Origin: an uncultured Flammeovirgaceae bacterium
GTDB taxonomy: Bacteria; Bacteroidota; Bacteroidia; Cytophagales; Cyclobacteriaceae
NCBI GenBank assembly: GCA_937884755.1
Contig: CAKZYJ010000458.1
Coordinates: forward strand, 1 to 32,507
Reading direction: 5' to 3'
Length of the DNA stretch: 32,507 nt
Below, piece after piece: positions 1 to 32,507 of the stretch (within the stretch, counting starts at the first letter, position 1; each line of letters opens with the position of its first letter). Made by a program: the position numbers and the translations under genes. The notes beneath the pieces are model-generated. The model was not told the origin of the DNA. It was given only the letters and a program-made list of their open reading frames with translations, and searched no databases.

Positions 1-825
1 TGGCACCGAGATGTACCCGGCAAAGATAAATGCAATGGTATGATGGGACAGGCTTGGACAATAGAAGCCCTAGTAGAAGCGGCCCTTTTTTTTGACGATG
101 AGAGTCCTCTAAAATTGGCGGAGGAAGTTTTTCTTTTGCACGCCTTTGACAAACAAGCATCCCTATGGCATCGTTTAGATATAGATGGAACAGATCTTTC
201 ATTCGACTTGACGTTCAACCACCAACTTTGGTTTGCAGCAGCAGGTGGACTTCTCTCTAAAGTATCTCATCTAAAAGAGGTAGGAGTATCGGTGAGTCAC
301 TTTATGGAACAGCTCCCTCAACTGTTAAACATCTACGAAAGCGGTTTAATTTATCATTTACTCAACACCGACCCACCAATGAAAAGGGTAATCAAATCAT
401 TATTAAAGCCCTTACCTAAGTATAGAAAACATGAAGCAGCATTGCATTACAAAGCGATTGGCTACCATAGTTTTAATATGTATGCTTTTGGTCTGTTAAA
501 AGGGGTGTATAAAAATAATGCTTTTTGGCAGCTTGGTAAATTCAGAGGTACTCTAGATTACCTATATTCAGAAGAGTACAAACAAGCTGTATTAGATAAC
601 ATATATGCCTACCCTTACAATCCTCCAGGCTTTGAAGTGCCTTTTGCACAAGAAGCGTTTGATAACATAAGTTCTAGAGAAAAAGCGTATTGGGTAAACA
701 GTCAGCTTCGTCATGGTTTTTCTTTCAAAGAAAAATTATTCAGTAAGGGTAGTGAAGACTCTCACACTGCCTCAGCTAGGCTGTATGAAGCTACACGCTT
801 GAGTGATATTGAGGTTGATTTATGA
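1..825 (+). CDS. Polysaccharide-locus protein, probably alpha/alpha-barrel type (5' end outside window)
   Basis: The frame is open from base 1, so the gene starts upstream of the window; the first ATG, at 40, is internal. The visible 274 codons end in TGA. Near the left edge is a segment NGMMGQAWTIEAL, followed by helical stretches rich in Trp, Tyr, Leu and His, including an FNHQLWFAAAG segment. Repeated amphipathic helices with aromatic residues suggest an alpha/alpha-toroid fold, as in carbohydrate-active enzymes and in poorly characterised proteins of surface-polysaccharide loci. I cannot assign a reaction. No membrane segment is visible in this part. A 96-base gap separates it from the exported beta-helix gene downstream. 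Its position upstream of glycosyltransferases suggests a role in making or modifying the same polymer. The assignment to the locus is fairly safe; the fold is inference. Confidence 0.6.
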   Translation, partial: WHRDVPGKDKCNGMMGQAWTIEALVEAALFFDDESPLKLAEEVFLLHAFDKQASLWHRLDIDGTDLSFDLTFNHQLWFAAAGGLLSKVSHLKEVGVSVSHFMEQLPQLLNIYESGLIYHLLNTDPPMKRVIKSLLKPLPKYRKHEAALHYKAIGYHSFNMYAFGLLKGVYKNNAFWQLGKFRGTLDYLYSEEYKQAVLDNIYAYPYNPPGFEVPFAQEAFDNISSREKAYWVNSQLRHGFSFKEKLFSKGSEDSHTASARLYEATRLSDIEVDL

Positions 826-921
826 GAAATATTTACTAATTCAATGTAGTATTTTAACTTTTCTTAAAACATTTATATTTTTACAAAGATTACATAGCTG
901 CTGTAGACCATTAAATAACTT

Positions 922-2778
922 ATGAGGCTTCTTGAACTACTACTCGTTACAAGCTTATCTTTACTATCTTATTCCCTCGTATTTTCTCAAGTTTTACCCT
1001 CAGACCGATCTACAGATTGGTCAGTAGCTGGAATTGATGTAGAAGCTGGTACTGCCAATGAACAGGTGTCTCATACGACAGCAACGTTAGCAGCGTCTAG
1101 CTCACCTTCAAGCTATGATGAATTTAACTTTGTTACTTTTTTTGGTGGTGATAACAGTGGGCGTTACGATAACGCTAATATTTTACAGAAAGCATTAGAT
1201 CAAACTCCAGCAGGTGCAACTATCTACTTTCCATCAGGGATATATTTATTTAAAAGGCAAATTAACGTGCCCAGCAACAAAGTTATCAAAGGAGTATCCC
1301 CATATACTACATTGTTTAGATTTGATTTATCAGGTAGAAATGAAAATTTATTTCTGATAAAGGGGGCAAGAGACCCGTACGCTGAGTTTGTTCCGGTAAC
1401 TAACCCATATCACAGAGGTGCAGTCAAGGTTGATGTACAAGATAGCTATTTGTTTAAAGAAGGAGACGATATTGAGATTGAGCAAGAAAATGATGAGAAT
1501 ATCTATTTTGTAGAAGCGCATAAACGAGAATGGGCACAGTGGGCAGTAGGGCAACTTATGAGAGTAGACAGAGTAATGGGCTCTACTCTTCATTTAGATC
1601 GACCTTTAAGCATAGATTACAATTCAGATTTAAAGATTAGACTGTCCAAAACTAGACTAATAAAAGATATAAAGTTTGAAACATTTTCTATCGAACGTCT
1701 GGATAATGGTATCGGGGCTAACTTTTTCTTTACCTACGCAGCCAACTGCCAAATTTCTTGCGTCCGAAGTACTATGGCTACTCGAGAGCACGTTCGTATA
1801 AACAAGTCTCGTAACTGTACGGTAAAAGGTAGCTATTTTTTTGATGCCCAATACCATTGCGGGGGAGGCGCAGGATATGGTATATTGCTGAGTGATCACC
1901 CTAACCACTGTTTAGTATACAATAATATTTTTTCGGATCTACGACATTCTATTGTGGTAAAAGAAGGGGCAAATGAGAATGTGGTAAGCTACAACTACTC
2001 AATTAGACCCAAAATATCAGATGGCAGAATAGCAAACAAAGCATGTTATAATCCTAGATACACTGATTTCCCCGATATTTCAGTGCACGGACATTATTCA
2101 TTTATGAATTTATTTGAACACAATGTTGTTCACGCAATCCACAGTGCTGATAATTGGGGGCCTTCAGGTCCGGGAACTACGTTTTTTAGGAATCTGGTGG
2201 AGTCAAGGTACGGCCTAAAAATAAGCATGAGATCAGAAAAGCAGAATGTTATTGGTAACGTAGTTCCCGGAGGTATTTATTTAGAAGATGACCCTGTTGA
2301 TACGTTTATAGCGAAGAACCGCCGTGGAGGAAGAAAGCTTGATACTTCACGCGATTACTCTCTACCCCTGTCCTTATATCTACCAGAAAAACCGGATTTT
2401 TACGGCGAAATGTCGTGGCCTTCAATTGGCCCATACTACCCTGTAAAACTTAACAGCAATCCGGCCAAAGCTAGGTGGGAGCGAAACAATATTTTTGATA
2501 AATATTGTTGTGGCGAAATACCTGGTCTGGAATCTCAAATTACTTATGAGGGAGAGTTTGTGGTTTTCTATGAACGTAATGAGATAGTTATTGAGCATCT
2601 ATACGAAAAAATCTATGACATTACCCTAATTGATTCTCAAGGACGTATTCTGAAACAAAACGAGCATTTTGATATCTCAAAACCTATAGTTGTAAATCAT
2701 AGCTTACCAAATGGATTGTATGTCCTTAATCTAAGAAACAAAAATACTACAGAGCGAATTAAGCTAATCGTAAATTAA
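922..2778 (+). CDS. Exported pectate-lyase-like right-handed beta-helix protein with T9SS sorting domain
   Basis: A 618-residue secreted protein. Residues 1-22 are a Sec signal peptide (hydrophobic core, then FSQ). Residues about 68-130 match the start of the pectate-lyase-superfamily fold: FFGGDNSGRYDNANILQKAL, then ATIYFPSGIY and NKVIKG. Repetitive beta-helix rungs rich in N and G follow to about residue 450. Residues about 550-618 look like a type A T9SS C-terminal sorting domain: a YDITLIDSQGRIL strand, then LPNGLYVLNLRNK and a final KLIVN. It is therefore expected to cross the outer membrane by T9SS and be surface-anchored or released. The substrate is unknown; lyase, epimerase or hydrolase activity on an acidic polysaccharide are all possible for this fold. 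The gene lies 15 bases before the GT2 gene, so it is probably cotranscribed with the polysaccharide genes. Confidence 0.85.
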   Translation: MRLLELLLVTSLSLLSYSLVFSQVLPSDRSTDWSVAGIDVEAGTANEQVSHTTATLAASSSPSSYDEFNFVTFFGGDNSGRYDNANILQKALDQTPAGATIYFPSGIYLFKRQINVPSNKVIKGVSPYTTLFRFDLSGRNENLFLIKGARDPYAEFVPVTNPYHRGAVKVDVQDSYLFKEGDDIEIEQENDENIYFVEAHKREWAQWAVGQLMRVDRVMGSTLHLDRPLSIDYNSDLKIRLSKTRLIKDIKFETFSIERLDNGIGANFFFTYAANCQISCVRSTMATREHVRINKSRNCTVKGSYFFDAQYHCGGGAGYGILLSDHPNHCLVYNNIFSDLRHSIVVKEGANENVVSYNYSIRPKISDGRIANKACYNPRYTDFPDISVHGHYSFMNLFEHNVVHAIHSADNWGPSGPGTTFFRNLVESRYGLKISMRSEKQNVIGNVVPGGIYLEDDPVDTFIAKNRRGGRKLDTSRDYSLPLSLYLPEKPDFYGEMSWPSIGPYYPVKLNSNPAKARWERNNIFDKYCCGEIPGLESQITYEGEFVVFYERNEIVIEHLYEKIYDITLIDSQGRILKQNEHFDISKPIVVNHSLPNGLYVLNLRNKNTTERIKLIVN

Positions 2779-2793
2779 TATCTGGCTGTATCT

Positions 2794-3660
2794 ATGGGGC
2801 TATTAATTTCAGTAATTATCCCAGTTTATAATGACCATACAGGGCTTATTACCACTTTAACCACCCTAACTAATCAGACCTTACCAGAAAGCGATTATGA
2901 AATTATTGTCGGAAATGATGGGGGATCTCCCGCTATTAGAAATATTTGTAATGATTTCGGAGTGATTTGTGTAGATATTATTCCAAACAGAGGATCATAT
3001 CATGCTCGTAATCAGGCCATGCGTAAGGTTAATAGTAAGAATTTTGCCTTTGTAGATGCTGATATTTCTGTGCCTCCAAACTGGCTTGAAAACGGATTAA
3101 ATGCCCTGCAAGAGGCAGATTATGTTGCAGGTGACGTTATCATTCAGAAAACGAAGAAAATGAGCCTCGCGGAATTGTTTGAGTATTATAGTGCTTTTAA
3201 AATTCAGGATTACCTTACAGAGCATCATTTTGGAGTAACCGGAAATTTGTTCGTAAAAGGGCGTATCTTTACTGCTGTAGGTGAATTTGATCAGCGGTTG
3301 CGTTCTAGTGGTGATTTAGAGTTCGGTGATCGGGTTTACCGCCATAGCAAGTTTGTTCAGAAATATTCCAGCGATATTACAGTGTTGCATCCTCCCAGAG
3401 GGTTTCGCAATTATAGTAGGAAGATAAAGCGAGGTGCAGTAGGCCAAGTTATGTTAAAGGAATACTATCCGGATCGTTTTCCGCATATCAATCCAGGGTA
3501 TGGCAAAGCTATAATTAGATCTATTGTACCACCAATAGCGTGGTTGAAGAAAATGATGGTCTACGAAAAAATACATATAGCGTTCTTGCTTTTTATATTC
3601 CGGTGGTACGTCAATATTATGAAGGGTTTTTATACAGTTCGTACTTTATTAAAGCGGTAA
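2794..3660 (+). CDS. Family 2 glycosyltransferase (GT-A fold)
   Basis: A 288-residue cytoplasmic or membrane-associated glycosyltransferase. It opens with ISVIIPVYNDHTGLITTL, the usual GT2 nucleotide-binding start. The nucleotide-diphosphate/metal motif DAD is at residues 88-90 (FAFVDADISVPP). Further along are GNLFVKG and SSGDLEFGDRVYR, corresponding to the acceptor-site and catalytic-base region of GT2 enzymes. The C-terminus has a hydrophobic segment (IAFLLFIFRWYVNIM) that may anchor it to the inner membrane. It should transfer one sugar from a nucleotide-sugar donor to the lipid-linked repeat unit. The specific sugar cannot be read from the sequence. It lies between the T9SS beta-helix gene and the polymerase-like gene with short gaps (15 and 18 bases). 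The gene appears full length. Confidence 0.88.
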   Translation: MGLLISVIIPVYNDHTGLITTLTTLTNQTLPESDYEIIVGNDGGSPAIRNICNDFGVICVDIIPNRGSYHARNQAMRKVNSKNFAFVDADISVPPNWLENGLNALQEADYVAGDVIIQKTKKMSLAELFEYYSAFKIQDYLTEHHFGVTGNLFVKGRIFTAVGEFDQRLRSSGDLEFGDRVYRHSKFVQKYSSDITVLHPPRGFRNYSRKIKRGAVGQVMLKEYYPDRFPHINPGYGKAIIRSIVPPIAWLKKMMVYEKIHIAFLLFIFRWYVNIMKGFYTVRTLLKR

Positions 3661-3678
3661 CGTCACTATAAGAAGCTT

Positions 3679-4881
3679 ATGATTTTGTCCAGGAAGCATA
3701 TATTTTATCTCCTGTTCTTAATTCACATTTTCGGACTGGTAATTTATTACAATAGTGACTCACTACGTAAAATAGTTTATGTAATTCCATTAGTAGTTTT
3801 TGTGCTGTGGATACTAGGGTTATCTATAAGTGGTAATTTTCGCATTCAAAAAGGCATCTATACCGAGATTTGGAAACGTTACTATAGCTACTTTTTTGGG
3901 CTATTTTACGTTCTTCTTCTACAGTCTATTCTTGCTTACGCTAATAGAGGTACCATTAACTCCAGGTTAATAAGTGAATCAATTTTCACGTTCTTCCCTT
4001 TACTTTCAGTAGCTCTGCTAGCTTATTACATGGATTACACAAAGACGCGGCAGATAGTAAGCATTCTTTTTGGAGGAATCATTATTGCATTTATTGCTGA
4101 AAAGGGAGTAGGCGGAATTCTACATTTTCATCAGGTAAACCTTGCTGAATCGTTAATTTCTTCTTCTTTTCAAAGTGAATCAGGACTGGCCTTCCTTATT
4201 GGATTATTTTCTTTCTACTTTCTATTTACAAAAAAGTGGGGACTGCTTTCTATAAGCCTGTTTTTTGTTCTAATATCAGGTAAACGGACGGTACTAGCAG
4301 CCGTTGTTTTATGCTTGGTAATATATCTTGTGTTGGCTGTATTTCGGATTGATACAAAAAGATATCGTGCTGTTTTGTCAATAGTTGCGTTATTAGCTAA
4401 TGCTTTTGTTGTCTATCTTATTTATCTTCTCGCTTCCGGCACGTTTGATCATCTCATTATTGAGAATGTTGGGTTACCACCTAATTCCTTTACCAAAGGA
4501 AGGTATAACCTGTGGAAGATTATTATCACTACCTATGATTTGAGCTACTTAGGTTCGGGGCTAGGAAGTATTAGTGATCTCTTAGTGGATCAACTTAACT
4601 ATCCATTACACAATCCACTAAATGATGTGCTAAAGATCGTGGTAGAGCATGGTTTTATCGTGTTCAGTCTCTGGTTTTTTATTTATTATTTTGTTCATAG
4701 CTACAAACGGGAAGCCTTTGTCATTACAATATATACTAACGTTTTATTCCTTTCTACTAATGTGCTTATTTATTTCTTCTTTATGTTCTGTCTATACCTC
4801 ATTCATAGTGCACTGATAACCGAAGATGTGCTTTCGCAACGAGAGGAAAAAAGAAAGAAGTTGATAAAACAACCTGCTTAG
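3679..4881 (+). CDS. O-antigen polymerase/ligase-like (Wzy/WaaL-type) integral membrane protein
   Basis: A 400-residue, very hydrophobic protein with about ten predicted membrane spans. The larger soluble loop, between roughly residues 255 and 310, includes GRYNLWKIIITTY and GSGLGSISDLL. The loop continues with HNPLNDVLKIVVEHG, which resembles the conserved H-N-x-(F/L)-L...E-x-G pattern at the end of the periplasmic loop in Wzy/WaaL-family proteins. The role would be polymerising undecaprenyl-linked repeat units, or ligating glycan, at the periplasmic face. A short basic C-terminal tail (EEKRKKLIKQ) is probably cytoplasmic. Sequence similarity in this family is weak, so the assignment rests on topology, the loop motif and the locus. 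It is the only Wzy candidate in the window; no Wzx flippase or Wza/Wzc export gene is seen here. Confidence 0.75.
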   Translation: MILSRKHIFYLLFLIHIFGLVIYYNSDSLRKIVYVIPLVVFVLWILGLSISGNFRIQKGIYTEIWKRYYSYFFGLFYVLLLQSILAYANRGTINSRLISESIFTFFPLLSVALLAYYMDYTKTRQIVSILFGGIIIAFIAEKGVGGILHFHQVNLAESLISSSFQSESGLAFLIGLFSFYFLFTKKWGLLSISLFFVLISGKRTVLAAVVLCLVIYLVLAVFRIDTKRYRAVLSIVALLANAFVVYLIYLLASGTFDHLIIENVGLPPNSFTKGRYNLWKIIITTYDLSYLGSGLGSISDLLVDQLNYPLHNPLNDVLKIVVEHGFIVFSLWFFIYYFVHSYKREAFVITIYTNVLFLSTNVLIYFFFMFCLYLIHSALITEDVLSQREEKRKKLIKQPA

Positions 4882-4902
4882 TAATAGTAAACAAATATAG
4901 GT

Positions 4903-6033
4903 ATGCATATTCAAACTAGATCTTTGTTCTGGATTATTTGGTTCTCTCTAGGCTTTATCGGCTGTAGTGAAAAAGAGCCAGAAATGTTTATGAATGAATC
5001 TACTCAAATTGATCTCGATTCTATAGATGACATATACGCACCTACTAGCGTAAAACTAATTATGAAAAAAGTCTGCGATTGGCAGGTAACTCATCCGGTT
5101 GAGAGAAATGATGGTAATGGTATGGCTTGGGCTCGCTCTGCTTTTTATGCCGGAATAATGGCAACATATCAGGCTACAGGTGAAGAGAAATACCTGAATC
5201 AAGTGCTTCGATGGGGTACTGCTAAACAGTGGAAGTTAGACAATCGCTAAGACCACGCAGATGACCACGCTAGCGGACAAAGTTACCTCGAAGCATATCT
5301 CGAGCGACCAAACCCTACCATTCTTTACCACGCTCAGAAAACGTTTGACAAGCTTATTGCAGAAAACAGAGTAGGACGTGAGCTCTACTGGTGGGCTGAT
5401 GCTTTATTTATGTCTCCACCCGTAGCGGCTCGATTATATGAAACTACTAATGATGAGAAATATATTGACTTTTTGAATACAATGTGGTGGGATACTCATG
5501 ACTTCTTGTATGACCCCGAAGAACGGTTATTTTTTCAAAGTCATTGGTTCTTTCGTAAAAAAACTCCTAATGGACGTAAAACTTTCTGGGCAAGAGCCAA
5601 TGGATGGGTAATGGCTGGCACGGTACGTGTTCTGCAGTATCTACCGACCAGCAATGACTATCATGAACGATACGTAGAATTACTACAAGAGATGGCAGAG
5701 GCGGTGGCAGCTCAGCAGCAAGAAGATGGCCTTTGGCGCCCCAGTTTGCTCGATGTAGAAGAAGCACCCTTTCCGGAAACAAGTAGCTCATCTTTCTTTG
5801 TGTACGCTATTGCTTGGGGAATAAACAACGGTTATCTGCCTGAAGAAACATACCTACCTGTTGTCACTAAGGCTTGGGAAGCATTGGTAGGTGCTATTCA
5901 TCCCAACGGAAAACTGGGCTGGGTACAACCCGGTGGTAGTAAGCCTGATGAAGTAACGTACGATAACTACCAAGAATTTGGAGCAGGTTCGTTTCTATTA
6001 GCAGGCAGTGAAGTACTTAAGTTAAATAGGTGA
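4903..6033 (+). pseudogene. GH105-type unsaturated uronyl hydrolase lipoprotein, interrupted by an in-frame TAA
   Basis: Two open segments (4903-5250 and 5410-6033) lie in the same frame, and the codons between them continue the protein directly; only the TAA at 5248-5250 interrupts it. Read through, the product is 376 residues, close to the usual GH105 length. The N-terminus is a lipoprotein signal (LGFIGC, Cys21). After the stop the frame gives DHADDHASGQSYLEAYLE, the conserved active-site stretch of GH105, then WWADALFMSPPVAARLYE with the likely catalytic Asp, and later FFRKKTPNGRKTFWARANGW. GH105 enzymes remove the unsaturated uronic acid left by polysaccharide lyases. The N-terminal product alone (115 residues) would lack the catalytic region. 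The first ATG after the stop, at 5410, is not a credible start because it cuts through the active-site helix. Either a nonsense-mutated pseudogene or a read-through gene. Confidence 0.85.
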
Positions 6034-6057
6034 AAGTGATAAAATGCCTGTTAGTTT

Positions 6058-8082
6058 ATGCGAACTTATTTGATAGTAGTAATAATCTTATTGGCTTTTC
6101 AGTGCTGTAAGAGTGGCGAAAATGCTAGTTCATTAACTCCTGTTAATGGCCTCGATACGCTCTTTATTTACGTAAATAAAGAGGGGAAAAACGAATGGAC
6201 TGGTCGGCTGAACAAACCCAATAAAATGCAGACTGATGGGCCATTGGCTTCTCCACAGCGTGCTATTGAACGGATATCTGAGGTCCGGCAAGACTCAGTA
6301 AACGTTCCAGTTGTAGTGCAAATAGCACCAGGAACTTATTATCTTGACAGTACACTCGTAATTCCTGAAATTGCTTCAGGTACTAAAGATGCTGTAACTG
6401 TTATCCGTGGTGCTGAAGACCAACAGACTGCTTTAGTAGGGGGAATAGTTGTGACTACTACAAAAGCACCGACCACTTTTCTTGACCGCATTGATTCGTC
6501 TTATCTAGACAAGATAAGTGAGATCGATATAAAAGCATAAGGCATAGATGATTTGGGTTCGCTCGAGCCAAGGGGATTTCCTCGGCCTAAGTACTTAGCT
6601 CCGGTCGAGGTATTTGTCAATAGAAATCCTCTCCAGATAGCGCGTTGGCCTAATGAGGGGTGGGCTAAAATCGCTGATGTAAAAAAGGGACGCTTTGGTG
6701 ATCAGTTTAATTACTCGGGTGATCGTCCTGATCGGTGGTTAAAAGAAAAGGAAATATGGCTTCACGGGTTTTGGGCAAGAGACTGGGCTGATTCCTATGT
6801 TAGGGTAGAAAAGATTGATACCACTACCAATACTGTTAAAACTCAAAAACCGTATGGAACCTACGGCTATATAAAGGGAAAGCGCTATTACGCCCTAAAT
6901 ATTCTAGAGGAGCTAGACTCACCCGGAGAATGGTACTTTAATAAAGAGAGCGGTAAAATTCACCTATGGTTACCTGAGACAGATCAAGTTAACACTGAGC
7001 TTATACTTTCTTTATTACCAGAGCCAATTCTCCAATTGCAGAACACTTCTTTTGTTAGAATAGAGAACATGACTCTCGAGGTTACCAGAGCTACTGGTGT
7101 CCAGATTATTAGCGGTAATCACAATACCATTACAAAGGTACAAATACGAAATACCGGAAACCTAGGTCTTGAGGTGACCGAAGGTTTTAATAACGCTATT
7201 TCTGATTGCGAGATCTATAATACAGGCGAAGGAGGAATACGAATCACGGGTGGCAATAGAGACTCGCTCATCAATGCTGAACATGTGATTTACAATAACG
7301 AAATACACCATACGAACCGCTGGGTAAAGACTTATAGTCCGGGCATTCAACTCGAGGGGGTAGGAGTAGTGGTGAAGAACAATTACATCCACGATATTCC
7401 CCATATGGCGATTCGCATCATTGGCAATGAACACCTAATCGAACGTAACGAGATAGCAAGAATTGGTTCTGAGACTGGAGACTCAGGAGCTATATATTTG
7501 GGTAAAGACTGGACTATGCGGGGCAACACTATTCGCCACAATTATTTTCATGATATTAATAGTAAGTATCACCGAGGCTTGATGGGTGTTTACCTAGACG
7601 ATTTGGCCAGTGGCACTATCATCGATGGAAATATCTTTAAGAATGTTCAGCGGGCCGTGGTTGTGGGAGGCGGAAGAGATAATATTGTGAGAAACAACGT
7701 TTTTCAATCTTCTCGTTCGGCAGCAGTGCGAGTTGAATATCGTCAAGCTACGGCGGTTAATGCTGAAGATCAGCTTCGGAAGCGACTAGAGAGTGTTCCT
7801 TACCTTAGTGAGGCCTGGAAAAGAAAATATCCCGAGCTTCTTACTATTTTAAAGGATGATCCTTTGGCACCAAAGAATAATATTATTGAGAACAATACTG
7901 TAGTGGATGGCAAGTGGTTAGAGATTACTAATAAGGCAAAAGTGCTGCAAAAAATGAAGAATAATAACATTATCAATGGCACTAACCTTCGCTCGGAAAA
8001 GGATTCCAATAATTCTGCTTCGCTAGATAAATTTGAGGGACGTACTGCCATTCCTATGAGTGAAATCGGTATTCAAAAATAG
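6058..8082 (+). pseudogene. GH141-like right-handed beta-helix lipoprotein, interrupted by an in-frame TAA
   Basis: Segments 6058-6540 and 6553-8082 share one frame and are separated only by the TAA at 6538-6540; together they make 674 codons. The start encodes a lipoprotein signal with a double Cys (LLAFQCCKSG). Next come VVVQIAPGTYYLDSTLVIPE and a GGIVV segment typical of the N-terminus of GH141-like beta-helix proteins. Then follow the interrupted DIKA-stop-GIDDLG stretch, VFVNRNPLQIARWPNEGW, LHGFWARDWAD, LEELDSPGEWYFNKESG, and about ten beta-helix rungs (NTITKVQIRNTGN, NNYIHDIPHMAIRI, DNIVRNNVF). Family members usually read D-L/I-K-A-L-G at the break, so TAA probably replaced a Leu codon TTA. 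The N-terminal product alone would lack the whole helix. Known GH141 members act on fucose- or xylose-containing glycans; the activity here is unknown. Confidence 0.82.
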
Positions 8083-8115
8083 AATTGGTATTTTTTATAA
8101 CGTTTACTCGCCAAT

Positions 8116-9255
8116 ATGCACCAGAGGGTGGTCATTATTCAGAGACGCTTAACCCAGTATAGAAAACCCTTTTTTGAACTGTTGAGAAAAAGGCTTCAGA
8201 GCGAAGGGATTGACTTAAAGATTATTTATGGGAAGCCTAGCCGAACGGAGCAGTTGAAAGGAGACAATGTCACCTTAGAATGGGGAGCTCAGATTACAAA
8301 CAGAACGATTAAAGTTTTTCGTATTTCCTTACTTTGGCAGCCAGTACTTAGCTACATTGAGAAGGGAGACCTTGTTATTGTAGAACAAGCTAGTAAGTTG
8401 CTGAGTAATTACGTTCTGCTTCTCTTGTATAAGTTGGGAAGAATACGACTTGGATACTGGGGTCACGGGAAGAATCTACAAGCTCGAAAGAATCAGTGGC
8501 AAACTGAAATTGGAGAACTATAAAAAAAGCGGATTTCTAAGCAAGTGCACTGGTGGTTTGCTTATAATGACTTGAGTATGAGAATTGTTGAGAAAATAGG
8601 GTTTCCCTCAGATAGAATCAGCTCTGTACACAATACTATTAATACTGACCTCTTCTTAGCACACAACACCACAAATACAGCTATTCAGCAATATAGGCAA
8701 AAGTACCGAATACGCTCAGAAAACGTCTGCATCTTTATGGGAAGCCTATATGAAGAGAAGAGAATTCCATTTTTACTTAATGCTTGCAATAGAATTAGAG
8801 AGCTTGTTCCTGATTTTGAAATGATTATTGTTGGTGCTGGGCCTAGCGAACACTTGGTAAGGGATGTAGTTAAGAAATATGACTGGATTCACTATCTAGG
8901 ACCCAAGTTCGGAGAAGAGAAACTAGAACTATTAGCATTAGCTAAGCTATTGCTCATGCCAGGTTTGGTTGGGCTCGCAGTTATAGATGCATTTGCTTCC
9001 GAAACTCCCCTCATTACCACTAATATAGATTATCATAGCCCCGAGATTGACTATTTAGTGAACGGATATAATGGAGTTATTGTAAACAACCCAGAAGATT
9101 ATCAGCTATATGCCCACGAAGCGTCACTCCTTCTGTCAAACAATGATCAATTGAAAATACTCCAGACTGGTTGTCGAGAATCTAGAGAAAAATATACACT
9201 CAATAATATGGTTGACCGTTATTCTAATGGAATTTTATTGGCATTAAACAATTGA
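8116..9255 (+). pseudogene. GT4-type glycosyltransferase, interrupted by an in-frame TAA
   Basis: Segments 8116-8523 and 8545-9255 are in one frame, separated by the TAA at 8521-8523; together they encode 379 residues, a normal GT4 length. The N-terminal half carries the acceptor-side Rossmann fold (VVIIQRRLTQYRKPFFELLR, then VIVEQASKLLSNY and GYWGHGKNLQAR). The frame continues after the stop as KKRISKQVHWWFAYNDLSM. It goes on with the C-terminal nucleotide-sugar domain: CIFMGSLYEEKRIPFLLNA, MIIVGAGPSE, and MPGLVGLAVIDAFASETPLI in place of the E-x7-E region. A protein ending at the stop would have only the N-terminal domain and should be inactive. No convincing restart is visible: the first ATG after the stop (8579) is well inside the conserved WWFAYND segment. 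The last codons overlap the next GT4 gene by 4 bases. Confidence 0.83.
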
Positions 9256-10352
9256 TAAAAGTGTATAAAGTACTCATTGTCGGACAAACTCCTCCTCCCT
9301 ACTACGGACAGGCTATTTCCACGCAACGACTACTTGAGGGTTCCTACCAAAATCTCAAACTTTACCACGTAAGACTCTCTTTTTCTAAAGATATTAACCA
9401 AGTAGGGAAGTTTAGCCTTTATAAAATAATCCACCTGTTCTCAATTATTTTTCAAATTATCTATCACCGGCTACGATACACTATTCCAACTCTTTATTAT
9501 ATGCCGGTTGGTAACAATTATGTACCTCTTTATAGAGATATAGTAATACTATTGTGTACTCGCTGGTTGTTCAAAAGTACTGTTTTCCATTTCAGATCAG
9601 CAGGAGTAGCAAGCTTATACCTAACTTTAAGTAAGCCGTTAAAAATGCTTTACCGTAAAGCTTTCTATTATCCTGACCTTGGAATTAGACTTTCTGAAGG
9701 TACCCCTCCCGATGGGAAGTCTGTTAAAGCAAAAAAGAACATTGTGGTTCCCAATGGTTTGGAAGACTTCTATCTGAAAAACGAAGTTATTCCAATTGAA
9801 AATAAAGTTCCCATTATACTTTATGTTGGTATACTTATGGAAAGTAAGGGTATCCAAACACTATTAGAAACCGCTTTTCTACTAAAGAATGAAAATTATA
9901 AATTCAAGATGCGGTTAGTGGGTAAACCCGCATCAGAGAATTATCTAACAGGAATACAAAGATACATCAAAGACCATAATTTGGTAGAGATTGTAGAATT
10001 ACCAGGTGCTCGCTACGACGATAAAAAATGGCAGGAGTTTTTACAAACTGATATCTTTCTTTTTCCATCTCATTTCGAAACGTTTGGCTTGTCAGTACTA
10101 GAGGCCATGCAATTTAAATTACCCATTGTTGCATCAGATGTAGGTGGACTACCGGATCTGGTAATACCCAATAAAACTGGTTTCTTAGCCGAAGTAAAGA
10201 ATAGCAAGGATTTTGCTAGTAAGGTAGCTTATTTATTAGAATCACCAGCGCTACGTGAAAAGATGGGACAAGCAGGTAGAGATCGCTATTTACATTTGTT
10301 TACTGTCGAGAAATATTGGGAGAACATGGAGAATGCGCTAACGCATATTTAA
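9252..10352 (+). CDS. Family 4 glycosyltransferase (GT-B fold)
   Basis: A 366-residue GT-B glycosyltransferase. It begins VLIVGQTPPPYYGQAISTQR, the usual N-terminal glycine-loop region. In the C-terminal half are IILYVGILMESKGIQTLL, the donor-binding segment FPSHFETFGLSVLEAM (the E-x7-E motif), and PIVASDVGGLPDLV. The enzyme should add a sugar to a lipid-linked intermediate in the cytoplasm. The chosen start is TTG at 9252, which overlaps the TGA of the interrupted upstream GT4 gene (TTGA) and suggests translational coupling; GTG at 9261 is a possible alternative. The gene shows no internal interruption although the three genes upstream and the one downstream are all damaged. If ribosomes stop at the TAA of the upstream gene, coupling would be lost and its expression could drop. 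Confidence 0.87.
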   Translation: MIKVYKVLIVGQTPPPYYGQAISTQRLLEGSYQNLKLYHVRLSFSKDINQVGKFSLYKIIHLFSIIFQIIYHRLRYTIPTLYYMPVGNNYVPLYRDIVILLCTRWLFKSTVFHFRSAGVASLYLTLSKPLKMLYRKAFYYPDLGIRLSEGTPPDGKSVKAKKNIVVPNGLEDFYLKNEVIPIENKVPIILYVGILMESKGIQTLLETAFLLKNENYKFKMRLVGKPASENYLTGIQRYIKDHNLVEIVELPGARYDDKKWQEFLQTDIFLFPSHFETFGLSVLEAMQFKLPIVASDVGGLPDLVIPNKTGFLAEVKNSKDFASKVAYLLESPALREKMGQAGRDRYLHLFTVEKYWENMENALTHI

Positions 10353-10362
10353 ACGTGATTAG

Positions 10363-10779
10363 ATGACAAAAAAAGGAGTACTATATAGAATATTCGCAGA
10401 TAATCAGCGGAAAAACTCTTGGGCCAGTAAAGCTCATAATAGGCAGTTTAATTTGTTTTTGTCTCACCTTGAAAAATTACCTCGTCCGGTTTCTATACTT
10501 GATGTAGGTGAGACACACAAGTTTTCCATTGAACTACACTTCGTATTTCCTCTTTTTCATTATCTTCCTCATGAACTAAGAGTATGGCTAACTAGCCATT
10601 TTGCATTGGGTCACTACCCAAAAGCAAGTAGCTTAGCTAAGGCTAAAGATAGAATACAAGGGTTCCGGCTTCTCACTAAAAAAGAAATGAAAATACTATT
10701 TTCTGACGCAAATTTGTTTCACGAAAAAGTTTTAGTGTTGACTAAATTATTTATTGCCTACCGATTCACATCAAGTTGA
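10363..10779 (+). pseudogene. Class I SAM-dependent methyltransferase remnant with internal deletion
   Basis: A 138-residue open frame. Its first 49 residues match the start of SAM-dependent methyltransferases of sugar loci (LPRPVSILDVG, motif I beginning at the SAM-binding glycine loop). The remainder matches the C-terminal end of the same family: THKFSIELHFVFPLFHYLP, RVWLTSHFALGHYPK, IQGFRLLTKKEMKILF and HEKVLVLTKLFIAY. The rest of the glycine loop, the acidic motif II, and the D-x-V-x-S...I-E-H region normally between these parts are absent. The junction is at about 10507-10512. Roughly 80-95 codons appear to be missing without a change of frame, since family members are usually about 220-240 residues. 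The product cannot bind SAM in the normal way, so it is probably nonfunctional. The identification rests on flanking motifs recalled from the family, not on an alignment. Confidence 0.72.
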
Positions 10780-10803
10780 TAGCTTTAAAAAATTAGCTTT
10801 GTC

Positions 10804-11577
10804 ATGTTATTATCGTTCAATAAAGTTGAACTTTTCAACACAGTAAACTACGCGGCAGTCGATTATGAATCGGCTAGTGATATTATTATTGAGCAGGCAA
10901 AACAACGAAACAGCTACGGCGTATTTGCTTTGCCGGTGCATGGTTTGGTAACCGCTATTCAAGATCGCTTAATGTGGGAGGCAACTCAGAAGGCACAAAT
11001 GATTGTACCCGACGGACAGCCTATACGCTGGGCGATGAACTACTTTCATAAAGCTGGTTTAAAGGATCGGGTGTACGGTCCAACGCTGACTTTGTATGTA
11101 CTGAGAAAAGCGAATGAGAAGGAGTTGAAGGTTTTTCTGTACGGTGGCAGTACGCAAGAAACTCTTACTAAGTTTGCTGACTTCATTCGCGAAAAGTTTC
11201 CAAATGTGATTGTTTGCGGACAGTACAGAGAGGAAGAAGCCGATGGAAATACTCTCTCCTCCGAAATAGTTAACGAGTCGGGAGCGCATATTGTCTTAGT
11301 AGGCAGAGGTTGCCCTCGCCAAGAAATCTGGATAGCTAATCGCTTAGATAGCATTAATGCTGTGATGATGGCAGTGGGTGCTGCTTTCAGCTTTCATGCA
11401 GGCACTGTTAAGCAGGCTCCCGCCTGGATGCAGCGTGCTGGCTTAGAATGGTTATTTCGTTTGATAACAGAGCCACAACGCCTCTGGAAAAGGTATCTGG
11501 AAACTAATAGTTATTTTTTATATCTCTTTTTTAAAGAAACTCTTTTTTCTAATCGCCGTGAGAAGACGATTGTTTAA
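10804..11577 (+). CDS. WecG/TagA/CpsF family glycosyltransferase (GT26)
   Basis: A 257-residue glycosyltransferase of the WecG/TagA/CpsF family, which adds a second sugar (for example N-acetylmannosaminuronic acid, ManNAc or glucosyl residues) to an undecaprenyl-linked acceptor at the inner face of the membrane. Motifs seen are FALPVHGLVTAIQD, the IVPDGQPIRWAM segment with the probable catalytic Asp70, VFLYGGSTQETLTKF, and the VGRGCPRQEIWIANRL signature. The final VGAAFSFHAGTVKQAPAWMQ, GLEWLFRLITEPQRLWKRY block is characteristic. The C-terminal helix (SYFLYLFFKETLF) is hydrophobic and probably membrane-associated. The gene overlaps the Wzi gene by 20 bases, so the two are translated as a unit. 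No internal damage is visible. The exact sugar is not readable from the sequence. Confidence 0.93.
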   Translation: MLLSFNKVELFNTVNYAAVDYESASDIIIEQAKQRNSYGVFALPVHGLVTAIQDRLMWEATQKAQMIVPDGQPIRWAMNYFHKAGLKDRVYGPTLTLYVLRKANEKELKVFLYGGSTQETLTKFADFIREKFPNVIVCGQYREEEADGNTLSSEIVNESGAHIVLVGRGCPRQEIWIANRLDSINAVMMAVGAAFSFHAGTVKQAPAWMQRAGLEWLFRLITEPQRLWKRYLETNSYFLYLFFKETLFSNRREKTIV

Positions 11578-13120
11578 TAAAAATATATTTTTCTACGCAA
11601 TTGCGTGGTTGACTGTCTTTGGCTTTAATCAACCGATTTTTGCCCAACGGTTAGATTCACTGAGAATCAATCTGGAAACTGCCGTAGCATTCTCTAACCG
11701 AGACTACCTTCCGCTGTGGATAGTATCTAATCGGTTTGGTAAGCTCGAAGACCAATCGCCAAACGGTTATTTTCTGGCAGGTATGCATTCCCCGTATGCT
11801 GGCAATAAAGACTGGGACTTTGCCTGGGGAGCAGATTATCTGGTAAACACTGAATTTTCCGAAAGTCGTATTCATCAGGGCTACGCGAAAGTAAAGTATA
11901 AGATAGTGGAACTGAGTGCCGGGTGGATGGAGCGCACAGTAGGGGTGCATCGGCCGGAGCTTTCTACCGGTTCGTTTGGCATTAGCCGAAATGCTCGGCC
12001 TTTACCATCTGTCATCTTATCTATTCCTGAATATACTCCCGTTCCCTTCACTAAAGGCTATTTAGAATTTAGAGGTCATTGGGGACATGGGTGGTTTGAA
12101 GAAGACCGACATATATCTGACGCCTGGCTTCACGAAAAGTCTTTTTATTTACAAGGAAAAGGTAAGTCGTTTCCAATGAAGGCTTACATAGGCTTGGTGC
12201 ATTTTGCTCAATGGGCAGGCACTCGCCCCAACGGACGCGAACTGGATGATAGTTTGGCTGACTACTGGCGAGTAATTACTGGCCAGTCAGGTCGTAATCC
12301 AAATGTAGGAGTAGATTTCGTTAATGCGTTAGGCAACCATCTCGGTACGATTGACTTTGGTTTTGAGTTTCCCCTGTCTAACACCACTTTAGCCTTCTAC
12401 CATCAAGAACCGTTTGAAGATAAATTGGGAATAACCCGTCATCATTTTTATGATCAGCTTTCCGGACTTTCCTGGCAAAGAGAAAAGAGTAAGTTTATTC
12501 AGGAAGTATTGTATGAATTTGTTTATACCAAACATCAGGGCGGCCCAGGAATTCCTGACCCGCCGCCGGGTACGGATTGGTCTGATCGTGCCCCAAACTA
12601 CGGCTACCGATACGGTGGGCGTGACGATTACTATAATAATTTTTTATATCAGTCGGGGTGGAATTTCTACAATCGGAGTATTGGTACCCCATTGTTTATC
12701 AACAGTCAAAGAGCTGAAAAAATGGGACTAGACGTGCCCAATTATGGGGAAGGATTCATCAGTAATCGTATTTCTACCCATCATTTGGCGGTTCTGGGGA
12801 ACTATAAAAAAACAGAGTTTAAGATTTTTGCTACCTACTCCCGCCACTTTGGCACCTATGCTGGACTAAACGGCGGGCGTTTTGAATGGGGGAGTATGGA
12901 GTCAGATTTTAACCAAAAAGAATATTTTTTTTATCAACCAAAGAGTCAATCTAGTCTGCTGTTAGAAACAACAAGACCTTTTTTGCCAAACCGGCAGTTA
13001 CAAACCTCACTATCTCTTGCCTTCGACTTTGGCAATCTGTACAGTTCATTTGGAATGCTTTTTAAAATTCGATGGAATATACATCCATTTGCTACCGGAA
13101 ATTTATCGAAAAGTGATTGA
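11558..13120 (+). CDS. Capsule assembly Wzi family outer-membrane protein
   Basis: A 520-residue protein with a signal peptide (FYAIAWLTVFGFNQPIFAQ, cleavage after about residue 29). It is then rich in alternating hydrophobic strands, as expected of a beta-barrel. Features typical of Wzi-like proteins are NRDYLPLWIVSNRFG, a GYAKVKYKIVELSAGW strand, SFGISRNARPLPSVILSIPE, and GYLEFRGHWGHGWFEEDRH. Wzi helps attach group 1-type capsule to the cell surface. The start is GTG at 11558, inside the end of the GT26 gene, with a 20-base overlap; no ATG upstream fits the signal peptide. It closes the main polysaccharide transcription unit and is followed by a 270-base gap. The presence of Wzi suggests the product is a cell-bound capsule rather than only free EPS. 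Confidence 0.9.
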   Translation: MRRRLFNKNIFFYAIAWLTVFGFNQPIFAQRLDSLRINLETAVAFSNRDYLPLWIVSNRFGKLEDQSPNGYFLAGMHSPYAGNKDWDFAWGADYLVNTEFSESRIHQGYAKVKYKIVELSAGWMERTVGVHRPELSTGSFGISRNARPLPSVILSIPEYTPVPFTKGYLEFRGHWGHGWFEEDRHISDAWLHEKSFYLQGKGKSFPMKAYIGLVHFAQWAGTRPNGRELDDSLADYWRVITGQSGRNPNVGVDFVNALGNHLGTIDFGFEFPLSNTTLAFYHQEPFEDKLGITRHHFYDQLSGLSWQREKSKFIQEVLYEFVYTKHQGGPGIPDPPPGTDWSDRAPNYGYRYGGRDDYYNNFLYQSGWNFYNRSIGTPLFINSQRAEKMGLDVPNYGEGFISNRISTHHLAVLGNYKKTEFKIFATYSRHFGTYAGLNGGRFEWGSMESDFNQKEYFFYQPKSQSSLLLETTRPFLPNRQLQTSLSLAFDFGNLYSSFGMLFKIRWNIHPFATGNLSKSD

Positions 13121-13256
13121 TAATCTGAGGTTGATTATTCAGATCGCATACGGATGAAACAAAGAAATACATAAGTAATGCGGTTTAGTTGTAACTGAAA
13201 AAAGCTGTGTGTAATAATATTAGTGTACTAACGGTTTTTTTACTGAACTAATCACC

Positions 13257-13264
13257 TAACTTTG
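13257..13264 (+). promoter_or_regulatory. Bacteroidota-type -7 promoter box before the WcaJ-type gene
   Basis: TAACTTTG matches the TAnnTTTG -7 consensus of Bacteroidota exactly. It lies in the 270-base gap between the Wzi and WcaJ-type genes, 126 bases before the ATG at 13391. The expected -33 TTTG is not exact: about 19 bases upstream there is only a T-rich run (13235-13240). The implied 5' leader is about 120 bases long. Two short overlapping inverted repeats occur near 13117-13146 just after the Wzi stop (ATAATC/GATTAT and ATCTGA/TCAGAT), but no T-tract follows, so I do not call a terminator. Confidence 0.42.
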
Positions 13265-13390
13265 TACATTAATCGCAGTATAAACAGAGATTTGCATCAT
13301 TATTGCTGTCTATAGCTATATTAACTGATGCAACAACACGCAGGTACAACATAATCACAAAGTACGAATTAAGCTATCGCCAGAATTAGT

Positions 13391-14773
13391 ATGCCACATA
13401 GTAGATCTAAGTACCTAAAGCTAGTATTCTCTCTTGGGGATTTTCTTATCTTGAATGGTTCATTCGTTCTAGCCTATCTACTTAAATTTAATACGCTAGA
13501 AGGACTAACTATCCCTCCGTATCTATGGCTTTGGTTAATAACTAACGGCTTCTTACTAGCGCTTACTTTTGTTTTTAAGCCATATAATATTGATCGAACC
13601 ACCAAGCTAAGTACAGTACTTAAGCGGCAATATGCTATCGTATTCCTACACCTACTGCTTATTACTGCCTTTTGGGTGTTCAATAAAGCGTACTACTATT
13701 CGCGCGTACAGCTTTTAATTACATTTGGCCTGTTTCTAGTACTGGTCTCGATCTGGCGATTAGTATTTGTTTATACCCTGGGGATCTTAAGAGCTAAGGG
13801 GTACAACCTCAGGAAAATCGTGATCGTAGGCAGCACTCGGCTTTCAAATCGATTGGTTAACCACTTAAGGGCACATCCAGAATATGGATATTACGTTCAT
13901 CATACATTTAATAGCACTCCTGAGTCACAGAATGCCGAAGAACTTCAGTACTATATCTTAAACCATGAAATTGACGAGCTTTATTGCTGTTTTCCTAACA
14001 TGGATTATGATTACCTGAAGCATTTAATTGATTTTGGACATCAGCACCGGGTTAAGGTGAAGCTGATTGGAAATATCCAGGGGCATCACTTGCCTGGAAA
14101 TCTACTAGAAGCTCCCAAACCAGAGTGGTACGGTGCTATCCCGGTAATTAACGTCACCTCAATTCCCTTAGATAATTGGTGGAATCGTTTTGTAAAACGC
14201 TTATTTGATATTGCCTTCTCACTGCTAGTTATTGGGTTCGTGTTCACTTGGTTACTTCCAGTTATTGCCATTGCCATTAAAGTAACTTCACGTGGTCCGG
14301 TATTCTTTCGGCAAAAGCGAACCGGACTTAATGGCCGAGATTTTATGTGTTGGAAATTTAGAACGATGCGTAATAACAACGATGCAGATACTAAACAAGC
14401 TACCAAACATGATCCACGAGTAACCGCGATCGGTGCTTTCTTACGGAAGACTAGTTTAGACGAACTTCCTCAGTTCTTCAATGTTCTAGTAGGTAATATG
14501 TCCGTTGTTGGTCCTCGGCCTCACCCTGTAAAGTTGAATGAGCAGTATTCTTCCCAGATTCATAAGTTCAATCACCGCCACTCAGTTAAACCAGGAATCA
14601 CCGGTTTAGCGCAAGCGAAAGGTTACAGAGGCGAGACTGCTACTTTCGATAAAATGAATAACCGAGTACGTCTGGATCGATTGTATGTGGAAAGATGGCT
14701 ATTTGCTCTAGATATTAAGATTATTTTCTTAACGCTATGGTCTCTTTTCCGCGATCAGGAAAATGCCTACTAG
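13391..14773 (+). CDS. WcaJ-type undecaprenyl-phosphate sugar-phosphate transferase (initiating enzyme)
   Basis: A 460-residue polyisoprenyl-phosphate hexose-1-phosphate transferase that starts repeat-unit synthesis by loading the first sugar phosphate on undecaprenyl phosphate. The N-terminus has four or five membrane spans (residues about 10-130). A CoA-binding-like domain follows (RKIVIVGSTRLSNRLVNHL, about residues 145-235). Then come a re-entrant hydrophobic segment (DIAFSLLVIGFVFTWLLP) and the catalytic domain with GPVFFRQKRTGLNGRDF, CWKFRTMR, SLDELPQFFNVLVGNMSVVG followed by PRPHP, and KPGITGLAQAKGYRGET. All expected family motifs are present and the length is normal. It has its own upstream gap with a promoter-like box, and its stop TAG overlaps the stop of the convergent chrA gene in the palindrome CTAG (14770-14773). 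Confidence 0.94.
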   Translation: MPHSRSKYLKLVFSLGDFLILNGSFVLAYLLKFNTLEGLTIPPYLWLWLITNGFLLALTFVFKPYNIDRTTKLSTVLKRQYAIVFLHLLLITAFWVFNKAYYYSRVQLLITFGLFLVLVSIWRLVFVYTLGILRAKGYNLRKIVIVGSTRLSNRLVNHLRAHPEYGYYVHHTFNSTPESQNAEELQYYILNHEIDELYCCFPNMDYDYLKHLIDFGHQHRVKVKLIGNIQGHHLPGNLLEAPKPEWYGAIPVINVTSIPLDNWWNRFVKRLFDIAFSLLVIGFVFTWLLPVIAIAIKVTSRGPVFFRQKRTGLNGRDFMCWKFRTMRNNNDADTKQATKHDPRVTAIGAFLRKTSLDELPQFFNVLVGNMSVVGPRPHPVKLNEQYSSQIHKFNHRHSVKPGITGLAQAKGYRGETATFDKMNNRVRLDRLYVERWLFALDIKIIFLTLWSLFRDQENAY

Positions 14774-15990
14774 AATACAATCCCGAGTAAAAGTCCACTG
14801 AGGATAATTACCGGGGCAGGAATCTTGGTAAACTGGAGTAGTAGAGCTGTTCCAATCACTACTCCAATATTTAGGAGTGATAATGAAAGAGGCTCCAATA
14901 AAAGTAGTGCGGCGGCGATTACCATCCCTGAACTAGCCGCAACTATCCCCTCTAGCGAAGCCTTAATTACCCGATACTTTTTCAGTCCGTCCCAAAAGCG
15001 GACCATGAAAAAGATCAGAAATGTACCAGGGAGAAAAATCCCTAGCGAGGCAACCAGTGCACCAATAATTTCTCCAATGATACCGTAGCTACGCATAGCC
15101 AGTGAGCCAATGAAGGCGCTAAATGAGAATACCGGTCCCGGAATAGCCTGCACCAAGGCATATCCAGTTAAAAACTCCTCAGAAGTAAGATAAGCCTTAA
15201 AGTCAACAAACTCGGTATAGAGTAGCGGGATGAGTACTTGCCCACCCCCAAAGATTAAACTTCCATTACGGTAAAAATTCTCGAATATCCGTACGGGTAA
15301 CGATTGAGTTATGCCGCCGATAATAGCAGCAGTTATTAAGATGGTAATCCAGATGGTCAGGTTTCCCCAACGGATGTTAAGTTTTTCTTTTTGCTGCCGG
15401 GGATGACTACGGTACTTAATAGCGGTGGCTACTCCAGCCAAAAGGAGGAGCAGAGGATAAATGTAGGGTTTGCGGATAAGAAAAGAGACAACAGTAGCTA
15501 CCACCATAATCAGTATGCCTGCTTGGGTATTGACCACCTTCACACTAAGTGTGTAGGCAGCGTAAAACACAAACCCTACCGCCATCGGCTGAATAAAACG
15601 CGTAAACTCAAGCGAAAGCTCTTTTTCCTGTATATTAGAGAAAATCACAGCGGCCGTAGTCATCAGCGTAACCGCTGGCAGCATCCACACCAGTAGCGTG
15701 AGAAAAGCCAGTTTGGGGCCACCTATCCGGTAACCTATTGCGGTATTGGTTTGGGTAGATGACGGCCCCGGAAGAATCTGGCAGAGAGCGTGTAGTTCCA
15801 TTAGGTCTTTTTCGCTGAGGTACCGCCGCTTTTCTACCATCATTTTCAGCAGTAATGTCAGGTGAGCTTGGGGGCCACCAAAGGCACTTACTGTAAGTAT
15901 CAGTACGTCTCTCAGAAAAATAAAATATCGCACCCGCCGAATGGAGGTTACTATTCCTTGGGAATACCAGGGGCGTTGGGTGCGGTCCAA
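14770..15990 (-). CDS. chrA: Chromate transporter (CHR) family membrane protein, two-domain form
   Basis: A 406-residue integral membrane protein with two homologous halves, the long-chain form of the CHR family. The N-terminal half has SAFGGPQAHLTLLLKMM, LSEKDLMELHALCQILPGPS and STQTNTAIGYRIGGPKLA. The C-terminal half repeats the pattern with FGGGQVLIPLLYTEF and ALVQAIPGPVFSFSAFIGSL. Characterised members export chromate with proton coupling; many homologues have no tested substrate. No in-frame ATG fits the N-terminus, so TTG at 15990 is the likely start. It lies 22 bases after the TGA of the upstream oxygenase gene on the same strand, suggesting the two are cotranscribed. The gene converges on the WcaJ-type gene with a 4-base stop overlap. 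Confidence 0.9.
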   Translation of the reverse strand: MDRTQRPWYSQGIVTSIRRVRYFIFLRDVLILTVSAFGGPQAHLTLLLKMMVEKRRYLSEKDLMELHALCQILPGPSSTQTNTAIGYRIGGPKLAFLTLLVWMLPAVTLMTTAAVIFSNIQEKELSLEFTRFIQPMAVGFVFYAAYTLSVKVVNTQAGILIMVVATVVSFLIRKPYIYPLLLLLAGVATAIKYRSHPRQQKEKLNIRWGNLTIWITILITAAIIGGITQSLPVRIFENFYRNGSLIFGGGQVLIPLLYTEFVDFKAYLTSEEFLTGYALVQAIPGPVFSFSAFIGSLAMRSYGIIGEIIGALVASLGIFLPGTFLIFFMVRFWDGLKKYRVIKASLEGIVAASSGMVIAAALLLLEPLSLSLLNIGVVIGTALLLQFTKIPAPVIILSGLLLGIVF

Positions 15991-16012
15991 AGTACTAGAG
16001 TTTAAAGGGCTA

Positions 16013-16981
16013 TCATTGCTTTAAGCCTATTTCGCGCAGGCGTTCTTCCAGGAACTGCCCAGCCGTCATATCCTTGTACTTCTTGGGGCGATCTTCGCTT
16101 ACACACGAAGGAAGGCAAGTTAAATCCATCTCGGCCCAGGGGTGCATAAAGAACGGTATGGAGTAACGAGGAGTACCCAATAATTCCCGAGGGGGGTTCA
16201 CTACGCGGTGAATGGTAGATTTGAGCGTATCGTTGGTCAAGCGAGCCAGCATATCGCCTACATTCACAATAATCTGGTCGGGTAGGGCGGTAATCGGAAT
16301 CCAGGCCCCGTCGCGCCGAAGTACCTGCAATCCTTCGGCACTAGCCCCCATTAGCAAAGTAATCAGATTGATGTCACCGTGTTCGGCGGCACGTACCGCA
16401 TCATCCGGTACCTCATCAGGGTTTTCTATCGGATAATAGTGAATAGCCCGGATAATACTATTGCCGTTATTCACGTGCGGATCAAAGTAGGATTCATCCA
16501 AATTGAGGTACAGTGCGATAGCCCGCAGCAATTGTTTACCAGCAGCCTCTAATGTTTGATATGTCTCTTTCGCAATGGCGTGCATCTCCGGAACTTCCTC
16601 TGGCCAGATATTATCCGGATATTCTTCTTTAACAGGGTCATTATCATCTACGAACTGACCAATTTGATAAAATTCTTTTAGATCGGCAGTAGTTCGACCT
16701 TTGGCGTGTTCCTTCCCCTTGCTGGTATACCCTCGCTGTCCGTGTAGCTCGGGCAGGGTGTTCTTTTGCTTCGCCTCGGCGGGTAAGGCAAAAAATTCTT
16801 TTACTACCGAGTATAACTGTTCGGTAAGTTCATCGGTTAATCCATGATTTTTAATAGCGACAAAGCCAATACGGTGAAAGGCGTCTCCTAAATCTTCTAC
16901 AAATCGCTTCTGCTGTTCGGGACTACCTTGGGTAAACTGGTGGAGATCCAAGCTGGGAATGTGATCAAATAAATCGGCCAT
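16013..16981 (-). CDS. Isopenicillin-N-synthase-like 2OG-Fe(II) dioxygenase
   Basis: A 322-residue soluble oxygenase of the isopenicillin N synthase/2-oxoglutarate-Fe(II) family. From the chosen ATG at 16981, the iron ligands are visible as H201-x-D203 (EHGDINLITLL) and H258 (STIHRVVNPP), with R272-Y-S274 binding the 2-oxoglutarate carboxylate. The N-terminal DIOX_N-like region contains RIGFVAIKNHGL and GQRGYTSKGKEHAKG. Upstream in-frame codons (MIIINY...) extend the frame to 17026, but the ATG at 16981 places IPSLDL at the usual position. Members hydroxylate or desaturate small molecules; here the substrate is unknown. It heads a probable two-gene unit with the CHR-family gene and is divergent from the lipoprotein gene at 17079. 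Confidence 0.9.
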   Translation of the reverse strand: MADLFDHIPSLDLHQFTQGSPEQQKRFVEDLGDAFHRIGFVAIKNHGLTDELTEQLYSVVKEFFALPAEAKQKNTLPELHGQRGYTSKGKEHAKGRTTADLKEFYQIGQFVDDNDPVKEEYPDNIWPEEVPEMHAIAKETYQTLEAAGKQLLRAIALYLNLDESYFDPHVNNGNSIIRAIHYYPIENPDEVPDDAVRAAEHGDINLITLLMGASAEGLQVLRRDGAWIPITALPDQIIVNVGDMLARLTNDTLKSTIHRVVNPPRELLGTPRYSIPFFMHPWAEMDLTCLPSCVSEDRPKKYKDMTAGQFLEERLREIGLKQ

Positions 16982-17037
16982 CGTCAACTTATTTAGTGGA
17001 ATGAAGTTATAATTGATAATAATCACAAATTTTGCGA

Positions 17038-17045
17038 TAACTTCG
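17038..17045 (+). promoter_or_regulatory. Promoter-like -7 box before the lipoprotein gene
   Basis: TAACTTCG differs from the Bacteroidota TAnnTTTG consensus at one base and lies 33 bases before the ATG at 17079. A TTG at 17013-17015 is a weak -33 candidate with a long spacer. On the other strand of this 97-base divergent gap, TTTG is followed about 20 bases later by AAAATTTG, a weak candidate for the oxygenase gene. Both calls are by eye and tentative. Confidence 0.3.
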
Positions 17046-17078
17046 CTTTATATCAAACTTAAACAAACCAACTGATCT

Positions 17079-17900
17079 ATGAAAAGACAATTCATCGCCA
17101 TTATTTCTTTATTAGTTGCGGGTATGTTTTACGCCTGTACCCCTGCTACTGACTCTTCCCAGGAAACTGCGACCGAAGTACCGGAAGAAACAGCCCCTAT
17201 GCTGAGTATCTCCCCTGCGCCTGCCTCTCCCGAATACGCGGATGCTATGCTCACGGTAACCGGACCTTCGGATGGCTCAGTTCTGGCCAGTGGCGACTCA
17301 ATTGAGTTCACTTACAATGCCACAAACTACGAACTTGGGGTTATTACTTCTGATGCTGATCAAAAACCTCTGGCAAACTCTGGTAAGGGACAGCATATTC
17401 ATCTCATCTTAAATAACAATCCTTATTACGCTATTTATGAGCCGGAAGGGTTTAAGTTAGCACTGGACGATGGCCACTACGTAGCCTTGTCGTTTCTGTC
17501 ACGCTCCTACCACGAGAGTGTGAAAAATCCGGAAGCCTACAAAGTTTCTCAGTTTACGGTAGGTGAAGGTGATAGTGAGGAGGTGGATCTATCCCAGCCG
17601 ATGTTGTTTTATAGCCGCCCGAAAGGAACCTATACCGGTGCCGATACTGAAAGCGTACTGTTTGATTTTTATTTGGCTAATACTGAAATCGGGCCCGGAG
17701 GCAATCAGGTTAAAGTGAGCATCAATAGTGATACTACGTTTATGGTAGATCAGTGGCAACCCTACGTGATTAACGGAATGCCGATGGGTGATAATACTAT
17801 TAAGATTGAACTGGTAGATAGCAACGGAAATCTGATCGATAGTCCAATGAACAGCGTAGAGCGAACTTTTACATTAGAGGAGGGTAGTTCTGCAATGTAA
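17079..17900 (+). CDS. Conserved lipoprotein of unknown function
   Basis: A 273-residue protein with a lipoprotein signal (MKRQFIAIISLLVAGMFYAC, Cys20), then a Thr/Ser/Glu-rich linker to about residue 45. The body appears to hold two beta-rich halves of similar design. The first is about residues 55-165, with GPSDGSVLASGDSIEFTYNA, GKGQHIHLILNNNPYYAIYE and a FLSRSYHESVK segment. The second is about 170-270, with GTYTGADTESVLFDFYLANT and GNQVKVSINSDTTF. The GQHIHLIL stretch has two histidines and could bind a metal, but this is speculation. I do not recognise a named family. It is monocistronic, followed by a strong hairpin terminator at 17931-17954, and divergent from the dioxygenase gene. Confidence 0.8.
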   Translation: MKRQFIAIISLLVAGMFYACTPATDSSQETATEVPEETAPMLSISPAPASPEYADAMLTVTGPSDGSVLASGDSIEFTYNATNYELGVITSDADQKPLANSGKGQHIHLILNNNPYYAIYEPEGFKLALDDGHYVALSFLSRSYHESVKNPEAYKVSQFTVGEGDSEEVDLSQPMLFYSRPKGTYTGADTESVLFDFYLANTEIGPGGNQVKVSINSDTTFMVDQWQPYVINGMPMGDNTIKIELVDSNGNLIDSPMNSVERTFTLEEGSSAM

Positions 17901-17930
17901 ACATACAGCACTTGATATTGATGAAAGCTC

Positions 17931-17954
17931 AGCCCGATGGTTGGGCTTTTTTTC
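17931..17954 (+). terminator. Rho-independent terminator of the lipoprotein gene
   Basis: AGCCC (17931-17935) and GGGCT (17943-17947) form a 5-bp GC-rich stem with a 7-base loop, directly followed by a run of seven or more T. It lies 31 bases after the TAA of the lipoprotein gene and just past the end of the convergent VOC gene. The other strand lacks a good T-tract, so it mainly serves the + strand. Confidence 0.8.
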
Positions 17955-17955
17955 T

Positions 17956-18345
17956 TTACTTTTCGTATAATTCAATGGGCAAGCCGTCCGGGTCGGCAAA
18001 GAAAGTAAATCGCTTGCCGGTAAATTCATCGATTCGAATAGCTTCTACGGCAATTTGCTGCTGCTCTAGTTGAGCTTTGACCTGTGCAACATTATCTACT
18101 TCAAAAGCTAAGTGCCGCAGTCCGGCCGCTTCTGGGTAGGAAGGACGAGAGGGTGGATTAGGAAAAGAAAATAGCTCAATCTGATCGCTATCCCCTACCC
18201 GTAGGTCTAGTTTGTGGGAATTCCGTTCAGCTCGGTATGTCTCATTGATGATTTTCAATCCTAATATCTGGGTATAAAAGTGTTTAGAGCGCTTATAATC
18301 AGATACAATAATTGCGACGTGATGAACTTTTTGTAGGTGAAGCAT
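17956..18345 (-). CDS. VOC (glyoxalase/bleomycin-resistance) family protein, YaeR/SMU1112-like
   Basis: A 129-residue single-domain VOC protein. From ATG 18345 it reads MLHLQKVHHVAIIVSDYKRS, closely following the YaeR/SMU.1112c subgroup of small glyoxalase-like proteins. Probable metal ligands are His8/His9, Glu57 (QIELFSFPNPP), His78 (GLRHLAFEV) and Glu126 (GLPIELYE). The FTGKRFTFFADPDGLP block is also typical. The frame extends upstream to 18453, but that part overlaps the divergent mnmD gene and is unlike the family, so the shorter start is used. Members are thought to act on small electrophilic or glutathione/thiol-type substrates, but no activity is established for this subgroup. The gene is divergent from mnmD across a 66-base gap. 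Confidence 0.9.
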   Translation of the reverse strand: MLHLQKVHHVAIIVSDYKRSKHFYTQILGLKIINETYRAERNSHKLDLRVGDSDQIELFSFPNPPSRPSYPEAAGLRHLAFEVDNVAQVKAQLEQQQIAVEAIRIDEFTGKRFTFFADPDGLPIELYEK

Positions 18346-18411
18346 ACGAAAGTAACTATTCGGTTGAGAGGAAGTTTTTGATGTATAATGAAGTAACAGC
18401 AACGCTGATTT

Positions 18412-19101
18412 ATGGACAATATACAAATCATTGAAACCGGTGACGGTTCTCACACCCTACTGAATACTACGCTGGATGAAACCTACCACTCCCGGCATGG
18501 AGCTTGGCGAGAATCCGAACATGTATTTATTCAGCATGGCTTACAATATTGGTTAGATTCTCATCTGACCGCTTCCGCAATCCGAATTTTTGAGGTTGGA
18601 CTGGGAACCGGACTCAACGCATGGCTAACGATGATGAAAGCACAAGCTGTCTCTCAAGTTCAGTTCCACTATACTGCCTTAGAACCCTACCCGATTGCCG
18701 AGGTAGTTTTACAACAGTTGAATTATGTGCAACAGCAAGAACAGGCTAAAAAAGAATACTTTGCTGCCATCCACCAAGCGGATTGGAACCAACCTGAATC
18801 GTTATTAGAAAATTTTACGTTGGATAAGCAACAAATCAAATTAGAGGATTTAGAAGCTACCGAAAACTTTGATTTAGTCTACTTTGATGCCTTTGCTCCC
18901 AACAAGCAGCCTGAACTTTGGGAAAAGCCGGTTATCGAGAAAGTTACGAATCTACTCAATCCTTCAGGGGTGTGGGTCACCTACTCAGCGAAAGGCCAGC
19001 TAAAGCGAGATCTGAAATCACTAGGCTTGCAGGTAGAAACACTCTCTGGACCACCAGGCAAAGCCGAAATGGTGCGGGCGATAAAGTCTAGCTCAGCATA
19101 G
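18412..19101 (+). CDS. mnmD: tRNA (5-methylaminomethyl-2-thiouridine)(34)-methyltransferase MnmD
   Basis: A 229-residue SAM-dependent methyltransferase matching the MnmD half of MnmC. MnmD methylates 5-aminomethyl-2-thiouridine at the tRNA wobble position to make mnm5s2U. Motifs seen are IIETGDGSHTLLN, ETYHSRHGAWRESEHVF, the SAM loop IFEVGLGTGLNAWLT (residues about 59-73), TALEPYPI, and YFDAFAPNKQPELWEKPV with the D-A-F-A-P signature at 159-163. The end is TYSAKGQLKRDLKSLGLQV followed by GPPGKAEMVRA. As is common in Bacteroidota, it is free-standing, without the FAD oxidase domain of enterobacterial MnmC. It is expected to act in the cytoplasm. It is divergent from the VOC gene and followed by a region with inverted repeats. 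Confidence 0.94.
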   Translation: MDNIQIIETGDGSHTLLNTTLDETYHSRHGAWRESEHVFIQHGLQYWLDSHLTASAIRIFEVGLGTGLNAWLTMMKAQAVSQVQFHYTALEPYPIAEVVLQQLNYVQQQEQAKKEYFAAIHQADWNQPESLLENFTLDKQQIKLEDLEATENFDLVYFDAFAPNKQPELWEKPVIEKVTNLLNPSGVWVTYSAKGQLKRDLKSLGLQVETLSGPPGKAEMVRAIKSSSA

Positions 19102-19171
19102 ACAAGCAAGCTCACTAGTAAGTCGCGAGATGATCGTAAAACAGGAATCAGTCTGTCCACCTTCGTACAAA

Positions 19172-19250
19172 ATTGTTCGTATTTGAACAATGAAAAAGTG
19201 CCGAATAGGGCTGAAATACGCTACCAGGGATTGGCACGTCTTTTTCAATG
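19172..19250. repeat. Two adjoining inverted repeats after mnmD
   Basis: ATTGTTC (19172-19178) and GAACAAT (19185-19191) form a perfect 7-bp inverted repeat with a 6-base loop. A second pair follows. The arm at 19188-19202 (CAATGAAAAAGTGCC) faces the arm at 19233-19250 (GGCACGTCTTTTTCAATG), which is complementary except for a short internal bulge. The two structures share bases 19188-19191, so they cannot both be fully formed. This arrangement could be a terminator or attenuator between mnmD and the permease gene, or a small relic element. The function is not established. Confidence 0.5.
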
Positions 19251-19366
19251 AATAATGCGCAATGTACAATTAGCGGTTTCAACTAATGGTTGGTTTACTT
19301 CTCGAGCAGTTAATTGCACATTGTTATATATACATTGCGGGGCAACCCTTGCTAACAGCTAGAATT

Positions 19367-21718
19367 ATGTTTCGAAACTACCTCATCACGGCCCTTCGCT
19401 CATTTTCCAAGAAGAAAAGCTACACTTTCATCAATATTCTAGGTTTATCAGTTGGGTTAGCCAGTAGCTTTCTAATTCTTCTGTGGGTTCAGGATGAATA
19501 CCAGATGGATCGATTTCACGCGAATGAAGCAGAGCTGTATCAGGTTCTGCGTCATGTGCATTATAATAGCGGAACCGAAACCTATCAGACTATTCCCAAA
19601 CCTCTGGCGCAGGCATTAGAGGAAGAGTTTCCCGAGATTGAGGCGGCGGAACTACTTTACTGGCAGGAAGAATGGTTACTGGTTAACGGTGAGCATCGCT
19701 ACCGTGAGCAGGGTAATTACGTAGGAGAAGATTTTTTTGAGATATTTTCTTATCCACTGGTTGAGGGAGATCCTACGACGGTGCTTCAGAATATGGACGC
19801 TATTGTAATCTCTGAGACATTAGCTAGAAAATATTTCGGAGAACAGAACGCAGTAGGAAAAATCCTTCGGTTTGACGATCGAGAGGAGGTTCAAGTAAGT
19901 GGTGTATTTCGAGATATACCCAGGCAATCATCAATTTCCTTTGACTTTGTGCGGCCAATGAAGAAGTATATCCGCGAAAACAGCTGGGTAGAAAACTGGG
20001 ATAGTAACGGACTTCGTCTGTTTGTGATACTAGACCCACAGGCGGATGTAGACCGGTTGAATAGTAAAATTAAAGATATCATTGATACGCATGTGACACA
20101 TGAAGATGCGGACGTATTTCTCAAACCTTACGCCGACCGCTACTTGTATGGCAAATACGAAGATGGCCATCAGGTAGGAGGGCGCATTACCTACGTGCGG
20201 ATATTCTCCATTGTCGCGATATTCATACTGGTGATTGCCTGTATCAATTTTATGAATTTAGCTACTGCCCGTTCCGGACAGCGGGCTAAGGAAGTTGGCG
20301 TACGTAAAGCAATCGGTGCCAATAAGAAGCTACTAATAGGACAATTTATGGCCGAATCAACGGTAATTGTACTATTAGCGCTCTTTCTGGCGGTGCTGCT
20401 AGTGGAATTGACCCTTCCGTTCTTTAATCAGCTAATTAAAAAAGACATTACAATTAATTATGCTCATCCAACATTGCTGATCGGCGGTTTGATCGTGACC
20501 ATATTCACTGGGCTACTAGCAGGGAGTTACCCAGCACTGTTTCTATCATCGTTCCAGCCAGTGCGAGTACTGAAAGGGGCAATACAGCAAAGCCAGGGGG
20601 CTGCTTTATTTCGGAAAAGCCTAGTAGTATTTCAGTTTACCGTTTCAATTCTACTGGTGATCGGCACTGTAGTAGTCTATAATCAAATCAACTATATACT
20701 GAACAAAGATCTAGGACTAGAAAGGGAGAATTTAGTGTATACCTACCGAGAAGGTGCTCTTTACGACCAGTACGAAGCCTATAAGCAACAACTACTACAG
20801 CAACCTGGGATAGTAGGTGTAACGTCCAGCAGTCAAAGCCCACTCAGCATAGGTCGTTCTACTGGTAATATTGAGTGGAATGGAAAACAGGAAGACGATG
20901 ATATGGAATTCCTGATTGTTAATGCGGAATATGATTTCATATCAACGATGGGCATGAGGCTTAAGGATGGAAGGTATTTCTCGCCTGACTTTTCTACCGA
21001 TACTGCTAATTACGTTATCAACGAAGCAGCTGCTCGGGTTATGGAACTAACCGACCCGGTAGGTGAAGACTTAGCAGTGTGGGAAGAATCGGGGAAGATC
21101 ATTGGAATAGTGGAAGATTTCCACGCTACCTCTCTGCACCAACAGATTGAGCCGCTCGTCATTCGTTTAACCCCAGACGACACGTATCTTATATTTGTAC
21201 GAACCGAAACCGGAAAAACTGCCGAAGCATTGGCTAGTATGAAACAGGTTAGTGAAGCTGTCAATCCAGCGTATCCTTTTGAATATAAATTTGTGGATCA
21301 GACATTCCAGGAGACCTACCAAAGAGAGGAGATCATTGGTAAGTTAGCTACTATCTTTGCCTCAATGGCTATTCTAATTTCCTGCTTAGGCTTACTAGGG
21401 CTAGCTTCTTTCATGGCCGAGCAGCGTACCAAGGAGATTGGGGTACGTAAAGTACTAGGAGCATCTGTTGGTAATCTGGTCGTACTGCTTTCGCAGGATT
21501 TTACCAAATTAGTACTGATCGGTTTTCTAATCGCCAGCCCCATAGCCTATTATTTGATGAATTGGTGGTTGGAAGGATTTGAGTATAAGACCGAGTTGTC
21601 AGTAGCATTCTTCATACTGGCTGGCTTAGCTGCCTTGTTGATTGCCTGGCTAACGGTTGGCTATCAATCTGTGCGCGCAGCACGAGCTAACCCGGTGCAC
21701 TCGCTACGTAGCGAATAA
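19367..21718 (+). CDS. FtsX/MacB-type ABC transporter permease (fused two-unit form)
   Basis: A 783-residue inner-membrane protein with the layout MFRNYLITALRSFSKKKSYT (cytoplasmic start), TM1 (FINILGLSVGLASSFLILLW), a large MacB_PCD periplasmic domain (residues about 45-255), three TMs of a first FtsX domain (with RAKEVGVRKAIGANKKLL), TM (SLVVFQFTVSILLVIGTVV), a second periplasmic domain, and a second FtsX domain (QRTKEIGVRKVLGASVGNL), ending ANPVHSLRSE. Such proteins are very common in Cytophagales and work as efflux or mechanotransmission permeases. No ATP-binding subunit is adjacent. The frame runs upstream to 19286, but ATG 19367 gives the standard family N-terminus. It is probably monocistronic. 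Confidence 0.92.
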   Translation: MFRNYLITALRSFSKKKSYTFINILGLSVGLASSFLILLWVQDEYQMDRFHANEAELYQVLRHVHYNSGTETYQTIPKPLAQALEEEFPEIEAAELLYWQEEWLLVNGEHRYREQGNYVGEDFFEIFSYPLVEGDPTTVLQNMDAIVISETLARKYFGEQNAVGKILRFDDREEVQVSGVFRDIPRQSSISFDFVRPMKKYIRENSWVENWDSNGLRLFVILDPQADVDRLNSKIKDIIDTHVTHEDADVFLKPYADRYLYGKYEDGHQVGGRITYVRIFSIVAIFILVIACINFMNLATARSGQRAKEVGVRKAIGANKKLLIGQFMAESTVIVLLALFLAVLLVELTLPFFNQLIKKDITINYAHPTLLIGGLIVTIFTGLLAGSYPALFLSSFQPVRVLKGAIQQSQGAALFRKSLVVFQFTVSILLVIGTVVVYNQINYILNKDLGLERENLVYTYREGALYDQYEAYKQQLLQQPGIVGVTSSSQSPLSIGRSTGNIEWNGKQEDDDMEFLIVNAEYDFISTMGMRLKDGRYFSPDFSTDTANYVINEAAARVMELTDPVGEDLAVWEESGKIIGIVEDFHATSLHQQIEPLVIRLTPDDTYLIFVRTETGKTAEALASMKQVSEAVNPAYPFEYKFVDQTFQETYQREEIIGKLATIFASMAILISCLGLLGLASFMAEQRTKEIGVRKVLGASVGNLVVLLSQDFTKLVLIGFLIASPIAYYLMNWWLEGFEYKTELSVAFFILAGLAALLIAWLTVGYQSVRAARANPVHSLRSE

Positions 21719-21766
21719 GGAATACGGTAACTTCTTAGAGTTATAAAATAAGAGCGATTGCACAGT

Positions 21767-22117
21767 TCAGACAAACTGATAGGCCCAGTATATTAGCAGA
21801 AACTGCAAAGGAATTCTTACCCAAAGTGCCCAACTCGGAATCTTTCTGAATTTCTCGGATTGTAGCATGTAGACATGCGCCGGAAGAAAAGCTAGTAGCA
21901 TTAGTATAATTCCCCAAGCGGATAAGCTTCTAGTTTCCTCAAATAGTAATCCTACCCCAAAAGCAACTTCAAAAAAACCACTAATTAGTACTAACGCTTT
22001 ATGGTTAGGTAAATAAGGCGGAATAATCGCTTCGTACATGCTAGGCTTGACAAAATGAAACAACCCAGCTACGATGTACAAGCCAGCCATTACATATAAA
22101 CTAATTGTATTATACAT
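21767..22117 (-). CDS. DoxX-like small membrane protein
   Basis: A 116-residue protein with four predicted membrane spans. The DoxX/MauE-like pattern is YVMAGLYIVAGLFHFVKPSM, the loop IIPPYLPNHKALVLISGFFE, then FGVGLLFEETRSLSAWGII, MLLAFLPAHVYMLQ and WVRIPLQFLLIYWAYQF. The start ATG at 22117 is chosen because the frame upstream (to 22213) is unlike the family. Members are often annotated as quinol-oxidase subunit-like or as oxidoreductase-associated, but no function is established for this subgroup. It is convergent with the permease gene (48-base gap) and divergent from the Gfo/Idh/MocA gene. Confidence 0.85.
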   Translation of the reverse strand: MYNTISLYVMAGLYIVAGLFHFVKPSMYEAIIPPYLPNHKALVLISGFFEVAFGVGLLFEETRSLSAWGIILMLLAFLPAHVYMLQSEKFRKIPSWALWVRIPLQFLLIYWAYQFV

Positions 22118-22293
22118 TTCGGCAAAATAAGCGCTATAAAGATATGAAATAAGAAATGTAAAATATGAGTTAGAAGCTTTGTGCAAGTGCAAAGAATCCG
22201 ACGTGGAGCACAAGAAGTGAGTTTGCCCAGCCCCTAACTCTCAACTACGTAATAATTGAGTCATCGAACAATCGGACAATTCCCAAAATCCTG

Positions 22294-22301
22294 TATCTTC
22301 G
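22294..22301 (+). promoter_or_regulatory. Promoter-like -7 box before the oxidoreductase gene
   Basis: TATCTTCG matches TAnnTTTG at all but one base and lies 31 bases before the ATG at 22333. It resembles the box TAACTTCG upstream of the lipoprotein gene at 17079, also about 33 bases from its ATG. No clear -33 TTTG is seen. Tentative call by eye. Confidence 0.3.
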
Positions 22302-22332
22302 TTTGAAGAATATTACCGCAACCTACATCTGT

Positions 22333-23637
22333 ATGAACCGACGTGACTTTATTAAATCTGGCGCGAGTGCAACCGCCGGAGCTAGCTTAATTTATTCCCC
22401 TCTTTCTATTGCTCGTCCCTATCAGGATAAAAAATATACGACAGCCCTCATTGGCAGTGGTTGGTGGGGCATGAATATCCTGCGGGAAGCTATTGCTACT
22501 AACCGTTCCAAGGTAGTGGCGCTTTGCGATGTAGATCAGCAGCAGCTAGACCAAGCGATGGAAGAAACTGCTAAACTAACCAGCGACCAGCCCAAACGCT
22601 ATTCTGACTACCGCGAGCTATTAGCCACGGAAAAACCCGAAATCGTAATTGTAGCTACCCCCGACCACTGGCATCCTTTACAAACCATTGCTGCGGTAGA
22701 AGCTGGAGCGCATGTGTACGTAGAAAAACCTATTGGCCATACCATTAACGAAGGCAAAGCGATGGTGCGAGCTGCCCGAGCCAATAACCGCATGGTGCAG
22801 GTGGGCACCCACCGTCGGGTTTCGCCCCATAATATCTCAGGTATGGAATTTTTAAAGTCAGGGCGAGCTGGAAAGATCGGGATGGTACGGGCATTTGTGC
22901 ACTACGGAGGCGGCCCAGGTGAGCCTACCCCCGATTCGGAACCACCAGTGGGGCTAGATTGGGATATGTGGTGCGGACCGGCCGCTATGTTGCCTTATAA
23001 CGAGCGAATGCACCCTAAAGGGTTCCGACAGTTTCTGGAATTTGCTAACGGGCAGATCGGAGATTGGGGTATTCACTGGCTCGATCAGATACTCTGGTGG
23101 ACTGATGAGAAAGCGCCTAAATCGGTACATTCCATTGCGGCCCGGCATATCAAAAAAGATAATACCACCGCTCCAGATACCCAGGTGGTAAATTATGAAT
23201 TTGAGGATTTTACTGCCGTTTGGGAGCATCGCCAGTACGCTGCCAATCAAGCCGAAAAGCATAATATCGGTTGCTACTTCTACGGTACTGAAGGAACATT
23301 TCACATGGGCTGGCGCGATGGATGGACATTCTACCCTAGCAAAAAGGGGGGCGAAATTATCCACGTAGAGCCTCAGTTAAATGAACCCGATCAGCAAAAC
23401 ATTAAAGAGCTATGGGCTGATTTTTTATCGTCTATTGAGACGGGCAATCTTCCGGTTTGTGATATTGAGATTGGCCACCGTTCTACCAACATGAGCCTGC
23501 TAGGAATGCTATCTCACAAGCTAGGTAGAAGCATTGAGTGGGACGGTGAGAAAGAAATTATTCCGGGCGATACAGAGGCGAATGCGCTATTGGAACGAGA
23601 GTACCGCAGCCCCTGGCGGTATCCGGTAGTAACCTGA
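22333..23637 (+). CDS. Tat-exported Gfo/Idh/MocA family oxidoreductase
   Basis: A 434-residue NAD(P)-dependent oxidoreductase. The start ATG at 22333 gives MNRRDFIKSGASATAGASLI, a twin-arginine export signal (R-R-D-F-I-K), so the folded, cofactor-loaded enzyme is probably sent to the periplasm. The Rossmann domain follows: TTALIGSGWWGMNILREAI, VVALCDVD, EIVIVATPDHWHPLQTI and GAHVYVEKPIGHTINEG. The C-terminal domain has GTHRRVSPHN, GPGEPTPDSEPPVGLDWDMW and FANGQIGDWGIHWLDQILWW. These belong to the secreted Bacteroidota/Planctomycetota type. Members act on sugars or sugar derivatives; the substrate here is unknown. The frame extends to ATG 22303, but that start would put ten residues before the twin-arginine motif. 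An NTF2-like lipoprotein and a hydrolase gene follow on the same strand. Confidence 0.92.
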   Translation: MNRRDFIKSGASATAGASLIYSPLSIARPYQDKKYTTALIGSGWWGMNILREAIATNRSKVVALCDVDQQQLDQAMEETAKLTSDQPKRYSDYRELLATEKPEIVIVATPDHWHPLQTIAAVEAGAHVYVEKPIGHTINEGKAMVRAARANNRMVQVGTHRRVSPHNISGMEFLKSGRAGKIGMVRAFVHYGGGPGEPTPDSEPPVGLDWDMWCGPAAMLPYNERMHPKGFRQFLEFANGQIGDWGIHWLDQILWWTDEKAPKSVHSIAARHIKKDNTTAPDTQVVNYEFEDFTAVWEHRQYAANQAEKHNIGCYFYGTEGTFHMGWRDGWTFYPSKKGGEIIHVEPQLNEPDQQNIKELWADFLSSIETGNLPVCDIEIGHRSTNMSLLGMLSHKLGRSIEWDGEKEIIPGDTEANALLEREYRSPWRYPVVT

Positions 23638-23763
23638 TGTCCGAATTTCACGGGAGCATTTTTATTGTGGTGGAGTTACTGATGAAGAGACTGAAGATAA
23701 TCAGAAAAATCTGGTAGGCATAGTGAGTAATGTCTATCATAGCCGACTAACATTCAATAACCT

Positions 23764-24243
23764 ATGTTCTTCTCCCGAGCTAAGTATTTTCTATACGTTT
23801 TACTTATCGGTTGTACGCCTCGGTCCGAAAAATCACCCGTGAGTACTTCTACCGATGAGCAAATGATTACCGAGGTGAGCGCTGCCCGGGCTGAAGCTTT
23901 TAACCAGAGTGATGCTAAAGGTATTGCGAAGCACTTTACTGCCGATGCTATTCTAATGGCCCCAGGAAAAGGTGCGATGGTGGGGAAAGATTCGGTGCAG
24001 GCGTACTACCAAACCATTTTTGACCAGTACAAACCTGCTCTGGAAAGCCACTATGAAGAGGTTCTCGTCGAGGGAGATTTAGCCTACGGACGAGGTGAGG
24101 CTACCGTAACGCTGACTCCGCGCAAGGGTGGTAAACCAATTATATCTACTTCCAAATATTTAAATATTCTGCGTCGCCAGCCTGATGGTAACTGGAAAAC
24201 CACCCACGATATTTGGAACAGTAATAAAGGTGAGCCTGAATAA
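23764..24243 (+). CDS. NTF2-like (SnoaL/DUF4440-type) lipoprotein
   Basis: A 159-residue protein with a short lipoprotein signal (FLYVLLIGC, Cys17), then one NTF2-like domain. The helical start MITEVSAARAEAFNQSDAKG, then HFTADAILMAPGKGAMVGKD, YYQTIFDQY, VEGDLAYGRGEATVTLTPRK and RQPDGNWKTTHDIWNSN match the order of DUF4440/ketosteroid-isomerase-like proteins. Such domains can be enzymes or only bind small ligands; no catalytic residues can be assigned. It lies 126 bases after the oxidoreductase gene and 14 bases before the hydrolase gene, so it is probably cotranscribed with the latter. Confidence 0.87.
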   Translation: MFFSRAKYFLYVLLIGCTPRSEKSPVSTSTDEQMITEVSAARAEAFNQSDAKGIAKHFTADAILMAPGKGAMVGKDSVQAYYQTIFDQYKPALESHYEEVLVEGDLAYGRGEATVTLTPRKGGKPIISTSKYLNILRRQPDGNWKTTHDIWNSNKGEPE

Positions 24244-24257
24244 CCCCCGACTTTTCA

Positions 24258-25058
24258 ATGAGCGAGAAGACAGTTACTAGTGAGCAAGGCACAGTACATT
24301 ATTGGGTAGGTGGCCAGGGTAGCGAAACGCTCGTCTTTACCCACGGAGCCACGATGGATCATGCCTTGTTCAATCTCCAGCTACCCTATTTTCAGGATCG
24401 TTACCGGATTGTTACCTGGGATGTGCCCGCCCACGGTTGTTCACGTCCCTACGCCGGATTTTCGCTAAAAACAGCAGCGCAAATTTTGGTACAAATACTA
24501 GACGAAGAAAGCATCAGTCAGGTACACCTAATAGGCCAGTCAATGGGTGGATACATTAGCCAGATTGTAACGGTGGATTACCCCGATCGGGTGAGTTCTT
24601 TCTGTTCAGTGGGGGCTTCGCCGCTAGATATTTCGTACTACTCCCGCCTGGATCGTTGGCTGTTGTCCATTGCCCCGGCGCTCCTCCAGCTATACCCCTA
24701 CTCAATTTTAGTCAACAGTATTGCCAAACAGGTTAGCCAGCAACCGGAGTCGGAAGCTTACGCTCGTCGGGTACTCAGCAAGCTAACCAAAACCGAAGTT
24801 GCCCGGATTATGCGAGTGGTGTACGAAGGGGTAATTGCCTACTCGGAGCAAAGAATTCGTTTAACGTGTCCGATACTGATTACCTACGGTGAAATGGAAA
24901 AATCGGGTAAGGTAAAACCTTACTGCCAGAGATGGGCCAAAGAAGAAAGTCTCCCCTTGGTGGTAATTCCGGAAGCCGCTCATAACGCAAACCTAGATAA
25001 TGCTGCGGCTTTCAATCAGGTGTTGGATAATTTTCTGCAAAGGGTTACTGAACCGTAG
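24258..25058 (+). CDS. Alpha/beta hydrolase
   Basis: A 266-residue cytoplasmic alpha/beta-hydrolase-fold protein. The oxyanion-hole segment is VFTHGATMDHALF (residues about 26-38), and the nucleophile is Ser95 in HLIGQSMGGYISQI. The catalytic His is probably His242 (EAAHNANLD). The acid position lies in ITYGEMEKSGKV and appears to be Glu rather than the usual Asp. A helical cap is at about residues 125-195. The substrate is unknown; esterase, lactonase or C-C hydrolase are possible. It lies 14 bases after the NTF2-like lipoprotein gene on the same strand and close to a convergent pseudogene. Confidence 0.88.
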   Translation: MSEKTVTSEQGTVHYWVGGQGSETLVFTHGATMDHALFNLQLPYFQDRYRIVTWDVPAHGCSRPYAGFSLKTAAQILVQILDEESISQVHLIGQSMGGYISQIVTVDYPDRVSSFCSVGASPLDISYYSRLDRWLLSIAPALLQLYPYSILVNSIAKQVSQQPESEAYARRVLSKLTKTEVARIMRVVYEGVIAYSEQRIRLTCPILITYGEMEKSGKVKPYCQRWAKEESLPLVVIPEAAHNANLDNAAAFNQVLDNFLQRVTEP

Positions 25059-25085
25059 GGTTTGGTTCAAAAATCAGCCGACTTT

Positions 25086-25577
25086 CACTCCTTTACTTCC
25101 TCATCCACCACTTCGTCATTGTCAACCTCCATTTCTTTGGTAATTACCCGCACTGAGTGCTTTTTGGGGTAATCCGTTCGCCCAGTTTATTAGCGTCTAC
25201 TCCTAGCAACAAAAATCCTAGAACAATAATCAGCGAAAATGATAGTAGTCGGTCTTTCAGGAATTTGATCAATCCCTTTTCAGGCTTTACCTAAGCAGAA
25301 AAACAATACTAGCGATAGTAACTAGTAGGCTGGAAGAATACCATCCTCGGTTCTGAATAATATTGATAATTTCTTCAGTACTAGCGGTCCCAATCAGTCC
25401 GGAGACCTGACTAGCTAATTGTTCTCTAACCTTGGCGGTTCCCATAACAGTCCCTAGCGTCTGAACGATAATAATCAGTACCGAGGGCAGGGAGAATACG
25501 GTAAAAAAAGCAATGGTCGCTGGGTACATTATCGGATTCTGTTCCTGAAGCTTTTGAACAGTTTCGCGGATAAGCAT
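25086..25577 (-). pseudogene. YihY/BrkB family membrane protein, eroded remnant
   Basis: The first 96 residues (25577-25287) match the N-terminus of YihY/BrkB-type inner-membrane proteins: NPIMYPATIAFFTVFSLPSV and LIIIVQTLGTVMG, plus a SQVSGLIGTASTEEIINII segment, then a break at FLLR. In another frame, from 25290, the sequence resumes as VKPEKGLIKFLKDRLLSFSL, a later part of the same family, up to FLLLG. It then jumps to the family's C-terminal end (VDANKLGERITPK, near 25200). A third change of frame at the T-run 25161-25165 leads to KHSVRVITKEMEVDN and a stop at 25086. Roughly 165 codons remain of a family usually near 300. At least two deletions and a one-base shift mean that no functional protein can be made. 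Function in intact members is uncertain. Confidence 0.82.
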
Positions 25578-25752
25578 CCGGATATCCTTAAAAAATTACT
25601 TCACAATGTCAGGCGTAGTATTCTACTGTAACACGATCCTATCGGAGTCGCTAGTGTGATAGTGTTTTCGTATTTTAATGCGGCCGCCTAGTCGGCCAGG
25701 ATGACCCCACCACGCTGCAAGGTATTCGTGTAATTTTGAACACCTGGAGTTA

Positions 25753-28209
25753 TCAGTAGAAGATCACCTCGCAGTCAGGGTGGTTTTGGCGGAACTTATC
25801 TACCTCCCGACTAGAAATACGAGTATTGTAGCAGCGGAGAACTTCAAGCTGGTACAAGTCTCTCAGAGGTTTTAGTTTCTTCACCTGAGTATTATAACAC
25901 TCTAGCTCTCTCAGGTTAATGAGTGAAGAAAGGAACTTCAACTTACTGACCTGAGTACCTGAACATTTCAGCGTTTCCAGAGAAATCATGTCCCGAACGG
26001 GTTTCAATTCTTCTACGGGAGTATTTTGAAAATCCAGATAAATTAGCTCGGTTAGTGAAGCTAGAGGCTCTAAGCTACGAATAGGATTACGAGCGCAGAT
26101 TAATGCCCGCAGGGTAGACATTGTGCTTAATGGCGATAGATCAGAAACCCGCGTACCGGTAAGCGTTAGTTCGGTAAGCCGAACAAACTCCTGAAGGGGC
26201 TCCAACGAACCAATTTTTCCGTTATCTTCAATGGTAAGCGTTTGCAGGAAAGCTATCTCGTGCAACTGCTCCCGGTCGGGAATGTCACCGATTGTTACCT
26301 GTTCCCGCAGCTCGTCTTTCCACGAGGGTGAAAGCCCATTCCACCATAAGCTGAGCTGATCGGTTTTGTAGATTACTACCGTTTCAGGATGCTCCCGAAT
26401 GAACTGAATGATCTTACCCTGATCTAGGGGTGTACCTTCGCAGCTTAACCGTTGGATACCAGAAATCTCACTAATGGGAAGCTGACTGTTAACCTGGGTT
26501 TTGTCCAGGTTGAGCACCTTCATGTTTTGAGCATTGCTTAGGGCACCAATACTATCTACTTTAGTGCCCGCGCAGTTCAGATACTCTAGATTCACCATGC
26601 TCTGTAGGGCATCCAGACTACTGATACCAGTTTGTTCGCAATTCAACCGGCGTAAGTTGACTAAAGTGGATAACGGCTCCAGCGTCTGAATAGACTGATT
26701 ACCACTGATATCAATCTCTACCAAATTCGCCACCTGGGCTAATCTTTCTTTATCAATTGCATCTAGCGGCACGTACTGGCTGAATACCTCTTGCCAGGCT
26801 GGAGTAAGTGCTGTCCACCATTCCTGCAACTGCGCCGACTCGTAAATAACCAGCGTCTGAGGATTAATGGTCATAAACCGATTAGCTACTGCCTGGGTGA
26901 TAGGTGTATTATCACAATAAATCTTCTCCAGTGCCGGTAAACCATTCAGCGATTCCAGATTTTCTACTGGGGTGCTATTGAGCAGCAGCACCTGAAGTTT
27001 GGTAAGTGCCTGCAGCGGTTCCAGATTGACCACAGGAGTATTCTCCAGATTGAGCCAGGTAACCGCTGCCGTGCTGGCTACCGGTTGCAGATCGCTGATA
27101 CTGGTTTCAGAACAATCTAGGTACACCAAATTGGTCATACTTGCAAGTGGCTCCAGACTAGTGACTGCAGTATTGGCACAACGCAAGTCTTTCAGGCTGC
27201 CTAGCGGAGGAAGTTCGTAAACGGGAGTATTACTGCAATATAGCTTCTCCAGTTTGGTAAAGTTTGTTAATACATTCAGGTTACTAACGCGAGTGCCGTC
27301 AATGATCATTTCACGCAAGCTGGTAGCATACTTTAGCGGGCCCAAATCGGTAACCGCAGTCTCACTACCGTCGAGTATTTCTAGTTTAGTAAGATTGCGT
27401 AATGGGTAGAGATCATCGAGGCGGGTATCCGAAATATTTAGGTAACGCAGGTCGATAAGTTTGCCCAGTGGCTCCAGATCGTAAATACGCTGGTTGCCTG
27501 AAATGTCGATCTCATCCATCCGGACAATTTCGCGCAGCATCCGGTAATTCACCGAGTCCCAATCTTCAGCACCAATCTGAGCTTTAAAATACTCTTGCCA
27601 GGGTTGCGATACTTCCGACCACCAATTAGCTAGTTCTTCCCGCTCGCTCAACTTGGTAGTGTACATGCTGGCAATTTTCAAATCCTTCTCAGCCTCGTTG
27701 AGGTTAATCTCCACGTAGCGAATCTGATTAGCGTTAACCGTATCACCATCCACAGTAATTCCTTGTAGGTTGCGGCTCAACGTTACGCGGAAGAACTTTT
27801 TTCCGGCATCGCTCACGTAGTAACTCACATCGTCGATGCTTAGATCAAACTTAGCCTCCTGAAAAAAGAAATCAATGTCTTTCAGATAAGCCTGTACATT
27901 TTTGTTGGTGACTACGCTGCGGTCTTCGGCCAGATCATCTTCTATCTGCACATCTTCATCGCGAAAGGCTTTTAGATAGCTTTGAGTGATTATAGTTTCT
28001 TTCTGCTGGGTAGTTGCCTTGGGGTTTCCCAGAAAATTCATCATATATTCCAGGAAAGATACTAGCTCTTTAGACTGATCCTTGTATTCAGTAATGGCTT
28101 CCGGAGATAGCTCCGGCCCATTGGCGTTGGGCGATTGGGCTACGAGCGACGAAACGGTAGCCATCCCTAACCAGACAAATAGAACGAGTGAACCGAGTCG
28201 CTTACTCAT
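25753..28209 (-). CDS. Secreted leucine-rich-repeat protein with three WW-capped modules
   Basis: An 818-residue exported protein (signal peptide to about residue 25, LVAQ). Residues about 30-190 form a non-repeat domain (SFLEYMMNFLGNPKATTQQK, AYLKDIDFFFQEAKFDLSID, RYVEINLNEAEKDLKIASMY) that I do not recognise. Three modules follow. Each opens with a helical cap with two adjacent Trp and a third 7 residues later (WWSEVSQPWQ at 196, WWTALTPAWQ at 464, WWNGLSPSWK at 622). Each then has LRRs of about 22 residues (pattern L-x-P-L...L-x-x-L-x-C-x-x-T-x-V) and ends in a strand VIY/VIFY (456, 614, 818). The repeats resemble internalin-type short LRRs. One repeat at about 338-346 is three residues short. 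Its ATG overlaps the upstream stop by 8 bases. Probably a periplasmic or surface binding protein; the ligand is unknown. Confidence 0.88.
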   Translation of the reverse strand: MSKRLGSLVLFVWLGMATVSSLVAQSPNANGPELSPEAITEYKDQSKELVSFLEYMMNFLGNPKATTQQKETIITQSYLKAFRDEDVQIEDDLAEDRSVVTNKNVQAYLKDIDFFFQEAKFDLSIDDVSYYVSDAGKKFFRVTLSRNLQGITVDGDTVNANQIRYVEINLNEAEKDLKIASMYTTKLSEREELANWWSEVSQPWQEYFKAQIGAEDWDSVNYRMLREIVRMDEIDISGNQRIYDLEPLGKLIDLRYLNISDTRLDDLYPLRNLTKLEILDGSETAVTDLGPLKYATSLREMIIDGTRVSNLNVLTNFTKLEKLYCSNTPVYELPPLGSLKDLRCANTAVTSLEPLASMTNLVYLDCSETSISDLQPVASTAAVTWLNLENTPVVNLEPLQALTKLQVLLLNSTPVENLESLNGLPALEKIYCDNTPITQAVANRFMTINPQTLVIYESAQLQEWWTALTPAWQEVFSQYVPLDAIDKERLAQVANLVEIDISGNQSIQTLEPLSTLVNLRRLNCEQTGISSLDALQSMVNLEYLNCAGTKVDSIGALSNAQNMKVLNLDKTQVNSQLPISEISGIQRLSCEGTPLDQGKIIQFIREHPETVVIYKTDQLSLWWNGLSPSWKDELREQVTIGDIPDREQLHEIAFLQTLTIEDNGKIGSLEPLQEFVRLTELTLTGTRVSDLSPLSTMSTLRALICARNPIRSLEPLASLTELIYLDFQNTPVEELKPVRDMISLETLKCSGTQVSKLKFLSSLINLRELECYNTQVKKLKPLRDLYQLEVLRCYNTRISSREVDKFRQNHPDCEVIFY

Positions 28210-29095
28210 CTTCGTAAAATATGTATTTGGTCAATAGCTCTTTTTCTTGCGGGGTTGCTTTCGATAAGTCGGACACCAGCCACCCTCGGTTGTAGCCAGG
28301 GCGATTGAACTTAGCCAGTTGAAAGTACCAGCCATCTACCTGAAAGAAATGAAACTTAACGTTGGTGACCGTCTCAAAGCGTAAGTTAGAATTTTTAATT
28401 TCATAGAGCAAAATTGAGAGATAATCCGGCTGATAGCCGCGGGCGGTAAACTGGTCTACCTTCTCCTTATTATCCTGAAATACCTTCCGCAGATTCATAA
28501 AATCCAGCTCGTGACTCATGGGGTGAAGAAAGGGCATACCGCCTGTAGTATCGCTAGCAAATAAGGCAGCAAACGGTTCAAAATAAGCCTTAGTAAGTAT
28601 CCATTTTGAGCCTACCTTTTCTTCCTGCAGACGTAAGAACAAAGTAGCCTCTTCACGCTTTCCTTTGTAGTTGAAGCGGGCTTTTACTTCGGCAAACCAC
28701 TGTCCGCCATGAAAATCCAGATAAACTGGGTCAGACTGACTGTTAACTGTACTGATAAATTCTTTCTTCAGTACAGGCGAGATGTCCCGATTCTGATTAT
28801 CAAAAAGGTTTTCTAAGTAGTTTTGCCGCAGTTTGGGGTGGCGGTAGCCTTTGTCGCCTGCGTAGTAGCGCTTGCCTTCTACATCTTCCTCCCCATTAAA
28901 GCGGCGAAAAAACTGGTTAACCTGTTTAGTTTCAGCGTATAGGACGTCTTCTCCTCCTAAATATTCGCCAATACCCTGCGCATAAAGCTGCGGCTCAGGC
29001 AATAGCACTACGGCAACTGTAATGATCACAAAAAAGACTACGCTTCGGCTGGCGGCCTCCGGTAGTCTTTTAGAAAACCTTCTCCAATTATGCAT
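28202..29095 (-). CDS. Exported protein of unknown function (LRR operon, third gene)
   Basis: A 297-residue protein with a basic N-terminus (MHNWRRFSKRLPEAASR), a hydrophobic stretch (SVVFFVIITVAVVLL) and a possible cleavage after LYAQ near residue 40. The mature part has GEDVLYAETKQVNQFFRRFN, then GEEDVEGKRYYAGDKGYRHP, FHGGQWFAEVKARFNYKGK and KVGSKWILTKAYFEPFAALF. A later HPMSHELDFMNLRKVF segment precedes NVKFHFFQVDGWYFQLAKFN. The last two beta-hairpin segments suggest an NTF2- or cystatin-like alpha+beta fold, but this is weak. I do not recognise the family. The end overlaps the LRR gene by 8 bases and the start follows the second gene by 9 bases, so it is certainly in the same operon. It is probably periplasmic. 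Confidence 0.8.
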   Translation of the reverse strand: MHNWRRFSKRLPEAASRSVVFFVIITVAVVLLPEPQLYAQGIGEYLGGEDVLYAETKQVNQFFRRFNGEEDVEGKRYYAGDKGYRHPKLRQNYLENLFDNQNRDISPVLKKEFISTVNSQSDPVYLDFHGGQWFAEVKARFNYKGKREEATLFLRLQEEKVGSKWILTKAYFEPFAALFASDTTGGMPFLHPMSHELDFMNLRKVFQDNKEKVDQFTARGYQPDYLSILLYEIKNSNLRFETVTNVKFHFFQVDGWYFQLAKFNRPGYNRGWLVSDLSKATPQEKELLTKYIFYEDE

Positions 29096-29104
29096 TAAAT
29101 TCTA

Positions 29105-29680
29105 TTATGTGGTGGTTTCGGCCACGCGAATATCTCCCAGTAGTACATCCCAGAAGTCGATAATGCGCCCGCCGATTTGCGTTTCTTTTTTCTGAACAAA
29201 AACGGTAATATCTTTCTTGGTAGTATCTTTATACTCCAGGCCGTCGTCCGATGTACCTTCAAATCGCTGGTAGATAGTGATTACTCCAACAAACGTGCCA
29301 TCAGGCTGTTGTTCCAGATCGCTGATATACTGGATGTCGTACCATTTGATACTCACTTTGTCGTAATTGAGTGCCATCAAATGCTCAAAGTATCCCCGCA
29401 CTTGGTAGTAGGTGATTTCGTTAGTAGTTAGTGATGAAACCCCAATCTCCGCTCCAGCGGCAAAAAGCTCTTCAGCCCGATCAATCACCCGGTTAGCTTC
29501 TGAAAACGGGGTATCCTTATTTCCGATAATGCTAATGTATTTACTCAGGTCGCGTACCTTTTCTAAAGCCAGCGAGTCAATAGCTAGCTTACGCTCTGGA
29601 CTGATGTCTTCCTGGGCCCGGGCTGAAAACGAGGCGAATCCAATAAACAGAAGGCAGATATATATTACAGAAATTTTCAT
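29105..29680 (-). CDS. Exported protein of unknown function (LRR operon, second gene)
   Basis: A 191-residue protein with a clear Sec signal (ISVIYICLLFIGFASFSARA, cleavage near residue 22). The mature part is helical at first (ERKLAIDSLALEKVRDLSKY, then SEANRVIDRAEELFAAGAEI). It then becomes a beta-rich half with YYQVRGYFEHLMALNYDKVS, IKWYDIQYISDLEQQPDGTF, VGVITIYQRFEGTSDDG and KKDITVFVQKKETQIGG, ending WDVLLGDIRVAETTT. The order resembles the N-terminal region of the LRR protein of the same operon, so a related fold is possible; I have not aligned them. ATG 29680 is preferred to the TTG one codon earlier. It starts 5 bases after the stop of the lipoprotein gene. No named family recognised. 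Confidence 0.8.
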   Translation of the reverse strand: MKISVIYICLLFIGFASFSARAQEDISPERKLAIDSLALEKVRDLSKYISIIGNKDTPFSEANRVIDRAEELFAAGAEIGVSSLTTNEITYYQVRGYFEHLMALNYDKVSIKWYDIQYISDLEQQPDGTFVGVITIYQRFEGTSDDGLEYKDTTKKDITVFVQKKETQIGGRIIDFWDVLLGDIRVAETTT

Positions 29681-29685
29681 CAATT

Positions 29686-30300
29686 CTATCGTTTAATAAG
29701 TTCTAACTCTTTGATTTTGCCATTGGCGTCGAACACCATATTATAAACCTCATCGGAGCTTTTTTTAGTATCCTTTAGGTAATTGAGGTATTTATTGATT
29801 GTGGTAGGCTCATCGTAGTCCGTTTGACCTCCACTCTGGCTGATAATGATCAGCACGGGGGTTTCGGAAGAGGCGAACATATCCAGCGCATTGCGGATTT
29901 GAGAGTTAGCATCGCTGGTGTTACGGGCTGAGGCTACATTGCGAAACAAATTGTTTAGATCTGATTCGGAAGCCGGGCCAGTTTCGGTAGTGACGGTACG
30001 ATCTTCGCCTAAGCGAGCCGCCGCCCGTTCATCGGCAATGATAGCCTCGGCTCGCTCAATCAATGATTGGATTTCGGCATCTTGAAAGTTCATGTCTTTC
30101 ACTCCCTGTACTATTTCTTCTTTTTCATCGGTAGACATGCTGCCCTGATCGTTAATTACGGATAAAAGGTCAGCACGGGCTTTGGCAATCCGTTCGGCAC
30201 GAGCTTCGGCAGCGGCGCGAGCCTCTTTCTTGGCTTTACATCCTCCGGCTCCGAAGGCGATAAAGGCACAAAGTAGCAGCATAATCCAGGAGTAATTCAT
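29686..30300 (-). CDS. Ala/Arg-rich coiled-coil lipoprotein (LRR operon, first gene)
   Basis: A 204-residue lipoprotein from ATG 30300 (signal LLLCAFIAFGAGGC, Cys21). The mature start is a charged, Ala-rich helix (KAKKEARAAAEARAERIAKA), then AVI-containing helices (MNFQDAEIQSLIERAEAIIA). A middle region (SDLNNLFRNVASARNTSDAN) leads to a short domain with ETPVLIIISQSGGQTDYDEP and TTINKYLNYLKDTKKSSDEV. The Ala/Arg helix probably forms a coiled coil reaching away from the membrane. The C-terminal part looks like an alpha/beta domain of unknown role. An in-frame ATG at 30354 is possible. The longer frame to 30393 runs into a promoter-like sequence at 30390-30419, so it is unlikely. It heads a tightly spaced four-gene operon of exported proteins. 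Confidence 0.8.
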   Translation of the reverse strand: MNYSWIMLLLCAFIAFGAGGCKAKKEARAAAEARAERIAKARADLLSVINDQGSMSTDEKEEIVQGVKDMNFQDAEIQSLIERAEAIIADERAAARLGEDRTVTTETGPASESDLNNLFRNVASARNTSDANSQIRNALDMFASSETPVLIIISQSGGQTDYDEPTTINKYLNYLKDTKKSSDEVYNMVFDANGKIKELELIKR

Positions 30301-30389
30301 CCGGTACAAACTAAGCAACCGGACGGAAGAATTCGTCTGTTTTTGTAGTATCATGGTATTAAGTTTTAGCAGGTCCCTGTAAAAAGGTC

Positions 30390-30419
30390 GCAATTTACGC
30401 GTTTACCAACTATTTCAAA
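30390..30419 (-). promoter_or_regulatory. Promoter-like sequence of the four-gene LRR operon
   Basis: On the minus strand TTTG (30419-30416) is followed after 18 bases by TAAATTGC (30397-30390), close to the Bacteroidota TTTG-N17-23-TAnnTTTG promoter. It would give a transcript starting near 30383 and a leader of about 80 bases before ATG 30300. By-eye call with two mismatches to the -7 box. Confidence 0.4.
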
Positions 30420-30809
30420 AAAATGTGCCAATCGGTAAGCACCCTCAATTCGCTATGCGAACGTAGGAATATCATACATGGTTTCCCCAGGCTGAAAAAA
30501 GATTAGCTCTTATTAGATCGTTTTCTTTACTGACGAACGAGAAATTAGTCTAGATAATGTCATTCGTCATTCGCAAAGATTTAACCAACTGATAGATAAG
30601 CTATTATAATTTCGCTTTTGCTCTGCGACTGTATTTTTGCAGTAGAGCTGCCAGACATTCCCTTTACCGAATATTCGTCCAGAAGTGTAATGCCTCTTAC
30701 CAAAATGCATATTTCTTACATTTGGTGTTATGGATCGTAGAAAGCAGCGATTGGGGAGAATTTACTCACACCGTAGCCAACCTGCCTCTATATAATTAGT
30801 TCTTACCGG
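30420..30809. other. Non-coding gap between the LRR operon and the right-edge permease gene
   Basis: About 390 bases without a credible gene; only very short frames occur. It holds a 7-bp inverted repeat TGACGAA (30531-30537) / TTCGTCA (30563-30569). There is also a small imperfect one, CCAAAATG (30700-30707) / CATTTGG (30719-30725). No tRNA-like cloverleaf, terminator with T-tract or protein remnant was recognised. It must contain the 3' end of the permease transcript. Confidence 0.6.
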
Positions 30810-32507
30810 CTATTCGTACCGTAGCGAGCATACCGGATTGCTTTCGGTAATCTGCTGGGTATGGTACCAGGCGGTGGCAGTAGTCAGCAATAGCATAGCT
30901 CCCGTAGCTCCCAGAAATGGTAGGAAGCTAATGCTGGTATGGTACACAAAGGTTTGCATCCAATTTTGTAAGAAAATGTAGGTAAGCGGAAGAGCGATAA
31001 CAGCTGCCCATAGCGCCATCATAATGATTTCGCGCGATAAGTAAGTCATCAGCCCCAACTGGGTAGCTCCCATTACCTGCCGAATACCCATCTCTTTGGT
31101 ACGGTGTTGTATATTCAGGAAGGTCATACCAAATAATCCCATGCCTGCCAGGCATAACGTTAGCAGGGAGAACAATGAAAACACTCCAAGTAGCTTCTGC
31201 TCGTGTTGGTATTGGAGCGCAATTGATTCGTTTAAGAAGGTGTGGTGAAATGGTAATCCGGGTAAGGTAGCACTCCAAGACGAGGCCAAATCAGCTACGG
31301 CTGATGGAGGCACCCGTACCAGTAACTGCTGGGCCTGCTGGGGTTGATAAATCAGAATCAGCGGTTCAATGAGATTGTGCAGTGATTGGTAATGGTAATC
31401 GTTAACCACGCCTACGATTTCTCCTTTACCTTCGTACTCAATAAGTTGACCCACCGGATCTTCCCAGCCCATTTGCTCCACAAAAGCTTCGTTCACAATA
31501 TACTGATCTCCCCGGCAGCTTCGGCAATACTGAAATGTATCGCCCGATACTAGGTTTATATCGAGAACATCGAGATAATGCTCGTCTACGTAGAGCGCGT
31601 TAATAGGGAGATCGTACTGCTCGCCGCCAACCTCCTGGATAACGCTGCCCCGCATATAAGCACCGCCTGGTTTAGCCCCTCGGGCCACTGATTTAACTTC
31701 CGAATGCTTTTTCCAGGCCTTGGTAACTTTAGACAGCTTCTTATTGATTTTTGGGTCTTGGGGCAGATCTACTACCAGCACTGATTTTTGGGTGAAACCC
31801 AGATTTTTATGACGCAGGTAGTCCATTTGCTGGTACACTACCAGGGTACAGATGACCATACCAATAGCAATAGCAAACTGAGCTACCTGCAACGACCGGC
31901 GTACTAACCGGCCCGAAGGTAACATAACAATATTTTTCAGCGAGAGAGTTGGTTTCACTGAAGCGAGAAAGAAGGCTACGTAACTTCCAGCCAGTATACT
32001 TACTACTAACAGCAGGGCCACCAGCATCATCCAAGCCTGGGCATCCAGCAGCAAATCAATGCTAACATTCATGTGAAGCACCGCAAATAGAGGTTCACTA
32101 GCTGTCTGGATTAGAAGCACAGCTAAAGCTCCTGCTAGCAGGGTAATTAGCAGTGACTCGCTCAGGTACTGTAGTACCAATTGCTCCGGAATAGCACCAG
32201 CTACCTTACGAATGCCTACCTCTACGTTGCGTTTCAATGAGTGGCCTACAAACAGATTTATGTAGTTGATACTAGCCATTAACAGTACAAATAACCCGGC
32301 AATAGAGAAAATGATAATGTAAGCAGCATTACCCTTACCGATGGTATCTCCCAACAGATTACGCTCCAGGTGCAGTTGGCGAAGGGGGATGATCAAATGG
32401 CTGGCGTACGTCTCTTCGGTATCCCAGTGTCGCCGGATGGCCTGAGAGGCCTGATACTGGTCTAGTTCAGCTAATCGTTCTTTAATGGGTGCCTGGGAGG
32501 CTGACTG
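30810..32507 (-). CDS. FtsX/MacB-type ABC transporter permease (N-terminus outside window)
   Basis: The frame is open to the right edge. The TTG at 32396 is internal, since codons for RRHWDTEETYASHL precede it without a stop. The visible 565 codons cover the end of the first periplasmic domain, the first FtsX domain (AGLFVLLMASINYINLFVGH, VEVGIRKVAGAIPEQLV), TM (SLQVAQFAIAIGMVICTLVV), a second periplasmic domain (VDEHYLDVLDINLVSGDTF, IVNEAFVEQMGWEDPVGQLI), and the second FtsX domain (RTKEMGIRQVMGATQLGLM), ending SNPVCSLRYE. This is the same architecture as the permease at 19367-21718, with which it shares the C-terminal NPV-x-SLR-x-E ending, but the sequences are clearly diverged. No ATPase gene is visible. 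The second periplasmic domain carries the pair FQYCRSCRGDQ, with two close cysteines. Confidence 0.9.
   Translation of the reverse strand, partial: QSASQAPIKERLAELDQYQASQAIRRHWDTEETYASHLIIPLRQLHLERNLLGDTIGKGNAAYIIIFSIAGLFVLLMASINYINLFVGHSLKRNVEVGIRKVAGAIPEQLVLQYLSESLLITLLAGALAVLLIQTASEPLFAVLHMNVSIDLLLDAQAWMMLVALLLVVSILAGSYVAFFLASVKPTLSLKNIVMLPSGRLVRRSLQVAQFAIAIGMVICTLVVYQQMDYLRHKNLGFTQKSVLVVDLPQDPKINKKLSKVTKAWKKHSEVKSVARGAKPGGAYMRGSVIQEVGGEQYDLPINALYVDEHYLDVLDINLVSGDTFQYCRSCRGDQYIVNEAFVEQMGWEDPVGQLIEYEGKGEIVGVVNDYHYQSLHNLIEPLILIYQPQQAQQLLVRVPPSAVADLASSWSATLPGLPFHHTFLNESIALQYQHEQKLLGVFSLFSLLTLCLAGMGLFGMTFLNIQHRTKEMGIRQVMGATQLGLMTYLSREIIMMALWAAVIALPLTYIFLQNWMQTFVYHTSISFLPFLGATGAMLLLTTATAWYHTQQITESNPVCSLRYE

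What the first reader, a model, noticed from the sequence alone, without database searches (positions are those of the whole stretch)
4903..9255. Three consecutive genes each interrupted by one in-frame TAA
GH105 (TAA 5248-5250), the GH141-like protein (TAA 6538-6540) and a GT4 (TAA 8521-8523) each keep one open frame over a full family length apart from a single stop, always TAA. Downstream parts of about 261, 513 and 243 codons have no further stop or frameshift. Neighbouring genes before (GT2, Wzy) and after (GT4, WecG, Wzi, WcaJ) are intact, several of them ending in ordinary TAA. Simplest reading: recent parallel inactivation of one pathway. Less likely but more exciting: context-dependent read-through or a suppressor tRNA acting on UAA in this locus. 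A third option is consensus error in the assembly.
Basis: partly seen in the sequence, partly recalled or inferred. Interest (0 to 1): 0.75.

Follow-up and report, generated by a model that had tools for sequence, protein, structure and literature searches.

The report
Three broken sugar-coat genes, no recoding
Three neighbouring sugar-processing genes of a little-known bacterium each carry one premature stop signal, but the same draft genome shows such stops, of all three kinds, even in genes that a cell should hardly be able to lose, so this looks like ordinary gene damage or sequencing error and not a new way of reading the genetic code.

Summary
GH105, the GH141-like protein and a GT4 each have one in-frame TAA (5248, 6538, 8521) in otherwise open, family-length frames; no listed homologue in 97 related genomes is interrupted. 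The next gene but one (10363-10779) is a methyltransferase remnant missing about 88 internal codons, so four of five neighbouring genes are damaged.

UAA recoding is not supported. No tRNA with a UUA or CUA anticodon was found, in an incomplete set. Homologues carry unlike residues at the three sites. Elsewhere in the genome in-frame stops of all three kinds occur: TAG in prfB, rpsA, an NrfD subunit and trkH, TGA and TAA in a glmM-like gene, TGA in mutL.

A cell should hardly tolerate stops in RF2 and S1, so part of this load is probably consensus error. For this locus genuine recent decay (0.48) and consensus error (0.45) are almost level; the deletion next door is the main reason for leaning to decay. 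Read mapping at the three codons and at prfB, rpsA and glmM would decide.

The parts
4903..6033 (+). GH105/GH88-type hydrolase (PF07470) interrupted by TAA 5248-5250
5248..5250 (+). in-frame TAA; aligned residues in nine homologues K (3), T (2), R, S, Y, F
6538..6540 (+). in-frame TAA; aligned residues in six homologues Q (2), M (2), V, N
8116..9255 (+). GT4 glycosyltransferase (PF13692/PF00534) interrupted by TAA 8521-8523
8521..8523 (+). in-frame TAA; aligned in five homologues F (2), W, gap (2)
9252..10352 (+). second GT4 glycosyltransferase, uninterrupted
10363..10779 (+). methyltransferase-like remnant (class by recall) with an internal in-frame loss of about 88 codons; the five best homologues have open frames of 220-238 codons
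   Evidence: no Pfam or NCBIfam hit
2794..3660 (+). GT2 glycosyltransferase, uninterrupted
3679..4881 (+). Wzy_C-type polymerase/ligase, uninterrupted
10804..11577 (+). WecG/TagA-type glycosyltransferase, uninterrupted
11558..13120 (+). Wzi-type capsule assembly protein, uninterrupted
13391..14773 (+). WcaJ-type undecaprenyl-phosphate glucose phosphotransferase (TIGR03023, over its cut-off)

Best explanation
The three TAA codons are plain premature stops with no decoding mechanism behind them (what is shown is the absence of any sign of one). At this locus I think it slightly more likely than error that they are genuine and recent: an accessory part of an exopolysaccharide cluster (two carbohydrate-active enzymes, one GT4, one methyltransferase) is decaying, each gene having taken one lesion, three by nonsense and one by an internal deletion, while the other cluster genes (GT2, Wzy, second GT4, WecG, Wzi, WcaJ) remain open. 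That the pathway is lost, and that the lesions are recent, is inferred from the open downstream frames.
For: Four of five consecutive genes from 4903 to 10779 carry one lesion each. The fourth is an internal deletion of about 88 codons, not a substitution. By eye, family motifs beside the stops are intact in the window (HADD, P-G-F, WWFAY). Listed homologues in 97 related genomes are uninterrupted. With the stop load estimated from the genome sample (14 curated stops, 88% coding assumed, sensitivity 1.0 or 0.6 assumed), three or more stops in these 1430 codons have a local probability of 5e-5 to 2e-4.
Against: The same assembly shows in-frame stops in genes that a cell should need: prfB (TAG), rpsA (TAG) and a glmM-like gene (TGA and TAA), so its stops cannot be taken at face value. 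A chance run of three stop-bearing neighbours somewhere in this genome has probability 0.04 to 0.14 at the rates, more if the true rate is higher, and the finding was picked for being striking. Deletion-type lesions also occur elsewhere (an apparent 28-base deletion and a shift in a run of T), so the methyltransferase deletion is not decisive. No strain of the same species was at hand.
Confidence: 0.48

Rival explanations
1. Consensus error of the draft assembly. The organism has sense codons at the three sites; low-coverage or error-rich stretches of a fragmented assembly (528 contigs) introduced false stops here and in many other genes.
For: In-frame stops in the one copy found of prfB and of rpsA and in a glmM-like gene, and in an NrfD subunit whose part behind the stop is 95% identical to two congeners. 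Stops come in close pairs in the glmM-like gene (20 codons apart) and in an ECF sigma gene (two TAG 8 codons apart). Changes at positions conserved in congeners are commoner within 25 codons of a stop, 53 of 408 against 273 of 3412 further off (nine genes; counts, test, p 0.0008, bins chosen after seeing the data). The one tRNA-Thr(TGT)-like sequence found has 9 differences in 74 bases and lies at a contig start. Contigs end inside tRNA genes.
Against: The two near-versus-far tests set up beforehand were not significant (p 0.07; p 0.10). Eight tRNA genes were aligned, and by eye at least four (Lys, Gly, Met, Leu) differ at paired positions, as real evolution would. No surplus of amino-acid over silent changes in NrfD, MutL or the cellulase; there is one in TrkH, the hybrid kinase and the secreted protein, which fits either error or real decay. 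The raw scan flagged similar densities in this genome (23 in 1.02 Mb) and in the finished congener G002 (15 in 0.80 Mb), so the contrast rests on curation.
Confidence: 0.45
2. The organism reads UAA (or stops in general) as sense, through a suppressor tRNA or weakened termination, so that the three genes are made full length.
For: The parts behind the stops keep family motifs. Interrupted NrfD, MutL and cellulase show no surplus of amino-acid over silent changes. prfB itself is interrupted.
Against: No UUA or CUA anticodon among 27 tRNA genes read by ARAGORN or in the tRNA pieces at contig ends; the set is incomplete. prfA is open (354 codons). TAG is a terminator in 147 of 507 long frames here and 132 of 383 in G002, and a second stop follows TAG within three codons in 32 of 146 here and 21 of 132 in G002: no clear avoidance. 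Unlike residues at the sites. Three kinds of stop would need more than one suppressor.
Confidence: 0.04
3. Split genes: ribosomes restart just behind the stop and two polypeptides together do the work.
For: ATG follows the TAG directly in rpsA and after two codons in prfB. In the window a TTG and a GTG lie 4 and 7 codons behind two of the stops.
Against: The GH105 has no ATG, GTG or TTG in frame for 53 codons behind its stop.
Confidence: 0.03

Closest known systems
Ordinary bacterial pseudogenes (nonsense and deletion lesions)
   Same: Single lesions in non-core genes, no decoding element found, open relatives.
   Different: Here the same assembly also shows stops in housekeeping genes, which real pseudogenes should not include.
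In-frame stop codons in prokaryotic genes under purifying selection (Belinky et al. 2021, PMC7918605; outline, abstract and passages seen)
   Same: Isolated in-frame stops in otherwise constrained genes.
   Different: That study focused on stops present in orthologues of two or more species to avoid artefacts; the stops here were seen in this genome and not in the relatives compared.
Stop codon reassignment as in the screen of PMC8629427 (passages seen; its tool name, Codetta, is recalled)
   Same: Stops at positions where homologues have amino acids.
   Different: No consistent residue, no suppressor tRNA found, three different stops, all still used as terminators.

Membership tests
Pseudogene cluster | Frame interrupted relative to open homologues | tested here: met
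Pseudogene cluster | Lesion present in the organism, not only in the assembly | not testable with these tools
   no reads and no second strain at hand
Pseudogene cluster | Relaxed selection on the parts behind the stops | not tested
   best homologues only 39-46% identical, too far for it
Consensus error | Lesions fall on genes regardless of need | tested here: met
   prfB, rpsA and a glmM-like gene interrupted; small numbers, 15 of 16 E. coli-derived probes found no interruption
Consensus error | Local bursts of changes around stops | tested here: inconclusive
UAA suppression or reassignment | tRNA with a UUA (or CUA) anticodon | tested here: not met
   set incomplete, 150 of 385 first-look candidates scored
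UAA suppression or reassignment | One consistent residue at the stop in homologues | tested here: not met
UAA suppression or reassignment | Stop avoided as terminator or backed by tandem stops | tested here: not met
   TAG share slightly lower than in G002, p 0.08
UAA suppression or reassignment | Full-length product | not testable with these tools
   needs proteomics or ribosome profiling

The most novel reading that the evidence does not exclude
If reads confirm the stops, this is a bacterium that tolerates nonsense codons of all three kinds in constrained genes, among them RF2, ribosomal protein S1, a GlmM-like enzyme and an NrfD-family subunit, through weak termination (RF2 itself being interrupted) and restarting at nearby ATG codons. 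The three TAA genes would then be made at low level.
Probability: 0.04. Interest if true: 0.85.

Novelty: already known. Interest (0 to 1): 0.2.

Why it matters
As it stands the finding is a caution: a run of single stops in neighbouring genes of a draft genome is no evidence for recoding until housekeeping genes of the same assembly have been looked at. Here some of them carry stops too. If reads were to confirm those stops, tolerance of nonsense codons in a bacterium would become directly testable.

Tried and rejected
Ochre or amber suppressor: tRNA survey by Rfam (29 matches), ARAGORN on those 29 loci (a gene in 27, no UUA or CUA), ARAGORN on the same loci and the genome sample (27 distinct tRNAs), and a DNA search for seven tRNA types present in congeners but missing here. 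Those lie at contig ends, four of them (Leu-CAA, Arg-TCT, Val-GAC, His) in two overlapping pieces, with normal anticodons in the pieces seen.

Amber excess: TAG 9 of 15 in my curated list outside the window, against 0.40 expected, p 0.19; TAA 2 of 15 against 0.38, p 0.06; the window's three of three TAA against 2 of 15, Fisher p 0.01. The list was made before the glmM-like gene was found and leaves its two stops (TGA, TAA) out. It contains a PIN-domain gene and a GH gene judged by eye only. Other sites flagged were dropped by eye as ordinary gene starts or doubtful.

G-to-T signature: not enriched near stops, 2 of 12 against 19 of 131. Relaxed selection: amino-acid to silent singletons of this genome 228/339 in interrupted and 97/208 in neighbouring open genes; congeners together 296/662 and 122/379; raised to a like degree in both, so not telling. 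A first single-codon coding score was too weak to use.

Raw tblastn counts of alignments holding a stop were 5 of 101 in this genome and 11 of 115 in congener G002. By eye I took only two in this genome (hybrid kinase, ECF sigma) and none in G002 as real internal interruptions, the rest as extensions past gene ends or shadow frames. Frameshift pairs were 4 here (one at about 33% identity, one among very short open pieces) and 1 in G002, the counterpart of one of them. In one search rows for S4 (all three genomes) and for L3 and L6 (G003) show a TAA, which I took for alignment past the gene end without checking; one weak match each in G002 and G003 shows a TGA, not followed up. In one search the match of the small coiled protein in G003 (48%) holds a TAG and a TAA, not followed up. 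Of the 11 loci of other genomes fetched, five (L386-L390) aligned as methyltransferases; the other six gave no usable frame.
Full report
Setting. The window is the whole of contig C458 (32,507 bases) of a draft genome of 8.35 Mb in 528 contigs, 97.8% complete and 3.7% contaminated. By the C-terminal part of RF2 the nearest named record is an uncultured Flammeovirgaceae MAG (96% over 217 aa; records of this genome itself may be left out there), so this is a member of the Bacteroidota, by its relatives an environmental one. The locus is an exopolysaccharide cluster: GT2, Wzy, GH105, GH141-like beta-helix protein, GT4, GT4, methyltransferase remnant, WecG, Wzi, WcaJ.

The observation. Each of the three genes is one frame broken by one TAA, at 5248, 6538 and 8521. 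GH105 matches PF07470 across the stop; the beta-helix and GT4 domains lie behind it. Searches of 98 genomes, this one and 97 relatives, list no other interrupted homologue (the list was cut). This genome also holds two paralogues of the GH141-like protein on contig C528, 39-42% identical and without internal stops.

A fourth lesion. The 138-codon frame at 10363-10779 has no Pfam or NCBIfam hit. In a search of 148 genomes of the family 33 have a match, this one included. The five best homologues have open frames of 220-238 codons, and in three of these genomes (G153, G052, G131) the two ends of the query match on either side of a gap of about 250 bases. An alignment with the five shows that the middle is missing here, about 88 codons, up to and including their PNY motif. 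Four of five neighbouring genes are thus damaged.

Is UAA read as sense? Rfam found 29 tRNA matches; 150 of 385 first-look candidates were scored. ARAGORN found a gene in 27 of the 29 loci and no anticodon was UUA or CUA. Seven types present in congeners and missing from that list (His, Ser-TGA, Leu-CAA, Thr-TGT, Arg-TCT, Val-GAC, Asn) turned up at contig ends, with normal anticodons in the pieces seen. Release factor 1 is open. Homologues show unlike residues at the three sites. TAG, TAA and TGA are all used as terminators, as in G002, and second stops close behind are not clearly commoner. Nothing supports recoding.

What the rest of the genome shows. Looking for release factor 2, I found prfB (C113) with its normal programmed frameshift site (recognised by recall) and a further in-frame TAG; 80 of 80 relatives have a sense codon there. 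I then read 983,742 bases of the genome besides the window, about 12%, two small contigs of it withheld as N. Interrupted genes with orthologues in congeners: mutL (TGA; 3 of 3 congeners open), an NrfD-family subunit (TAG; 2 of 2 found open), trkH (TAG; 3 of 3), a hybrid kinase (TAG; 3 of 3), a secreted protein (TGA; 3 of 3), a GH5 cellulase (TAG; 2 of 2) and a small coiled protein (TAA; 2 open, while the weaker match in the third holds stops) (names, the secreted and small proteins by eye). An ECF sigma gene has two TAG 8 codons apart. Two well conserved genes appear frameshifted, one by an apparent 28-base deletion and one in a run of T.

Housekeeping genes. Sixteen E. coli K-12 proteins were used as probes in two joined queries, five and eleven. 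In this genome 15 of 16 gave no interruption. The GlmM probe hit a phosphohexomutase (366 of 439 bits needed for TIGR03990 from the part before its first stop) with TGA and TAA 20 codons apart, where G002 and G003 are open at 90% identity. The S4 row shows a TAA in all three genomes, which I take for the normal terminator. Ribosomal protein S1 was met by the way: TAG in rpsA, lysine in G002 and G003 at 91-92% identity, the two parts matching positions 6-362 and 364-578 of one S1 model. A second phosphohexomutase is open on C452, so loss of the glmM-like gene may be less absolute than loss of RF2. A search with recalled motifs found open frames for RpoB, RpoC, EF-Tu, DnaA, RecA, ArgS, AspS, AtpA and Ffh or FtsY in the sample.

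Reading this. RF2, S1 and GlmM are not genes that a cell should readily lose (recalled). If stops fall on such genes as on others, part of the load must be error, or stops are tolerated. Pairs of stops a few codons apart, and a tRNA-Thr with nine differences in 74 bases at a contig start, look like bad stretches of consensus. Yet the tests set up for this were not significant (p 0.07, 0.10); only a wider bin chosen afterwards was (53 of 408 against 273 of 3412). Amino-acid changes are in surplus in trkH, the hybrid kinase and the secreted protein, but not in NrfD, mutL or the cellulase. The ab initio scan flagged similar raw densities here and in finished G002 (23 in 1.02 Mb, 15 in 0.80 Mb), and raw tblastn counts were even higher in G002 (5 of 101 against 11 of 115). 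The contrast with G002 therefore rests on curation and on the housekeeping genes.

Back to the window. With the estimated stop load, three or more stops in 1430 codons have a local probability of 5e-5 to 2e-4, but a run of three stop-bearing neighbours somewhere in the genome has 0.04 to 0.14 (with assumed gene lengths and sensitivity), and the finding was chosen for being striking. The methyltransferase deletion beside them tips me slightly towards genuine decay of an accessory module. I give decay 0.48 and consensus error 0.45; these odds are judgement, not computed. Either way the finding is ordinary.

Literature. In-frame stops in constrained prokaryotic genes have been described as widespread and not always pseudogenes (PMC7918605, outline, abstract and passages). 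The screen of PMC8629427 tells of wrong stop inferences from contamination and from alignment to in-frame stops (passages). I made two paper searches and claim no absence from print.

Noticed in passing
L098:1252-1254 (own genome C113:41060-41062): In-frame TAG in prfB (RF2) besides the normal frameshift site; ATG after two further codons; 80 of 80 relatives have a sense codon.
   Followed up: partly
L236:9494-9496 (C367): In-frame TAG in rpsA (ribosomal protein S1), directly followed by ATG; two congeners have lysine.
   Followed up: partly
L382:1692-1694 and 1752-1754 (C46): TGA and TAA 20 codons apart in a glmM-like gene that is open in two congeners at 90% identity.
   Followed up: partly
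L221:1185-1187 (C477): In-frame TGA in mutL, with several changes at conserved positions beside it; if real, it may make a mismatch-repair mutator.
   Followed up: partly
L224:1699-1725 (C125): ECF sigma factor gene with two TAG 8 codons apart.
   Followed up: partly
L368:31-104 (C44): The only tRNA-Thr(TGT)-like sequence found has 9 differences to the congener, some spoiling its anticodon stem; it lies at a contig start.
   Followed up: no
L362 and L371, L363 and L365, L364 and L370, L366 and L369: Contigs of this assembly end inside tRNA genes (Leu-CAA, Arg-TCT, Val-GAC, His); the two pieces of each overlap by 29 to 55 bases.
   Followed up: no
L191:18121-18136 and L189:6871-6904: A PolB-like exonuclease gene with an apparent 28-base deletion and a PorV-like gene shifted in a run of T (names by recall).
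   Followed up: partly
window 10363-10779: Methyltransferase remnant with an internal loss of about 88 codons.
   Followed up: yes
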